Positions 1-64,000 of a stretch of DNA of 64,000 nucleotides are shown here, in pieces. Location of the stretch: contig NZ_QNRK01000029.1 in assembly GCF_003315135.1 (NCBI RefSeq), positions 1 to 64,000 of the forward strand, read 5' to 3'. How positions within the stretch are numbered: the stretch's first letter is position 1; each line of letters opens with the position of its first letter. The translations under genes and the position numbers were made by a program. The DNA is from Roseiarcus fermentans. GTDB lineage: Bacteria > Pseudomonadota > Alphaproteobacteria > Rhizobiales > Beijerinckiaceae. Under the pieces are notes generated by a model. It ran no database searches. It worked only from the letters and a program-made list of their open reading frames with translations, and was not told the origin of the DNA.

Positions 1-93
1 CCGATGAGGAAATCCGCAACCGGAGAGCCGTGTGCGGGAGAACCGCTCGCACGGTTCGGAGGGAGGGGAGGCGAAAGCCTTCCCTACCCCTAT
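1..93 (+). mobile_element. Group II intron, 3' terminal part (domains V and VI)
   Basis: Positions 25-57 fold as domain V: the arm starting GAGCCGTGTGCG pairs with the arm ending CGCACGGTTC. Domain VI follows at about 58-93, a G-rich arm closed by a GAAA tetraloop at 73-76 and a C/T-rich arm. The unpaired A at 86 lies 7 nt before the likely 3' splice site after T93 (intron ending in AT), the usual geometry for bacterial group II introns. The rest of the intron, including any reverse transcriptase ORF, lies left of the window. The 3' exon is the leader of rpsA. Confidence 0.85.
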
Positions 94-354
94 CCGGATT
101 CGCGCCGCCCGTCAAAATTCGCGACAGGCGCGCCCTTCCTCCTTGCTCCCGCGGGCCTTTTCTGGTAGCGGCTGGCGCTCGCCGCATGAATTTTCCATCT
201 GCGGCGTCCCGGGCGTTCTGTCGCCGGCCCATGCGCCGGCCCGCTGCAAAGAGCGGTGAGAGGGTTGCAAGACCTTCCCGGCGAGGGGCCGTCCGACCGT
301 CAACTCGAACCCAAGCCGCCGGCGCCGCCCGTTTTGGGCACATCAGGAGACCCA
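94..354 (+). other. rpsA leader, 3' exon of the intron
   Basis: This 261-bp stretch lies between the intron end and the rpsA start. I see no convincing ORF. It ends in a Shine-Dalgarno sequence (CAGGAGA, about 343-349). It is C/G rich with several short hairpins (for example around 224-245), but none that I can name as a known leader element. In many alphaproteobacteria cmk lies upstream of rpsA, so the intron probably sits in a cmk-rpsA spacer; that gene is out of view. Confidence 0.5.
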
Positions 355-2097
355 ATGTCGCGAACTCAGACCCACGCGCCCTCGCGCGAGGATTTCGCCG
401 CGCTTCTCAGTGAGACCTATGGCGATGACGAGGCCTTTGAAGGCTCGGTCGTCAAGGGCCGCGTGGTCGCTATCGAAAAAGACATGGCCGTCATCGACGT
501 CGGCCTGAAGACCGAGGGCCGCGTCGCCCTCAAGGAATTCACCAATCACGGCCGCGATCCCGCCCCCGGATTGGGCGACGAGGTCGAGGTCTACCTCGAG
601 CGGATCGAGAACGCGCTCGGCGAAGCCGTCCTGTCGCGCGACAAGGCGCGCCGCGAGGAGAGCTGGGTCAAGCTCGAGCAGGCGTTCGAGAAGAACGAGA
701 AGGTCGAGGGCGTGATCTTCAACCAGGTCAAGGGCGGCTTCACCGTCGACCTCGACGGCGCCGTCGCCTTCCTGCCGCGCAGCCAGGTCGACATCCGCCC
801 GGTGCGCGACGTCGCGCCGCTGATGAACGTGCCGCAGCCGTTCCAGATCCTGAAGATGGATCGCCGCCGCGGCAACATCGTGGTGTCGCGCCGCACCGTG
901 CTCGAGGAGAGCCGCGCCGAGCAGCGTCACGAGATCGTCGCCAACCTCGCCGAGGGCCAGGTGGTCGACGGCACGGTCAAGAACCTCACCGATTACGGCG
1001 CGTTCGTCGACCTCGGCGGCATCGACGGCCTCTTGCACGTCACCGACATCGCCTGGCGGCGCGTCAACCATCCTGGCGAGGTGCTGACCATCGGCCAGCA
1101 GGTCAAGGTCCGGATCATCAAGATCAACCACGAGACGCACCGCATCTCCCTCGGCATGAAGCAGCTGCAGGAAGATCCGTGGTCGAACATCGAGACCCGC
1201 TACAGCGTCAACCAGAAGCTGCGCGGCCGGGTGACCAACATCGCCGACTACGGCGCGTTCGTCGAGCTCGAGCCGGGCATCGAGGGCCTGATCCACGTCT
1301 CGGAAATGTCGTGGACCAAGAAGAACGTCCACCCGGGCAAGATCGTCTCCACCAGCCAGGAGGTCGAGGTCCAGGTGCTCGAGGTCGATTCGGCCAAGCG
1401 CCGCATCTCGCTCGGCCTCAAGCAGACCCTGCAGAATCCGTGGGAGGGCTTCCTCGAACGCCATCCGATCGGATCGACGGTCGAGGGCGAGGTCAAGAAC
1501 AAGACCGAGTTCGGCCTGTTCATCGGCCTCGACGGCGACGTCGACGGCATGGTCCACCTCTCCGACCTCGACTGGACCCGTCCGGGCGAGCAGGCGATCG
1601 AGGACTACAAGAAGGGCGACCGGGTCAGCGCCAAGGTGCTCGACGTCGACGTCGAGAAGGAGCGCATCGCCATCGGCATCAAGCAGCTCGCTTCCGACCC
1701 ATTCGCCGCGCGCAAGACCGGCGAAGAGGGCGCGGCCGGCGCGACCGAGGGCGGCGACCTGCGCAAGGGCGGCGTCGTCACCTGCGAGGTGCTCGAGGTC
1801 AAGGACGGCGGCCTCGAGGTGAAGATCGCGGGCACTGACCTCACGACCTTCATCAAGCGCAACGAACTCGCCCGCGATCGCGGCGACCAGCGCCCCGAGC
1901 GCTTCTCGGTCGGCGAGAAGGTCGACGCGCGCATCGTGCAGTTCGACCGCCGCGCCCGCAAGGTCGCGGTCTCGATCAAGGCGCTCGAAGTGGCCGAGGA
2001 GAAGGAGGCGATCGCCCAGTACGGCTCGGCCGACTCGGGCGCTTCGCTCGGCGACATCCTCGGCGCGGCCCTCAAGGCCCGCGAGCAGAAGAAGTAA
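355..2097 (+). CDS. rpsA: 30S ribosomal protein S1
   Basis: This encodes a 580-aa ribosomal protein S1, which binds the single-stranded 5' region of mRNAs and helps load them on the 30S subunit. Six S1 (OB-fold) repeats are visible, at roughly residues 28-95, 115-180, 200-268, 285-355, 372-442 and 470-540. Repeats 3 to 5 are the most canonical, with blocks such as DYGAFVDL and GLIHVSEMSW. Length fits alphaproteobacterial S1 (about 560-580 aa). The ATG at 355 is chosen because CAGGAGA lies 5-6 nt upstream and the protein then begins MSRTQTHAPSRED, typical of the family; a longer in-frame ORF from 256 lacks such a site. A terminator follows at 2159. The adjacent intron makes its transcription context unusual. 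Confidence 0.97.
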   Translation: MSRTQTHAPSREDFAALLSETYGDDEAFEGSVVKGRVVAIEKDMAVIDVGLKTEGRVALKEFTNHGRDPAPGLGDEVEVYLERIENALGEAVLSRDKARREESWVKLEQAFEKNEKVEGVIFNQVKGGFTVDLDGAVAFLPRSQVDIRPVRDVAPLMNVPQPFQILKMDRRRGNIVVSRRTVLEESRAEQRHEIVANLAEGQVVDGTVKNLTDYGAFVDLGGIDGLLHVTDIAWRRVNHPGEVLTIGQQVKVRIIKINHETHRISLGMKQLQEDPWSNIETRYSVNQKLRGRVTNIADYGAFVELEPGIEGLIHVSEMSWTKKNVHPGKIVSTSQEVEVQVLEVDSAKRRISLGLKQTLQNPWEGFLERHPIGSTVEGEVKNKTEFGLFIGLDGDVDGMVHLSDLDWTRPGEQAIEDYKKGDRVSAKVLDVDVEKERIAIGIKQLASDPFAARKTGEEGAAGATEGGDLRKGGVVTCEVLEVKDGGLEVKIAGTDLTTFIKRNELARDRGDQRPERFSVGEKVDARIVQFDRRARKVAVSIKALEVAEEKEAIAQYGSADSGASLGDILGAALKAREQKK

Positions 2098-2158
2098 GCC
2101 AGACCGGCGGCGCTCCCGCGAGCGCCGCCGAAGCCCGCCCGGCGCGCCCGGCCCTTGC

Positions 2159-2187
2159 GCCGCGCCGGCCAACGGCGCGGCTTTTTT
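2159..2187 (+). terminator. Rho-independent terminator of rpsA
   Basis: A perfect 8-bp G/C stem (GCCGCGCC at 2159-2166 with GGCGCGGC at 2174-2181) with a 7-nt loop is followed by six T residues at 2182-2187. It lies 62 bp after the rpsA stop. Confidence 0.9.
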
Positions 2188-2299
2188 GTAACCGGGACGG
2201 ATTTCCGGGGCGCGGCCCTTGTAGGGCGCGCTCGCTGAGCGCGCCGGCGGGGTCAGCGACCCCGCCCTACACCGGCGCCCCGGAATCTGCGCCGGTTAC
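2188..2299. repeat. Nested palindromic extragenic element with twin hairpins
   Basis: An outer imperfect inverted repeat (GTAACCGG...TTCCGGGGCGC against GCGCCCCGGAA...CCGGTTAC) encloses TGTAGGGC (2220-2227) and its complement GCCCTACA (2264-2271). Between these are two adjacent hairpins, arms GCGCGCTC/GAGCGCGC and GGCGGGGTC/GACCCCGCC, each with a tiny loop. It fills the convergent space between rpsA and the next gene and may act as a bidirectional transcription barrier. The double-hairpin layout recurs at 23528-23566. Confidence 0.7.
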
Positions 2300-2308
2300 G
2301 GCTTTTTG

Positions 2309-3721
2309 TTACAGCACCTTGCCCGGATTCATGATCCCGTTCGGGTCGAGCGCCGCCTTGATCCGGCGCATCACGTCGAGCGCCCCCGGGTCCTTGACGC
2401 GCGCGAGCAGATCGCGCTTCAGCCGTCCCACCCCGTGCTCGGCCGAGAACGAGCCGCCCATCCGGGCGACGATCGCGTGCACCACCTCATTCATCGCGTC
2501 CCAGCGCGCCACGAACGCGTCCCTGTCGGCGGCGACGGGCTGCGACACGTTGAAGTGGATGTTGCCGTCGCCGAGATGGCCGAAGGCGCAGACGCGGGCG
2601 CCCGGCTCGAACGCTTCGACCGCCTTCGTCGCCTCGGCGATGAAGGCCGGGACGTCGCCGACGGCGACCGACACGTCGTGCTTGATCGAACCGCCCTCGC
2701 GGTTCTGCGCCTCCGGGATCGACTCGCGCAAGGTCCAGAAGGCGTGGCGCTGGTCGAGCGAGGCGGCGATCACCGCATCGTCGATCACGCCCTCGTCGAA
2801 CGCCGCCTCCAGCATGGCGGCGAACGCCTCGTCGAAGCCCTGCGGGATCTGCGTCGAGGCCTCGATCAGCACGCTCCACGGCGGGTCGCCCGCGAGCGGC
2901 GCGCGCGCGAGGCCGTGCCGGACGGTGATGTCGGAGGCGAAGCGCGCGATCAGTTCGAAGCTGGTCACGCCGCCGCCGAGCCGCGCGCGCGCCAGCGCCA
3001 GCAGGTCGAGCGCTTTCTCGGGGCTCTCCAGCCCGACGAACGCCGTCGCCCGCGCGCGCGGGTTGGGGAAGAGCCTGAGCGACGCGGCCGTGACCACGCC
3101 GAGCGTCCCCTCCGAGCCGACGAACAGGCCCTTGACGTCGTATCCGGTGTTGTCCTTGCGCAGCTTCGACAGCGCGTTGACGATTTCGCCGTTGGGCAGC
3201 ACCGCCTCGACCCCGGTCACGAGGTCGCGGGCGTTGCCGTAGGCGATCACCGCGACGCCGCCGGCGTTGGTCGAGGCGTTGCCGCCGATGGTGCAGGTTC
3301 CTTCGGCGGCGAGCGACAGCGGAAACAGCCGGTCGACGTCGAGCGCCGCCGCCTGCGCTTCCGCCAGCGTCACGCCGGCCTCGCAGATCATCACGTCGGC
3401 GTGCGGGTCGATGTCGCGGATCGCCTTCAGCCGCCGGGTCGAGAGAATGATCGCGTCGCCCGATTCATCGGGCGTCTGGCCGCCGACGAGGCCGGTGTTG
3501 CCGCCCTGCGGCGTCACCGCGACGCCCGCCCCGTCGCACCACGCGAGCACGGCCGCGACCTCCGCGGTCGATCCAGGCCGCACCAGCGCCAGCGCCTTGC
3601 CGCGGAACAGCCCGCGCGGCTCGATCAGCGCGCCGGCGATCAGGTCGGGATCGGTCAGCGCGTGGGCGGCGCCCACGATGCCGGCGAGCGCGTCGAGCGC
3701 GGCCTCACGGTCAACCTTCAT
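2309..3721 (-). CDS. FAD-linked D-2-hydroxyacid (D-2-hydroxyglutarate-type) dehydrogenase
   Basis: This encodes a 470-aa flavoprotein of the GlcD/D2HGDH family. The N-terminal PCMH-type FAD-binding domain spans about residues 40-215, with the diphosphate-binding stretches TPQGGNTGLVGG (near 69-80) and the glycine-rich TIGGNASTNAGG block. The C-terminal FAD-oxidase domain (about 225-470) has the metal-binding FGHLGDGNIHFN motif and SAEHGVG. Family members oxidise D-2-hydroxyglutarate, D-lactate or glycolate and pass electrons to a flavoprotein or quinone. The closest pattern is D-2-hydroxyglutarate dehydrogenase, but substrate cannot be settled from sequence. It is convergent with rpsA. Its ATG overlaps the stop of a short upstream relic frame (see 3722-4075). 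Confidence 0.9.
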   Translation of the reverse strand: MKVDREAALDALAGIVGAAHALTDPDLIAGALIEPRGLFRGKALALVRPGSTAEVAAVLAWCDGAGVAVTPQGGNTGLVGGQTPDESGDAIILSTRRLKAIRDIDPHADVMICEAGVTLAEAQAAALDVDRLFPLSLAAEGTCTIGGNASTNAGGVAVIAYGNARDLVTGVEAVLPNGEIVNALSKLRKDNTGYDVKGLFVGSEGTLGVVTAASLRLFPNPRARATAFVGLESPEKALDLLALARARLGGGVTSFELIARFASDITVRHGLARAPLAGDPPWSVLIEASTQIPQGFDEAFAAMLEAAFDEGVIDDAVIAASLDQRHAFWTLRESIPEAQNREGGSIKHDVSVAVGDVPAFIAEATKAVEAFEPGARVCAFGHLGDGNIHFNVSQPVAADRDAFVARWDAMNEVVHAIVARMGGSFSAEHGVGRLKRDLLARVKDPGALDVMRRIKAALDPNGIMNPGKVL

Positions 3722-4075
3722 CCAAGCCGTCTCCGCGCCCGCCGCTTCGCCTTCGCACGGCGGAAAACGGCTGCGATTTCGATGGGGGGCGAATGGGGTA
3801 CGCCGTGTCCGAAGGCGCCCGCCGCCATCCTGAAACCGATGTTTTCCCGCTAAGCGCCACTTAGGCGAGTCCCACCTCGTCCGACTATAGCCCGCCCGTC
3901 GCCCGCCGCAATGGATGGCGCGGCGGAGGGTTCAGACGCCGGCGTCGGAACGGCGATCGACGTGCGCGAGGTCACAGGCGGAGCGATCCCAATTGGGGAG
4001 GGCTCTACCTTGTCGTGAGCCCTCCGCGCAAGGCGCCAAGGCGGCGAACTGGGACCGTGCGTCGCGCGCAGACCG
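3722..4075 (-). other. Intergenic region with an apparent methyltransferase-tail relic
   Basis: No complete gene is seen. On the minus strand, about 3721-3795 reads in frame SPPIEIAAVFRRAKAKRRAR, then a TGA that overlaps the ATG of the dehydrogenase. This resembles the C-terminal block SPHIEIAAVFTRKRQRK of the RNA methyltransferase at 4720-5982, so it may be a fragment of a related gene end. The rest (3800-4075) shows nothing beyond a small inverted repeat near 3851-3867. Confidence 0.35.
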
Positions 4076-4363
4076 CTATCCGACGCCGAGGGCCTTTCGC
4101 AAGACCTGGTTCATCCGTGCTTGCCATCCCGGCCCGCTCGCGCGCAGGGCGGCGAGCACGTCGGGGTCGAGGCGCACGGAAATCTGTGTCTTCGGGCTGG
4201 CCAGCTTCGGGCGCCCGCGGCGGCGTGTGAGCGTGCCCTGGGCCTCGCGGACGACCTTGCCGCCGACGGCGTATTCGGCCCGCTCGATCTGCGCGTCCGT
4301 CCATTCCGGGGCGTCGTCGGGGTCAGCCCATTCGGGCGCGGACTTTGGCTGCTTCGCGTTCAT
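4076..4363 (-). CDS. brnA: BrnA-family antitoxin
   Basis: This encodes a 95-aa antitoxin of the type II BrnT/BrnA system. The C-terminal half (about residues 52-95) is a ribbon-helix-helix DNA-binding domain (TQISVRLDPDVLAALRASG, then WQARMNQVLRKALG). The N-terminal half (PEWTDAQIERAE...) is the segment that in BrnA contacts the toxin. Its start lies inside brnT, overlapping it by 41 bp, the usual brnTA order and coupling. In characterised systems BrnA or the complex represses its own promoter; here a matching candidate operator lies at 4601-4649. Confidence 0.9.
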   Translation of the reverse strand: MNAKQPKSAPEWADPDDAPEWTDAQIERAEYAVGGKVVREAQGTLTRRRGRPKLASPKTQISVRLDPDVLAALRASGPGWQARMNQVLRKALGVG

Positions 4364-4595
4364 GGCAATACCTCATCGAAATGACGTGCCGCGCGGGCGC
4401 GCGATCCGTCCAGACCACCATCACCACGCGATCGCCGACAAAGCCGTAGGTCTGATACCGGACTTCCCCATACGCTTTCCGGTCGTCGATCAGCGTGAGC
4501 GTTCGTCCGGAAAACACCATCTCGGCATCGAGAAAGTCGAGCCCGCGCTCTTGAAGAGTCCTTTCGCGCTTCGCGGGGTCGCAAGTGACCGTCAT
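4323..4595 (-). CDS. brnT: BrnT-family ribonuclease toxin
   Basis: This encodes a 90-aa BrnT-type toxin, a small RelE-fold ribonuclease that cleaves RNA and halts translation when unopposed. Typical signatures are the early DPAKRERTLQERGLDF, a central block ending GEVRYQTYGFVGDRVVMVVWT, and the late HVISMRYCHEREA, where family members carry catalytic basic residues. It is the first gene of the brnTA operon. No Shine-Dalgarno sequence is seen before the ATG at 4595; the operator-like palindrome begins 6 bp upstream, so the mRNA may be leaderless or poorly translated, which would limit toxin production. Confidence 0.9.
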   Translation of the reverse strand: MTVTCDPAKRERTLQERGLDFLDAEMVFSGRTLTLIDDRKAYGEVRYQTYGFVGDRVVMVVWTDRAPARHVISMRYCHEREAAKVRARMG

Positions 4596-4600
4596 AGGCT

Positions 4601-4649
4601 TATTTGTATCACGACAAATAGTTCTGTCTATACCGTATCACGAAAAATA
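4601..4649 (-). promoter_or_regulatory. Candidate BrnA operator: palindrome plus direct repeat
   Basis: 4601-4620 is an inverted repeat, TATTTGT (6-nt centre) ACAAATA. Its inner part (4606-4620) recurs with one mismatch at 4635-4649, 29 bp away. Both lie directly upstream of brnT in an AT-rich island, where an autorepressor is expected to bind. Function is inferred from position and symmetry. Confidence 0.6.
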
Positions 4650-4719
4650 ATCTCACCCAGAGGCGGATCGCCCTGATCCAACATCCCGCCTCGTCGTCGT
4701 TCGCAGATTGCGCCATGCT

Positions 4720-5982
4720 TCAGCGCAGGACGCCGCGCGGCTTCCGCTGTCTTTTCCGCGTGAACACCGCGGCGATTTCGATGTGGGGGGAAAAGCGGAA
4801 CTGGTCGACCGGCGCCACCGTTCCGATGCGGAACCCGCCGTCGATCAGAATGCGGGCGTCGCGGGCGAAGGTCGCGGCGTTGCACGAGACGGCGACGACC
4901 AGCGGCAGACCGCTCGCCGCGAATTCCCGTGCCTGGGCCTCGGCGCCGGCGCGCGGCGGATCGAACAGCGCCCCGTCGAAGGCGGCAAGTTCGTCGGCCC
5001 GCAGCGGCCGGCGGAACAGGTCGCGCGTCTCGGCGGCGATCGGTTTCAGCGCCCGCCCGCCGGAGGCGGCGCGCGCGAGCGCGGCGATCGAGGCGGCGTC
5101 CGAGTCGACGGCGAGGACCTCGCATTTCCGGGCGAGGCGCAAGGCGAAGGCGCCCGCGCCGCAGAAGAGGTCCGCTGCCGCCCTGGCGCCGTCGAGCGCC
5201 CCGGCGGCGATCGCCGCGAGTTGCGCTTCGCCCGCCTCGGTCGCCTGAAGGAAGCCGCCCGGGGGAAGCGCGGCCAGCGTGTCGCCGAACTGGACGCGCG
5301 GCTGACGGCGCTCGATCACGACCGCGCCGTGGTTGGAAACGCGGGCGAGATCGAGCGCCTCGGCGGTCCGGGCGAGCTTGCGCTGTTCGGCGAGCCCGAG
5401 CGGACCCGAGCCGCGCAGGTCGACGTCGAGGCCGTCGAGCGTCGCGGTCACGCCGATGTCGAGGGGCTTGGCGAGGCCGCGAAGGTCGCCGGCGAGCGCC
5501 CGGGCGGCGGCGAGCGCGCCGACGAGCGCCGGCGCGAACAGCGGGCAGCCGTCGATCGCGACGATCGCGTGCGAGCGCGCGCGCATGAAGCCGACTTCGT
5601 CCGGCTCGCCGTGGGGAAAGCGGGCGTGGAACGTCGCCCGCCGCCGGCCGGCCCCGTGCGCGTCGATCAGCGGCCCGACCTCGGCGTCGACCCGCGCCCG
5701 GGCCAGCGCGTCCACCACGAGGCCGCGCTTCCAGTCGCGATAGAGCGCCTCCGACATGTGCTGGGTCGCGCAGCCGCCGCAGCGGCCGTACCAGGGGCAA
5801 AAGGGCGTCGCCCGTTCGGACGAGGCCGCCAGAACCTCGACCAGTTCCGTCCGTTCGCCGCCGTCGCGGATCCGGACGCGCTCGCCGGGGAGGGCGCCCG
5901 CAACCGCCTCGCCCATCGCCGTCACGCCGTCGCCGCGCGCGTCGAGCGCGACGATCGAGACGTCCGAAATCGCTTCAGTCAT
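4720..5982 (-). CDS. TrmA/RlmD-family RNA (uracil-5-)-methyltransferase
   Basis: This encodes a 420-aa SAM-dependent m5U methyltransferase of the RumA/RlmC/RlmD/TrmA family, acting on rRNA or tRNA. A short TRAM-like OB domain is at about 1-55. An iron-sulfur site follows with C-x5-C-x2-C near residues 62-71 (CPWYGRCGGC). The Rossmann domain begins with DLFCGAGAFAL near 267, has DPPRAG near 341, and the nucleophile loop VAVSCN near 364. The gene overlaps tlyA by 8 bp, so the two RNA methyltransferases form one coupled operon. Whether the target is U1939 or U747 of 23S rRNA, or a tRNA, cannot be read from the sequence. Confidence 0.9.
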   Translation of the reverse strand: MTEAISDVSIVALDARGDGVTAMGEAVAGALPGERVRIRDGGERTELVEVLAASSERATPFCPWYGRCGGCATQHMSEALYRDWKRGLVVDALARARVDAEVGPLIDAHGAGRRRATFHARFPHGEPDEVGFMRARSHAIVAIDGCPLFAPALVGALAAARALAGDLRGLAKPLDIGVTATLDGLDVDLRGSGPLGLAEQRKLARTAEALDLARVSNHGAVVIERRQPRVQFGDTLAALPPGGFLQATEAGEAQLAAIAAGALDGARAAADLFCGAGAFALRLARKCEVLAVDSDAASIAALARAASGGRALKPIAAETRDLFRRPLRADELAAFDGALFDPPRAGAEAQAREFAASGLPLVVAVSCNAATFARDARILIDGGFRIGTVAPVDQFRFSPHIEIAAVFTRKRQRKPRGVLR

Positions 5983-6700
5983 GGCGCGCCCCGATCAGGA
6001 ATTCCTTGGCCCCGGCGCCGCCCGGCACCGGCGAGGGGACGAGGCCGACGACGCGCCAGCCCTCGGCCTCGATCGCCGCCCCGACGTCGTCGCAGGCGCG
6101 CGCGAGCGCCGCCTCGCTCTTCACCCGGCCCTTGACGATCCCGGCGGGCCCGACCTCGAACTGCGGCTTGATCAGGCTGACGAGCCAGGCCGACCGCGCC
6201 GCCAGCGCGAGAACATGCGGCAGCACAAGCCTTTGCGAGATGAAGCTGACGTCGCAGACGATCGCCTCGGGCTGATCGCCCACGAGCGCCGCGGTCAGGG
6301 CGCGCGCGTCGATCCCCTCGAGCGACCGGACGCGCGGATCGGCCGCGAGCCGCGCGTCGAACTGGCCGTGGCCGACGTCGACCGAGACGACGCTTCTCGC
6401 GCCGCGCTGCACCAGAACGTCGGTGAAGCCGCCGGTCGAAGCGCCGACGTCGAGGCAGGCGAGGTTTTCGGGATCGAACGCGAAGGCGTCGAGCCCGGCT
6501 GCGAGCTTGATCCCGCCGCGGGAAACCCAAGGGTGGGGCGCCTCCGCCTCGATCGCGGCGCGGTCGCCGACGAGGTCGGAGGGCTTTTCCAGCACCGCGC
6601 CGTCGACCCGGACGAGGCGGGCGGCGATGGCCGCTTGCGCGCGGGCGCGGCTCGGGAAGAGGCCCCGCTCGACCAGGACGATATCGGCGCGCTTGCGCAT
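5975..6700 (-). CDS. tlyA: TlyA-family rRNA 2'-O-methyltransferase (S4-domain protein)
   Basis: This encodes a 241-aa TlyA-family protein, methylating ribose 2'-OH groups of cytidines in rRNA in characterised members; older annotation calls it hemolysin A. An N-terminal S4 RNA-binding domain (about 3-65) contains RADIVLVERGLFPSRARAQA and VRVDG. The FtsJ-like Rossmann domain (about 80-235) has CLDVGASTGGFTD as SAM motif I, with later KPQFE. It is the first gene of the pair, and the next methyltransferase starts inside its last codons. No good Shine-Dalgarno is visible before the ATG at 6700. Confidence 0.9.
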   Translation of the reverse strand: MRKRADIVLVERGLFPSRARAQAAIAARLVRVDGAVLEKPSDLVGDRAAIEAEAPHPWVSRGGIKLAAGLDAFAFDPENLACLDVGASTGGFTDVLVQRGARSVVSVDVGHGQFDARLAADPRVRSLEGIDARALTAALVGDQPEAIVCDVSFISQRLVLPHVLALAARSAWLVSLIKPQFEVGPAGIVKGRVKSEAALARACDDVGAAIEAEGWRVVGLVPSPVPGGAGAKEFLIGARHD

Positions 6701-6841
6701 GGAAAAACATCATCCGAAGGAGCGGCGGCACGGCCGGGCGCAGGCGTCCTCGACGACGCCCTGGGGAGCGCGGCGGCAGGGGCCGGCGTCCGGCCGCGGG
6801 TATAGCCCGAAATCTCGCGACGCCAAACGAAAAGGCGGGCT

Positions 6842-7447
6842 CTATCGCCGGGCGAACGCCAGCCCCGCCGCCGCGCCGATCAGAACAGCGCCGGTCAGCC
6901 GGTTGCGCGCGCGGCCGAAGCGGAGGAGGGCGGCGCGCGCACGGGCGGCCAGGACCGCCCAGCCGCCGTCGACGACCAGCGCGATCGCGACGAAGGTCGC
7001 GCCGAGGATCGCCATCTGGCGTCCGGGCGGCGCCGCGGGATCGAGGAACTGCGGCAGGAACGCGGCGTAGAAGGCGAGCGTCTTGGGATTGGTCAGCGAG
7101 ACGAGGAAGCCGCGGCCGAACGTCCGGCCGGCCGGGACCGCGTCGGTCAGCGCCAGGTCGTCGGCCGGCGCGCGCCAGGCGCGCACGCCCAGGATCACGA
7201 GATAGCCGACGCCGAGCCAGCGCAGCGCTTCGAACGCGTGACCCATCGTTCCCAGAAGCGTCGTGACGCCGAGCGAGGCGACGGCGAGTTGCACGACCAT
7301 GGCGGCGCTGGTCCCGAGCACGGTGACGAGCCCGCCCGGGACGCCGAAGCGCAGGCTGTTGGCGACGATCAGGGCCACGTTGGGGCCGGGGATGAGCATC
7401 AGCGCGGCGGTCGCCGCGACGAAGGCGGCGAACAGCGAAAGGGACAT
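6842..7447 (-). CDS. LysE/RhtB-family amino acid exporter
   Basis: This encodes a 201-aa inner-membrane protein of the LysE family, which exports amino acids or related metabolites. Six hydrophobic segments are visible. The conserved N-terminal block around residues 19-24 (LIPGPN) and the mid-protein GRGFLVSLTNPKTLAFY are family signatures. The ATG at 7447 is preferred because AGGAGG lies 5 nt upstream (CAGGAGGTCGCCATG); the frame is open far upstream but that extension has no homology. It lies 141 bp before tlyA on the same strand, perhaps read into it. Confidence 0.9.
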   Translation of the reverse strand: MSLSLFAAFVAATAALMLIPGPNVALIVANSLRFGVPGGLVTVLGTSAAMVVQLAVASLGVTTLLGTMGHAFEALRWLGVGYLVILGVRAWRAPADDLALTDAVPAGRTFGRGFLVSLTNPKTLAFYAAFLPQFLDPAAPPGRQMAILGATFVAIALVVDGGWAVLAARARAALLRFGRARNRLTGAVLIGAAAGLAFARR

Positions 7448-7556
7448 GGCGACCTCCTGCGAGCGCATTGTCGCCCGGCGGCGTTCGAAAAGCCATGGCG
7501 CGGCCGCCGCCGCCGATCCGACCCGAGGGCGCCCCTGTACTCCCGTAAAGTTCCTG

Positions 7557-7584
7557 TTGACGGCGGTATTGATTCGCATAACCT
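7557..7584 (+). promoter_or_regulatory. Possible sigma-70-type promoter
   Basis: TTGACG (7557-7562) and TAACCT (7579-7584) are separated by 16 bp, 26 bp ahead of the small secreted-protein gene at 7611. The fit is moderate. Confidence 0.35.
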
Positions 7585-7610
7585 GTGACGATTGCGCGAC
7601 GGAGGCGGGA

Positions 7611-7973
7611 ATGCGATTTGCGGGGTCGATTGTTGTTGCCGTCGCAGTTTTGGCGACATCGTCGGCCCGGGCTGCGGTCGAGCTGTCCACCGCCGCCGTG
7701 GCGTCTCCGGCTCGCGACGCCGGCGCGATGGGGTCGCGCGACTCGCTGGGCGCGCTCGATTCCTGGATGAACAGCGGCTTCACCGCGCGTTCGGCGGCCG
7801 ACGGCGACGAACTGTTCGCCGTGGACGACGCGCTGTTGACGCGCCTCGGCGCGCCGGACCCCGCCGCAAAGCGCAATCCCTTCGCCAGGACGCTGCTGCT
7901 GATCATCTTCGCCGGTCTGACCGCCGTCTTCGCCGGCCGCAAGAACGGCGGGCGCGGTCTGATCGCCGGCTGA
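7611..7973 (+). CDS. Small exported protein with C-terminal membrane anchor, unknown function
   Basis: This encodes a 120-aa protein I do not recognise. The N-terminus is a clear Sec signal (MRFAGSIVVAVAVLATSSARA, cleavage after about residue 22). The middle is Ala/Ser/Asp rich. The C-terminus has one hydrophobic helix (about 93-108, TLLLIIFAGLTAVF) followed by a basic tail (AGRKNGGRG). That layout resembles tail-anchor sorting signals such as PEP-CTERM, but no PEP motif is present and no sorting enzyme is in the window. The ATG is preceded by GGAGG at about 7601-7605. It is divergent from the LysE gene and stands alone. Confidence 0.7.
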   Translation: MRFAGSIVVAVAVLATSSARAAVELSTAAVASPARDAGAMGSRDSLGALDSWMNSGFTARSAADGDELFAVDDALLTRLGAPDPAAKRNPFARTLLLIIFAGLTAVFAGRKNGGRGLIAG

Positions 7974-8227
7974 CGGCCCGGGGGCTCGACCGCCGACGCG
8001 GGAACGTCCCCGAGCGCCGTCCGTCGACGGCCCGTCCGGATCACGCGAGCCGGTCGCGGTTGTTCCGACCGCCAGCGGCTCGACAGGTAATCAGGGCGGA
8101 TGTCGCGGCATCGGTGGAGACGCGGCCGTTGGCCGCGCATCGCGCACCGCTCGAAATCGTTGTACCCGCTGATTTCAGGATCGAGACACCGCGAGTCTGC
8201 GGCCGCCTGCCGCGTCGACGGCGGCGC

Positions 8228-8911
8228 TCAGCGGCCGCTGCGGGCGTTGCCGGTCGTGTTCGCCGCCCCGCCGAGGTCGAGCGGGGCGTTGCTGTCGCCT
8301 CCCGGCAGCGGCGCCGCGACCACGGCCGGGGCCTTCGGCTTCGGTTTCTTCTTCGGCGGCGGCGCGGGCTCGACCTGGGGCGAAGCGGGCGCGGCGGCGT
8401 TGGGGTTGCCGTTCGCGTCCGTCCCGGCGTCCGGAACGTCCGTATCCGCCGCCGAGGCGCTCGTCGGCGGCCCTTCCTTGGTGACGGTTGTCCCGCCCTT
8501 GCAGTCGACCAGCCACACGTCGTAGATCGGGTGCTCGACGCCGTGCAGGCCGGGGCTGTCGGCGAACATCCATCCCGAAAAGATGCGCTTGAACGTGTGC
8601 TGCTCGTCGACCTCGTCGACCTGGGCGAAGGCGTCGGTGCGTGGCGGATCGGTCGGTGGACGCGACCAGCAGATTCGCGGCGTCACCTGAAGGGTGCCGA
8701 ACTGCACGGTCTCGTTGAGCGCGACCTCGAAGGTGATGATGCGGCCGGTGATCTTGTCGAGGCCGTCGAACACCGCGATCGGGTTGGCGATCTTGTCGGC
8801 GCGGGCGGGCAGGGCGATGCACAGGGCCACGCCCACGGCCGGCGCGGCCCGGCGCGCCAAAGAGGCCAGGGCGCCGGTCACGCGCGCGGCGGAGGCGAAC
8901 AACGAAATCAT
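8228..8911 (-). CDS. DUF2155 domain periplasmic protein
   Basis: This encodes a 227-aa exported protein with a DUF2155 domain. A long signal sequence ends near ALPARA. The DUF2155 core (about residues 43-135) includes NPIAVFDGLDKITG, QFGTLQVTPRICWS, FSGWMFADSP and HPIYDVWLVDCK. The C-terminal third is low complexity, rich in Pro, Ala and Lys (APPPKKKPKPKAP). Molecular function is unknown. It follows the NDUFA12 gene on the same strand, a pairing common in alphaproteobacteria. The start is uncertain: ATG at 8911 gives the best signal peptide, while a TTG at 8932 is also open. Confidence 0.85.
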   Translation of the reverse strand: MISLFASAARVTGALASLARRAAPAVGVALCIALPARADKIANPIAVFDGLDKITGRIITFEVALNETVQFGTLQVTPRICWSRPPTDPPRTDAFAQVDEVDEQHTFKRIFSGWMFADSPGLHGVEHPIYDVWLVDCKGGTTVTKEGPPTSASAADTDVPDAGTDANGNPNAAAPASPQVEPAPPPKKKPKPKAPAVVAAPLPGGDSNAPLDLGGAANTTGNARSGR

Positions 8912-8951
8912 GCGGGCCGATCTGCCGGTCAACGGCGGCGGAATGAAGGCG

Positions 8952-9365
8952 TTACGGGCCCGGGCTCCAGGCCTCGTAGTCGCCTCCGGTCGACTGGCGG
9001 TGCGGCGTCGGGTTCAGAGTCGAGCCCTTGGGCCGGATCGCGGCCGGCGTGCCGGTGGGGTTGCCGATGTGCGGCTCTTCCCACGGATGCGGCTTGTAAT
9101 CTTCGGCGCTCGGCGGGACGTCGACGGTCTGATGCAGCCAGCCGTTCCAGCCCGGAGGCGTCATCGAGGCCTCCGACAGGCCGTTGTAGATCACCCAGCG
9201 GCGCTCGAAGCCGAGCGACGGATCGATGCCCGGCCTGCGGTAATAGCGATTGCCGAACTGATCCTCGCCGACGAGCTCGCCGAAACGGCGGGTGTAGAGC
9301 AGGGTGTTGAGCGTCGCGCCGTTCCACCAGGTCGCGAAGCGCAGAAGAAACAGTTTCAGGTCCAT
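8952..9365 (-). CDS. NADH:ubiquinone oxidoreductase NDUFA12 (B17.2) family subunit
   Basis: This encodes a 137-aa accessory subunit of respiratory complex I, homologous to mitochondrial NDUFA12; it sits on the peripheral arm and supports assembly or stability. Recognisable stretches are WWNGATLNTLLYTRRFGELVG, GNRYYRR, and RRWVIYNG followed by PPGWNGWLH. The C-terminal YKPHPWEEPHIGN and the final GDYEAWSPGP are also family features. The ATG at 9365 starts MDLKLFLLRF; the frame is open further upstream but that part lacks homology. Alphaproteobacteria are the bacteria that carry this subunit, which supports the taxonomic call. Confidence 0.92.
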   Translation of the reverse strand: MDLKLFLLRFATWWNGATLNTLLYTRRFGELVGEDQFGNRYYRRPGIDPSLGFERRWVIYNGLSEASMTPPGWNGWLHQTVDVPPSAEDYKPHPWEEPHIGNPTGTPAAIRPKGSTLNPTPHRQSTGGDYEAWSPGP

Positions 9366-9516
9366 CGAGAAGCCGCCAGCATGGACGCGCGCACGACCCC
9401 ATGCGCGCGGACTGGCGGACTTATGGCCCGGCTGGCGGGCCGATGTCCAGCGATTCCCGACCGGCTTTCGGTTTGCAAGTCCCGCTTGCACGCCGTCAGC
9501 TTTTGCGCTACGCACG

Positions 9517-9530
9517 GTAATACGAATTAC
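9517..9530. promoter_or_regulatory. Candidate TetR operator
   Basis: GTAAT-ACGA-ATTAC is a perfect 5-bp-arm inverted repeat ending 3 bp before the TetR start codon, in the only AT-rich patch of this spacer. Binding by the TetR protein itself is inferred from position. It leaves no room for a leader with a Shine-Dalgarno site. Confidence 0.5.
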
Positions 9531-9533
9531 ACG

Positions 9534-10133
9534 ATGTCATCTGAAATGCCGACGAAGCTTCGCCCCTACCGGCAGGTCGCCCGCGCCGCCTCGACCGAGG
9601 ACCTGCGCCGCCGCATCCTCGACGCCTTCCGCGCCGCCATGCGCGACGAATGGATGGACGACATCGCGCTCGACAGGGTCGCGAAGGCGGCCGGGACGAC
9701 GCGGCAAACGGTGATCCGGCTGTTCGGCGGCAAGGAGGGGCTGATCGAGGCCCTGGCGCTGCGCGAACGAAGCGCGGTCGAATTGCGCCGCGCGACGCCG
9801 AAGCCCGCGACGCCGGAAACGGCGGTGGAGGCGATCCTCGTCGACTACGAGGCGCTCGGCGATCTCGTCTGCCGGCTGCTCGCCCAGGAGGATCGGCATC
9901 CGGCGTTGCGGGTCTGGCACGACATCGGACGCGCCTTTCATCGAAACTGGGTCGTGGAGATCTTCGCCGACGCCCTGCCGCCTGGCGAGGTCGCGCGCGA
10001 GGCGCTGGTCACGGAGCTGGTGGTCGCGCTCGATCTCTATGTCTGGAAGCTCTTGCGTCGGGATTTTCATTTTTCAGTCGAGAAGACGCGGGCGCTGATG
10101 ACCGACATGGTGCGCAAGATCCTGGAGGGCTGA
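9534..10133 (+). CDS. TetR/AcrR-family transcriptional regulator
   Basis: This encodes a 199-aa regulator. The N-terminal helix-turn-helix (about residues 18-65) reads RRRILDAFRAAMRDE...ALDRVAKAAGTTRQTVIRLFGGKEGLIEAL, the TetR fold. The C-terminal domain (about 70-199) is an all-helical ligand domain with no obvious relative. The ATG at 9534 is chosen because upstream extension has no homology. Three bases separate its stop from the glycosyltransferase gene, so the two form an operon and the regulator probably controls it. Confidence 0.88.
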   Translation: MSSEMPTKLRPYRQVARAASTEDLRRRILDAFRAAMRDEWMDDIALDRVAKAAGTTRQTVIRLFGGKEGLIEALALRERSAVELRRATPKPATPETAVEAILVDYEALGDLVCRLLAQEDRHPALRVWHDIGRAFHRNWVVEIFADALPPGEVAREALVTELVVALDLYVWKLLRRDFHFSVEKTRALMTDMVRKILEG

Positions 10134-10136
10134 ATC

Positions 10137-11438
10137 ATGGCGTATGATTTTCTGCTGGCGTCGTTCGAGGGCGGCGGCTCGATTCCGACGGCGACGACGG
10201 CCATCCGCCGCCTGACGGCCCGGGGCCATCGGGTGCGCGTTCTGCTCGACGAAGCGGCGCGCGACGACATTGAGGCCGCGGGCGCGACCTTCGTGCCGTG
10301 GACCGCCGTCAACCGGGCGGGACGCACGCGCGAAACCGATCCGTTGTTCATGGACGTTCCGGATGGGCCCTGGACCCCGCAACAGGGCCTCGACGAGTTG
10401 CAGCGTGTGCTCGACCGGCTGACCATCGGGCCGTCGGCGGCCTATGCGGCCGACACCCTCGCGGAGCTCGAGCGCGCGCCGGCCGACGCCGTCGTCTCGA
10501 TCGACATCTTGTGGGGACCGCTGCTGGCCGCCCGCGCCGCGGGGGTTCCGGCCGCCACCCTGGCCGGCTCCGGACCCATGTATGTCGAAATCCCGGGCGT
10601 GCCGCCGGCTGGTCCGGGCTTTCCGCCGCCGCGGACCGAGGCGGAGCGGGCGGAGCAGGCGGGCGTCGCCGCCTGGTTCGCCGATCAGGTCAACGCCCGG
10701 CTGCCGGTTCTCAACGCGACGCGCGCGGGCGTCGGCCTGGCGCCGCTCGGCCATGCGCTCGACCAGATGCAGGAGGTGGATCTCCACCTGATCGCGACCA
10801 GCCGCGCCTTCGACTTCCCGTCGACCGGGCTGCCGCCGAATCTGCGTTATCTCGGGCCGCTGCTGGATCAGCCGATGTGGGCGCGGAGCTGGACGTCGCC
10901 CTGGCCGGCGGACGACACGCGTCCGCTCGTGCTGGTGGCGATGAGCACGACGTTCCAGAATCAGGCGGGCGTCATCCAGTCGATCCTGGACGCCGCGGCG
11001 GATCTGCCGGTCCGCGTTCTCGCAACGCTCGGCCCGGCGCTCGTCGACGCCCGCCTGCGGGCGCCCGACAACGCCGTGCTCGTCGCCGCCGCGGCGCATG
11101 ACGAGGTGATGCGGGAAGCCACGGTCGTCGTGACCCATTGCGGCCACGGCACGGTGATGCGGGCGCTCGCCAACGGTCGGCCGATGCTGTGCCTGCCGAT
11201 GGGTCGCGATCAGAACGACAACGCGGCCCGGGTCGCAGCGCGCGGGGCGGGGATCAGGCTGAGCCCCGACGCCGGCGCCGCAGCGCTGCGCGAGGCGCTC
11301 GCCGCGCTTCTGGCCGACCTCTGCTATGCGCAGGCCGCCGCAGCGCTCGGCCGCGCCATCGCGGCCGCCGAACCCGAGGACGCGCTGGTCGACGCACTCG
11401 AGAGCCTCGCTGGACGCGCCCGCGCCGCCGCGGCGTAG
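10137..11438 (+). CDS. GT1-family (MGT/UGT-like) glycosyltransferase
   Basis: This encodes a 433-aa GT-B-fold glycosyltransferase of the family that includes macrolide and zeaxanthin glucosyltransferases. It transfers sugar from a nucleotide donor to small lipophilic acceptors. The donor-binding signature is near residues 335-370 (VVTHCGHGTVMRALANG, then PMGRDQNDNAARV). The N-terminal half (FLLASFEGGGSIPTATTAIRRLTARGHRV) is the acceptor domain. It follows the TetR gene directly. The pair may be a glycosylation-based resistance or detoxification unit; acceptor unknown. Confidence 0.85.
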   Translation: MAYDFLLASFEGGGSIPTATTAIRRLTARGHRVRVLLDEAARDDIEAAGATFVPWTAVNRAGRTRETDPLFMDVPDGPWTPQQGLDELQRVLDRLTIGPSAAYAADTLAELERAPADAVVSIDILWGPLLAARAAGVPAATLAGSGPMYVEIPGVPPAGPGFPPPRTEAERAEQAGVAAWFADQVNARLPVLNATRAGVGLAPLGHALDQMQEVDLHLIATSRAFDFPSTGLPPNLRYLGPLLDQPMWARSWTSPWPADDTRPLVLVAMSTTFQNQAGVIQSILDAAADLPVRVLATLGPALVDARLRAPDNAVLVAAAAHDEVMREATVVVTHCGHGTVMRALANGRPMLCLPMGRDQNDNAARVAARGAGIRLSPDAGAAALREALAALLADLCYAQAAAALGRAIAAAEPEDALVDALESLAGRARAAAA

Positions 11439-11552
11439 CCGCCTCCGCCGGCGGCCGCCCGAGCGGGCCGCGAAAAGCTTCTTGCGCGGGCGGCGCGACT
11501 CGGCCGATGTTGCCGCCCGGGGCGGTCGCGTCGGCCTTGCGTGAACCCTTTG

Positions 11553-11561
11553 TTATCCACA
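11553..11561 (+). promoter_or_regulatory. DnaA-box sequence
   Basis: TTATCCACA is an exact match to the consensus 9-mer DnaA box. It overlaps the first NrdR-like box. A single box is not an origin, but it could tie nrdJ transcription to replication initiation, as known for nrd operons elsewhere. Confidence 0.5.
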
Positions 11562-11603
11562 ACATCTTGTGCTTAGCGTCGGTCGCCGTCACAAACTATT
11601 GAC
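11558..11603 (+). promoter_or_regulatory. Tandem NrdR boxes
   Basis: CACAACATCTTGTG (11558-11571) is an inverted repeat of the NrdR-box type. A weaker copy, CACAAACTATTGAC (11590-11603), starts 32 bp later, about three helical turns. NrdR, the ATP/dATP-sensing repressor of ribonucleotide reductase genes, binds paired boxes with this spacing. Confidence 0.7.
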
Positions 11604-11627
11604 GCCGGGCGGGCAGAGTCGTAGGTT
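11599..11627 (+). promoter_or_regulatory. Putative nrdJ promoter
   Basis: TTGACG (11599-11604) and TAGGTT (11622-11627) have a 17-bp spacer. The second NrdR-like box overlaps the -35 element, which suits repression. Confidence 0.5.
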
Positions 11628-11911
11628 CGAGTCGTTCCGGAAGACGGGCCTTCGGCGTATCGCGCCGGCCCCGTGTGAGAATGTTTTCCGGGCCATCTGC
11701 CGGGGGCGACACGCCGCCGGCCAACGCGTCAGTGACAGCGGGATCGACGATCGGGGCGGCGCGCCAGGCGCCGTTTCGGCGCGTGTCCGCGTGTCGGCGC
11801 GCAATTGGCCCGGGAGGTCGAGGAACGCGGGCGAACGCCTCGCGTTCGGAATTGGGCGGGGGCGGGCGCCGGGGGGCGGATCGCTCATCAGAGAGACGAG
11901 GGCGCGAGCAC

Positions 11912-14900
11912 ATGAGAATCGAGCGGCACTACACCGAAGCGGGCGCTTCCCCCTATGACGCGATCGCGTTTGCGGCGACCCGGAGCGAGATCCGCAACCC
12001 CGACGGCTCGGTGGTGTTCGCGCTCGACAACATCGAGGTCCCGGCCGCCTGGAGCCAGGTCGCGGCCGACGTGCTCGCCCAGAAATATTTCCGCAAGGCG
12101 GGCGTGCCGGCGCGCCTGAAGCGGGTGGAGGAAATGGACGTGCCGTCGTTCCTGTGGCGCTCGGTTCCCGACGAGGAGGCGCTGGAGGCGCTGCCCAAGG
12201 CCGAGCGCGCCGGCTCCGAGACCTCGGCCCGGCAGGTGTTCGACCGGCTCGCCGGCGCCTGGGCCTATTGGGGCTGGAAGGCCGGCGTGTTCGACCGCGA
12301 GGACGACGCGCGCGCCTATTACGACGAGATGCGCGCCATGCTCGCCCGCCAGATCGCGGCCCCCAACAGCCCGCAATGGTTCAACACCGGCCTGCACTGG
12401 GCCTACGGCGTCGACGGGCCCGCTCAAGGGCACTATTACGTCGACTTCGAAACGGCCAAGCTGGTCAAGGCGAAGTCGGCCTACGAGCATCCCCAGCCGC
12501 ATGCCTGTTTCATTCAGTCGGTCGCCGACGACCTCGTCAACGAGGGCGGCATCATGGACCTGTGGGTGCGCGAGGCGCGCCTGTTCAAGTACGGCTCGGG
12601 CACCGGCTCCAACTTCTCCGCCCTGCGCGGCGAGAACGAAAAGCTGTCGGGCGGCGGCCGCTCCTCGGGCCTGATGTCGTTCCTGAAGATCGGCGACCGG
12701 GCGGCGGGCGCGATCAAGTCGGGCGGCACGACGCGGCGCGCGGCCAAGATGGTGGTGGTCGACGTCGACCACCCCGACATCGAATCCTACATCGACTGGA
12801 AGGTGAAGGAGGAGCAGAAGGTCGCCGCGCTCGCCGCCGGCTCGAAGGTGGTCAAGCGCCATCTCGCGGCGATCCTGAAGGCCTGCGTCAATTGCCAGGG
12901 CTCGGGCGACGACTGCTTCAACGTCGAGAAGAACCCGGCGCTCAAGCGCGAGGTGAAGCTCGCCCGCAGAAACGACGTCCCCGACGGCGTCATCAAGCGC
13001 GTCATCCAGGAGGCCCGGCAGGGCAGGACCCGGCTCGAATTCGACACCTACGACACCGACTGGGAATCCGAGGCCTATCTCACCGTCTCGGGCCAGAACT
13101 CCAACAATTCGGTGCGCGTCACCGACGCCTTCCTGCACGCGGTGGAAGCGGATTCCGACTGGAACCTGACCGCGCGCCTCAGCGGCAAGACCACGAAGAC
13201 CGTCAAGGCGCGGAGCCTGTGGGAGAAGATCGGCTACGCCGCCTGGGCCTCGGCCGATCCGGGCCTGCAATACCACACCACCATCAACGACTGGCACACC
13301 TGCCCGGCGTCGGGGCCGATCCGGGCGTCAAATCCTTGCGTGACCGGGGACACACTCGTCGCCACAGCGGATGGACTGGAGCGCATCGCGTCCCTCGTCG
13401 GCAAGTCGGGGCGGGTGATCGGCGCCGACGGGCAGCCGCATCTCGTCACGAAAATCTTCCCGACCGGCCGCAAGCCGGTGTTCTGGCTCACCACGAAGGC
13501 CGGCTATCGCCTGCGCCTGACCGAAGACCATGTGGTGCTGACCGAGAACCGCGGCGGCGTGGCGGCGAAGGATCTGTCGCCGGACGACGTGATCCTGCTT
13601 CAGGGCGCGGGCTTCGGCCGCAAGGCGCTGGCGCGCGACGTCGCCTTCGGGGTCGGGCTGGCCGTCGGCGACGGCTGCCTCGTGCGCTCCGTCATCGCCG
13701 AGCGGCCGCAGGAGGTCGTCATTCTGACCATGCACGCCAACGAGCGCGGCGTTCTGGAGACGGTGGCGCGGGCGGTGACCGAGGAGAAGCTGTTGCGCAA
13801 GGCGGTCGGATCGCCGGGCCGCAACGACGGCGTTTCGGTCACGGACGGCGCCCCCGGGGCCCGGCTGGCTTTCGGCTCCCGCCCGGTGGTCGACCTCTTC
13901 AAGCAGTTCGCGGTGCTGGACGAACGGTCGGACCGCAAGCGGTTCACCGACGAGGTCTACAGCCTCGACCGCCAAAGCCTGTCGGCGCTGCTCAGCGGCG
14001 TCTTCACCGCCGACGGAACGGTCGCCAACAGCGGCGAGAAATCGCAGTACGTCTCGCTCGACTCGACCTCGCTCGAGCTTCTGCGCCAGGTCCAGTTGCT
14101 GCTGCTGTCGTTCGGCGTGAAGGCGAAGCTCTACCAAAACCGTCGCCCGGGCGCTCTCGTGTCGCTTCTGCCGGACGGCGCCGGCGGGCATAAGTCCTAC
14201 CCGGTCAAGCAGATGCATTCGCTGCGGATCAGCCGGTCGTCGCGCTTCGTGTTCGAGCGCGAGATCGGCTTCCATCCGGAGAGCCCGAAGAGCGCGGCGC
14301 TGGCGAAGCTCAACGCCGAAGTCGGCGTGTACGAGGACCGCCTCGCCGATCGCGTCGCCTCGTTCGAGCCGGCCGGGGAAGAGGACGTGTTCGATCTGAC
14401 CGAGCCGTCGACGCATCATTTCTGCGCCAACGGCGTCATCGTCCACAATTGCTCGGAATACATGTTCCTCGACGACACGGCGTGCAACCTCGCCTCGCTG
14501 AACCTCATGCAGTTCCTGAACCCGGAGACCAAGGTCTTCGACATCGTCGCCTACGAGCACGCCGTCCGCCTGTGGACGCTGACGCTGGAAATCTCGGTGG
14601 CGATGGCGCAGTTCCCCTCGCGCGAAATCGCGCGCCTCTCCTACGAGTACCGCACGCTCGGCCTCGGCTACGCCAACATCGGCGGGCTCCTGATGTCCTG
14701 CGGCATCCCCTACGATTCGGACGAGGGGCGGGCGATCTGCGGCGCGCTCAGCGCCGTCATGACCGGCCGCGCCTATGCGACCTCGGCCGAAATCGCCGCC
14801 GGGAGGGGCGCCTTCCCCGGCTACGCGCCGAACGCCGAGGCGATGCTGCGGGTGATCCGCAACCATAAGCGCGCCGCCGATGGCGAGGTTTCCGGCTACG

Positions 14901-16780
14901 AGAGCCTGTCGGTCGCCCCGACGCCGCTCGACCATGCCTCGCTCGTCAAGGCCGGCCCGGCCTTCGCCCCGTTGGGCGACGCGGCGCGCGCCGCCTGGAG
15001 CGCCGCGCTGACGCTCGGTCAAGCGCACGGCTACCGCAACGCCCAGGTGTCGGTGGTCGCCCCGACCGGCACGATCGGCCTCGTCATGGACTGCGACACC
15101 ACCGGCATCGAGCCCGACTTCGCGCTGGTGAAGTTCAAAAAGCTCGCCGGCGGCGGCTATTTCAAGATCATCAACCGCGCCGTTCCCGACGCCTTGCGCG
15201 CGCTCGGCTACGACGAGCGGCGCATCGCCGACATGATCGCCTGGGCCGTCGGCCGGGCGACGCTCGCCAACGCGCCCGGGATCAACCACGCCGCGCTGCG
15301 CGCCAGAGGCCTGCCGGAGGCGTCGATCGACAAGGTGGAGGGCGCGCTGAAAGGGGCGTTCGACATCCGTTTCGTGTTCAACAAGTGGACGCTCGGGGCC
15401 GAGGTGCTGAGCGGGGCGCTGAAGATCCCGGCCGAGCGCTACGAGGCGGCGGGCTTCGACCTGCTCGCAGCGCTCGGCTTCTCGAAGGCGGAGATCGAGG
15501 CGGCGAACGTATTCGCCTGCGGCGCCATGACCTTGGAGGGCGCGCCTCATCTCAAACTGGAACATTACCCGGTGTTCGACTGCGCCAACCCCTGCGGCCG
15601 CACGGGAAAACGCTACCTGTCGGTCGAGAGCCACATCCGCATGATGGCGGCGGCGCAGCCGTTCATCTCGGGCGCGATCTCGAAGACGATCAACATGCCC
15701 AACGACGCCACCGTCGAGGATTGCAAGGACGCCTACATGCTGAGCTGGCGCCTCGCCCTCAAGGCCAACGCCCTCTACCGCGACGGCTCGAAACTGTCGC
15801 AGCCCTTGAACAGCCAGCTGATCGAGAGCGACGACGAGGAGGAGGACGCGCTCGAGACGCTGATCGCCGCCTCCGCCCCGGCGCGCGCGGCGCAGGTGGC
15901 GGAAAAGATCGTCGAGCGGGTGATCGAGCGCGTCGAGCGCTTTCGCGAGCGGGAGAAGCTGCCCGATCGCCGCAAGGGCTACACCCAGAAGGCGGTGGTC
16001 GGCGGCCACAAGGTGTATTTGCGCACCGGCGAGTACCAGGACGGGCGCCTGGGCGAGATCTTCATCGACATGCACAAGGAGGGCGCGGCCTTCCGCAGCC
16101 TGATGAACAACTTCGCCATCGCGATCTCGATCGGCCTGCAGTACGGCGTGCCGCTGGACGAGTTCGTCGAGGCCTTCACCTTCACCCGCTTCGAGCCGGC
16201 CGGCCTGGTGCAGGGCAACGACGCGATCAAGAACGCCACCTCGATTCTCGACTACATTTTCCGGGAGCTGGCGATCTCGTATCTCGGCCGGAACGATCTC
16301 GCCCATGTGGCCCCGGAGGACATCGGGAATACTGTGCTCGGCGGCGGGGTCGGCCAGGACAAGGGGCCCACGGCCGGCCCCGGCGCGGCGGCGGTGATCT
16401 CGAATGGGCTCGTCCGCGGCCGGCCGGGCGACAAGCTGATGCTGGTGCGTGGTCAGACTGGCGGCGAAGCCCCCACGGTGCGGGCGGCCGGCGGGGCAGG
16501 GGCCTACGTCCTCCAGGGCGCGACGGCGCTGAAGGGCGACCTCGCCGAGCAAGAACAGTCAGCGATCGAGATTGGCAAGACTTCAACTGGTGACGCGTTG
16601 CGCCTTGAATTTTCTCCACCTGAGTCGAGTGCTCACTCCTCAATCAAGAAGAGTCGTGAAGAAGCACGAATGAAGGGCTATGTCGGAGAAGCTTGCCCGG
16701 AATGTGGAAACTTCACTATGGTTAGAAATGGAACTTGCCTGAAATGTGACACATGCGGCAGCACTACTGGATGTTCTTGA
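11912..16780 (+). CDS. nrdJ: B12-dependent class II ribonucleotide reductase, intein-containing, with replaced C-terminal tail
   Basis: The precursor has 1622 residues, of which 371 are an intein (476-846), leaving a 1251-aa adenosylcobalamin-dependent ribonucleotide reductase that makes deoxyribonucleotides. Evidence includes [10 protein letters not shown], the [12 protein letters not shown] region, NPCSE after splicing, CNLASLNL and [26 protein letters not shown]-terminal zinc-ribbon tail (1587-1622; Cys 1595, 1598, 1609, 1612, 1615, 1621) probably re-reduces the active site. From codon 1547 onward (16550) the DNA turns AT rich and belongs to an inserted cassette that replaced the original tail, now stranded at 17634-17822. 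The ATG at 11912 ([11 protein letters not shown]) matches the family; an upstream extension does not. The SD is weak. Confidence 0.95.
13337..14449 (+). other. Intein in NrdJ with LAGLIDADG homing endonuclease
   Basis: This is an in-frame 371-aa intein. It begins with Cys1 in block A ([13 protein letters not shown]) and has block B with His65 (TEDHVVLT). Two LAGLIDADG-type motifs lie near 104-113 ([10 protein letters not shown]) and 218-227 ([10 protein letters not shown]), so the endonuclease looks intact. Blocks F and G end VIVHN, followed by the +1 Cys (codon at 14450). Splicing joins SNP to CSEYMF. That +1 cysteine is in the N-x-C-x-E motif, which in ribonucleotide reductases holds the thiyl-radical cysteine, so the enzyme is inert until splicing. 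Confidence 0.93.
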
Positions 16781-16787
16781 GGTCAAA

Positions 16788-17441
16788 ATGGTTAGCGATC
16801 ACAAGGTACGTCGTCGACGTTACGAGGATGAAATTAAAGCGTCAGCTGATGCTTGGCGTAATAAGATTTGCGGAAATATCGCTAAGGATAATTTTAATAT
16901 TACACAATGTATTAAGGTTCTTACGCAAAATAGCTGGATAAGATCGTATGATACTCGCCAATACCATGAATTGAGAGTTAGGTTTTACAACCAAGGGCGA
17001 TGCCAACCATTTGCGTACGTAGAGCACAATCCAACCATTCTGTATTGCGATCATGAAGTTTGGTCCGAGGCATGTATTGGGGAGCCAAAGGCGAGATTCA
17101 TACTGGCGCACGAGCTGGGTCACGTATTGTTGCACGACCATTACGCGCAACCTTTTACTGAGAACCTCAAGCGTTCCGCTTGGATGAAGGAAGAGTCAGG
17201 AGAGTGGCAAGCGAATACATTCGCTGACTATTTTCTAGTATCAGATGTGGCGATTGAGAGGTATCTAACGCCAACGGCTATTGCGATCTACTGTGGTGTC
17301 GAAAAGATTGTGGCGCTCCGACGGTTGGGGCCCGGGTTCGGCTATGTCGGCGAAAGTTGTGAGCGATGTGGAAATTTTACTTTGGTGCGGAATGGGAGGA
17401 GCTTGATATGTGATACGTGCGGTCAAACAACTTCATGTTAG
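16788..17441 (+). CDS. ImmA/IrrE-type metallopeptidase with NrdJ-like zinc-ribbon tail
   Basis: This encodes a 217-aa protein. The zinc-peptidase motif HELGH is at residues 108-112 (AHELGHVLLHDH), with a downstream region WQANTFADYFLV typical of ImmA/IrrE (COG2856) proteins, which cleave or sense repressor-like partners. Residues 185-217 copy the NrdJ C-terminal tail: GYVGESCERCGNFTLVRNG, then CDTCG and a final Cys (C191, C194, C208, C211, C217). I know of no ImmA protein with an RNR tail. GAGG overlapping the nrdJ stop is its ribosome site, so translation is coupled to nrdJ. The gene is clearly AT richer than the host. The fusion suggests it binds a partner of NrdJ or NrdJ itself; this is inference. 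Confidence 0.85.
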   Translation: MVSDHKVRRRRYEDEIKASADAWRNKICGNIAKDNFNITQCIKVLTQNSWIRSYDTRQYHELRVRFYNQGRCQPFAYVEHNPTILYCDHEVWSEACIGEPKARFILAHELGHVLLHDHYAQPFTENLKRSAWMKEESGEWQANTFADYFLVSDVAIERYLTPTAIAIYCGVEKIVALRRLGPGFGYVGESCERCGNFTLVRNGRSLICDTCGQTTSC

Positions 17442-17461
17442 CATTTAAGGAGTGAATCAAG

Positions 17462-17593
17462 ATGACTACGTCAAAGCAGGACGCTTCCAAAGCGAGCAAA
17501 CTTCTGAAAAGTAAGTCGACAACAAAGATCGTTAAATCTGTGGCTGCATCCGATCTTGCACAAGCGAAACATAAAGCCACCAAGAAAAAATGA
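17462..17593 (+). CDS. Small Lys/Ser/Ala-rich basic protein, unknown function
   Basis: This is a 43-aa ORF (MTTSKQDASKASKLLKSKS..., ending KATKKK) with a good ribosome site (AAGGAG, about 12 nt upstream of the ATG). Twelve of 43 residues are Lys and there are no aromatics, so it is probably disordered or a single amphipathic helix. It lies 20 bp after the peptidase gene inside the same cassette and shares its AT-rich composition. It could be a substrate, antidote or nucleic-acid-binding partner of the peptidase. I do not recognise a named family. Confidence 0.65.
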   Translation: MTTSKQDASKASKLLKSKSTTKIVKSVAASDLAQAKHKATKKK

Positions 17594-17633
17594 AAAAGCC
17601 GCCCATCTTGGACTACGGGGATTGCGGTGCGAG

Positions 17634-17822
17634 CCCGCGCCGCTGACGCTCGGCGGGATCGACTTCGCCCCGGCCCGCGAAACCGTCGCCGGCAAGCGCG
17701 CGGAAGCGCGGATGAAGGGCTACGTCGGCGAGGCTTGCCCGGAATGCGGGAATTTTACCATGGTGCGCAATGGGACGTGTTTGAAGTGCGATACGTGCGG
17801 GAGCACGACGGGGTGCTCGTGA
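17634..17822 (+). pseudogene. Displaced original 3' end of nrdJ (orphan tail)
   Basis: This GC-rich frame encodes PAPLTLGGIDFAPARE, then [20 protein letters not shown] and the rest of a complete zinc ribbon ending TTGCS and TGA. The last 36 residues are identical to the tail now used by nrdJ although the codons differ at many third positions. It has no start or ribosome site of its own and is the former nrdJ C-terminus separated by the insertion. The hicA ATG lies 8 bp after its stop. Confidence 0.85.
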
Positions 17823-17830
17823 CGTGACGC

Positions 17831-18025
17831 ATGCCGACGACGGTCAAGGACATCATCCGTCGCCTTGAAGACGACGGATGGGCCCTCGTGGCGACAAGGG
17901 GCAGCCATCGCCAGTTCAGGCACAAGACCAAGAAAGGCCGGGTCACCGTACCCGGCAAGCTCAGCGCCGATTTGCAACCGGGCACACTGAAGAGCATCCT
18001 GCGTCAGGCCGGCCTCGAGGAGTGA
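17831..18025 (+). CDS. hicA: HicA-family mRNA interferase toxin
   Basis: This encodes a 64-aa toxin of the type II HicAB system with a double-stranded-RNA-binding-like fold. HicA cleaves mRNA independently of translation. The signature RGSHRQFRHKTKKGRVTVPG contains the catalytic His, and the end GTLKSILRQAGL is typical. It starts 8 bp after the displaced nrdJ tail and lacks a Shine-Dalgarno sequence, suggesting it was originally translated by coupling to nrdJ. The gene pair thus looks like an earlier cargo loaded behind nrdJ. hicB follows after 4 bp. Confidence 0.92.
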   Translation: MPTTVKDIIRRLEDDGWALVATRGSHRQFRHKTKKGRVTVPGKLSADLQPGTLKSILRQAGLEE

Positions 18026-18029
18026 CTCC

Positions 18030-18251
18030 ATGCGTTACGCCGTCGTGATCGAGAAGGGCGAGCGGAACTACTCGGCTTATGTCCCGGATTTGCCGGGTTG
18101 CGTGTCGGTCGGCGATACCCTGGAAGAGGTGAAGGCCGAAATCCGTGAGGCGATTGAGTTCCACCTCGAAGGCATGCGGGAGGACGGATCGCCGATCCCG
18201 CCGCCTTCGAGCTGGGCGGAGTATGTGGAAGTGGAGGTAAGGGCCGCTTGA
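18030..18251 (+). CDS. hicB: HicB-family antitoxin
   Basis: This encodes a 73-aa antitoxin with the partial RNase-H-like fold of HicB: MRYAVVIEKGERNYSAYVPDLPGCVSVGDT, then EEVKAEIREAIEFHLEGM and GSPIPPPSS. It is the short form, ending soon after the core, so it lacks the extra C-terminal DNA-binding domain found in longer HicB proteins; autoregulation may therefore be weak or absent. AGGAGTGACTCC overlaps the end of hicA and supplies its ribosome site. No separate promoter is visible for the pair. Confidence 0.92.
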   Translation: MRYAVVIEKGERNYSAYVPDLPGCVSVGDTLEEVKAEIREAIEFHLEGMREDGSPIPPPSSWAEYVEVEVRAA

Positions 18252-18313
18252 GGGAACGGGGAAACGCGGGGCGACAGATTAAGACAGGGAATTCGTATCC
18301 GTCATCGCAAACC

Positions 18314-18346
18314 GACAAGCGGGCGGAGGCGCGGATGAAAGGCTAG
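18314..18346 (+). pseudogene. Third nrdJ tail fragment
   Basis: The frame reads DKRAEARMKG and a stop. It matches the segment before the zinc ribbon in the displaced tail (GKRAEARMKGY): 26 of 29 bases agree over 18317-18345. It is cut exactly after the bases encoding the start of the next Tyr codon, where a half-palindrome of the 20-kb repeat family begins (18346-18364). It is best explained as an older nrdJ end pushed downstream by the hicAB insertion and then broken by a repeat element. Confidence 0.65.
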
Positions 18347-18364
18347 GACAAGCCCGGCCATGAC
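18346..18364. repeat. Half copy of the palindromic element end
   Basis: GGACAAGCCCGGCCATGAC equals the right half of the right end of the elements at 20019-21079. It directly abuts the broken nrdJ tail and precedes a GIY-YIG gene copy by the same spacer as in the other copies. Confidence 0.75.
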
Positions 18365-18401
18365 GGTGTCATGCTGAAGCGAGGAGGGCGCGGGCAAGCC
18401 G

Positions 18402-18577
18402 ATGCGCGGGGGGTGGGATTACATCATGACCAACCGGCCGAACGGCACGCTCTATACCGGCGTGACGTCGAACATCGGCGTCGCGCCTATGAGCATCGCG
18501 AGGGGTTGGTGGAAGGCTTCACCAAGCGCTACGGCCTGAAGCGCCTCGTCTATATGGAGTTCTACGAGCCCATCACC
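18402..18577 (+). pseudogene. GIY-YIG nuclease gene copy A, frameshifted and truncated
   Basis: The sequence matches the intact gene at 20560-20850 almost base for base from its ATG, but one C is missing near 18480 (GGCGTCGC for GGCCGTCGC), which shifts the frame. The match stops at about 18577 (CATCACC), where unrelated sequence leading to the TIG-like gene begins. It has the same upstream spacer (GAGGAGGGCGCGGGCAAGCC) as the other copies. Confidence 0.85.
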
Positions 18578-18777
18578 AGCAATTCGGTGACACGTCCGCA
18601 TTTCCCGTTCTCGAAACATCACCATCGCCGCTGCAAAAAGGAATAAAATGCACTCGCATTCATGCCAGGAGTGCGCGAGTAGCGGGCAGTGTGATCCGGG
18701 TCACGGCAAGCGATCAAGTTACGTGCGACAAATGCTCCGCTGGAGGTCGTCTGGCGAATGTCGGCAAGGAGGCTGCC
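18578..18777 (+). other. Junction region with cysteine-rich reading frames
   Basis: The stretch lies between the truncated GIY-YIG copy and the next gene. A frame from 18648, with AAGGA upstream, starts MHSHSCQECASSG; another frame ending at the next gene reads VTCDKCSAGG. Together, across a frameshift, they would make a CxxC...CxxC zinc-ribbon-like unit of unknown origin. I cannot call a gene. Confidence 0.35.
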
Positions 18778-19794
18778 ATGGCCCCGATCACGATCACAAA
18801 CATTGTTCCGAATGTTTTCCCAACTGGCGGTGCGGTTGGTCCAGGTCCTTATGCGACACTCTCAGGCACGGGTTTTAGTTCGGTCAGTTCTTTGTCATTT
18901 TATCTTCCAGGCTACGGCAGCAGTTGGTTGCTTCAAGAGCAGCTTTGGTGGTGGTATATTAATGACAGTGAGATATATATACAGATCCCTCCGGTGCTGG
19001 ATATCTTTAACGGTCTTGACCCTACAAACACTTACGAGATGGAAATCACGCTCAGTGGAGAAAGTGGACAGACCCCTGTAACGGGTGGCTCTTTCACCTA
19101 TTTATACCAACCAAAGGTGGAAGTGTACCTGACCACCCCTGTCTTCTGGTCCGGGCAAACCTCGACAGACGTGGGCACAGTTTGGTTGGATGTGCCCGCC
19201 GCTAACGGTATTCAGGTGAATTTGAGTTCTCCTCCGGATGTTATTTGTATTCCGGATGTTTTTACGGTTTCTGACTTTTTAGTGAATAGCCAAAAGCAAT
19301 CACTGGCTAGTTTCAGTATCTTTGTCAAACCAACGGCCGCTTCCGAGCAGGCCACCATTACCGCACAGGTCTCGCATCCAAACGGAGCAAGAGGCGCCGA
19401 CGCGAACCTCAAGTGCCAGATTTGTCAGGCGTCGACGAATATATTCGTTCCTATGGTCGATTCTCCGGTGAATTCGGGGCAGGCGGTCACAGTACAGGCT
19501 TACGTAAGATCGACCTCTCCGGATGTGGTTTTTGGCTTCACTCCGGGCGACTCGCCTCGAAACGTTTCCGTCAGGCCATTATTGCCGATTACTGTGCCAG
19601 TTTCCAATGTTGGCGCCGGTGGCTCAGGTTCGGGGCACTGTTACTCCCCGCTGACGCCGACCGTGACGCGGTTGTTCACGGGCTCATTCGACATCACGGC
19701 CAGTCAGGGCCAGGTTGGTGCTCCAACCGGATCCATCCAAGTGACCCGTCAACTGCCGCCACCACCTGTGCCACCGCCACGTCGTCCGATCTAG
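18778..19794 (+). CDS. IPT/TIG-like beta-sandwich protein, unknown function
   Basis: This encodes a 338-aa protein. The N-terminus (ITNIVPNVFPTGGAVGPGPY, then LSGTGF) looks like an IPT/TIG immunoglobulin-like domain over about residues 5-100. The rest is beta rich with a second possible domain (about 110-220) and a third (225-325), ending in a proline-rich tail (PPPPVPPPRRPI). There is no signal peptide or membrane helix. AAGGAGG 6 bp before the ATG fixes the start. Base composition is clearly less GC rich than the host and codon use is mixed, so it is probably acquired. It truncates GIY-YIG copy A. Confidence 0.75.
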   Translation: MAPITITNIVPNVFPTGGAVGPGPYATLSGTGFSSVSSLSFYLPGYGSSWLLQEQLWWWYINDSEIYIQIPPVLDIFNGLDPTNTYEMEITLSGESGQTPVTGGSFTYLYQPKVEVYLTTPVFWSGQTSTDVGTVWLDVPAANGIQVNLSSPPDVICIPDVFTVSDFLVNSQKQSLASFSIFVKPTAASEQATITAQVSHPNGARGADANLKCQICQASTNIFVPMVDSPVNSGQAVTVQAYVRSTSPDVVFGFTPGDSPRNVSVRPLLPITVPVSNVGAGGSGSGHCYSPLTPTVTRLFTGSFDITASQGQVGAPTGSIQVTRQLPPPPVPPPRRPI

Positions 19795-19834
19795 GATTAC
19801 GGTGGCGGATTGCGGTGGCCGGGATTACGGTGAC
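19794..19834. repeat. Three imperfect 13-bp direct repeats
   Basis: GGATTACGGTGGC, GGATTGCGGTGGC and GGATTACGGTGAC occur at 19794-19806, 19807-19819 and 19822-19834. Related sequence (GGGTTACGGTGAT) occurs near 21090-21102 on the other side of the palindrome array, so the motif brackets that array. Confidence 0.6.
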
Positions 19835-20018
19835 AGTCACTTCAACCACCAATTGCGGCTGGATGCCGACTTGACCGCAAGTCGAGTCGCGTCAGCAGCG
19901 CCCCATTCGGCAGACCAAGCCGTCGACCTCTTGCCGAACCTTGTTTTCCGAGCCTTCAGCCCTGTCAAGGGCGCGCTGGAAGCGCCGACTCCGGCGGGCT
20001 TCGCCCCTTGACCTCCTC

Positions 20019-20191
20019 GTCATGGCCGGGCTTGTCCCGGCCATCCACGCCGTGACGCTACTCCGACACTAACCGATTGGCCCTGAAGGCAGTCGAGCCG
20101 GCGCGCTACACATTCAGCCCAGAAGGCGCCACCCAGACTGAGGTCCTCGACGCGGAACCGCGTGGATGGCCGGGACAAGCCCGGCCATGAC
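20019..20191. repeat. Palindrome-bounded element, copy I
   Basis: This 173-bp unit begins with GTCATGGCCGGGCTTGTCCC, part of a hairpin, and ends with the exact inverted form (GGGACAAGCCCGGCCATGAC). Each end is itself a near-perfect palindrome (ATGGCCGGG, 5 nt, CCCGGCCAT). The core of about 115 bp is shared with copies II and III. A conserved flank of about 35 bp (CTCCGGCGGGCTTCGCCC) precedes it. Confidence 0.88.
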
Positions 20192-20228
20192 GGTGTAATA
20201 CGGAAGCGAGGAGGGCGCGGGCAAGCCG

Positions 20229-20307
20229 ATGCGCGGGAGTTGGGTCTACATCATGACCAACCGGCCGAACGGCACGCTCTATACCGGCGTGACGTCGAAC
20301 ATCGGCC
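20229..20307 (+). pseudogene. GIY-YIG nuclease gene copy B, 5' fragment
   Basis: The first 26 codons match the intact copy (MRGSWVYIMTNRPNGTLYTG...) and stop at AACATCGGCC. There the sequence switches to the flank of palindrome element II. The upstream spacer from element I is the same as that in front of the intact copy. Confidence 0.85.
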
Positions 20308-20350
20308 AAAGCGCGCCGGCTCCCGCGGGCTTCGCCCCTCGACCCCGCTC

Positions 20351-20522
20351 GTCATGGCCGGGCTTGTCCCGGCCATCCACGCCGTGGCGCTGCGCCGGCG
20401 CCGGCGGATTGGCCCTGAACGCAGTCGAACCGGAGCGCTACGCATTCAGCCCGGGAGGCGCCACCAGACCAAGATCCTCGACGCGGAACCGCGTGGATGG
20501 CCGGGACAAGCCCGGCCATGAC
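20351..20522. repeat. Palindrome-bounded element, copy II
   Basis: A 172-bp copy of the element at 20019-20191 with the same hairpin ends and core. It sits directly behind the truncated GIY-YIG copy B and 37 bp before the intact copy C. Confidence 0.88.
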
Positions 20523-20559
20523 AGTGTAATGTTGAAGTGAGGAGGGCGCGGGCAAGCCG

Positions 20560-20850
20560 ATGCGCGGGGGCTGGGTCTATATCATGACCAACCGGCCGAA
20601 CGGCACGCTCTATACCGGCGTGACGTCGAACATCGGCCGTCGCGCCTATGAGCATCGCGAGGGGTTGGTGGAAGGATTCACCAAGCGCTACGGCCTGAAG
20701 CGCCTCGTCTATATGGAGTTCTACGAGCGCATCACCGACGCCATCCAGCGGGAGTCGAACATGAAGCATTGGCCGCGCGCCTGGAAGGCGCAGCTGATTG
20801 TGAATTACAATCCAGGTTGGGTCGACTTGTTCGAGACCCTGAACCAGTAG
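20560..20850 (+). CDS. GIY-YIG family endonuclease (intact copy C)
   Basis: This encodes a 96-aa single-domain GIY-YIG nuclease of the YhbQ/UvrC-like group. The paired motif is WVYIMTNRPNGTLYTG (YIM replacing the GIY element, YTG replacing YIG), followed by RRAYEHREG with the conserved Arg, the KRYGLKRLVYMEFYE block, and the metal-binding Glu in the AIQRESNMKHW segment. The end is WVDLFETL. Such small proteins are common and often multicopy in Hyphomicrobiales; function unproven. GAGGAGGG lies 14 bp upstream. Two broken copies (18402, 20229) have the same 5' flank, so gene and palindrome element seem to have multiplied together. Confidence 0.88.
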   Translation: MRGGWVYIMTNRPNGTLYTGVTSNIGRRAYEHREGLVEGFTKRYGLKRLVYMEFYERITDAIQRESNMKHWPRAWKAQLIVNYNPGWVDLFETLNQ

Positions 20851-20905
20851 ACGTCAACGCGCTGACAGCGCGCCGACTCCGGCGGGCTTCGCCCTTGACC
20901 CCCTC

Positions 20906-21079
20906 GTCATGGCCGGGCTTGTCCCGGCCATCCACGCCGTGCCGCTGCGCCGACGCCGGCGGATTGGCCCTGAAGGCAGCCGAACCGGCGCGCTAGGCAT
21001 TCCAGCCCGGAAGGCGCCACCCAGACCAAGCTCCTCGACGCGGAACCGCGTGGATGGCCGGGACAAGCCCGGCCATGAC
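20906..21079. repeat. Palindrome-bounded element, copy III
   Basis: A 174-bp copy with the same ends, core and upstream flank as I and II, located 55 bp after the intact GIY-YIG gene. It is not followed by another GIY-YIG copy. Confidence 0.88.
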
Positions 21080-21382
21080 GGGGTTACGGGGGTTACGGTG
21101 ATACGCCGAGGTCACGGCGACACGTCCGGACATCCCCATTCCCCCTCCGGCCGGCGGCAGCGAGGGCCGGCTGCCGGCTCGTCGCCGGTCGCCGGCGCCG
21201 CCCGAGCGAAACCGGCGACCTTGCCGGCGGGCGGGTCGTCGGCCCGCGCCTCGGCGACGCCCAACGCGCCCGTGTTCGACAAAACGCCTCGGCTTGCCAA
21301 TCGAGCCGCGCGACGGCAATAGATACCGCTGGTACGCCGGACTCTTCCCGAGTCGAGCAAAGGACATCGGAACGCCGAGATC
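21080..21382. other. Intergenic region, no feature
   Basis: Apart from a GGGGTTACGG microrepeat at 21081-21100, I see no gene, strong hairpin or promoter. The ORFs here have no recognisable content. Confidence 0.5.
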
Positions 21383-22093
21383 ATGATCACGAACCGTGGA
21401 CGTATCGATGTGGGCGCGAGGAACGCGGGAGCCCCGCCCGACCTTCGGTCGGCGCGTCTCGACCGGCGTTGGTTTCTGTTCGGCTCCGCCGCCGGTCTCG
21501 GCGCGCTGGCGCTCTCGGGCTGCGCGTCAACGGACGACATGCTCCGCGCCGAGGCGGCGAAGGACTACGGGCCGGTCCCCGACGAGAAATTCCCGATCCC
21601 GGCGGTCGACGTCAGCAAGATCGATCCCAAGTATTTTCGAAAGATCGTGGACTATGACAGCCTTGAAGCGCCCGGCACGATCATCATCGATCCCAGCAAT
21701 TACTATCTCTATCGGATAGAAGGCGAAGGAAAGGCGACCCGCTACGGGGCCAATGTCACCCGGCCGGAGTTCAAATGGAGCGGCGACGCTTATGTCGGGC
21801 GCAAGGCCGAGTGGCCCGTCTGGACGCCGCCCAAGGAGATGATCCAACGCCAGCCCGAGGCGGGCAAATACGCCCGCGGCATGCCGGGAGGTCTCGACAA
21901 TCCGCTCGGCGCCCGGACGCTCTACCTTTATCAAGACGGCAAGTACACGCTGTGCACGATCTACAGCACCAGCGATCCCGACTCGATCGGGACCGGCGTC
22001 ACCAGCGGCTGCACCGGCCTCCTCAGTCAGGATATGCTCGACCTCTATCCCCGAACGCCCGTCAAGACGAAGGTGATCATCCTGCCGGCCTAG
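21383..22093 (+). CDS. YkuD-fold (L,D-transpeptidase-like) lipoprotein with altered active site
   Basis: This encodes a 236-aa protein. A twin-Arg-like signal (LDRRWFLFGSAAGLGALALSG) leads to a lipobox Cys at about residue 47. The YkuD domain (about 98-236) is recognisable from GTIIIDPSNYYLYRI, KWSGDAYVGRKAEWPVWTPP, MPGGLDNPLGARTLYLYQ and the C-terminal VKTKVIIL. The family active site normally reads IHG...SSGCIR. Here it is IYS...TSGCTG: Cys is kept, but the conserved His-Gly and Arg are lost. It therefore may not crosslink peptidoglycan and could be a binding or regulatory homolog. Monocistronic. Confidence 0.85.
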   Translation: MITNRGRIDVGARNAGAPPDLRSARLDRRWFLFGSAAGLGALALSGCASTDDMLRAEAAKDYGPVPDEKFPIPAVDVSKIDPKYFRKIVDYDSLEAPGTIIIDPSNYYLYRIEGEGKATRYGANVTRPEFKWSGDAYVGRKAEWPVWTPPKEMIQRQPEAGKYARGMPGGLDNPLGARTLYLYQDGKYTLCTIYSTSDPDSIGTGVTSGCTGLLSQDMLDLYPRTPVKTKVIILPA

Positions 22094-22124
22094 CAGGCCG
22101 TTGAAAAAGTCGCCGGGGACTCGC

Positions 22125-22304
22125 CTAGTGGCTGCCCCGCCCGGTGTTGTTCTGGGCGTAGCTGGTGGGGTCGTAAGGATTGGTTTCCACGTAGTGACCG
22201 GCGAAGACCTGAGAGGATGTCCCCGGGGAGATGTCGACCCCCTGATTGGCGTTGCAGCCGGCGAGCGCGAGCGCCACAGCCGCGACAATCATCGGGATCC
22301 GCAT
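22125..22304 (-). CDS. Small lipoprotein, paralog 1
   Basis: This is a 59-aa protein: signal MRIPMIVAAVALALAGC with the lipobox Cys at residue 17, then NANQGVDISPGTSSQVFAGH, ending YAQNNTGRGSH. Mature length is only 43 residues. It is about 80 per cent identical to the gene at 23056-23232. A GGAAAA stretch lies upstream of the ATG. The function is unknown; I recognise no domain. The frame is open further upstream, but only from 22304 do the two paralogs align. Confidence 0.75.
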   Translation of the reverse strand: MRIPMIVAAVALALAGCNANQGVDISPGTSSQVFAGHYVETNPYDPTSYAQNNTGRGSH

Positions 22305-22490
22305 GTGCGTTTTCCATGACCAGCGGAGACGAGGCCGGCGCGCAACAGACTTGGCGCCTCCGGCGATCCGGTTCAAGAGTTCGGGTGCGAATTAGAATGA
22401 CGGTGAACTCAGGGTGACGGCGCGCGAGCGCGAACGCGGCGAGCGCGACTGCCAGGTCTCTGAGATCTTATCGAGACGCCGCATGGCCGG
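22305..22490. other. Spacer upstream of lipoprotein 1
   Basis: No gene seen. The first 70 bp upstream of the lipoprotein ATG resemble the matching region of paralog 2 (CAGCGGAG.CGAGGCCGGCGCGCAA), so promoter and gene were duplicated together. Confidence 0.5.
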
Positions 22491-22919
22491 CTAATCGCTG
22501 TTCGTCAAGGCAGTCCAGGCCGCGTGAGAGTCCATATAGTCTCTCCAGTGCGCGATCTTCCGGTTTTCAAGCTCGATAATCGAGCAAAACCGGTTTTCGT
22601 AATTTGCCTTTGTCGCGAGAATCGTCCCGTGGACGTCGTATTCGATGACGACGACGCGACCGTTATCCGCTCGGTTGACAATCAGACTGTCTGCTGACCG
22701 GAGCCTGATGCTGCCGACATATCCCCTGAAGCTCTCCATGAGAGGTGTGCGTCCCCAGATCATACGAGGCCAGCCGAGGTCGTAGCGGACCTCGTAGCCG
22801 ATATCGTCGGCGACGATATCGAAGAAGTGTTCGCCATCGACGAGATCGCCCAGCGCCTTTCTGACCAGCGCGAAATAGGGTTCCGCCCCTGCATAGGCGG
22901 CATATTTGTTATCAGGCAT
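22491..22919 (-). CDS. NTF2-like/SnoaL-type protein
   Basis: This encodes a 142-aa protein of the NTF2-like superfamily (SnoaL-type), a cone-shaped alpha+beta fold used as small-molecule isomerase, hydrolase or binding domain. Typical features are the FFDIVADDIGYEVRYD strand, the helix after MIWGRTPLMESFRGYV, and the late strand ENRFCSIIELENRKIAHWRDYMD. The ATG at 22919 has GGAG 8 nt upstream. It lies between two near-identical lipoprotein genes on the same strand, so it is probably trapped between the halves of a duplication. Substrate unknown. Confidence 0.78.
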   Translation of the reverse strand: MPDNKYAAYAGAEPYFALVRKALGDLVDGEHFFDIVADDIGYEVRYDLGWPRMIWGRTPLMESFRGYVGSIRLRSADSLIVNRADNGRVVVIEYDVHGTILATKANYENRFCSIIELENRKIAHWRDYMDSHAAWTALTNSD

Positions 22920-23055
22920 TCCAGAATCTCCATGCGGTGGCAATTACGGCAATGACGATGACACGACCGGAATGCCCCTTTGCGTTGGTTGCACAGAGCT
23001 CGCGCATCGGCAAGGAGACGAAGATTTTGTTGATGACGGGCGCATCACCGTAACC

Positions 23056-23232
23056 CTAGCGGCCGCGCCCGGTGTTGTTCTGCGCGTAGCTGATGGGATT
23101 GTAAGGATTGGTTTCCACGGTGCGGCCGGCGAAGACCTGGGAGGATGTCCGCGGCGAGAGATCGACCCCCTGATTGGCGGTGCAGCCGGCGAGCGCGAGC
23201 GCCACAGCCGCCAGAATGATCGGGATCCGCAT
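23056..23232 (-). CDS. Small lipoprotein, paralog 2
   Basis: This is a 58-aa protein: MRIPIILAAVALALAGC lipobox signal, then TANQGVDLSPRTSSQVFAGR and ending YAQNNTGRGR. It pairs with the gene at 22125-22304. The ribosome site is better than in paralog 1 (GGAGG, 7 nt upstream). It is shorter than the usual cut-off of gene callers and is hidden by a longer frame on the same strand. Unknown function. Confidence 0.72.
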   Translation of the reverse strand: MRIPIILAAVALALAGCTANQGVDLSPRTSSQVFAGRTVETNPYNPISYAQNNTGRGR

Positions 23233-23607
23233 GTGCGTCCTCCATTTCCAGCGGAGCCGAGGCCGGCGCGCAAGCGAGCTTGGCGTATCCGGCGATCCGG
23301 TTCAAGAACTCAGGACGAGGCGAGTTGCTTGGCGGGACGGCGCGTCGCGTCGGCAGCGCCAGCCTCGACAGGGCTGGAGGCTCGCAAGAGGTCCATGCGA
23401 GAGGTCGACGGCGGGGCGCGTGGCGGGGCTGCGACCGCGGCAGGGTCGGCGAAGCCGCCGCGCGGCGCTGAAGTTGCGACAGGGAGCCCGGCTAAGCAAG
23501 GATTGCCCGCAGCGCCTTACGATTGGAGGGCGCCCGTCTCGGGCGCCCCGGCGGCGAGACGCCGCCGCTCCCACGCGACCTTCGTTGGGCGGACCAGCGG
23601 ACTCTGC
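23233..23607. other. Intergenic region, no gene
   Basis: Beyond the promoter-proximal similarity to paralog 1 and the twin hairpins at 23528-23566, nothing is supported here. Short ORFs have no recognisable content. Confidence 0.5.
23528..23566. repeat. Twin perfect hairpins
   Basis: GGGCGCCCG-TCT-CGGGCGCCC (23528-23548) is followed one base later by GGCGGCG-AGA-CGCCGCC (23550-23566). Both have 3-nt loops. It sits about 40 bp downstream of the aldehyde dehydrogenase stop and may end that transcript or stabilise its 3' end. The layout resembles the inner part of the repeat at 2220-2271. Confidence 0.8.
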
Positions 23608-25050
23608 TCAGAACGGATAGTGCTGCGGCCCCTCGATCGTGATCCAGCGCAGATCGGTGAACTCGGCGATGACGGACCTTCCGCCGAAGCGGCCGTAGCC
23701 GGAGGCTTTGACGCCGCCGAACGGCATTTGCGCTTCGTCTTGCACGGTCGGACCGTTGATGTGGCACATCCCCGATTCGATGCGCTTTGCGACGCCGAGC
23801 GCCCGCTGGATGTCGCGGCTGAAGACCGCGGCGGAGAGCCCGTATTCGGTGTCGTTGGCGACGCGAATCGCTTCATCCTGTCCGCTGACCCTGACGACCG
23901 GCTTCACCGGGCCAAAGGATTCCTCGCGGTAGATGCGCATCTCGGGCGTGACATGGTCGATGATCGTCGCTTCGACGACTGTGCCCTCTCGTTTCCCTCC
24001 GGCGACGACTTTTCCGCCCTTGGCGACGGCGTCCGCGATCAGCTCGTCCATGCGTTCGGCCGCCGATCGATCGACCAGCGAACCCAGCACGACATGGCCG
24101 CGGGGGTCGCCGGCGGGCAGGACGGACGCGCGCTTGGCGAGTTTGGCGACGAAGGCGTCGGCGACGGACGCATCGACGACGATCCGCTCGGTCGACATGC
24201 AGATCTGGCCCTGATTGGCGAAGGCCCCGAAGATGGCGGCGTCGACCGCCGCATCGAGATCGGCGTCGTCCAGCACGACGAGCGGCGCCTTGCCGCCGAG
24301 CTCGAGCAGGACGGGCTTGAGATGCTCGGCCGCGAGTTTCGCAATGATCTTGCCGACCTTCGAGGAGCCGGTGAAGTTGATTCGCTTGACCGCGGGATGG
24401 GCGATCAGCGCGGCGACGACCTCGGGCGCGTCCGCGGGCGCGTTGCAGATCACGTTCACCACGCCCTTCGGGAATCCGGCGTCGTTGAGGGTCTGGACGA
24501 TCAGCCGATGCGTCTCCGGGCATGTTTCCGACGACCGCAGGATCACGGTGTTGCCGCAAGCCAGCGGCGTTGCGATGGCGCGCACGCCGAGAATGACCGG
24601 CGCGTTCCAGGGCGCCATGCCGAGAACGACGCCGGCCGGCTGGCGGATCGCCAGCGACAGAACGCCCGGCTTGTCGGACGGGATCACTTCGCCGGCGATC
24701 TGCGTCGTCAGCGCCGCCGCTTCGCGCAGCATTCCGGCGGCCAGGTGAACGTTGAACCCGGCCCATGGGCCCGTTGCGCCGATTTCCTCGAGCATCGCTT
24801 GCGCGAATTGCGGCACGCGGGTCTCGAGCAGATCGGCCGCCTTGAGGAGCAGCGCGCGCCGCGCGCCTGGCCCGGTCTCGGACCAGGAGGGAAACGCCGC
24901 CGAGGCGGCGGCGACCACCTTCTCCACATCCGCCGGCCCGGCCGCCGCCGCCTCGCAGGCGATCTTCCCGGTGACAGGATCCGCGCGCGTGAACGTTGCG
25001 CCCGACGCAGCGGCGACAGACGCGCCGTCAATGATGAAGTCGACTTTCAT
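23608..25050 (-). CDS. Aldehyde dehydrogenase (aromatic/salicylaldehyde-vanillin type)
   Basis: This encodes a 480-aa NAD(P)-dependent aldehyde dehydrogenase. Motifs in order are PWNAPVILGVRAIATPLACGN (cofactor site), INFTGSSKVGK, the general-base Glu in VLLELGGKAP, the catalytic Cys in FANQGQICMSTER, and ESFGPVKPVV. The overall pattern (PFGGVKASGYGRFGG, EFTDLRWITIE) matches the salicylaldehyde/vanillin/benzaldehyde dehydrogenase group. ATG at 25050 gives MKVDFIIDG. It is the last gene of a run that includes an SDR alcohol dehydrogenase and an ABC importer. It is homologous to 30677-32173 at the other end of the cluster. Probable role: oxidation of an aromatic aldehyde to its acid. Confidence 0.92.
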   Translation of the reverse strand: MKVDFIIDGASVAAASGATFTRADPVTGKIACEAAAAGPADVEKVVAAASAAFPSWSETGPGARRALLLKAADLLETRVPQFAQAMLEEIGATGPWAGFNVHLAAGMLREAAALTTQIAGEVIPSDKPGVLSLAIRQPAGVVLGMAPWNAPVILGVRAIATPLACGNTVILRSSETCPETHRLIVQTLNDAGFPKGVVNVICNAPADAPEVVAALIAHPAVKRINFTGSSKVGKIIAKLAAEHLKPVLLELGGKAPLVVLDDADLDAAVDAAIFGAFANQGQICMSTERIVVDASVADAFVAKLAKRASVLPAGDPRGHVVLGSLVDRSAAERMDELIADAVAKGGKVVAGGKREGTVVEATIIDHVTPEMRIYREESFGPVKPVVRVSGQDEAIRVANDTEYGLSAAVFSRDIQRALGVAKRIESGMCHINGPTVQDEAQMPFGGVKASGYGRFGGRSVIAEFTDLRWITIEGPQHYPF

Positions 25051-25097
25051 GGCTGACCTTGCTGGGTTTGAGTTGACGTTTGGCTGCGCCGAGGCAA

Positions 25098-25883
25098 TCA
25101 GAAGCCGAGCGCCGTCGCGTTGATCGACGCTTCCAGCCCGCCGTCCACCGGCAGGTTGGCGCCGTTGATCCAGCGCGCGCCATCGGAGCACAGGAAGAGC
25201 GCAGCCGGGGCGATGTCCGCGGCCGATCCGGCTCGGCCGACGCGGGCGATGTCGTCGTCGACCCGCGGATCGCCGAACAGCTTGCGGAACTCGGGGAAGA
25301 TCGGCGTCGTAACGGGGCCGGGACTGACCGCGTTGACCCGAAGTCCGCGGCCCCTGAACAGCGGCTGATGCGCCGCCTGCTGGGTCCAGAGCAGCAGCAG
25401 CTCCTTGGACAGGGGATAGCCTTCGCCGTCGGGCACATTGTGCTCGACGAGCAGGGCTGCGATGTCGGGAAAGCCCGGAGCCGCGACAAAGGCCTTGGCG
25501 CGCTCGAGGTTGGCGCGCCAGCCGTATCCCGCGATCGAGGCGACGTTGACGATCGCTCCGCCCTCGCGCAGCCGCGGCGCGACCGCTTCGGTCAGCGCCC
25601 TGAGCCCGTAGAAATTGATCGCCAGCGTCTTCTGCGCGCCCGACACGCCCGACACGCCGGCGACGTTGCACAGGGCGTCGACCCGAGCGGGGAGCGTTTT
25701 CACGACGGCCTCGATCTCCGCCGCCGAGGCGATGTCCAGCCTGACGAACTCGCCCGTCGGGGAAGCCGGCGCATTGACGTCGAGCCCGACCACGTCGGCC
25801 CCGAGCGCCAGCGCGAGCTGACCGATCCGAGCGCCGATTCCGGAAGCGATTCCAGTAACGACAATCGTTTTGCCGAAGAGCAT
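25098..25883 (-). CDS. SDR-family alcohol dehydrogenase, coniferyl-alcohol dehydrogenase-like
   Basis: This encodes a 261-aa short-chain dehydrogenase. The NAD(P)-binding motif is TGIASGIG near residues 10-17, then NVAGVSGVSG, the catalytic Ser region IVNVASIAGYGW and the YPLSK active-site Tyr/Lys. The late VSPGPVTTPIFPEF is also standard. The unusual insert of about 30 residues between Ser and Tyr (AFVAAPGFPDIAALL...) resembles CalA-type coniferyl alcohol dehydrogenases. GGAGG lies 9 nt before the ATG at 25883. It ends 47 bp before the aldehyde dehydrogenase, giving an alcohol-to-aldehyde-to-acid pair. Substrate is inferred. Confidence 0.85.
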   Translation of the reverse strand: MLFGKTIVVTGIASGIGARIGQLALALGADVVGLDVNAPASPTGEFVRLDIASAAEIEAVVKTLPARVDALCNVAGVSGVSGAQKTLAINFYGLRALTEAVAPRLREGGAIVNVASIAGYGWRANLERAKAFVAAPGFPDIAALLVEHNVPDGEGYPLSKELLLLWTQQAAHQPLFRGRGLRVNAVSPGPVTTPIFPEFRKLFGDPRVDDDIARVGRAGSAADIAPAALFLCSDGARWINGANLPVDGGLEASINATALGF

Positions 25884-25887
25884 GTGG

Positions 25888-26937
25888 CTATTTCCTCCGA
25901 GGTTGGGCGGCAAGGCGCGGCGTTTGCGCCGGCGAGGACGAATGCGTCTTGAACCGAAGGCGATAGCCGACCGGGAGCAGACTCAGGCCGTATCGCGCTT
26001 CCACCCAGCCCCACAGGCCGCGCGGCAGAAAGAGCGCGAAGCCGAGCGCAGTGGCGCCGAGGCCGATCAGGTACCAGACCCCGGCGGCGCCGAAGAGCGC
26101 CTCGATGGCGAAGAAGATCACCGCGCCGATCAGGGCCCCTTCGAACGTGCCCAGACCGCCGACGAGGGCCATGAAGATCATGTAAGCGGTCCATTGCGGA
26201 CTGAAGTAGGTCTTCGGCTGGAAGGTGATCGCGTTCGCCAGCCAGAGCGAACCGGCGAGCCCGGCGCCCAGCGCGGCGAGCACAAAGATCAGCCGCTTGG
26301 TCCGCGCGACTTCGACGCCGACGCTCGCGGCGGCTTCTTCGTTGTCGCGGATCGCCTGAATGCCGGCGCCGGTTCGACTGCGCAGCAAGGCGAACAGGAG
26401 CAGCAGCAGGAACGACATTCCGGCGAGCGCCATCCAGTAGGTGTAGGCGTGCCGGGCGAACGCGCCGTACCGGTTGAGCGCGACCAGGGAGGTGCCGGTC
26501 TCGCCCTGGATCAGCGGATCGAGATTGACCAGAAGATGGAAGAGTTCGGCCACCACCCACATGCCGATGGCGAACTCGCCGTCGCGCAGGCGCAGCATGA
26601 AGTAGGAGAGCGGCCAGGAGACGAGGCCGGTCAACGCGGCCGCCGACGCCAGCGCGCCATAAACCGGCATGCCTCCGTCCGCCAGCCGAACGGCGAAATA
26701 GGCGCCCAGGCCGAAGAACGCCTGCTGACCGATCGAGACGAGGCCCGCGTATCCAGCCAACGCGTTCCACATCGTCGCGAGGATGACGTAGACGAACAGC
26801 GTGGTCAGTTTGTCGATCGCATTGTCGGAGAAATAACCAGGTCCCAACGCCAGCGCCGCAATCAGCAGCGCCACCGCGACGACGGACGCGCGGGAAGCCG
26901 TCGTCCAGCGTTCGACCCGGAAGGGCGAAGCGCTCAT
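25888..26937 (-). CDS. livM: Branched-chain-type ABC transporter permease (LivM)
   Basis: This encodes a 349-aa inner-membrane permease with about ten hydrophobic segments. Family signatures are SIGQQAFFGLGAYFA, GIQAIRDNEEAAASVGV (the cytoplasmic coupling loop) and PQWTAYMIFMALVGGLGTFEGALIGA. It forms the channel with LivH. The C-terminus carries an extra Ser/Pro/Arg-rich tail of about 20 residues. The ATG at 26937 overlaps the livH stop by 4 bp (ATGA). The context suggests the HAAT-family importer moves an aromatic compound instead of, or besides, amino acids. Confidence 0.92.
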   Translation of the reverse strand: MSASPFRVERWTTASRASVVAVALLIAALALGPGYFSDNAIDKLTTLFVYVILATMWNALAGYAGLVSIGQQAFFGLGAYFAVRLADGGMPVYGALASAAALTGLVSWPLSYFMLRLRDGEFAIGMWVVAELFHLLVNLDPLIQGETGTSLVALNRYGAFARHAYTYWMALAGMSFLLLLLFALLRSRTGAGIQAIRDNEEAAASVGVEVARTKRLIFVLAALGAGLAGSLWLANAITFQPKTYFSPQWTAYMIFMALVGGLGTFEGALIGAVIFFAIEALFGAAGVWYLIGLGATALGFALFLPRGLWGWVEARYGLSLLPVGYRLRFKTHSSSPAQTPRLAAQPRRK

Positions 26938-27830
26938 CGGGCGCCTCCGATCCAGGCGCGGAGCCGCCCGCCTCGGGCAGCGAGCGTCAGCCGCGCCAGC
27001 ACAACGGCGAGGAACGTCAGATGGCCAGCGATCAGGAAGCCCTGCGGATGCAGTTGCGCCCCTAAACTCTGAGCCACGCCCAGCACGATCCCGCCGATCA
27101 GCGTCCCCCACAGCGAGCCGACGCCGCCGATCACCGCGCTTTCGAAGGCGAACAGGAGCTGCGCGGCGCCCGCATAGGGCGCGAAGGTCGCGCGAACGGC
27201 CATGAAGAAACCGGCGACGCCGACGGTGACCATCGCGATCGACATCGCGACCGCGTTCACGCGGCCGGCGTTGATCCCCAGGAGCCCCACGGTGTCGGGA
27301 TCTTCCGCGGTCGCCCGGATTGCTCGGCCGAGCGGCGTGCGCGTCAGAAAGAGCTGAAGTCCCCCCAGCATCGCGACCGCGGTGACGAAGGTGATGAGCG
27401 CCAGCGTGCCGAGCGAGACGTCGTCGCTGAGATCGAAGCTGTCGTAAGACAGCGATCCGACAAACGGCGCCAGCGAACGGGTGTCGGCGCCGTAGGCCTG
27501 AAAGAGAAGATTGTCGATGACGATCGCGAGACCGAAGGTCGACAGCACCGGCACGAGTCGACCCGACCGCGCGCTCCGCTCGAGAATGGTCTTCTGCAGC
27601 AGCCATCCGAGGATCGCCATGGCCGGAAGCACGGCGACCAGGCCGAGGATCGGCGAGACGCCGAACCGATCGGCGAGCCAGAACAGCGCGTAGGCCGCGA
27701 GCACCGCCAGACTGCCATGGGCGAGGTTGATGATGCGCATGACGCTGAACAGAAACGACAGGCCGCAGGCGATGAGCGCGTAATAGCCGCCGAGCAGGAC
27801 GCCCTGGATGATCTGATTGATCCAGGTCAT
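26934..27830 (-). CDS. livH: Branched-chain-type ABC transporter permease (LivH)
   Basis: This encodes a 298-aa permease with eight or so membrane segments. Signatures are GGYYALIACGLSFLFSVMRIINLAHGSL near the N-terminus, the coupling loop GRAIRATAEDPDTVGLLGIN, and AFESAVIGGVGSLWGTLIGGIVLG. It partners LivM. Start and stop overlap both neighbours by 4 bp, so expression of the transporter is translationally coupled. Confidence 0.93.
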   Translation of the reverse strand: MTWINQIIQGVLLGGYYALIACGLSFLFSVMRIINLAHGSLAVLAAYALFWLADRFGVSPILGLVAVLPAMAILGWLLQKTILERSARSGRLVPVLSTFGLAIVIDNLLFQAYGADTRSLAPFVGSLSYDSFDLSDDVSLGTLALITFVTAVAMLGGLQLFLTRTPLGRAIRATAEDPDTVGLLGINAGRVNAVAMSIAMVTVGVAGFFMAVRATFAPYAGAAQLLFAFESAVIGGVGSLWGTLIGGIVLGVAQSLGAQLHPQGFLIAGHLTFLAVVLARLTLAARGGRLRAWIGGAR

Positions 27831-28549
27831 GAGGCCGCGGCTCTCGTCCCGCCGAGCCCGAAATAGGCGTCGGTCACCTGCTCGCGTGTGAAGTCGCCGG
27901 CGCGCCCGTCGAGGATGATGCGACCCTCCAGCATGCAGATCACGCTGTCGGCGACGCCGAGCGCGCGTTTCAGGTCTTGTTCGACCAGGATGATGGTGGC
28001 GCCCGAGGACATCAGGGCGTTCAACTGGCGGTAGACGCGGTCGACGACGAGCGGCGAGAGGCCGAGCGAGATCTCGTCGAGCAGGAGCAAATCCGGGTTC
28101 GTCATCAGCGCGCGGCCGATCGCGGTCGCCTGTTGCTCGCCGCCGGAGAGGCTCCCGGCGCGGCTCCGCCTTCGTTCCAAAAGGTTGGGAAAGGCCTCGA
28201 ACACCGCCTCCAGCGTCCAGCGGCCGGGTCGTCCCGCCGCGCGCGCCAGCAGCAGGTTCTCCTCGACGGTCATGCGGGCGAACAGCCGGCGGCCCTCGGG
28301 GACCAGGGCGATGCCTGCGGCGGCGCGCTTGTGGGACGGCAGGTTGGTGACGTCTGCGCCGGCAAATTCGATGCGCCCCGCGGCGGCCCGATGGGCCCCG
28401 GCCAGAGTTCGCAGGAGCGTGGTCTTGCCTGCGCCGTTGGCCCCGACGAGCGCCAGCGTCTTGCCCTTTTCGAGCGAGAAGCTCACCCCTCGAACCGCTT
28501 CGAGCAGGCCGTGGCGCGCCGTGAGCCCGCTGATCTCAAGCAGCGCCAT
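27827..28549 (-). CDS. livF: Branched-chain-type ABC transporter ATPase (LivF)
   Basis: This encodes a 240-aa nucleotide-binding subunit. The Walker A is GANGAGKTT near 36-44, the Q-loop region VPEGRRLFARMTVEENL, the signature LSGGEQQ near 136, the Walker B LLLLDEISLGLSP, and the H-loop ILVEQD. The EGRRLF pattern identifies the LivF type. It overlaps livG by 14 bp and livH by 4 bp. Confidence 0.93.
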   Translation of the reverse strand: MALLEISGLTARHGLLEAVRGVSFSLEKGKTLALVGANGAGKTTLLRTLAGAHRAAAGRIEFAGADVTNLPSHKRAAAGIALVPEGRRLFARMTVEENLLLARAAGRPGRWTLEAVFEAFPNLLERRRSRAGSLSGGEQQATAIGRALMTNPDLLLLDEISLGLSPLVVDRVYRQLNALMSSGATIILVEQDLKRALGVADSVICMLEGRIILDGRAGDFTREQVTDAYFGLGGTRAAAS

Positions 28550-29279
28550 GAACGTCCCCGCCGAGATAGGCTTCGACGACGGCGGGGTCCGCCATCACGG
28601 CGCGCGGCTCGCCGTCCGCGATGACGCGCCCCGCATCCATGCAGACCAGACGGTCGACGACCTGCAGAAGGATGTGGACGATATGTTCGATCCAGACGAC
28701 GGCGATCCTTCGGCGGCGCAATTCCTGAATCGCCTCGACCAGTTCGCTCGCTTCGGCGTCGGTGAGCCCGCCGCCGATCTCGTCCAGCAGCAGGAGCCCC
28801 GGGTCGGCCCCGAGCGCGCGCGCCAGTTCGAGGCGCTTGCGGTCGAGCAGTCCGAGCGTTTCGGCGCGCCGATTGGCGACCTCGCTCATGCCGCAGAGGG
28901 CGAGCGCGTCGACGACGCGGTCATAGGCCTCTGCGCGCTTGCAGCGGCCGTTGGCTGCGGCGACGAAGACGTTTTCGAAAACCGTCATGCCGCCGAAAGG
29001 CCGCGGGATCTGGTGAGTCCGGACGATCCCGAGCCGGCAACGCGCCGCGCTGTCGAGCGTCGTCACGTCCCGCTCCCGATACGCGACAGCGCCCGACGAA
29101 GAGGGCTGGGCCCCGGACAGAATGCTGAGCAGCGTCGTCTTGCCGGCTCCGTTGGGCCCGACGATGCCGACGGCTTCGTCATGCGCCACGGAGAAGTCGA
29201 CGCCCTCCAGAACCACAAGCGCTCCGAAGCGCTTGTGGATGTCCCTGGCCGTCAGCAGCATCGTCGTCGGATGGCTCAT
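28536..29279 (-). CDS. livG: Branched-chain-type ABC transporter ATPase (LivG)
   Basis: This encodes a 247-aa nucleotide-binding subunit. The Walker A is GPNGAGKTT; RTHQIPRPFGGMTVFENVFVAA is the LivG-type Q-loop. The helical region has LGLLDRKRLELARALGADP, where the usual LSYGQQR signature is shifted to LGLLDRKRLE, so the C-loop is degenerate. The Walker B is LLLLDEIGGGLTDAE and the switch VVWIEH. One weak and one normal signature (in LivF) is seen in some asymmetric ABC transporters. It is the first transporter gene after the binding protein. Confidence 0.92.
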   Translation of the reverse strand: MSHPTTMLLTARDIHKRFGALVVLEGVDFSVAHDEAVGIVGPNGAGKTTLLSILSGAQPSSSGAVAYRERDVTTLDSAARCRLGIVRTHQIPRPFGGMTVFENVFVAAANGRCKRAEAYDRVVDALALCGMSEVANRRAETLGLLDRKRLELARALGADPGLLLLDEIGGGLTDAEASELVEAIQELRRRRIAVVWIEHIVHILLQVVDRLVCMDAGRVIADGEPRAVMADPAVVEAYLGGDVHGAA

Positions 29280-29297
29280 GCGCTTCGGCTTGCCGGA

Positions 29298-30623
29298 TCA
29301 GCCGTTGAACGGAATGAGCTTGGCCCCGACAGGCACGTTCGGATCCGTCGCGTTTTCCGTCACGACATAATCGAGGCGGAACTTCGAGCCGGCCGGCGCG
29401 CGGATCCACTGGGTGCCGATGATCGGCCCCGGAGAGACGTTCGGAACCGGGCCGGAGGTAAAGTCCACCGGTCCTGCGATGGTCGTCGTCTTCAGCGTCG
29501 AGAGCGCCTTGGCGACCGCGGCTTTGTCCTTCGGGTTGCTGCTCGCCTGCAACGCGGAAGCGCCGGCGTCGAGCAGCGACAGCGTGGCGCCGAGCTGCTG
29601 GGTCCACTGTTTTCCCGACGCTTTTTCATATCCGTCGGCGAGTTCGGCGCCGGAAACGCCGGTGAGCGACGATTTGTAGGGGAAGGCCTTGTGCCAGTAT
29701 GCGGCGCTCGAGATGTTGTAGCCGAGCTGGCCGAGCGCCTCGATGTCGGACGGGAAGAGGCCCGTCTTCGCCGTCTGGCAGATCTTGACCATCTTGGTGT
29801 AGCCCTGCTGGGCCGCCTGGCGCCAGAAGGCGGCAAAATCGGGCGGGATCGGGAAGGTGTTGAAGATTTCGCACCTCTCCTTCTTGAACAGGGCGATTTG
29901 CGCCGAATAGTCGGTGGTCCCGTCTTCGTAGGGGCCCGGGTCGACGATCGTGAAGCCGGCCTTGCCGAGCGCCGGCGCCAGATTGGCGCGGATCGCGTTG
30001 CCGTCGGCGTCGTTGGGATAGAGGACCCCGACCTTCTTGTTGGTCGGTATCAGGTTCCATTGCGAGACGTAGGTCTTGAAGAATTCCCCGCCGCCAAAGC
30101 CGAAATGATAGGTCCACTTGAAGGGCGACGGCGCCCCTGGCTTGGCGCCTCGGCCAAAGTACCAGGCCTCCCAGGGCATCACCGTCGAGAGGCAGGGGAC
30201 GCCTGCGGCTTCGCAAGCGTCCGCCACCGGATTGATGGTCTCGGGGGTGGAGACGGCCAGCATCAGATCGACGCCGTCGCCGTTGATCAGCGACTTCGCC
30301 AATTGCCCGGCGCGAGAGGGGTCGGACTGCGTATCCTGGTCGAGGATCTGCACGTCGTAAGTCTTGTCGCCGACCTTGAGACCGTTCTTCAGCGCCGCAC
30401 GGGCGAGTTCGAGCACATAGCCGTCGGTCTGGCCGAAGCCGCCGAGCGGTCCGGTGCGGGGGCTGATGAAGCCGACCCGCAGCACGTTCTCGGCCGCTGC
30501 GAAGGCGCGCCCGGCGCCGCTCGCCCAGGCAAGGCCTGCGGCGCCCGCGGAAAGCATCAATCCGCGCCGCGACACGGACGGCCCAAGAGCGGCGAGAGAC
30601 ACAGAGTTCAACCCATCAGTCAT
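29298..30623 (-). CDS. ABC transporter substrate-binding protein (LivK/peripla_BP_6 type)
   Basis: This encodes a 441-aa periplasmic binding protein. A twin-arginine signal (SRRGLMLSAGAAGLAWASGAG, cleavage near AFA-AAEN at about residue 43) precedes a type I binding fold starting LRVGFISPRTGPLGGFGQ. The two lobes have DTQSDPSRAGQLAKSLI and KKVGVLYPNDADGNAIRANL. It delivers substrate to LivHMFG. Tat export of such a protein suggests folding before export. Homologs serve amino acids, urea, amides or aromatic acids; flanking aldehyde dehydrogenases favour an aromatic ligand. Confidence 0.9.
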   Translation of the reverse strand: MTDGLNSVSLAALGPSVSRRGLMLSAGAAGLAWASGAGRAFAAAENVLRVGFISPRTGPLGGFGQTDGYVLELARAALKNGLKVGDKTYDVQILDQDTQSDPSRAGQLAKSLINGDGVDLMLAVSTPETINPVADACEAAGVPCLSTVMPWEAWYFGRGAKPGAPSPFKWTYHFGFGGGEFFKTYVSQWNLIPTNKKVGVLYPNDADGNAIRANLAPALGKAGFTIVDPGPYEDGTTDYSAQIALFKKERCEIFNTFPIPPDFAAFWRQAAQQGYTKMVKICQTAKTGLFPSDIEALGQLGYNISSAAYWHKAFPYKSSLTGVSGAELADGYEKASGKQWTQQLGATLSLLDAGASALQASSNPKDKAAVAKALSTLKTTTIAGPVDFTSGPVPNVSPGPIIGTQWIRAPAGSKFRLDYVVTENATDPNVPVGAKLIPFNG

Positions 30624-30676
30624 GGCTTCCTCCCAATTTGCGCCGTCCTTGGCGTCGGCGCCGTTATGGTCATCGT

Positions 30677-32173
30677 TCAGATCGGATAACGGGCCTTGCC
30701 GGAATTGAGGGTGATCCAGCGAAGCTCGGTGAACTCGTGAATTGCGGCCGCGCCGCCGAACCGGCCATAACCCGAAGCCTTGACGCCGCCGAAGGGCATT
30801 TGGGCTTCATCATGCACCGTCGGGCCGTTGACGTGGCAAATGCCGGAATCGATGCGCCGCGCGACAGCGAGCGCCCGGCCCACGTCGCGGCCGAACACCG
30901 CGGCGGACAGTCCGTATTCCGTGTCGTTGGCGACGCGCACCGCCTCGTCGACCCCCGACACGCGCACGATCGCAACGACCGGCCCAAAGGACTCCTCGCT
31001 GTAAACCCGCATCGCCGGGGTGACATGATCCAGCACGGTCGCGTCCATCAACACGCCCGTGGCCGGCCCGCCCACCAGCAAATGGGCGCCCTTGGAAACA
31101 GCGTCTCGGATCAGGGCGTTGACCCGTTCCACCGCCTCGAGGCCGACGAGCGCGCCGAGCGGCGCCTTGGCCTTGCGCGGATCGCCGGCGAGCAATGTCG
31201 CGGCTTTCGCCGCCAGGCGGCGCGCGAATTCGTCGGCGATGCTCTCATCCGCGATCAGCCGCTCCGTCGCCATGCAAATCTGGCCCTGGTTCATGAAGGC
31301 CCCGAACGCCGCCGCCGCAACGGCGTCGTCGAGATCGGCGTCGTCCAGAACGAGGAGCGGAGCCTTGCCGCCGAGTTCCAGGAGCACGGGCTTGAGATGG
31401 CGCGCGGCGAGCTCCGCGACCTGCCGTCCGACCCGGGTGGACCCGGTGAAATTGACCCGGCGGATTGTTGGGTGGGCGATCAACGCCTCGACGATCCGCG
31501 CAGCGTCGGCGGGCGCGTTGCTGACGACATTGACGACGCCCTCGCCGCAACCGGCCGCGTGAAACACCTCGCCGATCAGACGGTGCGTTCGCGGACAGAT
31601 CTCCGAACCCTTGAGAACGACGGTGTTGCCGCACGCCAAGGGCATGGCGGCGGCGCGGACGCCGAGAATGACCGGCGCATTCCAGGGCGCCAGTCCGAGC
31701 ACCACGCCGACCGGTTCCCGAAGCGCCATCGCGATCACGCCCGGCTTGTCGGAGGGGATGATTTCTCCGGTGATCGCAGTCGTCATCGCCGCCGCCTCGC
31801 GCAGCATGGTCGCCGCGAGCGCGACGTTGAACCGGCCCCAAGCCTCGGTCGCTCCGGTCTCCTCGGCCATGGCCTCGCAAAAATCGTCGCCGCGCCGATC
31901 GAGTTCGGCCGCTGCTGCGCTCAGTCGGGCTCGGCGCTCTCCCGGGCCCAGGCCGGACCATCGCGGGAAGGCGGAGGCCGCCGAGGCGGCGGCGGCGTTG
32001 GCGTCGGCGATGCTGGCGGCGGCCGCCCGCGTGGCGCGCTCGCCGGTGACCGGGTTCAGCCGCTCGTAGACGGCGCCGTCGGAACTCGGGAGTTCTCGGC
32101 CATGAACCAGAAGGCCAACCTCGAACAGTGCGACCTCCCTTGTTCGAGGCGGCGGGAACCCGCGGCGCCTCAT
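30677..32173 (-). CDS. Aldehyde dehydrogenase (aromatic/vanillin type), second copy
   Basis: This encodes an aldehyde dehydrogenase of up to 498 aa, homologous over its length to 23608-25050. Motifs are PWNAPVILGVRAAAMPLACGN, VNFTGSTRVGR, LLELGGKAPLLVLDD and the catalytic Cys in NQGQICMATERL. It is the promoter-proximal gene of the cluster. The start is doubtful. The ATG at 32173 has GGGAG touching it with no spacer. Alignment to the paralog begins at LFEVGLLVHG, whose Leu is a CTG at 32128 placed 5 nt after AAGGGAGG, so a CTG start is possible. Confidence 0.9.
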   Translation of the reverse strand: MRRRGFPPPRTREVALFEVGLLVHGRELPSSDGAVYERLNPVTGERATRAAAASIADANAAAASAASAFPRWSGLGPGERRARLSAAAAELDRRGDDFCEAMAEETGATEAWGRFNVALAATMLREAAAMTTAITGEIIPSDKPGVIAMALREPVGVVLGLAPWNAPVILGVRAAAMPLACGNTVVLKGSEICPRTHRLIGEVFHAAGCGEGVVNVVSNAPADAARIVEALIAHPTIRRVNFTGSTRVGRQVAELAARHLKPVLLELGGKAPLLVLDDADLDDAVAAAAFGAFMNQGQICMATERLIADESIADEFARRLAAKAATLLAGDPRKAKAPLGALVGLEAVERVNALIRDAVSKGAHLLVGGPATGVLMDATVLDHVTPAMRVYSEESFGPVVAIVRVSGVDEAVRVANDTEYGLSAAVFGRDVGRALAVARRIDSGICHVNGPTVHDEAQMPFGGVKASGYGRFGGAAAIHEFTELRWITLNSGKARYPI

Positions 32174-32297
32174 CTCCCGGAATTTGTCGGCCTTTTTTCC
32201 GGTTCCCGTCCATTAGACGGACGCGCATCCTGCTTCACAATGGACATTTATCCAATTTTCTTGCACTTCTCTCGAGACACGCTACACGCGACGGCGC
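32174..32297. promoter_or_regulatory. Divergent promoter region of the catabolic cluster
   Basis: This 124-bp spacer separates the aldehyde dehydrogenase from the AraC regulator. An AT-rich stretch around 32237-32275 holds small inverted repeats (GTCCATTAGACGGAC and TGGACATTTATCCA). These are reasonable regulator sites, but no clear -35/-10 pair stands out. Confidence 0.4.
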
Positions 32298-33212
32298 ATG
32301 ACCGCGCATCGGCCCAGACCTCCGCTCGTCACCGGAAACCCTCATCGACCGTCCTTCGTGGCGACGCGGATCGAGGCCGCAATCGCGGATCGGACGTGGG
32401 CTACGCAGAGTCTCGATGGGATTCGCTGCTTTCGCGCCTTCTTCCTGCGCCGCGGGACCGGCAGCTTCGGGACTCGCAATGGGCCGTTGCTCGAATTGTC
32501 GGCGCCGCAGGTTCTCTGGACGCCGTTTGCCGAGCGAGGCGAGTTCCGCCTGTTCGCCGGCGGCGACGGCGCGACGCTGCTGGCGACCGAGGACGTCGTC
32601 TGGAGCAGCATCGGGGAAAGCCGGCTGGGCGCTCAGTTGCGGCCGCTGATCGACCGCACGGTGTTGGCGCCGGCCTCGCGACTGGGCTCGAGCCTCGCCG
32701 AGATGGAGGCCCTGTTCGATGGTTTCGAACGCGAAACCCGCGATCCAGGCCCTGGCGCTTCCGCGATGGGCTCGCTCTATCTCGGCCTGTTGATGATGCA
32801 TCTCTGGCGCTCTTGCGGGCTGGCGCGGGAATCCGATGCGCTCGACGCCGGGGCGCCGACCGCCCAGCGCTTTCGCCAGCTCGTGGAACTGCGCTATCGC
32901 GACAATCTCGGGGTGGACGATTTCGCCCAACTTCTCGGGGTCACCCGCTCGCACCTGCATTTCGCCTGCGTGAAGGCCCTCGGGCGTCCGCCGCAACGGG
33001 TGGTCCACGAGCGACTGGTCGCAGAAGCCCGCCTGCGCTTGCGAGACACGGCCCAACCGATCGAGCAAGTCGGCTACAGCCTCGGCTTTCGCGACGCTGC
33101 CTATTTCAATCGGTTCTTTCGACGATTGTCCGGCCTTACTCCCGGCGACTATCGAAGGGCGGCGCGAACCGCGCTTCCGGCCCCGCCGACATCCTACACG
33201 GCCTGGCCCTAA
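32298..33212 (+). CDS. AraC-family transcriptional regulator
   Basis: This encodes a 304-aa regulator. The C-terminal 100 residues (about 195-292) form the double helix-turn-helix AraC domain: RFRQLVELRYRDNLGVDDFAQLLGVTRSHLHFACVKALGRPP, then the second unit ending VGYSLGFRDAAYFNRFFRRLSGLTPGDYRR. The N-terminal domain (about 30-170) is a cupin-like ligand sensor. It is divergent from the aldehyde dehydrogenase/ABC cluster and is the natural candidate for its inducer-dependent activator. Confidence 0.9.
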   Translation: MTAHRPRPPLVTGNPHRPSFVATRIEAAIADRTWATQSLDGIRCFRAFFLRRGTGSFGTRNGPLLELSAPQVLWTPFAERGEFRLFAGGDGATLLATEDVVWSSIGESRLGAQLRPLIDRTVLAPASRLGSSLAEMEALFDGFERETRDPGPGASAMGSLYLGLLMMHLWRSCGLARESDALDAGAPTAQRFRQLVELRYRDNLGVDDFAQLLGVTRSHLHFACVKALGRPPQRVVHERLVAEARLRLRDTAQPIEQVGYSLGFRDAAYFNRFFRRLSGLTPGDYRRAARTALPAPPTSYTAWP

Positions 33213-33213
33213 T

Positions 33214-34743
33214 TTAGTCGTGAGCGTCGAGCAACTCGCGACCGCCGGTCTCGATCGCCGAAACCAGCCCATCAATCGCTTCGAGGCTCGCGTTGGGATG
33301 AAGCATCGTCAGCTTCAGCGCCGGGGCCGCGCGGTAGGTCGTTCGTCCGATGACCGCGGTTTGCTTTCGCCACAGCGAACTCGGCAGCATCCGGTTGATC
33401 CTGTCGACCTCCGCCGGGTCGGCGGTGGGGCTGCGCCAGCGAAAGATCACGATGTTGGTGACCGGTTCGGCGAGCAGTTCGAGGGCCGGGCTGCGCGCGA
33501 TGGCTTCCGCCGCTCTCCGGGCGTTGGAAAGGGTCGCATCCACGATTTCGGCGACGCCTTGGCGACCGAGGGCGCGCAGCGACATCCAAAGCTTCAACGC
33601 CTCGAAACGTCGAGACGTGAGCAGGGACTTGCCGACCAGATTCGGGCCCGGGTCGAAGGCGTCGTCGATGCGGTCGAGGTACGGAATATCCCGGCTCAGC
33701 GCCGACAGCGCCCGTCCGTCGCGCGCGACGAACGCGCCGCAGCCGACGGCCTGAAACAGGAGCTTGTGGAAGTCGAAGGCGATCGAGTCGGCGAGATGGA
33801 CGCCGTCGAGCAGGCGTGCATGGGAACTCAGCAGCAGCGCCCCCCCGACCGCGGCGTCGACGTGGACCCAAAGGCCGTGGTCGCGCGCGACGGTCGCGCA
33901 TTCGCCGATCCTGTCGATCGATCCGAGGTCGGTCGTTCCGGCGGTGAGCGCCAGCGCGATCGGGCGGTCGCCGTCCTGCAGCAGCCGCTCGATCGCCGCC
34001 GCGAGCGCCGGGCCGCTGAGAGAGCCGTCCGGCGCCGCTACGGGAACCACCGCCCGGTCGCCGAGACCGAGGACGTGCGCGCCCTTGCGGACCGAAAAAT
34101 GCGCGAACTCCGAACACAGGATGCGCCAGCGCGCCGCCTCCGGCGGCAGGCCATCGGCGGCGATCGACCAGCCGGCCAGGGTTGTCGCCGCGCGCTCCCG
34201 GGCCAGCAGGAGGCCCATCATGTTGGCTTCGGTGGATCCGGTGGTGAAGACGCCGTCGGCGGACGCGCCGAAACCGGCGAGCGTTCCCAGCCATTCGATC
34301 AGGAGGCGCTCGATCGTCGTCGCCGCCGGGGCCTGGTCGAACGAGTCGAGCGACTGGTTGGTCGCCGCGATGAAGATTTCCGCAACCAGCGACGGCAGCA
34401 TGGGCGGCGGGTGCAGGTGGCCGGCATAGTTCGGATGCCACACCGACACGGCGTGCGCGCCGATCCGTTCGCCTGCTTCCTGCGAAACGAAGTCGAGTCC
34501 CAGCCCCTTCTCCGGGAGGATTTCCAGGGCCGCGAAGGTCGCCCGCAGGTCTTCGAACGCCGCGCCGCTCGTCGGCGCGGTTGCGCGCGACCATCCGGTT
34601 CGAATCTGGCTCAGCGCTGACGTCAGCGCCTGCTCGAACAACGCCCGGGACCGGTCGGTCCCGTCGAGAAACGCCCATTCGACGGCGCGTCCTCGACCTT
34701 CCTCAAAGGCCGCCTTCCCGCAAACCTGGCTCGCTTCGTTCAT
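33214..34743 (-). CDS. PLP-dependent L-2,4-diaminobutyrate decarboxylase-like enzyme
   Basis: This encodes a 509-aa group II amino acid decarboxylase. The PLP lysine is in DSIAFDFHKLLFQ near residue 328, and the Asp pairing the pyridine N is in WVHVDAAVGG near 297. HPNYAGHLHPPP and ATNQSLDSFDQAPAATTIERLLIEWL match the diaminobutyrate decarboxylase branch better than the glutamate or aromatic branches. The product would be 1,3-diaminopropane. It is divergent from the diaminobutyrate aminotransferase gene, 364 bp away, which supports the assignment. It converges on the AraC gene with only 1 bp between stops. Confidence 0.82.
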   Translation of the reverse strand: MNEASQVCGKAAFEEGRGRAVEWAFLDGTDRSRALFEQALTSALSQIRTGWSRATAPTSGAAFEDLRATFAALEILPEKGLGLDFVSQEAGERIGAHAVSVWHPNYAGHLHPPPMLPSLVAEIFIAATNQSLDSFDQAPAATTIERLLIEWLGTLAGFGASADGVFTTGSTEANMMGLLLARERAATTLAGWSIAADGLPPEAARWRILCSEFAHFSVRKGAHVLGLGDRAVVPVAAPDGSLSGPALAAAIERLLQDGDRPIALALTAGTTDLGSIDRIGECATVARDHGLWVHVDAAVGGALLLSSHARLLDGVHLADSIAFDFHKLLFQAVGCGAFVARDGRALSALSRDIPYLDRIDDAFDPGPNLVGKSLLTSRRFEALKLWMSLRALGRQGVAEIVDATLSNARRAAEAIARSPALELLAEPVTNIVIFRWRSPTADPAEVDRINRMLPSSLWRKQTAVIGRTTYRAAPALKLTMLHPNASLEAIDGLVSAIETGGRELLDAHD

Positions 34744-35107
34744 CGGACTGTCGTTTCGTCTGTATAGTTTACGTCGTCAAGATCGCGGCGAGATCCGGAA
34801 CGCGGGTCACTGCGGGTTGGGGTTCAGACTATGCGTCGTTTCGCTCCGGGTAAAGTCTTCTGCCGAATTGTCTGCGGTCTGTTGCGCCCAACATGACCAT
34901 ATCTCTTATTAACGCCATAACAGAGGCTACGACTTCATTACGATCTCGCTGGTCGTGGTGCGCGTTGCTGTATCTTTGTTGTAACACTGAATATTAATGC
35001 CAGAGCATAACCAGGACATAACTGAGATATTTTATAAAACGTGTGAGTAGACTTTTTTAGTTGGTTTTGATAGACTTATAAAAGTTGCCGTCATCAAGGG
35101 TGCCGTC
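34744..35107. promoter_or_regulatory. AT-rich divergent control region
   Basis: The 364-bp spacer between the two diaminobutyrate genes becomes AT rich from about 34890 on. It contains ATATTTTATAAAACG near 35027-35041 and several TATAAT-like blocks, but I cannot name one promoter. No clear Fur-, Irr- or RirA-type box is evident. The sharp composition change suggests strong regulation or transfer. Confidence 0.4.
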
Positions 35108-36418
35108 GTGAAGGATAAGATAATCAGGATAAGGCCAACAGAGCTGACCGACGGACTTGAATCGGAGGTGCGTTGGTACAGCAGGCGCATGTCCGCCGTC
35201 CTGAGCCGAGCCAAGGGCGCCAAAGTCTGGGACGCTGCGGGGGCGGAATACATCGATTTTCTGACCGGGTGTGGCGCGTTGAACTATGGGCACAACCCGG
35301 ATCCCTTGAAGAGGGCGCTCCTCGACTACATTGAGATGGACGGAATTGTCTCCACGCTCGATTTGCGGACAAAAGCCCGAGCCGAATTCATGATCGGCTT
35401 CGAAGAGACGATCCTGCGTCCGAGGAAGCTGCAGTACAAAATGATGTTTCCCGGCCCGACCGGGACGAACGCCGTCGAGGCGGCGCTCAAGCTCGCGCGA
35501 AAAGTCACGCGGCGAACGAACGTCGTCGCCTTCACCAACGCATTCCATGGCGTGACGCTGGGTTCGCTGGCGGTCACGGCGAACCGCGCCAAGCGCGCGG
35601 GCGCGGGCGTGCCCTTGGGTCAGACGACATGGCTGCCGTACGACGGTTACTTCGGACCCTCGGTGGACACCGCGGATCTGATCGCCCAAATGGTTCAGGA
35701 TCCGGGAAGCGGCATCGATCCTCCCGCCGCGTTCCTGCTGGAAACGGTTCAGGGGGAGGGCGGCGGTCTGTGCGCGTCCGCAGGCTGGCTGCGCCGCCTC
35801 TGCAAACTGGCCCGGGACATCGGCAGCCTGGTCATCATCGACGACATCCAGGCGGGATGCGGCCGGACGGGAACCTTCTTCAGCTTCGAGGACATCGGCG
35901 TCGAACCGGACCTCGTCTGTCTCTCGAAGTCCCTGAGCGGCTACGGGCTCGCCCTGTCCATGGTGCTGATGCGCCCTGAACACGACGTCTGGGCGCCCGG
36001 CGAGCACAACGGGACTTTCCGCGGCCAGAATCATGCTTTCGTCACCGCGCGGGCGGCGCTCGCCTACTGGAGAGACGAGACATTCCTGCGCCGGCTCGCG
36101 GACGCCATCGAAACGCTGGACGCCTGGATTGCGAGACTGGTCGCGAGCGACCCGTCGAGGTGGTCGGCGCGCGGTCGCGGCCTGCTTCGCGGCGTGGCTT
36201 GCGGCGACGGGGAGTTCGCCGCCCGGGTGTGCCACGAGGCTTACCAAGCCGGGGTCCTGGTGGAGACCTCGGGCGCGAAAGGCGACGTGGTCAAGTTCCT
36301 TCCCCCGCTGAACGTCTCCGCCGAGGACATGGACGATGCGCTTGGGCGCCTGGACGGAGCCTTTGCGCTTGTCGCAAACGATTATGGGCGCGGCGCCGAA
36401 CTGGCTTCCGGCGATTGA
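35108..36418 (+). CDS. Diaminobutyrate--2-oxoglutarate aminotransferase
   Basis: This encodes a 436-aa class III PLP aminotransferase that makes L-2,4-diaminobutyrate from aspartate semialdehyde (EctB/PvdH/RhbA type). Signatures are SRAKGAKVWDAAGAEYIDFLTGCGALNYGHN, MMFPGPTGTNAVEAALKLAR, NAFHGVTLGSLA, IDDIQAGCGRTGTFFSFE and the PLP lysine in CLSKSLSGYG. The GTG start has AAGGGTG upstream. No ectA or ectC is nearby, so ectoine synthesis is unlikely. With the decarboxylase it would yield 1,3-diaminopropane; with the exporters it may feed a siderophore or peptide. Confidence 0.9.
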   Translation: MKDKIIRIRPTELTDGLESEVRWYSRRMSAVLSRAKGAKVWDAAGAEYIDFLTGCGALNYGHNPDPLKRALLDYIEMDGIVSTLDLRTKARAEFMIGFEETILRPRKLQYKMMFPGPTGTNAVEAALKLARKVTRRTNVVAFTNAFHGVTLGSLAVTANRAKRAGAGVPLGQTTWLPYDGYFGPSVDTADLIAQMVQDPGSGIDPPAAFLLETVQGEGGGLCASAGWLRRLCKLARDIGSLVIIDDIQAGCGRTGTFFSFEDIGVEPDLVCLSKSLSGYGLALSMVLMRPEHDVWAPGEHNGTFRGQNHAFVTARAALAYWRDETFLRRLADAIETLDAWIARLVASDPSRWSARGRGLLRGVACGDGEFAARVCHEAYQAGVLVETSGAKGDVVKFLPPLNVSAEDMDDALGRLDGAFALVANDYGRGAELASGD

Positions 36419-38061
36419 GCCGAGGTCGGCCGGGCGCGACCCATGAAGGCCGGCGAGCGGTTGCGTTCGATTGAAACCACCCGACCGGCCCGCATGGTCA
36501 CGACCTGGTCGGCGACCGCCAGGAACCGGTCGTCATGGGTCGCCGCGATCACGGTCACGCCGTCCCGGCGCAGCTCGGGCAGGAGTTCGGTGTAGAACCA
36601 GAGGCGCCAGTCGGGCGACTGGTCGGCTGCCCACTCGTCGAGGATCAGAAGCGGCCGCGGCCTCACGAGAAAGTCGGCGAGCGCGATCCGCCGGCGATCG
36701 GCGCGCGAGAGGCCCTCGAGGCGCATCTCGCCGGAGGGCGAAACGCTGTCCGCGACGCCGAGTCTGTCGAGGGCGGCCGGGAAGGCTGCGCGCTGGCTGG
36801 CGGTCATGCCGCAGACGACCCGACCCAGGTGGTGGTCGGACAGGATGGTGGAGCTGAGCATGCGCAGGTCGGCCGCATGGGCGGCGACCCCGTCGATGGC
36901 GATCGTCCCGCGCAAGGGATCGCGCCGCCCGGCCAGAAGGCTCAGGATCGTCGATTTTCCAGAGCCGTTATGGCCGACAAGAAAAATGATCTCGCCCGCC
37001 TCGACTTCGAAGACGGCGGGGCCCACCCGGAATCGCGCGGCGTCTCCCTCCGTCGCATAGTCGTAGACGACGTCGACGACCGACAGGGCGGCGAAGGGCT
37101 CGCCCCCCGCGCGCCGTGGCCGTGGCTCGCGCGGCGCGGCGTCGAGCTCGCGGGCGAGACGCAGCAGCTCGCCCGCCGCCTGGTCCGCCAGAACCAGGAC
37201 CGGAAAGAACCGCACCAGGGACAGGGGCGGGAACGCCAGCACCGTGGCGATCGCGCCGAGCGCAACGCGTCGCTCGTCGGCGGCGACCAGCGGCATGGCG
37301 CAGACGATGGCTGCCGACAACGCCAGGAACATCATGTTGGCCGCCGCGACGAGGGGCGCGGAGGCGCGGCTTTGCGCCGTCCGCATGGCGCCGATCCGCG
37401 CCATTCCGGCCTGACAGGCCTCGGTCAGATAGAGCCGCGCCGCATGGGGAAAGAGCTTGAGGACAGCCACCCCCTGTCTCAGGCCTTCGACGTCGCCGCT
37501 CCACTGTTGCTCCTGCGCGCTCAGGTCTTCGCCGAGGTCGCCGCGGCTGAGGTTCGCCAGCACGAACAGGCTGAATGCAAAGGCGTAGGTGACGAAAATG
37601 GCGGCGCCGAGCATCGGCGCCAACGCGATCACGCCGGCAATCATCACCAGATGCACCGCCACGAAAAACACCGTGTCGGTCACGACCTCCACCGAATCCC
37701 GAACGCGGGCGCCCTCGACGAGAAGCGCCAGGCGCAACCGCTCCGGCCCGAGACGCTCCACGGTTTCGGGCGCGAGTTGGGACAATCGCGCTGCAATGCG
37801 AAGCCGCAGACGCGAGACGGCGGCGAGGAACCAGGACTGAAGCCAGAGCATCGCGGCGCTTCGCAAGGCGACAATCATCAGCACCGCCAAAGAGACGCCC
37901 ACAACGAAGCGCACGCTGTCGGAATCGAAGCCGGCCCCGGCGCTCGTGCGCGCGAGCACGGTCAAGGTCGTCGCCTCGATGAGAACGGCAAGCGCCATGA
38001 CCACCGCCAGGGTGGTCCAGAAGCGCGGGCGGATCGCGAACACCATGCGCAGGATATTCAT
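36382..38061 (-). CDS. ABC exporter (permease-ATPase fusion), cyclic-peptide/siderophore type
   Basis: This encodes a 559-aa half-transporter. The N-terminal 310 residues hold six membrane segments. The ATPase has Walker A GHNGSGKST near 366, a degenerate signature (LEGLSRADRRRIAL), Walker B LLILDEWAADQSP and H-loop ATHDD. The DEWAADQ...WFYTELLPEL pattern is diagnostic of the SyrD/PvdE cyclic-peptide exporter family. It overlaps the upstream exporter gene by 4 bp, and its 3' end overlaps the convergent aminotransferase by 37 bp. The likely cargo is a peptide or siderophore precursor. Confidence 0.88.
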   Translation of the reverse strand: MNILRMVFAIRPRFWTTLAVVMALAVLIEATTLTVLARTSAGAGFDSDSVRFVVGVSLAVLMIVALRSAAMLWLQSWFLAAVSRLRLRIAARLSQLAPETVERLGPERLRLALLVEGARVRDSVEVVTDTVFFVAVHLVMIAGVIALAPMLGAAIFVTYAFAFSLFVLANLSRGDLGEDLSAQEQQWSGDVEGLRQGVAVLKLFPHAARLYLTEACQAGMARIGAMRTAQSRASAPLVAAANMMFLALSAAIVCAMPLVAADERRVALGAIATVLAFPPLSLVRFFPVLVLADQAAGELLRLARELDAAPREPRPRRAGGEPFAALSVVDVVYDYATEGDAARFRVGPAVFEVEAGEIIFLVGHNGSGKSTILSLLAGRRDPLRGTIAIDGVAAHAADLRMLSSTILSDHHLGRVVCGMTASQRAAFPAALDRLGVADSVSPSGEMRLEGLSRADRRRIALADFLVRPRPLLILDEWAADQSPDWRLWFYTELLPELRRDGVTVIAATHDDRFLAVADQVVTMRAGRVVSIERNRSPAFMGRARPTSAQSPEASSAPRP

Positions 38062-39734
38062 GCTTCCACATCCGCAACGGCCGGGGACATGGTCACGATT
38101 CGTCCGTCCCGCATGTCCACCCTGACGTCGGCGCGGTCGAAATACTGGTCATCGTGGGTGGCGACGACGACCGCGCGTCCCTCGCGCCGCCATAGGTCGA
38201 GCAGCGTCTGGTAAAAGAAGGCGCGAAACTGCGGGTCCTGGTCGGCCATGGGTTCGTCGAGCACGACCAGAGGCCGGCCCGGCGCGAGGGCGGCGACCAG
38301 GGCCAGGCGCTTTCGCTGGCCGAGCGACAGGGCTGTGGTCGTCGAGACCGAATCTCCGACGATCTCCACCTTGTCCGCAAGATGAAAGGTCGGCAGCAGG
38401 GCGCGCAAATCCTCGCCGAATCGATCCCAGAATCCGGGCCATCGGCGCAGGATGTGCGGTTCGGCCAGCGCCAGCGCGGCGAGCCGCCGCAACTCGGACG
38501 GGCGCGCCGGCCGTCCATCGACCTCGATGCGCCCGGACGCCGGCGCATAAACCCCGGCGATGAGCTTGAGCAGCGTGGTCTTTCCGCTGCCGTTCGGCCC
38601 CGTCACGAACACCACGCGCCCTGGCGAAATGGCGAGATTGACGTCCTGTGTCGCCATCCGCGGGTAGGGAGCATAGCGGTAGCCGACGTCGGACAGGACG
38701 AGGCTCTTGAACGACGCCCGCGGCGGCGCGTCGGCCCGGTCGTCGATGAAGGTCAATGCGCGGTCCGTGTCGACATCGATCTGCGCGATCCGTTCGAGGC
38801 GGCGCGAGGCGGCGTCGCCGCGCGTCAGGAGCGGCAATGCGCTGTAGGCGCTCTCGGCGCCGTCCCAGACCGCACAGAAGACGGTGAGAATGACGAACGC
38901 CGGGCTCGCGCTCCCGGTTGCCGGAAACAGGATCACCGAGGCGGCGAAAATCCAGTAGATGGAAAAATCCATGGCGGCGATCCCCGAAACGGACACCCGG
39001 GTGAGCTGGCGCGCTGCGCCGGCGGAACGCTGTTCGGATGCAATGAGCTGGTTGGCCATGAAGTCGCCGAGCGCGTCGCGGTCGCCCTTGAGCTGGCCGA
39101 GGGCCAGGAGCAGATCGTCGAGGTTCGCCGCGAAGGCCTCTTCGGCAACGAGCGCCGTCCGGTTGAGCACGAGCGCGCGCCGGCCGACGAAATGGTACAC
39201 CAGCGGGCCAACGGTCGCGAGGATCAGCGCCAGGAACGCAGCCGACAGGTCCTGGCTGATGACCGCTGCTGCGCCGATAACGACCAGGACCAGCCACTGC
39301 ATTGCGCTGACCAGCAGATCGAGCGCCTGCGGCAGCAGCGACAGGTCGCGGATCGCCGCGTCGAACAGCGCTTTCGCCTGCGAACGCTCCGCCTCCCGCG
39401 GCTCGAGCGCCGCGAACACTTCGAGGACGGCGTCGGCGATTCCCGACATCACCCGCTCGACAAGCTGCGCGCCGACCCTCAGCCTCGCCAGATGGGCCGT
39501 GAACAGCGCCGCCATGGCGGCCAGGACCGCCAGCAGGTAGGGGATGGACGATTCGCCCCGCGCCCCGCGCCACGCCGCCTGCCCGACGCCGGCGAGGACC
39601 GCGATCTGGCTTGCGCTCACGACGATGGCGAGGGCGAAGGCGAACAGCGTCAGTCGCGGCGCATAGGCGAGGCAATGCGCCGCCAGCCGCATTCCGGGCA
39701 AGTTTGGCCCGCTTCCTGCCCGGTTGCTCGCCAT
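38058..39734 (-). CDS. ABC exporter (permease-ATPase fusion), cyclic-peptide/siderophore type
   Basis: This encodes a 558-aa half-transporter that probably pairs with the next gene. Six membrane segments lie in about residues 15-300. The ATPase has Walker A GPNGSGKTT, a good signature LSLGQRKRLAL, Walker B LVVLDEPMADQDP and H-loop ATHDD. One normal and one weak signature suggests a heterodimer with unequal ATP sites. The ATG at 39734 (AGGGG upstream) gives the same length as its partner; a longer open frame reaches 39929 but runs through relic sequence. Confidence 0.88.
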   Translation of the reverse strand: MASNRAGSGPNLPGMRLAAHCLAYAPRLTLFAFALAIVVSASQIAVLAGVGQAAWRGARGESSIPYLLAVLAAMAALFTAHLARLRVGAQLVERVMSGIADAVLEVFAALEPREAERSQAKALFDAAIRDLSLLPQALDLLVSAMQWLVLVVIGAAAVISQDLSAAFLALILATVGPLVYHFVGRRALVLNRTALVAEEAFAANLDDLLLALGQLKGDRDALGDFMANQLIASEQRSAGAARQLTRVSVSGIAAMDFSIYWIFAASVILFPATGSASPAFVILTVFCAVWDGAESAYSALPLLTRGDAASRRLERIAQIDVDTDRALTFIDDRADAPPRASFKSLVLSDVGYRYAPYPRMATQDVNLAISPGRVVFVTGPNGSGKTTLLKLIAGVYAPASGRIEVDGRPARPSELRRLAALALAEPHILRRWPGFWDRFGEDLRALLPTFHLADKVEIVGDSVSTTTALSLGQRKRLALVAALAPGRPLVVLDEPMADQDPQFRAFFYQTLLDLWRREGRAVVVATHDDQYFDRADVRVDMRDGRIVTMSPAVADVEA

Positions 39735-40256
39735 GGCCCCTAAGTCCTCGAGTCCCGGCGGTCTCGGGGGAGGCTGGTCATGGCGAAGCGCGCCGCTGGC
39801 GCCGCTGTTTCCGGGATTGTCGGCGCCCGGCCTGGGATCGCGCGCCCTGCGTCGGTCGAGGGCGTTCGGCGCAGGCGAAATCTGCCGCCGGCATGGCGCC
39901 GACACAGCGCATTCCGTTCCGAAACCCACGCCGGACGGATTTCGTGACGAAACACAGCGAGCGTGTCGAGTCCGTTCATGGGACGGCCTTCATCTGGCGT
40001 TCGACGATGCGACCGAAATCGAGCGGACCCTGTCGGCGACCTCGAGATAACGGGAATCGTGGGACAGGGCGATGACGGTCCTGGCCGCTCGTCGCGATGA
40101 CCGGGACAATCGACCGGGAAAGCCGCTCGCCGAACACGGGGTTCCGGTCGGCCGCCCATGGTCGAGCGCGCAGGAGAGGCCGGTTGTCGGCGAGCCGCGA
40201 CGTTCGCCGCCGCTGCGCGAGCGTCGGCGTCCGTCAGGCGGACAGCTTGCGCCCGC
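39735..40256 (-). other. Region with exporter debris
   Basis: No intact gene is seen in this 522-bp stretch. It contains the broken ABC tail listed at 39976-40140. It also contains a start MNGLDTLAVFRHEIRPAW (ATG at 39979) that resembles an exporter N-terminus but runs into sequence without membrane segments. Confidence 0.5.
39976..40140 (-). pseudogene. Relic of a third ABC exporter (ATPase C-terminus)
   Basis: One minus-strand frame gives TVIALSHDSRYLEVADRV, the H-loop end of a SyrD/PvdE-type ATPase. After a frameshift another frame gives LDFGRIVERQMKAVP and a TGA. That TGA overlaps the ATG at 39979 in the same ATGA manner as the two intact exporters. The operon therefore once had a further exporter pair, now mostly deleted. 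Confidence 0.65.
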
Positions 40257-40457
40257 TCAGCCTTGCTCGGGCGTCTCGCCCGCCGCGCGCGCGGCCCTGA
40301 TCAGGGCCGTGAGCTGGCGCCGCAGCGCCGGGCCCTGGACCTGCTGGATATCGTAGCGATCGCGTCGAAGCGCGTTGACCATCTCCGCGAGCGTCGCGAA
40401 GCGTCCCGACCTCGCGAGGTGAAACGCCCGCTCCAAAGCCGTCATCGTCTGTTCCAT
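40257..40457 (-). CDS. Small conserved protein, unknown function
   Basis: This encodes a 66-aa protein: TALERAFHLARSGRFATLAEMV, then ALRRDRYDIQQVQGPALRRQLTALI. Short proteins with this pattern are widespread in Hyphomicrobiales and look like a small helical, possibly helix-turn-helix, domain with a basic second half. The start may be ATG 40457 or ATG 40445, the latter having GGAA nearby. It is divergent from the desaturase. No function is known to me. Confidence 0.7.
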   Translation of the reverse strand: MEQTMTALERAFHLARSGRFATLAEMVNALRRDRYDIQQVQGPALRRQLTALIRAARAAGETPEQG

Positions 40458-40725
40458 ACCGGCGACCCTGGCGGGGGTTTGCGCCTTTTGCGAGGCCCGC
40501 TGGAGCGCCGGCGACGGAGCGACCGGCGCCCGTGTCCGAACGCCCGAGGGCGCGACTTTCCACGACCGCCGCGGAAAACCGGCTTCGCGTCTTCATGCCG
40601 CCCCGATTGTGAGGCAAAGGCGAGTTGCGACATGCGGCGACAGGCCCACTTGCCGCAGGCGCAGTCGACTCCCGCCGTTCGACGCGAAGATTCCGTTCGA
40701 ACGGCGCGGTCGGAGTTTTCCAATC

Positions 40726-41778
40726 ATGTCAATGCAGACGACCGCCGTGCGGCTCGCGGCGCGCGACTGGGCGCAGGCGCTCGGCCCTTACCGCAAGGCG
40801 GACGCCGGGCGGGCGGTTCTCGAACTCGCGGTCACCTTCGCGCCGTTCGCGGCGCTCTATGCGGCGATGCTCGTCGCCGTCCAGCACGGCCTCGTCTTGC
40901 TCGCATTCGCGCTGACGCCGTTCGCCGCCGGGCTCCTCGTGCGCCTGTTCATGATCCAGCACGACTGCGGGCACGGCGCCTTCTTCCCCAACAAGCACGC
41001 CAATGCGTGGGTCGGCCGGGCGATCGGCGTCCTGACCATGACGCCTTACGATCACTGGCGGCGCAGCCACGCCATCCACCACGCGACGTCGGGCAACCTC
41101 GACCGGCGCGGGATCGGCGACATCGATACGCTGACGGTCGGCGAGTACTTTTCCCGATCCTGGCGCGGTCGGCTGGCCTACCGGCTCTATCGCAACCCGC
41201 TGGTGATGTTCGGCCTCGGCCCCGCCTATCTGTTTCTGATCGAGAATCGCCTGCCGATCGGTTTCCTGCGCAAGGGGGCGATGCCGTGGCTCAGCGCGCT
41301 CTCCACCAACGCCGGGATCGCGCTGGCGGCGGGACTGCTGATCTGGGGCGCGGGCCTGGCGCCGGTCCTTATCGTCCATCTGCCGATCGTCGTCCTCGGC
41401 GCGACCGCCGGCGTGTGGCTCTTCTACGTCCAGCATCAGTTTCAGGGGACGACCTGGGAGCGGTCGGCCGGCTGGAGCCAGCCGGAGGCGGCGCTCGCCG
41501 GCAGTTCGCTCTACGAATTGCCGCCGCCGCTCGACTGGTTCTCAGCCAACATCGGCATCCATCACGTGCACCACCTGTCGAGCGGCATCCCCTTCTACCG
41601 GCTGGGGACGGTGTTGCGCGACCATCCGGACCTGGCGAAAGTCGGACGCCTGAGCCTCCGCGACAGCCTCGGCTGCGTTCGGCTCGCCCTCTGGGACGAG
41701 GGAAAGCGCAGGCTGGTGTCGTTTCGCGAGGCCCGCGCCTCGCGGCGTCTCGCCGAGCCGCGCGCGGCGGCGCGGTAG
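40726..41778 (+). CDS. Membrane fatty acid desaturase (delta-12/omega-6 type)
   Basis: This encodes a 350-aa integral membrane di-iron desaturase. The three histidine boxes are present: HDCGHG near residue 83, HWRRSHAIHH near 114, and HHVHH near 284. Four to six hydrophobic segments surround them. Members insert double bonds in lipid acyl chains using O2 and reduced ferredoxin or similar donors. The ATG at 40726 has GGAG about 8 nt upstream; MQTTAV at 40732 is an alternative. It is monocistronic and convergent with the next gene. Possible membrane-fluidity role. Confidence 0.9.
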   Translation: MSMQTTAVRLAARDWAQALGPYRKADAGRAVLELAVTFAPFAALYAAMLVAVQHGLVLLAFALTPFAAGLLVRLFMIQHDCGHGAFFPNKHANAWVGRAIGVLTMTPYDHWRRSHAIHHATSGNLDRRGIGDIDTLTVGEYFSRSWRGRLAYRLYRNPLVMFGLGPAYLFLIENRLPIGFLRKGAMPWLSALSTNAGIALAAGLLIWGAGLAPVLIVHLPIVVLGATAGVWLFYVQHQFQGTTWERSAGWSQPEAALAGSSLYELPPPLDWFSANIGIHHVHHLSSGIPFYRLGTVLRDHPDLAKVGRLSLRDSLGCVRLALWDEGKRRLVSFREARASRRLAEPRAAAR

Positions 41779-41872
41779 CGCGTCTGGCGCCGAGGATTTG
41801 CCGGCAAGGGGCCGACGCCGGCGCAAACGGAAGCGCCGACCCGGGACGCGTTCCGGCTCAGCGGCCTGCCGC

Positions 41873-43531
41873 TTACGCGTCGTTGCCGAAGCGTTGCGGC
41901 AGGGGGATGGGACCGGCGTCGCCGTCGGCCTCCCGTTCGACGCGCCTGCGACCCGGGGCCGGGACGGCCGGCGGGTCGGAAGGCGTCTTGCGCAGCGAAA
42001 CGGTCAAGCTTGGCGCGCCTCGGGTTCTGCCGAATCCGTCGATCACTTCGAACCCGGACGCCGCATTGAAGGTGTGGACGCCGAACCGGTCGCTCGTGAT
42101 CCTGGCGACCTGCGTCTGTTCGAGACCGGCGCGGTCGATTCGGTCGATGCGCCAAAGGGCGATCGCCGAGCCATAACTGGGCGAGCAGTCCTGCACGGGC
42201 CGCAGGCGCTCGCCGCGGAAGGCGATGACGCCGCCGCCCGAGCGCGCGGCGCGCGCGTCGAGAACGACCGGATTGTCGGCGCAGGGGCGCCAGGGTCCGC
42301 GGATGTCGGGCGCGTAATAGGCATTGAGGACGTCCCAGCCGGTGGAGCGCCTGACCCGCGTCGCGGCGAACATCCACCAGCCTTCGCCGTCGCGCATCAC
42401 GGTCGCGTCATAGGCGGCGACGCCTTCGAGGAGCGTGGCTTCCCGCCGCCAGCGAAACGGAAAATCGACCGCGCGATAGAGGTCGACCCTGGCCCGGTCG
42501 CCCGATTCCGGGATCATCCAGACGGCGCCGTCGCTCTCGAACACGTGTGGATAGGACAGGTGGCAATCGTCCTCGAGCGCAGGGCGGGGGGGCGAGAGAG
42601 CGCCGTCGTCCTCGAACATGGCGACGGCGATGCGGCCGCGCAGTGTAGCGAATGAAAACTCCTCCATGAATACGGCCGTGCGGCCGCGGTGGCGCAACAC
42701 GAAAGGGTCGGCGAAATAGCGGCGCCCGTCGTCGGGCACGACCGCGAAATCGCCGTCCCGCCCCTCGATCAGGCCGACGCCCCCGGTCTTGCGCCAGGCG
42801 ACCGACCACTGCTCGCGCCCGGCCAGCCGAAGCGACAGATAGCGGTTCACTTTCCAGGCCAGGCTCGAGGCCACGAAGGCGAGGGACCCGGCGACGGAAG
42901 CGTCGCGGCGCGGCGGCGTGAGGCGCCGCGTGACCGGAATCGGCTGCCGCTCGAGCGCCTTGATCACCAGTTCGACGGCGATCGAGCAGGCATTGTCGAT
43001 GGCGTGCAAGAGGACCTTGCGATCCGCCAGCGCCGGCGTCGCCGTCACGCTGTCGAGGGGGCGCTCGGCGTCGTCGATCGCGATGACGATCCGGCGGTTG
43101 TCGAGCAGCGCCGACACGAGGCCGATCTCGCCCGGCATCCCGTCGAACAGCGGCGTCAGCACGCGCCGGCCGCCGGGACACAGGCGTCCCGTGCAGTCGA
43201 TGGCGGAATCGAAGCCGTGGCCTCTCTCGATGTCCGCAATCGGCAGCGATGCGATTTCAGCCGCGTCCACCGTGTCGACGGCTGCGCCGGACGGAATCCG
43301 GTAGAGGATGCGCTCGAGTTCGAACGCCACCCGGCAGGCGGCGGGTAGACGGACGGCGTTGTCGAGGGCGAGGAGAAGCACCGCGACGTCGTAACGGACG
43401 CGCAGGGCCTCGATCAGCCACAGGTGCCAGCGCAGAACGCCGCCCTTGTCGAGCGCGATGGTCACGAGCCGCCGATCTTGTCCTGGGTCCGACCGGACCG
43501 TGCCTGGGACGGGCTGTTGATGCGGATTCAT
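41873..43531 (-). CDS. Beta-propeller glycan-active protein (glucosamine inositolphosphorylceramide transferase-like domain)
   Basis: This encodes a 552-aa protein. The N-terminal part (about 20-240) is alpha/beta and resembles the hydrolase or formyltransferase-like half seen before such domains. The C-terminal part (about 245-520) is a beta-propeller-like region, similar to the GH43/68-like domain named after glucosamine inositolphosphorylceramide transferase. Marks are YFADPFVLRHRGRTAVFMEEF, GRIAVAMFEDDG, HLSYPHVFESDGAVWMIPESG and GWWMFAATRV. Such proteins occur in polysaccharide loci. The ATG at 43531 is favoured over a TTG at 43567. It follows a methyltransferase on the same strand. Confidence 0.75.
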   Translation of the reverse strand: MNPHQQPVPGTVRSDPGQDRRLVTIALDKGGVLRWHLWLIEALRVRYDVAVLLLALDNAVRLPAACRVAFELERILYRIPSGAAVDTVDAAEIASLPIADIERGHGFDSAIDCTGRLCPGGRRVLTPLFDGMPGEIGLVSALLDNRRIVIAIDDAERPLDSVTATPALADRKVLLHAIDNACSIAVELVIKALERQPIPVTRRLTPPRRDASVAGSLAFVASSLAWKVNRYLSLRLAGREQWSVAWRKTGGVGLIEGRDGDFAVVPDDGRRYFADPFVLRHRGRTAVFMEEFSFATLRGRIAVAMFEDDGALSPPRPALEDDCHLSYPHVFESDGAVWMIPESGDRARVDLYRAVDFPFRWRREATLLEGVAAYDATVMRDGEGWWMFAATRVRRSTGWDVLNAYYAPDIRGPWRPCADNPVVLDARAARSGGGVIAFRGERLRPVQDCSPSYGSAIALWRIDRIDRAGLEQTQVARITSDRFGVHTFNAASGFEVIDGFGRTRGAPSLTVSLRKTPSDPPAVPAPGRRRVEREADGDAGPIPLPQRFGNDA

Positions 43532-43570
43532 GTTGCGCTCTCGCCCGCTGATGAGAATGTGGTTCAATAT

Positions 43571-44461
43571 TCAGACTTTGTATCCGATGAATTTCACCCC
43601 GATCAGAGGATAGGCGAACAATTTTCTCAACCGACTCGGAAGTCGTGCGATCGCCTTCTCATACATCAAGACCGGCCACAGCGGAATCGGGGCGTACAAG
43701 ACCAGGCCTTTATAATTCAAAATGAAGCGGAACCGACGGAATCCAACTGCCGTAAAGATTTTGACGAGATCTGCATTGCTGTATTCGCGCAGATGGAATC
43801 CGCGCGGCGTACTGTCGAAATATTGTGAGATGTCGTGAGGGCCGCCGAGGCGGTTCGGCGTTATGCAGAGATACACGCCTCCCGGGCGCAAGGCGCGGAA
43901 CACCTGGGAGAGTTGTTCGAACGCGTCGTCCGCGTGTAAATGCTCCATCAACTGGTTGCTGTAGACGATGTCGACGCTCCCGGGCGGAACCGGAATCTCG
44001 ACGCCGTCTGTGAGCAGTAAAGTGAAATTACAAGGAAATTCGACTCCTCTGGCAATTTCGTCCGAGACTTCCAACGCATAGACACGCTTAACTTCGTTTG
44101 CGATTTGAACCGCGAGACTACAGTCACCGGCGCCGATTTCCAGGTAGGTCATGTTCGGATTGATAAACGACCGCAGTATGCTGAATTGTCTGCTCGTCTC
44201 GTCATCCGCTCTTCTCGGCGACGTCTTCATGACATTCTGGGGATGGTCGGGAACGAGAGAGAACAGCTCATTGTAGACGGCTGTGTAAAGCATGCGGCGT
44301 TCGGCGCGCGACGCCGCCCGCAATCGATCTGAGAGCTGACGCTCGACGGTGTAATGACGGGTGATCTGTTCAATCGATCGTTTCACGATAAATTGAAATC
44401 CCTGATTAGCGGTCAAAGCAGAAACGGCGAATTGCCGCCAAATCGCCGGCTGCGCAACCAT
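43571..44461 (-). CDS. SAM-dependent methyltransferase
   Basis: This encodes a 296-aa class I methyltransferase. SAM motif I is YLEIGAGDCSLAVQIA near residue 101, motif II VYALEVSDEIARG, and post-I VDIVYSNQLMEHLHADD. The motif GGVYLCITPNRLGGPHDISQYF is typical of small-molecule or sugar methyltransferases in surface-polysaccharide loci. The gene has fewer GC-ending codons than its neighbours and may have been acquired. The start has no evident Shine-Dalgarno. It lies just before the propeller-protein gene (39-bp gap to its ATG) and is divergent from the exopolysaccharide genes. Confidence 0.85.
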   Translation of the reverse strand: MVAQPAIWRQFAVSALTANQGFQFIVKRSIEQITRHYTVERQLSDRLRAASRAERRMLYTAVYNELFSLVPDHPQNVMKTSPRRADDETSRQFSILRSFINPNMTYLEIGAGDCSLAVQIANEVKRVYALEVSDEIARGVEFPCNFTLLLTDGVEIPVPPGSVDIVYSNQLMEHLHADDAFEQLSQVFRALRPGGVYLCITPNRLGGPHDISQYFDSTPRGFHLREYSNADLVKIFTAVGFRRFRFILNYKGLVLYAPIPLWPVLMYEKAIARLPSRLRKLFAYPLIGVKFIGYKV

Positions 44462-44995
44462 TGACTGTCAGGCTGGCAGCCGTGTCACGCGACGAAAGGC
44501 TCTCGCCCGCGTTTCAACGCCACACTGTATGTTTGCATTGTTATTGCGTGTCTCGCCGACACTTGCAACGAGAACGAGTGATAGCATGATAGCGACGCGC
44601 GTGCAAAGCTTGTCGGTCGAGGCTGCATTGTAAACAGAGTCATCTTTGCGACTGCATGATACGGAATGACTCCAAAGTTGGGGTTTGGTCTTGGGTATGT
44701 ATACCCATTTCGACTAAAACGCACCTTTCGGTTCCTTTTGTGATCGCGGTGTGATATGAGCATACCGCTCTTGATAGCAAAATCTTGTATAAATACCAAG
44801 AATGAGCTATTGGACATCGTCAACGGTTTGACATAAAATTGTTATTAGTGACAACTTGGGGCTTATCGAGAGTATAATGTCACGTATACCCTAGATTATA
44901 GAGGGTCTCTACGTTCATATTGCGGATCCAGGTCGCTTCCTTCGGGCGAGCGACTGTGTGGGACGCGTTCTCTATCCAGTCGGAGGGTTCACGTT
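44462..44995. promoter_or_regulatory. AT-rich divergent control region of the polysaccharide locus
   Basis: This 534-bp spacer has no gene that I trust; a 112-codon minus frame lacks recognisable content. It holds a perfect palindrome TGGGTAT-GT-ATACCCA (44692-44707), TTGACA near 44829, TATAAT near 44873 and TAGAG-GGT-CTCTA near 44898. These look like operator and promoter parts for the + strand operon starting at 44996. Which one is used cannot be told. Confidence 0.5.
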
Positions 44996-45814
44996 ATGTC
45001 GGAGCGAATAGACCTGACAGAGCGTTTGGAAGGCGCGGGGCTACGAGGCTTGGCGCCCTCCGATGCGCCGACGCCTGAGACCTTGTCCTTCCTCGATCCC
45101 GCGTGGCGGCACGTGCCGATCCCCAGGGTCAGCGTCGTGATGCCGACCCTCAACGAGGCGCCGAACCTGGCGCACGTGATTCCACAGATCCCGAACTGGG
45201 TCCACGAGGTGATCGTCGTGGACGGACGGTCCACCGACGGCACGGTCGAGGTCGCCCGTCAGCTTCGCCGGGACGTTCGCGTCGTTCTGGAGAGCAAGCG
45301 CGGGAAGGGGGCGGCGTTGCGCGCCGGATTCGCCTGCGCGACCGGCGACATCATCGTCACGATCGACGCCGACGGGTCGATGAACCCCAATGAAATGATC
45401 CTCCTCGTCGGCGCTCTGCTCGCCGGCGCCGACTTCGCCAAGGGTTCCCGCTTCATCGAAGGCGGCGGGAGCACTGACCTTTCGACGTTCCGCGCGCTCG
45501 GCAACTGGGGGCTGACCACCTCCGTACGCCTTCTCTACGGCTGCCGCTTCAGCGATCTCTGCTATGGCTACATGGCGTTCTGGCGACGCTGGACTCCTCT
45601 GTTCGACGGCGAGACCGACGGCTTCGAGATCGAAACCGTCCTGTGCGTCCGGGCCCTGCAGCACGGGCTCAAGATCGCCGAGGTCGCGAGCCGCGAGGCC
45701 GAGCGCGTCCACGGCGTGAGCAATCTGCGCGCGATCCCGGACGGTTGGCGGGTGCTTCGCACAATCCTGCGCGAAAGGGTGGCGCCGAATTCGTCCCGGG
45801 CGGCGTCGGCATGA
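44996..45814 (+). CDS. Family 2 glycosyltransferase
   Basis: This encodes a 272-aa GT-A-fold glycosyltransferase of the dolichyl-phosphate mannose synthase-like type. The N-terminal nucleotide-binding block is VSVVMPTLNEAPNLAHVIPQ, then VIVVDGRSTDGT, and the DxD motif is TIDADGSMNPNE. It lacks C-terminal membrane helices, so it probably adds a sugar to a lipid carrier at the inner membrane face. GGAGGG lies about 8 nt upstream. First gene of the exopolysaccharide operon; its stop overlaps the next start (ATGA). Confidence 0.9.
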   Translation: MSERIDLTERLEGAGLRGLAPSDAPTPETLSFLDPAWRHVPIPRVSVVMPTLNEAPNLAHVIPQIPNWVHEVIVVDGRSTDGTVEVARQLRRDVRVVLESKRGKGAALRAGFACATGDIIVTIDADGSMNPNEMILLVGALLAGADFAKGSRFIEGGGSTDLSTFRALGNWGLTTSVRLLYGCRFSDLCYGYMAFWRRWTPLFDGETDGFEIETVLCVRALQHGLKIAEVASREAERVHGVSNLRAIPDGWRVLRTILRERVAPNSSRAASA

Positions 45815-47034
45815 CCACCGCCGCCTCCGGATCGTGGCCGCTCGGGGTCTTTCCCGGCTCGTCGGCCGCCGCGCCGCGGCCGGCGGCCGCGAGTCTCGAC
45901 GACGGAGGCCCCGCGCGAATCCTGATGGTCAGCGCGCGGTTCTTTCCCCTCGCCGGGGGGGTCGAGACCCATGTCTACGAGACCGCGCGCCGGCTGGCGG
46001 CGCGCGGCTTGCGCGTCGACCTGCTCACGACCGACACGACCGGCGCCCTGCCGGCCCGGGACCATCTCGACGGCGTGTCGATCATCCGGGTTCCGGCGTG
46101 GCCGCGGGGGTCGGACGTGCGCTTCGCCCCGCGGATCTACGACGTGATCGCCGCCGGGCGGTGGGACATCGTCCATGTCCAGGGATACCACACCTTCGTT
46201 GCGCCGATCGCCATGGACGCGGCGCGGCGCGCCGGGTTGCCGTTCGTGCTCACGTTCCATAGCGGCGGCCATTCCTCGCCGCTGCGCAGGGCGGTGCGCG
46301 GCGCCCAGCGCCTGGCGCTTCGGCCGCTGGTCAACGGGGCGGCCCGGCTGATCGGCGTCTCGCGCTACGAGGCCGATTTCTTCAGCCGGACGATGGGCGT
46401 CGCGCGGCACCGGTTCCACGTCGTCCCGAACGGCGGCGAGCTTCCCCGTCCGGCGGTCGGCCGGACGCGCCGGTCGGGCGATCGTCTGATCGTTTCGATC
46501 GGACGACTCGAGCGCTACAAGGGCCACCACCGGGCGATCGAGGCGATGCCCCATATCCTGAGCCGACTGCCCGGCGCGCGTCTGCGCGTGCTCGGCGAAG
46601 GCCCCTACGAACGTCCGCTGCGCCGGCTCGTCGCTCGCCTCGGTCTCGCCGACGCGGTGACGATCGGGGGCATACCGTCCGGCGACCGGCGGGCGATGGC
46701 CGATCTCTTGGCGAGCGCCGACCTGGTCGTCCTCTTCAGCGACTACGAGGCCCATCCGGTGGCGGTGATGGAGGCGCTGGCGCTCGGCCGCAAGATCGTC
46801 GTCAGCGAGGCCGCCGGACTGGCCGAGATCGTCGCCGAGGGCCGCGCGCGCGGCGCGCCGCCGGCTTGCCGCGCCGAGGAGCGCGCCCGGCTCATGGTCG
46901 AGATGATGGAGGAGGGGCCCATTCCCGAAGCGGTTGCGCTTCCAACCTGGGAGGATTGCGTCGATAGCTTGTTGTCGATCTATCGTGACGCGCTCGGCCG
47001 CGAGCGGGACGCAACGCGGGCGGCAGGCGTCTGA
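45811..47034 (+). CDS. Family 4 glycosyltransferase
   Basis: This encodes a 407-aa GT-B-fold glycosyltransferase. The N-terminal domain begins ILMVSARFFPLAGGVETHVYETARRLAARG after a 35-residue Ala/Pro-rich lead. The donor-binding domain has SIGRLERYKGHHRAIEAMP, LGEGPYERPLRRLV and the E-x7-E-type region SDYEAHPVAVMEALALGRKIVVSE. The ATG overlaps the preceding stop. The frame is open well upstream inside the previous gene, but the overlap start fits the operon. It probably extends the repeat unit. Confidence 0.9.
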   Translation: MTTAASGSWPLGVFPGSSAAAPRPAAASLDDGGPARILMVSARFFPLAGGVETHVYETARRLAARGLRVDLLTTDTTGALPARDHLDGVSIIRVPAWPRGSDVRFAPRIYDVIAAGRWDIVHVQGYHTFVAPIAMDAARRAGLPFVLTFHSGGHSSPLRRAVRGAQRLALRPLVNGAARLIGVSRYEADFFSRTMGVARHRFHVVPNGGELPRPAVGRTRRSGDRLIVSIGRLERYKGHHRAIEAMPHILSRLPGARLRVLGEGPYERPLRRLVARLGLADAVTIGGIPSGDRRAMADLLASADLVVLFSDYEAHPVAVMEALALGRKIVVSEAAGLAEIVAEGRARGAPPACRAEERARLMVEMMEEGPIPEAVALPTWEDCVDSLLSIYRDALGRERDATRAAGV

Positions 47035-47073
47035 GATGAGGCCTTCCGACCCCCGCTGCGCCTGCGGTCCGTC

Positions 47074-49275
47074 ATGATCGCGACCGTTTTCCGCTGGCTC
47101 GGCTATGGCTGCGACCCGCGCGGACTCGACTGCGTCGAGCCCGCCGAAAGCGCGGGCTGGGCGCCGCTGCTGGCGCTCGTCGCCGCCGCCGCGCTCCTCG
47201 GCATGGCCTTCGCCGAGCGCTTGTCGCTCGTCGGCTCGTTTCCCGCCGAAGCGGCGTTCTGGCCCGGCGTGGCCGTGATCATCGTTCCGGCGGCGATGCG
47301 GATCGCCTGGCCGCGCGTGTCCCGGACCGAGAGGATCTGGCTGCTCAACGTCGTGACGATCAGTCTCTATCTCACCCGGGTCATCGCCAGCCCCACCACT
47401 TTCTACGGCCATGACGAGTATTTACACTGGTCGAGCACGATCGACGTTCTCGAGCGCCACCATCTTTTCACCGTCAACACGCTCCTGCAGGTCGGCCCCT
47501 CCTATCCGGCGCTCGAGATCGTGACCGCGGCCCTGGTCCAGTTGACCGGGCTCGGCGTCATTCCCTGCGCCATCCTGCTCGTCGGCGTCCTGCGCCTGCT
47601 GTGCGTGTCGCTCGTGTTCCTGGTGTTCGAGGCCGTCTCCCGGTCGTCGTGGGTGGCGGCGCTGGCGGCCGTCGTCTACATGGCGAACAGCAACTTCTAC
47701 ACATTCCTCGGTTCCTTTTCTTATGAAACCATTGCCGTCGACTTTCTGTTCGCTGCGATCTTCGTCGCGCTCCTGGTTTCTCGGCGGCCCGAAGCGCGCG
47801 GGACGCGGTCGGCGGCCGCGTCGACCGCCGGGCTGGTGGTCGTCAACGCCGCCATTCTCTTCGCCCTCGCCGTCAGCCATCACCTGACATCCTGGATCGG
47901 CGTCCTGATTCTCGCGTCTGTGGCGGTCGCGGCCTTCGTGCGCGGCGACCGCAGGACCGGATGGTCGGTCGGGGCGTTCGCCCTCATGGCGTTCCTCGCC
48001 AATGAAGTCTGGAAGTCGGTCTCGGGCGGCCGGGCCGACCTCTATATCGAAGACCTCCTGGCGATGTCCCTGCGCGCCTTCTTCGGCTTCCTCCGGGGGA
48101 GCCGGGCCGGACGCATGCTGTTCGAGTCCGCCGACGGCGCGCAGCAGCCGGCCGTCTACCGGGTGGTCGCGATCCTGTCGGTCGCACTCGTTTCGGCGGG
48201 ACTGGTCGTCGGCTTCTTCCGCGCTCTGGGTCTACCGGGCGGGCGCGCCGCGTCCGCGTCCGCCGCCGGCCCGAAGCCGGCGGTTCTCGGCATGCGCGAC
48301 AACGCCTTCGCGATCGTGCTGACCCTGCTGACGTTCCTGTTTCCGGTGAGCGTCGCGATGCGGCTGACGGGCGGCGGCTGGGAACTGGGCAACCGGATGT
48401 CGGCCTTCGTCTTTCTCGGCGTCGGCCTCGTGGTCGCGGTCGGCGCGGCGAGGGTCTGGATCACGCCGCGGGCGAGCCGGACGCGAGCCGCCTTCGCGGG
48501 CCTCGGCCTCGTGGTCCTGCTGGTCGGCGGAATGATCAGCGAACTCCCGCCCGATCTCCTCGCCGGGCCCTACCGCGCGGCGGCCGACGGCAGCTCAGTC
48601 GAGCCGATGGGGATCGCGACCGCCGAATGGACGCGGGAATGGCTCGGGGAGGGGCGGCGGTTCGCCTCGGACCGGGTCAACCGTCTGCTGCTCGCGACCT
48701 ATGGCGGCCAGCGGATCGTCACCCAGGAACAGGACGGCGAGGAACTCGGGCTGACGATTTTCGACCCGACGTTCTCGCCCTGGGACCGCATGATGGTCCA
48801 GAACGCCGGCGCCAATTTCCTGCTGGTCGACCTGCGCCTTCAGCACGCCCGGCCGCTCTTCGGCTACTATTTCTCCGCCGGCGAGCCGCGCGATCTGCAC
48901 GCCGCGCCGCCGCTCGCCGCCGATCTGGAGAAGTTCGACGACCTCCTGCAGGTGGGCCGGATCTACGACAACGGCTACGAGGTCGTCTACGATGTCGGCG
49001 CCCTCGTGGAAGAGACGCCGCGCAACAGCGCCGCGCCGATCGACGGCGACACGGTCCGGCTCGACCGGGCGTCGTCGGTCGCGAGAACGGTCAAGGAACG
49101 CGACAAGGTCGGCTACGACGCCGCCTCGCCCGGTCCGCCCGAGCCGCCCGACAGCGATTCCCCCGGCGCGGCGCAGTCCCTGAAGCTGGAACAGGGCGCC
49201 GCGACGGCGAGCAGCCTCGGCGGCCGCGTCGTGGTCAATCAAGACGAGGGAGTCCTGCGCCATGTCGCGAAGTGA
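47074..49275 (+). CDS. Polytopic membrane protein of the polysaccharide locus
   Basis: This encodes a 733-aa protein. About 12-14 hydrophobic segments occupy residues 25-490, followed by a soluble C-terminal region of about 240 residues (including GGQRIVTQEQDGEELGL and FLLVDLRLQHARP). An early lumenal loop, HDEYLHWSSTIDVLERHH, has the acidic pair seen in GT-C-type lipid-linked glycosyltransferases and Wzy-like polymerases. It is likely a polymerase or sugar-transferring membrane enzyme. No family name can be given securely. It overlaps the next gene by 14 bp. Confidence 0.75.
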   Translation: MIATVFRWLGYGCDPRGLDCVEPAESAGWAPLLALVAAAALLGMAFAERLSLVGSFPAEAAFWPGVAVIIVPAAMRIAWPRVSRTERIWLLNVVTISLYLTRVIASPTTFYGHDEYLHWSSTIDVLERHHLFTVNTLLQVGPSYPALEIVTAALVQLTGLGVIPCAILLVGVLRLLCVSLVFLVFEAVSRSSWVAALAAVVYMANSNFYTFLGSFSYETIAVDFLFAAIFVALLVSRRPEARGTRSAAASTAGLVVVNAAILFALAVSHHLTSWIGVLILASVAVAAFVRGDRRTGWSVGAFALMAFLANEVWKSVSGGRADLYIEDLLAMSLRAFFGFLRGSRAGRMLFESADGAQQPAVYRVVAILSVALVSAGLVVGFFRALGLPGGRAASASAAGPKPAVLGMRDNAFAIVLTLLTFLFPVSVAMRLTGGGWELGNRMSAFVFLGVGLVVAVGAARVWITPRASRTRAAFAGLGLVVLLVGGMISELPPDLLAGPYRAAADGSSVEPMGIATAEWTREWLGEGRRFASDRVNRLLLATYGGQRIVTQEQDGEELGLTIFDPTFSPWDRMMVQNAGANFLLVDLRLQHARPLFGYYFSAGEPRDLHAAPPLAADLEKFDDLLQVGRIYDNGYEVVYDVGALVEETPRNSAAPIDGDTVRLDRASSVARTVKERDKVGYDAASPGPPEPPDSDSPGAAQSLKLEQGAATASSLGGRVVVNQDEGVLRHVAK

Positions 49276-50164
49276 TTCCCGCGCCACGCTCCTCGAGCTC
49301 GCCGCCGCGCTGGCCTGCGTCGCGGTCCTGGGGTGGTCGCCCCATCCCCTCGTCGACCTGGCCGCGGCCGCGCCGCTCGTCGTCTATCTGCCGGGTCGCG
49401 CGGTCCTGCGCGCGCTCGACGCCGATCCCGAGGGGCGGCTCGAACGGGCTTCGGTGACGGTGGCGCTGAGCCTCGCGCTCGTGATCGTCTCGGGCCTGCT
49501 CCTGAACCTCGCGGATTCGATCACGCGGCAGGGCTTCCTCCTCTTGCTCGGCGCGATCGCCTGCGCGGCCTCGATCGTCGCCCTCGCGAGGGCGCCGCGC
49601 GCCGCCGCGCCGGCCGCGCCCGAAGCGCCGCGGGCGCAGCGAGCCACGGCGTGGGCCGCGAACCTGACGATGGCGACGCTGGCGGTCGCCCTCGCCGGCG
49701 CGGCCGTGGCGTTGGCGGTCGTCCTCAATCTCGACCGGCGCGACTTCGTGACCACGCAGCTTTGGGTGGTTCCGAAACAGGGGGATGCGGAGGCGGTGGT
49801 GATCGGATTGCGCAACGCCGAGGCGGGCGCGGAACGCTATGCGATCGAGGTGCTGGTGGACCACAGCCTCGTCCAGTCGTGGAGCGACGTGCCGCTGAAG
49901 CCTGGGGAAACCTGGACGACGACCTTCCGGTGGGCGGGCCTCGGCAAGTATCCGCGGCCTGTCCAACCCTTGAAGGAAGGGGCGCGCGGTCAAGGCGCGC
50001 CGCTCGCCACCGTCTCCGAACGGGTCGGCCTCGGCGCGGCGCCGCGCGTCGAAGCGCTCGTCTACCGCTCGGAAGACAGGTCCTCCGTCTACCGGCGGGC
50101 CTGGACAGCGCCGCAATGCGCGCTCGGCGACGACACGCATGGGAGGCCGCCATGCGTATTCTGA
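49262..50164 (+). CDS. DUF1616-like membrane protein
   Basis: This encodes a 300-aa protein. Four hydrophobic segments occupy about residues 10-165. A predicted extracytoplasmic beta-rich domain follows (TTQLWVVPKQGDAEAVVIGLRN...VLVDHSLVQSW, LKPGETWTTTF), which resembles DUF1616 proteins of archaeal and bacterial surface-glycan loci. The function is unknown; it may hold an assembly complex or bind the polymer. It overlaps both neighbours (14 and 13 bp), so it belongs to the same operon. Confidence 0.7.
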   Translation: MSRSDSRATLLELAAALACVAVLGWSPHPLVDLAAAAPLVVYLPGRAVLRALDADPEGRLERASVTVALSLALVIVSGLLLNLADSITRQGFLLLLGAIACAASIVALARAPRAAAPAAPEAPRAQRATAWAANLTMATLAVALAGAAVALAVVLNLDRRDFVTTQLWVVPKQGDAEAVVIGLRNAEAGAERYAIEVLVDHSLVQSWSDVPLKPGETWTTTFRWAGLGKYPRPVQPLKEGARGQGAPLATVSERVGLGAAPRVEALVYRSEDRSSVYRRAWTAPQCALGDDTHGRPPCVF

Positions 50165-51453
50165 TGCTGACGCAGTTCTACCACCCGGCGATCGGCGGCG
50201 AGGAGCGCCACGTGCGCGATCTGGCCGGCTTCCTGGTCGGACGCGGCCACCATGTCGCGGTCGCGACCGTCTGGCGCGACGGCCTGCCCGAGCGCGAGGT
50301 CGACCAGGGGGTGCGCATCGTCCGCATCAAGGGGCTGACGCAGCGCTGGCGCGGCCTCTTCACCGACCCGAACCGCACCCACGTTCCGCCCTTTCCCGAC
50401 CCGGGGCTGACCGCCGCACTTTGGCGCGTGATCGCCTCGGAGCGGATCGAGGTGGTGCACGCCCACAACTGGCTTCTCCACGCCTTCCTGCCGCTGAAGC
50501 GGGCGAACGGCCCGCGCCTCGTGGTGACGCTGCACGACCTGAGCCTCGCCTGCGTCACCAAGTCGGCCATCCATCGCGGCGAAACCTGCAGCGGCCCGGC
50601 CTTGCGCAAATGCGCCGCCTGCGCCGCCGATCACTACGGCGCGGCCAAGGGTTCGATCACGCTGGCGGCGAACTGGATGTCCGGCGGCCTCGAGCGGCGC
50701 CTCGTCGACCGCTTCCTGCCGGTGAGCGCCGCGGTCGCCGTCGGCAATCGTCTGGTCGACGGCCCGACCCCCTGGGAGGTGGTGCCCAACTTCGTCCGCG
50801 ACGACGTCGCCTCGCCCGGCGGCGCGGGAGACGAGCGCCTCGCCGGGCTGCCGCGCGAGCCCTTCATCCTGTTCGTCGGCGATCTTCGCCGCTTCAAGGG
50901 CGTCGCGGTGTTGAGCCGAGCCTACGCCGGGCTGGAGGGCGCGCCGCCTTTGGTCCTGATCGGCCGCAACTGTCCCGATACGCCGACGCAATGGCCCAGC
51001 AACACCCACGTCTTTCACGACTGGCCGCACGACGCGGTCATGCACGCCTGGAGCCGGAGCCTTGCCGGTGTCCTGCCGTCGATCGGGCCGGAAGCCTGCG
51101 CGACCGTGCTGATGGAGGGGATGGCGAGCGGCAGGCCGATGATCGCGACGCGGGTCGGCGGCAACCCGGACATCGTCCACCACGACGTCAACGGCCTGCT
51201 CGTGCGTCCGGGGGATTCCGACGGCCTGGCGCAGGCGATCGCCGCGCTCGCCGCCGACGAGGGGCTGCGCAGCCGGCTGGCGGCTGGGGCGCGGCGGACA
51301 GTGAAGGCGTTCATGGCGTCGAGCGTCGGTCCCCGCATCGAAGCGGTCTACCGCGACGTTCTCGACCACCGCCGGCCGGCCCCCGCGACCGCCGCCGGGA
51401 TCGGTTTCGGCGACTTGTGTCTACCCGGGGCAGGGGGCGAGGATGGCGGTTAG
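50152..51453 (+). CDS. Family 4 glycosyltransferase
   Basis: This encodes a 433-aa GT-B-fold glycosyltransferase. It starts MRILMLTQFYHPAIGGEERHVRDLA, has HAHNWLLHAFLPL, and the donor domain has ILFVGDLRRFKGVAVLSRAY and SIGPEACATVLMEGMASGRPMIAT. A Cys-rich insert (ACVTKSAIHRGETCSGPALRKCAAC, four Cys over about 30 residues) is known from some exopolysaccharide glycosyltransferases and may bind metal. GGGAGG lies 5 nt before the ATG at 50152. Confidence 0.9.
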   Translation: MRILMLTQFYHPAIGGEERHVRDLAGFLVGRGHHVAVATVWRDGLPEREVDQGVRIVRIKGLTQRWRGLFTDPNRTHVPPFPDPGLTAALWRVIASERIEVVHAHNWLLHAFLPLKRANGPRLVVTLHDLSLACVTKSAIHRGETCSGPALRKCAACAADHYGAAKGSITLAANWMSGGLERRLVDRFLPVSAAVAVGNRLVDGPTPWEVVPNFVRDDVASPGGAGDERLAGLPREPFILFVGDLRRFKGVAVLSRAYAGLEGAPPLVLIGRNCPDTPTQWPSNTHVFHDWPHDAVMHAWSRSLAGVLPSIGPEACATVLMEGMASGRPMIATRVGGNPDIVHHDVNGLLVRPGDSDGLAQAIAALAADEGLRSRLAAGARRTVKAFMASSVGPRIEAVYRDVLDHRRPAPATAAGIGFGDLCLPGAGGEDGG

Positions 51454-54016
51454 TCAGGATCGGGCGGCCGCCCCCCCGGCCGGGCGCGGGGCGGTTCGGC
51501 GTCGCGACCCGCGCCGGGCGGAGGGTTCGGACCGCGGAGCGGGACGCGATTGGCTGGCGCCTGTGCGGCGGGCGCGACGGTCGCTCCACGTCCATTTCGA
51601 TTTGACCTTCAACGCCGGCGCGCTGGCGCTGGCGACGGCGGCGAACGGCGCGTTCGGCTTCGTCTATTGGTGGGCGGCGGCGCGCGACTTCGCGCCCGCG
51701 GCGGTCGGTCTCGGCTCGGCCGCCATTTCGCTGATGCTGCTCCTGAGCGTCGCCGCCGACATCGGCTTCGGCACGCTGCTTCAGGGGGAAATCCCGCGCG
51801 ACCGGACAATGGCCCCGCATCTCGTCGCCGCGGCGCTGGCGGCGTCGCTGGCGAGCGCGGGCGCCTTCGGCCTCGCCTATCTCGTGGCGGCGTCCCTGTT
51901 CGCGCACGGGCTCGGGGTCGCGCCGGAAGCGTCGGTCTCGACGCGGCTCTTGGTGGTCGTCGGCGTCTGCCTGCAAACCGTGACCGCCGTGCTCGACGCG
52001 GCGCTGATCGGCATGCTGCAAGCCTCGCTTCGCCTCCTGAGGAACCTGCTGTTCTCCGTGGCCAAGCTCGTCGTCCTGATCGGCTTCGCGGCGATCGCCA
52101 TCCGCGAGGAGTGGCAGGTCGACGCGATCGTCGGGTCCTGGGCGCTCGGCCAGCTGGTCGCCACCCTCGGCCTCGTCGGCCTCGCGTTGGCCAGGGGGGT
52201 CCGCATCTGGGCCTGGCCGAGGTTCGATCTGTTGTGGCGACTCGGCGGAATCGCGTTCTGGCACTACGTGCTCAATGTCGCCTCGATCGCGCCGAGCCTG
52301 ATCCTTCCGCTGATCATCGCGCTCGTGGTGTCGCCGGCGCAGAACGCGGCCTTCTACGCCGCATGGATGCTGCTCAGTCTGGCGAGCGTCCTCCCCGCCG
52401 CGCTCGCCAACGTGCTGTTCACCGTTGGCGCGGGCGATTCGTCGTCGAGGGCCTCGAGCGTCCGCTTCTCGCTCCTCGTCTCGCTCGGCGTCGGCGCGGT
52501 CGCGGCGACCGGGTTCGGGCTGCTGTCGAACGTCCTGCTCGGCCTCCTGAATCCGGTCTATCCCGGTCTCGTCGGATCGGATCTGCGCTTCCTCGGGCTG
52601 AGCGTTCCCCTGCTGGCGGTCAAGGTCCACTACATGACGGTGCAGCGCCTCGACGGAAAGATCCGCCGCGCCGCGCTGGCGCTCGCGGCCTTCGGCGCGG
52701 TCGAGGTTCTGTTCGCCGCGATGGGCGCCAAAATCGACGGACTCTTCGGCGCGACCGCCGGCTGGCTTCTGGCGATGGGCGTCGAGGCGGCGTGCCTGTC
52801 GCCGGCGCTGTGGCGCGCGACCGCGCCGGCGGGGGCGCGCAGGCGCGGCCGGGCGGGCCTCGGGCGAGACGCGGCGACGATGCAATCGACAAGGGCGGAG
52901 GAGGGGCGGGCCATGGCCGCGAATGCGATTCAAGAAGCCGAAGAGGCGGGCGCCGACGGCGAGGCCGACGCGCCAGCCTCGTTCTCCATCGTCATCTGCG
53001 TCCATACGCTCGACCGCTGGCCCGACGTCTGCGACGCCGTCCGGTCGGCGCAGGCGCAGGACCTTCCGGCCCGGGAGATCGTCGTCGTCGTCGATCACAA
53101 CCGCGCGCTCTACGAGCGCTGCAGGACGGCGTTCGGCGACGTCGTCGTGGTCGAGAACCGTGGGCAAAAGGGGCTGTCGGCGGCGCGCAACACCGGCGTG
53201 GCCGTCTCGGGCGGCCGGATCGTGGCGTTTCTCGACGATGACGCGGTGGCCGAACCCGGTTGGCTCGCCGCCATGTCGCCGTGGTTCGACGACGCGCGCG
53301 TGTGCGGCGTCGGCTCGGCGGCGCATGCGCGCTGGATCGGCGCGCGTCCGTCCTGGTTCCCGGACGAGTTTCTCTGGGTCGTCGGCTGCGCCTATCGCGG
53401 CCTCGAGGCGGGGGAGGTGCGCAACGGTCTCGGCTGCGCGATGGGCCTGCGCCGATCGATCTTCGAGCGCGTCGGCGGGTTCGATCCGCGGCTCGGGCGC
53501 AACGGGTCGCGGCTGCCGATCAGTTGCGAAGAGACCGAGTTCAGCCTGCGGGCGGCGCGGGCCATTCCCGGCGCGAAATTCGTCTATGCCCCGGGCGCCG
53601 GCGTCGCGCACAAGGTTCCCGCCGAGCGCTTGACCTTCGCCTATTTCGTGCTGCGCTGCTTCGCCGAAGGCGTGTCCAAGGCCCGGGTCGCAAAGCTCGC
53701 GGGCGCGCGGTCGCTGGCGACGGAACGCGGCTACGTCCTCGGCGCCCTCATGGCCGGCGTCGCCCGCGGCGCCGCCGGCCTGGTCGTCCGGCTGGACGTC
53801 CGGGCGGGCGCGCGCGCCGCCGCCATCGTCGCCGGACTCGCCAGCACGGTCTCGGGCTACGCCTGGGAGACGCTGGGTTTGCCTGCGGGCCGCTCGCCGC
53901 CGCCGCCCGGATCCGGCGACGCCGCTGCGGGGCGAGCGCAATCCGGGCGTCGCGTCGCTGCGCCGGCGGCGGGCGCCGGACCGTGCGCCAGAAGTCAAAG
54001 TTCGGCCACAAGATGA
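51443..54016 (+). CDS. Polysaccharide flippase fused to a family 2 glycosyltransferase
   Basis: This encodes an 857-aa protein with two parts. Residues about 50-470 have some twelve membrane segments and look like a Wzx/MATE-like lipid-linked oligosaccharide flippase (NAGALALATAANGAFGFVYWW; KVHYMTVQRLDGKIRR). Residues about 510-760 are a cytosolic GT2 domain (FSIVICVHTLDRWPDVCDAV, ENRGQKGLSAARNTGVA, DxD in FLDDDAVAEPGW, then FDPRLGRNG and CEETEFSLR). No stop or frameshift separates them. It may add the last sugar and flip the unit in one step. A low-complexity tail ends the protein. It overlaps the previous gene by 11 bp. Confidence 0.85.
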   Translation: MAVSQDRAAAPPAGRGAVRRRDPRRAEGSDRGAGRDWLAPVRRARRSLHVHFDLTFNAGALALATAANGAFGFVYWWAAARDFAPAAVGLGSAAISLMLLLSVAADIGFGTLLQGEIPRDRTMAPHLVAAALAASLASAGAFGLAYLVAASLFAHGLGVAPEASVSTRLLVVVGVCLQTVTAVLDAALIGMLQASLRLLRNLLFSVAKLVVLIGFAAIAIREEWQVDAIVGSWALGQLVATLGLVGLALARGVRIWAWPRFDLLWRLGGIAFWHYVLNVASIAPSLILPLIIALVVSPAQNAAFYAAWMLLSLASVLPAALANVLFTVGAGDSSSRASSVRFSLLVSLGVGAVAATGFGLLSNVLLGLLNPVYPGLVGSDLRFLGLSVPLLAVKVHYMTVQRLDGKIRRAALALAAFGAVEVLFAAMGAKIDGLFGATAGWLLAMGVEAACLSPALWRATAPAGARRRGRAGLGRDAATMQSTRAEEGRAMAANAIQEAEEAGADGEADAPASFSIVICVHTLDRWPDVCDAVRSAQAQDLPAREIVVVVDHNRALYERCRTAFGDVVVVENRGQKGLSAARNTGVAVSGGRIVAFLDDDAVAEPGWLAAMSPWFDDARVCGVGSAAHARWIGARPSWFPDEFLWVVGCAYRGLEAGEVRNGLGCAMGLRRSIFERVGGFDPRLGRNGSRLPISCEETEFSLRAARAIPGAKFVYAPGAGVAHKVPAERLTFAYFVLRCFAEGVSKARVAKLAGARSLATERGYVLGALMAGVARGAAGLVVRLDVRAGARAAAIVAGLASTVSGYAWETLGLPAGRSPPPPGSGDAAAGRAQSGRRVAAPAAGAGPCARSQSSATR

Positions 54017-54077
54017 GTTTTTACTTAAAATGGCGGGACTTAGCTTCAAGTCAATTCGAGCGATGTTGGAGCGAAAC

Positions 54078-55415
54078 GTGAAGAACCTGCACACTCTGGC
54101 GGCCTGCGTCGCCATCGCCGTCGCGGCTCCCGCCATGGCCTTCGCCGGCCCGCGCTATCCGGGGGCCGACAGCGGTCCTCCCGGCGACGCGTTCTGCTCG
54201 CAGGACGACGCCGAGGCCGCCCTGTTTCGGTCCGGCGACCGGATCACAGTGACCGTGTACGAGCGGATCGACCCCGATCCGAACGACCGCCTGCCGTCGG
54301 ACAGGCGCACGTTTCCCAGTTACCGGCTGCGCGCCGAGGTCAGCGGCGACTTCAGGATCGCCGACGACGGCTCGATCTCGGTCCCCATCATCGGGCAGCT
54401 GACCGCCGCCGGTAAGTCGGTCCAGCAATTGACCGACGCGATCGGCAAGGCGTTCGAGTCGAGCCTGGGACATGTCGGGATGATCTCGATCGCGGTCGCC
54501 GAGCATCAGCCGATCTATGTCGACGGCGTCGTCAAGAGCCCCGGCGCCTACAAGTACACCTCCGGACTGACGGTCGCGCACGCGCTCAGCCTCGCCGGCG
54601 GATTCGAGGACATCAAGCTCGAATCGCACCAGATTCTGGTGCAGACGATGCAGGAGCTGGGCACTGGCGAGCAGGCGAAGCAGACGCTCGAGCGTCTGCT
54701 CGCGCGCCAGGCGGTGCTGCTGGCCGAGTACGAGGGGTCTCCCGCGTCCGTGCCCCAGTCCCTGGTCGATCTGGCCGGCGAAACCCGAGCCAAGGCGCTG
54801 ATCGCCGCCCAGGTGAGCGAGCGGAACTCGGTGGTCGAGGCGAACGACATTCAGGAGCAGGGCCAGACCCGCATGGTCGACAGCGCCCGGCAGGCGCTCG
54901 AACTGAGGCAGAGCCAGATCAAGTACGTTGAACAGGCGATCGAGCAGCGCACGGCGCGGATGGACACGTTGAAGTCGATGGTCTCCAAGGGGCTCTTGTC
55001 CGGACCGTTGTACCAGGACGCGCAAGCCCAGTACCTGGACAACCTGTCGAAGAGGGAGGACGTCACGCTCGGCATCCAGCAGACGCAGCAGCAACTGGTC
55101 GACGCGCAGGCGAACCTGGTCAGGCTGAAACTCGAGGCGAGGCACGCGCTGCAACACGAGATCGCCGATTTGGAACTGCAAATCGCAAATCAGTGGATCG
55201 TCTATCGATCGCATCTGACGACCATGAACATCCTCAACGCAGATCCCGACGCGTCGCCGGGGGCCGCTCCGCTCGCCTACGAGATCGTGCGCCGGGTCGG
55301 CAGTTCCGCGGCGACGTACCGGGTCAAGCCCTCCTGCCTCCTGCAGCCGGGCGATCTCATCAAGGTGTTCTTGCCGATCGGGAAAGAACCGAACGACACG
55401 GTCAGTGAGAAATAG
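54078..55415 (+). CDS. ExoF-like outer-membrane polysaccharide export protein
   Basis: This encodes a 445-aa polysaccharide export (OPX/Wza-related) protein. The signal peptide is MKNLHTLAACVAIAVAAPAMAFA. The poly-export domain (about 55-145) contains RSGDRITVTVYERID, LRAEVSGDFRIADDGSISVP and IGQLTAAG. An SLBB-like stretch follows (QPIYVDGVVKSPGAYKYTSG). A long helical, coiled-coil-like region (about 175-375) sits before the C-terminal second SLBB (YRVKPSCLLQPGDLIKVF), as in rhizobial ExoF. The GTG at 54078 with GGAG 7 nt upstream is chosen; ATGs at 54063 and 54030 are alternatives. It would form the exit channel for the polymer. Confidence 0.85.
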   Translation: MKNLHTLAACVAIAVAAPAMAFAGPRYPGADSGPPGDAFCSQDDAEAALFRSGDRITVTVYERIDPDPNDRLPSDRRTFPSYRLRAEVSGDFRIADDGSISVPIIGQLTAAGKSVQQLTDAIGKAFESSLGHVGMISIAVAEHQPIYVDGVVKSPGAYKYTSGLTVAHALSLAGGFEDIKLESHQILVQTMQELGTGEQAKQTLERLLARQAVLLAEYEGSPASVPQSLVDLAGETRAKALIAAQVSERNSVVEANDIQEQGQTRMVDSARQALELRQSQIKYVEQAIEQRTARMDTLKSMVSKGLLSGPLYQDAQAQYLDNLSKREDVTLGIQQTQQQLVDAQANLVRLKLEARHALQHEIADLELQIANQWIVYRSHLTTMNILNADPDASPGAAPLAYEIVRRVGSSAATYRVKPSCLLQPGDLIKVFLPIGKEPNDTVSEK

Positions 55416-55526
55416 CCGGAGCGGAACGCGCCGGCGCAGCCTGCCGGGCGCCGTCTCGCGGCGTGAAGGAAATTATCAAGATCAGGATGGAGTGATGGCG
55501 CTTTATAAAGATCCGGGAGAGCGGTC

Positions 55527-56261
55527 ATGTTCGAGCGATCGGTGAAAACGCTGAATCAAATGGCGCCTGTGTTCCAGAGACTGAACATCGATGTCCCAAT
55601 CAAGCGATCCTTTGAATTCGCCTTCTGGTCCAAGGAGTGGTTGCGGCGAAAGTTCGCCGCGCCCGGGGAACCCTTCCTCGGGGTGTACGAGCCGTGCTTC
55701 ACCGCCCTGGTTGACCTCCGTCTCGAGGATTTCGCGGGCAAGCGCATTCTCGACGTCGGGTGCGGTCCCCAGGGCACACTCGAGTGGGCCGACATGGCCG
55801 CCGAGCGGATCGGTCTCGATCCGCTCGTGGACCAGTACCGGCTCCTCGGGATCGATTCCCACAAAACGAAATACGTGAAGGCGCCCTCCGAGCACATTCC
55901 GTTTCGCGACGGCTATTTCGACATCGTGTCGTGCTTCAACGCGCTCGACCACGTCGACGACGTCGACGAGACGATCGGCGAGATCAAGCGGGTTCTGGCG
56001 CCGGGCGGACTTCTTCTGCTGGGCGTCGACGTCAATCATAGTCCGACCATGGCCGAGCCGGTCACCCTTCGCTGGGACATCGTGGACAAGTTCAAGCCCG
56101 AGTTGGCGCCTGTTTTCCTGCGGCGCTGCAAGAAGACCTCGAGCTACGTCGATCTCCTGAAACCGGACACCGACTTCGACGAGCAAACGTGCGGCGATCA
56201 GCCGGGCGTCCTGATCGTCAAGTTCAAGAAATCGACCAATCCGGCCGCGCCGCCGAACTGA
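55527..56261 (+). CDS. SAM-dependent methyltransferase
   Basis: This encodes a 244-aa class I methyltransferase. SAM motif I is ILDVGCGPQGTLEWADM near residue 74; the acidic post-motif is IGLDPLVDQYRLLG. The motif DIVSCFNALDHVDDVDE and GGLLLLGVDVNH complete the Rossmann core. It probably methylates a sugar or other group of the polysaccharide. It is last in the + strand run, 111 bp after the export gene, and is followed by a terminator at 56323. Confidence 0.87.
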   Translation: MFERSVKTLNQMAPVFQRLNIDVPIKRSFEFAFWSKEWLRRKFAAPGEPFLGVYEPCFTALVDLRLEDFAGKRILDVGCGPQGTLEWADMAAERIGLDPLVDQYRLLGIDSHKTKYVKAPSEHIPFRDGYFDIVSCFNALDHVDDVDETIGEIKRVLAPGGLLLLGVDVNHSPTMAEPVTLRWDIVDKFKPELAPVFLRRCKKTSSYVDLLKPDTDFDEQTCGDQPGVLIVKFKKSTNPAAPPN

Positions 56262-56322
56262 CGCAGCGGAAGGCGACAATGGCGAGCGCGGGGACGCAAT
56301 CGCGGCCCCGCGCTCCTGTTCT

Positions 56323-56352
56323 GGCGCCCGTCGGACAGACGGGCGCCTTTGT
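56323..56352 (+). terminator. Rho-independent terminator
   Basis: A perfect 10-bp stem (GGCGCCCGTC with GACGGGCGCC) with loop GGACA is followed by TTTGT. It lies 62 bp after the methyltransferase stop, between convergent genes, and may serve both strands. Confidence 0.8.
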
Positions 56353-56361
56353 AAGCCGGGC

Positions 56362-57882
56362 TCAGTGAAGCGCGGGCCTTCCGTCGAAGGCGGCGAGGTT
56401 CTGACCCAGGGGCGCATGCACGCCGACCTGAGGCTCGCTCGCGAACCCTGCGCCAAACCCGCCCGTGATCGCCGCGGCCAGATCGCTGTGGGCGACCTGG
56501 ATTCCGCCGGCGCCGGCCGAAGCGCCGATCGACGGGGCGTGAAGGAGCTTGGCCACGACGTCCGAGGCCTGTCCCGTCGCCGCCGATGTCGCCGCCGGCG
56601 GATCGAGCACGGTCATGGTCTGGGAAGCGGTGTAGTTATAGGTTCCCGCGACCTCGTCACGCGCCTGAACCGTGAGCGTCGCCGTCGGCTTGCCGCTGCC
56701 GGTGTAGTTCGACGTCAGCGTCAGACCGCTGTTGGCCTGCGCCTGCGACAGGACGATCCAGCTGCCCGAAAAGGTCTTGTGATCGGCGGCGTCGGAGATC
56801 GTTTCGTAGCTCGGCAGACCCTTGATCAGCACCTGGGTCGAGGTCGAGGTCGACGGCGCCGTGACGCTGACGCCCAGTCCGACCTTGCCGCCGCCTTCCG
56901 TGACCTGCAGCGCCTTGTTGGCGATCGACAGCGTCAGTGGGCCGGAGGTCGACCCGCCGCCGGTGGACCCGCCGCCGGTCGATCCGCCGCCAGTGGACCC
57001 GCCGCCAGTGGACCCGCCGCCGGTCGACCCGCTGCTGGTCGCCGTAACGTTCGCGCCCTTGATGGTGTCGCCGCTGCCGGGCGCCTGATAGACCTGGACG
57101 TCGTTGACCAGCATCGGCATCGACTGGGGCGAGGAACTGTCCAGAGACGTATGCCAGCCGGCGGTGCTGGAGTTCGCGACCTGGTTGCTCATGATCAGTT
57201 CCATGGGCTCGTTCGGGATCGTGGCCTGCGCGCTGGTGACTTCCGCGATTTCCTTCCCGTTGAGATACCAGGTGATCGACTTGCCCGGAATCCAGTCGAT
57301 CCCGTAGGTGTTGTAGCCCGCCGTTAGATCGACGCCGGTATTGACCTGGCCGCCGACGGTGCCGCCCGACGTGTGGAGATGATAGGCGAGAACGTCGTTG
57401 GCGTTGCCGGAGCCGGAGTATCCGCCCTCCTGCATGTCGATCTCGAAGTTGTCGCCCGACGAGCCGGCGCCCGAGCCCGGCAAGAGCCACAGGCTGGGCC
57501 ATTGCCCGTCGCCGCCCGGCTCCTTCATGCTGATCTGCACGTAACCGCCGTCGATCTCCATCTTGCCGTAGGTCGACACCGCGCCGGCGCTGATCGGAAA
57601 GGTCTGGTTCGCGCCGTCGTTGACGCCGGCGACGCTCTTCTGCACGGCGTTCAGGGTCAGGCCGTTGTTGACGCCCACCTCGGCCGGGGTGTCGTAGTCG
57701 GCGTCGTAGGGGCCGCCGACGCCGCTCCCGTTCGCGCTCTTGTTCCAGGGGTAGCCCTGGGCGGCGTTGCTCGTGATGTAGGTATTCCAGTCGGCGGTGT
57801 TCAGGCTCGAGCCGCTGAAGCTGTCGTTGAAGACCAAGTCATTGGCGGTGAAGCCGGACGGCGCTGACAGTGTGACAGACAT
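56362..57882 (-). CDS. GH16 family glycoside hydrolase (beta-glucanase-like), copy 1
   Basis: This encodes a 506-aa endo-glycanase. The GH16 domain (about 10-270) has the catalytic motif EIDMQE near 149-154 and the flanking GQWPSLWLLPGSG and GIDWIPGKSITWYLNG. A flexible linker of six GGGST repeats (about 284-316, from 15-bp DNA repeats at 56953-57032) joins a beta-sandwich domain (VTEGGGKVGLGVSVTAP...). There is no Sec or Tat signal; it starts MSVTLSAPSGF. Type I secretion, as for rhizobial ExsH/PlyA glycanases, is likely. It probably trims the polymer made by the adjacent locus. Confidence 0.9.
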   Translation of the reverse strand: MSVTLSAPSGFTANDLVFNDSFSGSSLNTADWNTYITSNAAQGYPWNKSANGSGVGGPYDADYDTPAEVGVNNGLTLNAVQKSVAGVNDGANQTFPISAGAVSTYGKMEIDGGYVQISMKEPGGDGQWPSLWLLPGSGAGSSGDNFEIDMQEGGYSGSGNANDVLAYHLHTSGGTVGGQVNTGVDLTAGYNTYGIDWIPGKSITWYLNGKEIAEVTSAQATIPNEPMELIMSNQVANSSTAGWHTSLDSSSPQSMPMLVNDVQVYQAPGSGDTIKGANVTATSSGSTGGGSTGGGSTGGGSTGGGSTGGGSTSGPLTLSIANKALQVTEGGGKVGLGVSVTAPSTSTSTQVLIKGLPSYETISDAADHKTFSGSWIVLSQAQANSGLTLTSNYTGSGKPTATLTVQARDEVAGTYNYTASQTMTVLDPPAATSAATGQASDVVAKLLHAPSIGASAGAGGIQVAHSDLAAAITGGFGAGFASEPQVGVHAPLGQNLAAFDGRPALH

Positions 57883-57960
57883 AGAACTATTCCAATCATA
57901 TACAGGCCGCGATAGCGGCGCTGGACCATGGGACGGGTAAGCTTATGGCCATATAGAACC

Positions 57961-57981
57961 TATCGATCCGAATAATCGATA
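57961..57981. promoter_or_regulatory. Palindrome upstream of GH16 copy 1
   Basis: TATCGAT-CCGAATA-ATCGATA is a 7-bp-arm inverted repeat 79 bp upstream of the GH16 start, in AT-rich DNA. It could be an operator; the binding protein is unknown. Confidence 0.45.
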
Positions 57982-58130
57982 TTTATTTGGCGATCATAAG
58001 CGAGTAGAGATATGGGTACTGATAGATATGTGATCTTCGCCATCTCTCCTTTCGTATTACCGCTGGCCCCTCTTAGATCAAATCTCATCAGTAACGTCTA
58101 TGTGGCATTTTGGCGCGGTCTATATTGATA

Positions 58131-58200
58131 GTTTACACAAATGTAAACAATAACTAAACAAGTGTAAACAGGAATTATACGACTGTAAACTTTTGACGGT
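58131..58200. promoter_or_regulatory. Phased TGTAAAC motif array
   Basis: A perfect palindrome GTTTACA-CAAA-TGTAAAC (58131-58148) is followed by two more TGTAAAC copies at 58163-58169 and 58194-58200. Steps from the palindrome's right arm are 21 and 31 bp, near two and three helical turns, so all sites face one side of the helix. This is a typical design for cooperative regulator binding, about 250 bp upstream of GH16 copy 1. Confidence 0.6.
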
Positions 58201-58661
58201 AGGAATCGATTTCTCGCCATTATTCTCATTTGTGCGGCGCCAGACAGCAAGGATGGCCAAAGCGAATCCTGCCCCGCCGCCCGCGGCGCCTCCGTGACAA
58301 TCCGAATCTCGGAGTCTGCGCAGCCGGCCGCGCGCGGGGGACAAGCGCGCGACGTCGGCTCTCGACGGGACATGGGGATTGCGCTGAAGGCGCGGGGGAT
58401 TCGGCGGGCGGCGAGCCTGGGCTCGAGCCGCGCGCAATCGCCTCCCGTCGCCTCTTCGGCCCACGGGCGACGTCAGGCGGCGACGGGCGCGGACCGCCTC
58501 GATCGTTCCGCGCCGGACGAGATCAGATGGCGCCGGCGCAGCCGGATAGGTCGGCGACTGCGCTCCGGTCGCGCGGGGGAGGGGAGGCCCTCAGAGTCCG
58601 GCCGACGGTCGGGACGCTTCGCGACCCGCCGTCCCGCCGGCGTTCGACCTTCCCGTCGGCG

Positions 58662-60110
58662 TTATCCGCGCGGCGCGACCAGCGCCACGCTTTCCGGACC
58701 GCCGTCGAAAGCCCTGGGCGCGCCCGTGTAGGTGGTTGCTGCGTCGACAGGGCTCGTCAGCGCCGCCGCCAGACGAGAACCCGGATCGAGGGCGACCGCG
58801 AGCGAGGCGCGGCTCGAGGCCGCGCTCTCCCCGCCGGTCGACGGGGGCGCGATCAGCTTGGCCAGCGCGTCCGCGCTCGGCGCGGGCTTCGATGCCGGAG
58901 GGTCGACGACGATCAGAGTCTGCGTCGCCGACCGGGACTGCACGCCCGCAATCGTATCCGTCGCGTAAATCGTCAGCAGCGCCGTTGGCTTCGCGTCGCC
59001 CCGATAAGACGATGTGAGCGTCAGGCCGCTGTCGACCTGCGCCTTGGTGAGGGTGATCTTGTCGCCGGCGAATGTCTTGTGATCGAGCGCGTCCGTGACC
59101 GTCTCGTAGGCCGGCAGTCCCTCGATCGTGACCAGGGTCGAGGTCGAGGCCGCCGGGGCCGTGACGGAAATGCCGAGAGCGACCGTTCCGCCGCCCTCCG
59201 TGACCGAGAGCGTCCTGTCGGCGACGGCGACGGTCGGAGGGACGGGCGCGAGCGACGCCGTCCTGGAGCCGCCGACGTTGGCCCCGAGGATCGAGCGCGC
59301 GGCGCCCGGCGCCTGATACAGTTGCACGTCTGCGATGTCCATTTGCATGGATGCGGGCGTGGAGCCGTCCAGAACCGTGTGCCATGCCGAGGCCGCAGAA
59401 TCCGCCACCTGATTGGCCATCACCAGTTCCATCGGCTCGTCCGGAATCGGCGCCTCGGCGCTGGTTATCTCCGCGATCGCCTGCCCGTTCAGGTACCAGG
59501 TGATTGATTGTCCCGGTATCCAGTTGATGGCGTAGGTGTTGTAACCCTGCGTGAGATCGACCCCGGTGTTGACCTGACCGCCGTAGACATGGTCGGGCGT
59601 GTGGATGTGATAGGCGAACACCTGGTTCGGATCGCCGGAGCCGGTCATGCCGCCTTCCTGAATGTCGATTTCCTCGTCGTCGCCTGAGCGCGCGCCTGAG
59701 CCGGGCAGCAGCATCAGGGTCGGCCAGGCGCCGTCGCCGGCCGGCGCTTTCATGCTGATTTGCAGGTAGCCGCCGTCGAACTCCATCTTTCCATAGGACG
59801 AAACCACTCCGGCCGTCACCGGAAACGTCACCCAGCGCAAATTGTCGACCCCGGCGACGCTCTGTCGCTCCGCGTTCAGCGTCAGGCCGTTGTCAGTCCA
59901 GACTTCCTGCGGCAGATCGTAGTCGGCGTCGTAGACGCTGCCGATTCCGCTGCCTCCGCTGCCGTTGGCGTTCCACGGCGTGCCGCCGGCGCGGGCGCTG
60001 GTGATGTAGGGGAGCCAGGAATTGGCGCTGAGCGATGTGCCGCTGAAGTTGTCGTTGAAGACCAGGTCGCCGGCCTTGTATCCGTACGGCGCAGAAAGCG
60101 TTACCGACAT
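58662..60110 (-). CDS. GH16 family glycoside hydrolase (beta-glucanase-like), copy 2
   Basis: This encodes a 482-aa paralog of copy 1. It starts MSVTLSAPYGYKAGDLVFND; the catalytic motif is EIDIQE near 151-156, and TYAINWIPGQSITWYLNGQ follows. The Gly/Ser linker is missing, and the C-terminal domain (VTEGGGTVALGISVTAP, DALDHKTFAGDKITLTKAQ) is conserved. Again there is no signal peptide. GGGAG sits 8 nt before the ATG at 60110. The last 80 residues differ from copy 1, apart from AKL and AFDG blocks. Both copies probably act on the same glucan-like polymer. Confidence 0.9.
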   Translation of the reverse strand: MSVTLSAPYGYKAGDLVFNDNFSGTSLSANSWLPYITSARAGGTPWNANGSGGSGIGSVYDADYDLPQEVWTDNGLTLNAERQSVAGVDNLRWVTFPVTAGVVSSYGKMEFDGGYLQISMKAPAGDGAWPTLMLLPGSGARSGDDEEIDIQEGGMTGSGDPNQVFAYHIHTPDHVYGGQVNTGVDLTQGYNTYAINWIPGQSITWYLNGQAIAEITSAEAPIPDEPMELVMANQVADSAASAWHTVLDGSTPASMQMDIADVQLYQAPGAARSILGANVGGSRTASLAPVPPTVAVADRTLSVTEGGGTVALGISVTAPAASTSTLVTIEGLPAYETVTDALDHKTFAGDKITLTKAQVDSGLTLTSSYRGDAKPTALLTIYATDTIAGVQSRSATQTLIVVDPPASKPAPSADALAKLIAPPSTGGESAASSRASLAVALDPGSRLAAALTSPVDAATTYTGAPRAFDGGPESVALVAPRG

Positions 60111-60285
60111 TGTCAATCTCCCGACAGAGCTGAGACCAGGATAAAATTCCAATCATCGACAGCGATGCGTAAGCAAGACGGGCGACTCTAACGGCGCCCG
60201 CAGCGCTCGCGTCGTAACGACACAGATGTATTTTGATTTGAGGCGTTGTTGTGGCGATCGCTCTACGACTATTGGCCTTATTGTT

Positions 60286-61077
60286 CTAAATGAACTTGAT
60301 GCAGGTGTTGTCAGCGCTGCAATCATTCAAGAGCTGGCAGCCCGCGCACGAGAAAAGGCCGCTGGTCTTGATCGCGACATCGGTACGGTTTTTCGCGCCC
60401 AATCTCTTGATGATGTTTCGGACGTGAACCTTGACGGTGCTTTCCGTCATGTTGAGTTCGTAAGCGATCACCTTGTTGGATTTTCCTTGCTGAATCGCCC
60501 GGACGACGGCGAGCTGCCGATCGGTGATCGGGCTGGTCGGATCGGCCCGACGGGCGCTGGTCGCGCCGGACGACAGTCCCGTGAGCAGGCTGTCCGCCGG
60601 CACGTAGACGCCGCCGGCCATGACGAAGCGCACGACTTCGACAGCGACGTCGAACCCCATGGTCATCGGGATGAAGCCCTTGGCGCCCTGGCGGATGACG
60701 ATTCGCATCAGGCCCAGATCGTTCTTGTCCGACAGCACGACGACCGGCGCCTGGGCGACGAGCGCGGGCAAGGCGTCGAGCAGCGCCGGCTTCGACAGGC
60801 CGCCTTCCGCGGCGAGGACGACGATCACCAACCCGGCGGCCGCGGCGTCGCCGCGGCCGTTGAATTCTTCCACCGACGAGAAGGTATTCACCGGTAACGA
60901 AAACGCCGCCTGCAGGCTTCTCTTCAGGCATTCTTGCAAGAAAACGCGGCGCTCGATAATTGACAGTGTCCTGGCGACGGTTTCGGCAGATCGTTCCTGC
61001 GCGCGCTCCAGCCTGTGGTCGTTCAGGTCTGTCGCGTCGATCGTATACGTCTCAGCGTACAGTCGATTTATCGACAT
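60286..61077 (-). CDS. LuxR-family response-regulator-like protein with Cys-rich tail
   Basis: This encodes a 263-aa regulator. The N-terminal half (about 35-160) resembles a receiver fold, but the phosphorylatable Asp pocket is not obvious. The C-terminal LuxR/GerE helix-turn-helix (about 175-240) reads ITDRQLAVVRAIQQGKSNKVIAYELNMTESTVKVHVRNIIKRLGAKNRTDVA. The last 20 residues hold four cysteines (FSCAGCQLLNDCSADNTC), unusual after this domain and suggestive of a metal or redox site. GGGGG lies before the ATG at 61077. It is a good candidate to control the GH16 or polysaccharide genes. Confidence 0.88.
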   Translation of the reverse strand: MSINRLYAETYTIDATDLNDHRLERAQERSAETVARTLSIIERRVFLQECLKRSLQAAFSLPVNTFSSVEEFNGRGDAAAAGLVIVVLAAEGGLSKPALLDALPALVAQAPVVVLSDKNDLGLMRIVIRQGAKGFIPMTMGFDVAVEVVRFVMAGGVYVPADSLLTGLSSGATSARRADPTSPITDRQLAVVRAIQQGKSNKVIAYELNMTESTVKVHVRNIIKRLGAKNRTDVAIKTSGLFSCAGCQLLNDCSADNTCIKFI

Positions 61078-61549
61078 TATTAACCCCCTGATCGAAGTGT
61101 GAACTAAAATCGAAGTGAATATCTGGACCGCGACGCCGATGCAAATTTGGTGAGACCGTAACAGTGAAAACAATTAACCGGCGTTATCACTCCTGTTAAC
61201 TCTGCGCGATATTACAACATTCTGAATTGATCTCAACGGGTCGCTCGACAATTGCGATTCGGTCAATCGACGGCTTCGGACGACGCGCCGGCGAGCCTCG
61301 CCGAAGGCGGGGCGCCGCCGGTCGCTCGTCCGCGCCTCGCTGCGCCACGGGCGGACGCCGTCGCTCCTGGCCGGCGGGGCGGCGCTCGATCCGGCTTGGC
61401 GGATTTCGTGGGTTTCGGCGCGAGCGGGAGAAGGAGCGGGCAGGGCGCCGGGACTCGGCGATCGGAGCCGCGCCCCCGCCCCGCGCCCTGGACTCGTTCA
61501 GCAACCGCACGGGCGAATGAGGCGGCGTCGAACGGCGCCGCCTCTGCCG
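61078..61549. other. Upstream region of the LuxR gene, no gene
   Basis: The first 120 bp are AT rich and should hold the LuxR-gene promoter; repeated GTTAA words occur near 61170-61200. The rest is GC rich, with long shadow frames only, up to the stop of the next minus-strand gene. Confidence 0.5.
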
Positions 61550-62725
61550 CTACCTGTGCAGGAGGACGCGCGCCCCGCGAACCGCCTCCTTCAGCGATTC
61601 CTTCAACTGGGTTCCCTCGAGGCTCGCCGCCGCCTGATTCTTCGCCGAACGGGCGAGAACCAGCATCAGCCCCTTCACAGTCATCGGCAGACAGGCCTCG
61701 CGTAGCGGCACGTGGACGTGCGCATAGCGGACCTTGTACGGCTCGTCTCCGACGCCGAGATCGAACGTCTTGAGCCCTTGCCGGCTGCCCCACTTCATCT
61801 GAAACTCGTTCAGCAGCCGGCCGGGCGCGTATGGCTTCCACTCCGGGTCGCCCCTGTAGGACGACATCAGGCCGTAGAACCTTTCGCCGACGACGTACCC
61901 CCAGTTGGCGGCGACGATGGTCGCGTTGACCGCGAGAGCGGAGACGTTGACGGAACCGTTGCGGAACATCGATTGCGTGGCCTGGACATAATAGTGCGCA
62001 TATCCGATCTCGTGGACGAACCGGTCATACCCGAGCGTCCGGCGGAATTGCGCGCCCTTCATCTCCATCAGCGCCTTCAGATAGGCTTGCGCCTCCTCTT
62101 CGGTCCGGGCGACCGAGAAGGAGACTTCGCCGAGCGCGGCGAGCTTGCGCGTGCGACGGCGCGAGCCGCTGGGATCGGGCAGGATGGATTTTTCGGCGGC
62201 GTCCCAATCTGCGGGAAGCGTCATCCAATGGCCGTTCTCGCTGTAGGCGCCGGTCGACAGGAACCGCATCGGGTTCGGCCAGTCCTCGACGACCGTCGGC
62301 ATCTTCTCCAACAGCGCCAGGTCGAAAGCCGGCAGCCGCTTCTTCAGGTCCTCCCACAGGACCTCCACTTTCGCGGCGTCCCAGTCGCGCGCGGCGGGAA
62401 AGACGATCGGCGCGTTATAGTCGCTGACGTCGCCGTCGATGAATTTGAGGACGGTGGAGCCGTGTCGCTGTTCCAGGCAAAGAGGCAGCAGGAGCAGCGG
62501 GGAGCCGCCGGAGTCCAGCACGGCGACCAACTGGGGCGAGAATTTCCGCCTCCGGCCGATGGTTCGAAGCCAGACGTCCAGAACGTCAGCGCATTGGAAA
62601 ACATAGCGACGCGCGGGCGTGACGCTCGTGGCGGCAGGCCAATACCCGGAGAAGGCGGAAAGATCGTTGTGAACGTGGATTGACCAGTCGCCCTTGCAGA
62701 GTGTGTCCTGCTTCCGCAACACCAT
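61550..62725 (-). CDS. GNAT-type acyltransferase, CelD/BcsL-like
   Basis: This encodes a 391-aa protein of the CelD/BcsL-like (BioF2/FemAB-type, double GNAT fold) acyltransferases. The C-terminal acetyltransferase half (about 170-345) has EEEAQAYLKALMEMKGAQFRRTLG, VNVSALAVNATIVAANWGYVVGERFYGLMSSYR and GRLLNEFQMKWGSRQGLKTFDLGVGDEPYKVRY. Such proteins acylate surface polysaccharides or are found with cellulose synthesis genes. GAGGGG lies 4 nt before the ATG at 62725. A longer frame to 62857 has weaker support. It probably decorates the locus polymer. Confidence 0.85.
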   Translation of the reverse strand: MVLRKQDTLCKGDWSIHVHNDLSAFSGYWPAATSVTPARRYVFQCADVLDVWLRTIGRRRKFSPQLVAVLDSGGSPLLLLPLCLEQRHGSTVLKFIDGDVSDYNAPIVFPAARDWDAAKVEVLWEDLKKRLPAFDLALLEKMPTVVEDWPNPMRFLSTGAYSENGHWMTLPADWDAAEKSILPDPSGSRRRTRKLAALGEVSFSVARTEEEAQAYLKALMEMKGAQFRRTLGYDRFVHEIGYAHYYVQATQSMFRNGSVNVSALAVNATIVAANWGYVVGERFYGLMSSYRGDPEWKPYAPGRLLNEFQMKWGSRQGLKTFDLGVGDEPYKVRYAHVHVPLREACLPMTVKGLMLVLARSAKNQAAASLEGTQLKESLKEAVRGARVLLHR

Positions 62726-63161
62726 GGTCCCCTCGTAGGAATTGCCGAAAATCGTACGAGCGACAGAGAGTCTCAGAGCGTAAAGGAAACACCCCGACAG
62801 GATGACAAAGTTGAAATCCGTTTCATAATCTAAGTGAACGAGAGACGTCCCGTTCAATAACGATTTAATTTACAGCCTGCAATCTATCAGTGAACGCTCT
62901 CGTTTCCAAATGGATTGTCTGCGGCGAGCCAAACCCTTGACTTGGCCGGGGCGCGCGGGCGCAACGCCGACTGGTTGGCTCCGCCGTTCGGCGGCGCGAC
63001 ACGGAGGGCGAAGCGCTCGACCAGGCGGCGTTTGGCAATCCCAGCGCGGATCGGCCGCCGTGCAGGACAGCGCCTCGATCCGGGAAAGGCATTGCGACTG
63101 CCGTCGTTCCCGCGTCCACCCCCCGGAACGGGCGCAGCGCGCGTCCTCGGCGCGCGGTCCC
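62726..63161. other. Intergenic region, no gene
   Basis: The stretch near 62770-62890 is AT rich and probably contains the promoter of the acyltransferase gene. The rest is GC rich, and overlapping frames there carry no recognisable content. Confidence 0.5.
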
Positions 63162-63524
63162 TTACCGCCGCGCCGCAACGACGAACACGATGAGAACGGC
63201 GGCGAGGCCGGCCGCCACATGAACGGCGAGCAGCGTGTTGGCGGTGTTGCGATAGGCCTTGCCGAACAGCGGCGCCGAGACGCCCGAGGCGAGCGCCGCC
63301 ATGAGAAACGCGCCCGCGACCAGCGCGAGCCGCTTGAGCGCGTCGTCGTCGTCGAGACCGCCCAGATGCAGAATGGCCGCCAGCGATTCCGCGACGCCGA
63401 GGCCAAGCAGAACGTGAAAGCCGATCAGGACCGGCTTCCTCTCCTTCCGGAACCACAACAGCAGCAGATAGGCGCCGAGCGCGGCCGCCGCAGTCGCAAA
63501 CAGAACAACCGGAAACGTCGTCAT
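63162..63524 (-). CDS. Small four-helix membrane protein, unknown function
   Basis: This encodes a 120-aa protein with four hydrophobic segments (about 4-22, 33-53, 63-84 and 95-115). The first loop is basic (FRKERKP) and the second acidic (GGLDDDDAL). I do not recognise the family. The ATG at 63524 is chosen so that the first membrane segment starts the protein (MTTFPVVLFATAAAALG); the longer open frame adds a segment without homology. It is divergent from the partial gene at 63664. Confidence 0.7.
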   Translation of the reverse strand: MTTFPVVLFATAAAALGAYLLLLWFRKERKPVLIGFHVLLGLGVAESLAAILHLGGLDDDDALKRLALVAGAFLMAALASGVSAPLFGKAYRNTANTLLAVHVAAGLAAVLIVFVVAARR

Positions 63525-63663
63525 CTGGAATCCGCCGCCCGTCCGATGCGCGAAGAGTGTCGCACGGCCCGCGACGCCGTGGCAATCCCCCGTCCGTCCC
63601 GGGGGTTGTATCCGTGCGCGCGCCAATACAGTATCATGCTGTTGGACGGGGCTTCAAGCCGGC

Positions 63664-64000
63664 ATGAGCAGCGCTGGAAAGCGGATCGCCATTGCAGGGA
63701 TCGTGCTGTTGACCGCGCCGGGGCGGTCGCCGGCGGCGTGCTCGGTCGCCGACATCGATGTCGGACGGGCCGAGGTCATCGTCCAGGGCCGCGCGACCTA
63801 CGTCGTCGGCGAGCTGGCCAACCAATGCTCCGACGGGACGGGCGTTCAGATTCGCCTCACCTTGCGGGACGACGAGGGGAACGTGCTGCTGACCGGCGAC
63901 TTCTGGCCGGCGAGCGGCCGGAACATCGCCGCAGGCGGCCGTCGCGGTTTCACCTATGTGGTCTCTCCCGCCGAGCGCATCCCCAGGCGCCGCGCCGCCA
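63664..64000 (+). CDS. Exported protein, partial (runs off the window)
   Basis: The first 112 codons of a gene are seen. The start MSSAGKRIAIAGIVLLTAPG is a signal peptide, probably cleaved near PAA-CSV. The mature part is beta rich (VGRAEVIVQGRATYVVGELANQ, GVQIRLTLRDDEGNVLLTGDFWP), resembling small FxLYD-like domains of secreted proteins. Codon use is host-like. The function cannot be stated, and the end is not visible. Confidence 0.65.
   Translation, partial: MSSAGKRIAIAGIVLLTAPGRSPAACSVADIDVGRAEVIVQGRATYVVGELANQCSDGTGVQIRLTLRDDEGNVLLTGDFWPASGRNIAAGGRRGFTYVVSPAERIPRRRAA

Follow-up and report, generated by a model that had tools for sequence, protein, structure and literature searches.

A probable gene-end replacement cassette with an M78 protease gene at the 3' end of nrdJ in Roseiarcus fermentans

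The nrdJ locus and its tail copies

The window, a 64,000-nucleotide stretch of contig NZ_QNRK01000029.1 of Roseiarcus fermentans, encodes on the plus strand, as is the case for all genes and tail copies of the window described here, the class II ribonucleotide reductase gene nrdJ (11912..16780; open reading frame with Pfam matches to Ribonuc_red_lgC, Ribonuc_red_2_N, Intein_splicing and LAGLIDADG_3; start codon placed by similarity), which includes an intein (13337-14449, limits set by inspection). According to Loderer 2017 (PMC5704485), class II reductases possess a cysteine-rich C-terminal zinc domain with a six-cysteine pattern, in which cysteines play zinc and redox roles. The same pattern is found in both copies of the NrdJ tail at this locus and in other nrdJ tails. 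The first copy (t1), a replacement linker and tail in AT-rich codons (16551..16780, delimited by GC3 bins; tail 16670-16780), forms the present end of nrdJ, with the binned GC3 dropping from 0.93 to 0.40-0.47 at the linker; overall, GC3 is 0.94 in the gene body and 0.40 in the AT-rich tail. The second (t2), the displaced native linker and tail, is an orphan (17635..17822; tail 17712-17822) with 83% identity to the genome G004 over 17630-17815. Both tails encode the same 36 residues, as a sequence-only reading of this DNA had noted; across the 37 codons including the stop, 2 differences fall on first, none on second and 23 on third codon positions, and their GC3 is 0.41 in t1 vs 0.78 in t2, so that the contrast between an AT-rich and a GC-rich tail was correctly perceived. 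That reading also called t1 recoded: the foreign, AT-rich codon usage is evident, the purpose implied by the word is not demonstrated. Its description of nrdJ as essential is not borne out here, given that the same genome also encodes class I NrdA and NrdB.

Seven nucleotides past the nrdJ stop starts a gene for a 217 aa protein (16788..17441) that fits the M78 (IrrE/ImmA-type) peptidases by profile (PF06114, 29.8 bits, cut-off 22), by its HExxH core and by its predicted IrrE/PprI fold (model pLDDT 84.9; top PDB match 3dti, IrrE, E 3.9e-4, TM 0.47/0.42). Residues H108, E109 and H112 are invariant across 14 aligned M78 proteins; the protein of G386, which is outside that alignment, has no HExxH motif detectable by the search pattern. 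PADLOC yields weak matches to RmrA and CapP that cover the core domain only. Compared with the M78/ImmA-IrrE/PprI proteins, including CapP, the window protease shares the HExxH core and the IrrE fold but differs in ending with an NrdJ-like zinc ribbon, and none of the neighbouring genes was recognised as a repressor-like HTH partner. This ribbon (t3; 17334..17438; 69% identity; match to the NCBIfam NrdJ model at residues 185-217) is a third NrdJ-like tail at the locus. In the protease ribbons, compared with the class II reductase domain, the zinc knuckles are kept and the redox cysteine pair is mostly lost, both redox cysteines being present only in G371. This count covers 14 of 18 short-type proteins and leans to NrdJ-like ribbons because G514 (second knuckle incomplete), G042 and G433 (both with a different ribbon) were left out, as was G386. 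Among the M78 proteins examined, NrdJ-like ribbons occur only on nrdJ neighbours.

Farther downstream lie a small basic open reading frame (17462..17593, 43 aa), with relatives near nrdJ or M78 genes in G022, G527 and G581, which is only a candidate for a toxin-antitoxin partner of the protease, and the pair HicA (17831..18025; PF07927, E 1.6e-20) and HicB (18030..18251; PF15919, E 2.9e-17). Behind HicAB resides a fragment of another nrdJ tail copy (18311..18344), 33 of whose 34 bases match the start of the G004 nrdJ tail, so that HicAB is flanked by two nrdJ tail copies. A pattern fitted to the fragment and the orphan matches just those two sites in the 6.79 Mb genome (at most 3 mismatches) and nothing in 100 shuffles of the window. 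The M78 identity of the protease, t3 and the 34-base fragment had all escaped the sequence-only reading.

Insertion borders and the empty site

Host sequence ends at one GAGC (16547..16550) and returns at another (17631..17634), and a composition scan of the window displays a low-GC stretch at the insert. The empty site that had been predicted exists in two genomes of the same genus, with all host bases kept: the alignment stops at 16548 in G004 and 16549 in G008 and restarts at 17630 and 17631, respectively. Because the left alignment block of G004 ends where the right one begins, about 1,084 bp entered without loss of host DNA. As also anticipated, going from GAGC to GAGC, that is, joining 16550 to 17635, gives a single open nrdJ frame into the orphan tail. 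Relatives in which nrdJ natively ends AT-rich, which would speak against an insertion, were not encountered: 6 of 10 same-genus genomes have a tail match, one tail each, and the five linkers read (G002, G004, G006, G008, G010) lack an AT-rich end.

Across carriers, the insertion point is constant, in the variable linker right after the conserved GATALK motif. The right junction is variable: it lies in the linker in the window and within the tail in both G371 and G545. When set against relatives, the linker lacks ~36-73 bp in G018, 49 bp in G420 and 114 bp in G384, figures that are upper estimates because linkers differ between species. The constant position and the clean entry with a short direct repeat are the features expected if an enzyme inserted a non-autonomous element, GAGC being a 4-bp target duplication and the transposase or integrase acting in trans or having been lost; elements at guaA, radC and dusA in Mesorhizobium, described in PMC8627217, point the same way. 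We nevertheless consider such an insertion unlikely. The open reading frames of the 1,084-bp segment comprise only the nrdJ end, the protease and the small frame, no recombinase being among them, as first reported, and no recombinase gene was seen in the cassettes read in the window and in other genomes. Furthermore, no matching terminal repeats were apparent by eye at the cassette ends, right junctions vary, and linker bases are missing in G018, G420 and G384. When the ends were inspected for an attachment sequence, GAGC was present at both ends in the window; elsewhere, where the ends are placed approximately, right junctions vary.

Recurrence in other genomes

The protease domain is matched in 37 of 298 genomes of the family. 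At loci fetched by this domain alone, nrdJ lies directly upstream in 19 of 30, including four longer-type M78 neighbours (~250 aa; G052, G426, G372, G359) that have native-looking nrdJ tails and were left out of the cassette comparison; at short-type loci, the gap between nrdJ and the protease gene is 6-19 nt (n=10). A class-wide search matched 10 of 385 genomes at E 1e-10, the nrdJ tail being absent from the fetched flanks in 8 of those 10 (all but G000 and G018), and an order-wide search (297 genomes) added one protease match, G108, among the matches listed.

Composition switches at the linker sharply in the window, G018, G371, G527 and G108 and more mildly in G420, G384 and G386, whereas the relatives set beside these genomes are flat; the GC3 falls of 0.21-0.22 in G527 and G384 are not exceptional, since falls of up to 0.29 occur among 78 other genomes. 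The displaced native tail persists as an orphan in G000, G018, G420 and G384 and has become the C-terminus of the protease in G371 and G545, where the GC3 of the protease frame reaches 0.85 over the 20 final codons and the residues encoded there are of host type. Within the Methylocystis genus (g18), the native tail reads ECANF...KCETCG; the present NrdJ tail of G384 and G545 reads ECGNF...KCDTCGG, the displaced copies keeping the native residues, and the nrdJ tail of G420 also contains foreign residues. The proposal that the gene end was replaced without loss of the gene agrees with the displaced native tail and with the recurrence of the replacement in other genera. Seven short-type neighbours (G057, G462, G514, G042, G446, G433, G500) follow nrdJ tails of native-like composition, suggesting that the protease can sit there without end replacement.

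Short nrdJ tails downstream of nrdJ, for which a search had been suggested, were detected at 11 of 162 distinct nrdJ ends; the reverse-complemented tail, used as a control, repeats at none of the 162. The repeat is found at 9/24 nrdJ ends with a downstream M78 motif vs 2/138 without one (Fisher p 3.5e-7), and in the nine M78 carriers, the tail copy and the displaced copy are 69-83% identical at the DNA level. The expectation of other cargos at the same site is borne out weakly: an M78 gene accompanies 9 of the 11 nrdJ ends that show a tail repeat, and the only other candidates are HicAB in the window and the small basic frame in G022. A general hotspot for any cargo is disfavoured, with orphan tails in 0 of 78 further family genomes and an M78 neighbour, of a different type, in only one of them (G548). 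These genomes, mostly outside the known carriers, were picked by descending match score; in six of them a contig end falls within ~1.5 kb of nrdJ, and the pattern would miss tails that have decayed. The apparent orphans in G236 and G265 are nrdJ ends cut by contig borders. G518 has an M78 gene upstream of nrdJ and a frameshifted tail and was not counted.

In G271, the nrdJ end is copied, nearly unchanged, together with ~470 bp of flank, and G277 contains a decaying nrdJ-end copy. Such copies are compatible with local duplication of the nrdJ end followed by divergence, with no foreign unit involved. We disfavour this explanation as very improbable, in view of the codon-usage switch at one border with flat controls, the foreign residues in the tails of G384, G545 and G420, and the empty site in G004 and G008. 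Still more improbable is an assembly error in the window: its genome is a 90-contig draft and tails lie at contig ends in G011 and G097, which implies that tail repeats may break assemblies, but the same layout is found inside a 4.79 Mb contig (G018) and a 4.55 Mb contig (G384).

Histories of the protease and of the tails

The protease and NrdJ trees conflict, which indicates that the protease moves between genera. In particular, G462 and G420, which belong to one genus, share 94% identity in NrdJ vs 32% in M78, and in the M78 tree, G420 groups with G384 and G545 (support 100/100); between neighbours of one genus, M78 identity is 23-66%. The M78 and NrdJ identities are also correlated (Mantel r 0.38, a value that none of 2000 permutations reached); shared descent therefore accounts for part of the history.

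Counting against a cassette, no donor of t1 emerged from a comparison with 167 native tails, to which the t1 sequences show mean identities of 70-77%, the native tails having 80% identity to one another. In addition, t1 of the window matches the host tail at each of the 36 residues despite its foreign-looking codons. A phage origin was rejected, there being no DNA match in phages; the sole phage protein match is to Escherichia phage LLS (31% over 52% of the query), and the NrdJ-like ribbon is on none of the 62 viral M78 loci among the matches listed. Some phage-like loci encode small proteins that end in an NrdJ-like six-cysteine ribbon. A plasmid origin was likewise rejected, with just two DNA matches (111 and 95 bp), both to the nrdJ tail and one annotated as ribonucleotide reductase.

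An alternative without mobility is that the protease is an nrdJ-operon regulator that senses redox state or zinc through its NrdJ-like ribbon, similarly to the Deinococcus IrrE with its response to zinc and redox signals, repeated recombination merely reshuffling the locus. The tight coupling to nrdJ (gaps of 6-19 nt at ten short-type loci) and the confinement of NrdJ-like ribbons to nrdJ neighbours in this set fit such a role, as do the activation of IrrE through zinc and the sensing of ssDNA by PprI, reported in PMC7907104 and PMC10904395, respectively. The patchy distribution (37/298 family genomes), the low identity of same-genus neighbours (23-66%) and the foreign codon usage shared by the cassette and the nrdJ end make us doubt it.

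Relationships to known systems

In CDI and Rhs loci, as described in PMC4927057, genes repeatedly acquire new 3' ends, in one orientation, and the old end is pushed downstream as an orphan. The nrdJ locus is similar to cdiA-CT/cdiI and Rhs in that the old 3' end is displaced downstream in the same orientation. It differs in that nrdJ encodes a metabolic enzyme and gains an equivalent end, whereas CDI/Rhs gains a new toxin, and in that the cargo protein can adopt the displaced end as its C-terminus. Because the target is ribonucleotide reductase rather than a secreted effector with a toxin tip and an immunity gene, the likeness is one of mechanism and the cassette is not a member of CDI/Rhs. 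Phage 21 and e14 integrate at the 3' end of icd and supply a working gene end. Similarly, ICEs integrate at guaA (PMC8627217), the element supplying the 3' end of the gene. Like the icd and guaA elements, the nrdJ cassette supplies a working 3' end; unlike them, it is only ~1.1 kb long, has no visible integrase and varies in its right junctions. No description of this nrdJ-end/M78 arrangement was found among the top-ranked papers in the open-licence PMC literature.

A scenario for gene-end replacement

The insertion, end replacement, displacement, recurrence and conflict between the protease and NrdJ trees, as established by genome comparison, probably reflect a cassette that replaces the 3' end of nrdJ, with no recombinase in view; the observation of the sequence-only reading is thereby confirmed and its interpretation supported. 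The unit would consist of an nrdJ linker and a complete synonymous zinc-ribbon tail with an M78 gene a few bases behind, to which the window adds the small basic frame. Because the unit brings the missing end, NrdJ stays intact after insertion, and the protease gene is near enough to the nrdJ stop for joint translation to be possible. The native tail is pushed downstream, where it persists as an orphan or, if the right junction cuts into the tail, forms the C-terminal end of the protease. Such units may move by homologous recombination, with the nrdJ body as the left arm and tail copies as the right arm. Against recombination in the tail, the right junction of the window is in the linker, and the clean insertion there, with its 4-bp repeat, is explained no less well by the action of an enzyme.

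The captured ribbon could be a docking or bait domain that links the protease to NrdJ or to binders of the NrdJ tail. A conflict or stress-response role seems the likeliest, although we propose it tentatively. With greater reservation, we envisage a selfish or defensive unit that holds the gene end hostage, the displaced tail, once taken up by the protease, serving as an integrated decoy that senses attackers or mimics of the NrdJ tail; the small ribbon-ended proteins of phage-like loci would be in keeping with such mimics. Were this so, the reductase would depend on the cassette tail once inserted, and the synonymous divergence from the displaced copy would hinder loop-out.

Under the cassette scenario, foreign DNA that carries an equivalent end can settle in the gene of a conserved enzyme and leave it unbroken, with no integrase in sight. 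No class I small subunit was found in 7 of 9 carriers searched (the G371 genome being 82% complete and G420 having a second large-subunit gene), so in those genomes the new tail may have needed to function from the start. Natural exchange of gene ends would also have joined a protease to the tail of a reductase, creating a new protein of two domains. Should this tail act as bait, it would be a bacterial counterpart of integrated decoys, with nucleotide metabolism as its object.

The exchanged end of nrdJ and its empty site

The nrdJ gene of the window encodes a class II ribonucleotide reductase (RNR) with an intein and stops at 16780. Its codon usage switches from about 16551: in 15-codon bins, GC3 is 0.80-1.00 over the last 180 body codons, 0.60 at the border, and 0.40-0.47 in the linker and tail. 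Downstream, at 17635-17822, linker and tail occur once more, this time in host-like codons. As the sequence-only reading had it, the present tail and this orphan encode the same 36 residues. Their codons differ almost exclusively at position 3 (2, 0 and 23 differences at positions 1, 2 and 3, respectively); the residues of the present tail equal those of the host tail although the codons look foreign. The claim that joining the host parts at the GAGC words flanking the AT-rich cassette (16547-16550 and 17631-17634) yields a single open nrdJ frame into the orphan also holds. The intein occupies 13337-14449; two relatives from the same genus (genomes G004 and G010) have no intein there, and the flanks align gap-free. 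A class I RNR is also encoded in the window genome (G000) and in G108, a genome outside the family.

Tail matches are found in 6 of 10 same-genus genomes, one apiece, and the window genome has three. The predicted empty site exists: the linker is uninterrupted in G002, G004, G006, G008 and G010, the same-genus genomes in which it was read. The alignment with G004 ends at window position 16548 (4152 in the G004 locus) and resumes at 17630 (4150), and that with G008 ends at 16549 (786) and resumes at 17631 (784). The cassette insertion is clean, with a few bases repeated. Behind nrdJ, these two relatives carry a different two-gene pair (L071:4366-4882 in G004 and L074:998-1502 in G008, the L-numbers denoting fetched loci), which we take to be DUF4160/DUF2442-like.

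The orphan tail is followed by HicA, HicB and 34 bases, 33 of them identical to the start of the G004 nrdJ tail. HicAB, too, is thus flanked by copies of the tail, which would fit a previous unit having arrived by the same route; this stacking is a single case, and the fragment is short. GIY-YIG nuclease-like ORFs recur downstream, together with palindromic repeats of the GGCCGGGACAAGCCCGGCC type (18306-18577 and 20005-21000), and one of them adjoins the tail fragment at 18344.

The cargo and its recurrence

The M78 peptidase gene (16788-17441) starts 7 nt past the nrdJ stop, which is overlapped by a GAGG. The structure closest to the AlphaFold model of the protease (mean pLDDT 84.9) is Deinococcus IrrE/PprI (3dti, E 3.9e-4). 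The NrdJ family model hits residues 185-217 of the protease (E 3.1e-9), which makes this stretch the third tail. A small basic ORF of 43 aa follows; its relatives lie behind the M78 gene in G527 and behind nrdJ in G022 and G581.

With the protease domain without its tail as the query, matches are detected in 37 of 298 family genomes (E 1e-6). In 19 of the 30 fetched loci, nrdJ is directly upstream of the M78 gene, which is of the shorter type (207-231 aa) in 14 and of the longer type (~250 aa) in 4, with G386 left untyped. The M78 C-terminus resembles the NrdJ tail clearly in G000, G057, G462, G371, G420, G384 and G545 (tblastn, E 1e-8 or better), with a weak resemblance in G018, G514 and G446 and in two genes of the longer type, those of G372 and G052. 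In G108, nrdJ is accompanied by a frameshifted M78 gene that ends in an NrdJ-like ribbon. A scan of named genomes with a query including the ribbon yielded at least 80 loci, 12 of which were checked; nrdJ is beside an M78 gene in seven of these, namely, 'Frankia sp. RB7', Methylosinus sp. Sm6, a Devosia MAG, Methylocystis sp. KS32, a Hyphomicrobiales MAG, a Rhodospirillaceae MAG (opposite strand) and a Mesorhizobium. The record 'Frankia sp. RB7' (L126), the name of which looks doubtful, has an nrdJ body 74% identical to that of the window and two consecutive M78 genes.

The search for tail repeats covered 162 distinct nrdJ ends, each followed by 900 nt or more of sequence; the set was chosen to be rich in M78 loci, so that its rates are not prevalences. 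The tail is repeated in 9 of the 24 ends with an M78 motif versus 2 of the 138 without it (Fisher p 3.5e-7); two of the nine carriers, RB7 and Devosia, came from a search whose query included the ribbon. The two M78-less repeats belong to G022 (small basic ORF and decayed tail) and G277 (decayed tail), and the reversed-tail control gives no repeat at any of the 162 ends. Across the 298 family genomes, 263 have at least one tail match and 17 have two or more, several of these being contig-end copies, paralogues or ribbons of other proteins. In G277, from another family, the decaying nrdJ-end copy (L111:7150-7320) lies ~0.6 kb downstream and is 84% identical over 169 nt, with no M78 gene; at contig borders, G271 has extra near-identical copies of its nrdJ end that take in ~470 bp of flanking sequence (L067:1-5048 and L068:8226-8825).

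End replacement and the fate of the native tail

The GC3 drop from body to tail is 0.54 in G000, 0.46 in G371, 0.35 each in G018, G420 and G386, 0.22 in G384, 0.21 in G527 and 0.14 in G545. A comparison set of 78 other genomes of the family has a mean drop of 0.08 (sd 0.08, largest 0.29), with four drops above 0.2 and no linker drop above 0.25. The first five cases stand outside this range on tail GC3 alone, and G527 through its linker (0.84 to 0.50). G108 also switches (0.87 to 0.33-0.53). No clear switch is seen in the nrdJ of seven short-type M78 neighbours.

For G384 and G545, end replacement is indicated by residues and displaced copies rather than by the GC3 range. The native tail of the genus Methylocystis (g18) reads ECANF...KCETCG (G407, G441 and G027), and the present NrdJ tail of G384 and G545 reads ECGNF...KCDTCGG; the native-form residues are borne by the G384 orphan and the G545 protease end. 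The native tail is kept as an orphan in G000, G018, G420 and G384. AT-rich codons fill the G371 protease frame (GC3 0.20-0.45 in 20-codon bins) up to its last 40 codons (0.70 and 0.85), the residues of which are nearly those of the NrdJ tail, and in the G545 protease, GC3 climbs from 0.45 to 0.85 in the last 20 codons. In these two loci, the displaced native tail has been turned into a domain of the cargo protein.

Inferred movement between genera

Over 16 pairs, identity in M78 tends to rise with identity in NrdJ (r 0.38; none of 2000 permutations as high), and the history of the two is therefore partly shared. Within one genus, G462 and G420 share 94% identity in NrdJ versus 32% in M78; G420 and G384, which belong to different genera, share 68% in M78. 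The trees conflict accordingly: M78 joins G420 to G384 and G545 (100/100), whereas NrdJ joins it to G462 (95/89), in trees with long branches and otherwise unsure placements.

The ribbon and its likely role

Small, otherwise unlike proteins with an NrdJ-like six-cysteine ribbon end are encoded at L208:4360-4662 (a G511 contig), L207:5199-5516 (adjoining an integrase-like ORF), L112:5334-5690 and in the viral contigs L306 (equal in length to the G511 contig), L307 and L308; 36 phage records match the L208 protein, through its front part only.

In a study of Stackebrandtia NrdJ (PMC5704485), the six cysteines are modelled as four bound to zinc plus a terminal pair, all cysteine variants are inactive with TCEP, and zinc content is lowered in three of the four zinc-cysteine variants. 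Both zinc knuckles are present in the 14 of 18 short-type protease ends covered by our cysteine count, although a single end shows a gap of one residue there. Of the terminal pair, three of these ends retain the first cysteine (G371, G420 as read by eye, and Devosia) and five the second (G000, G462, G371, G545 and RB7); only G371 retains both. The protease ribbon seems to have kept the fold and lost the redox chemistry, and for this reason, we favour a role of the ribbon as a docking or bait domain.
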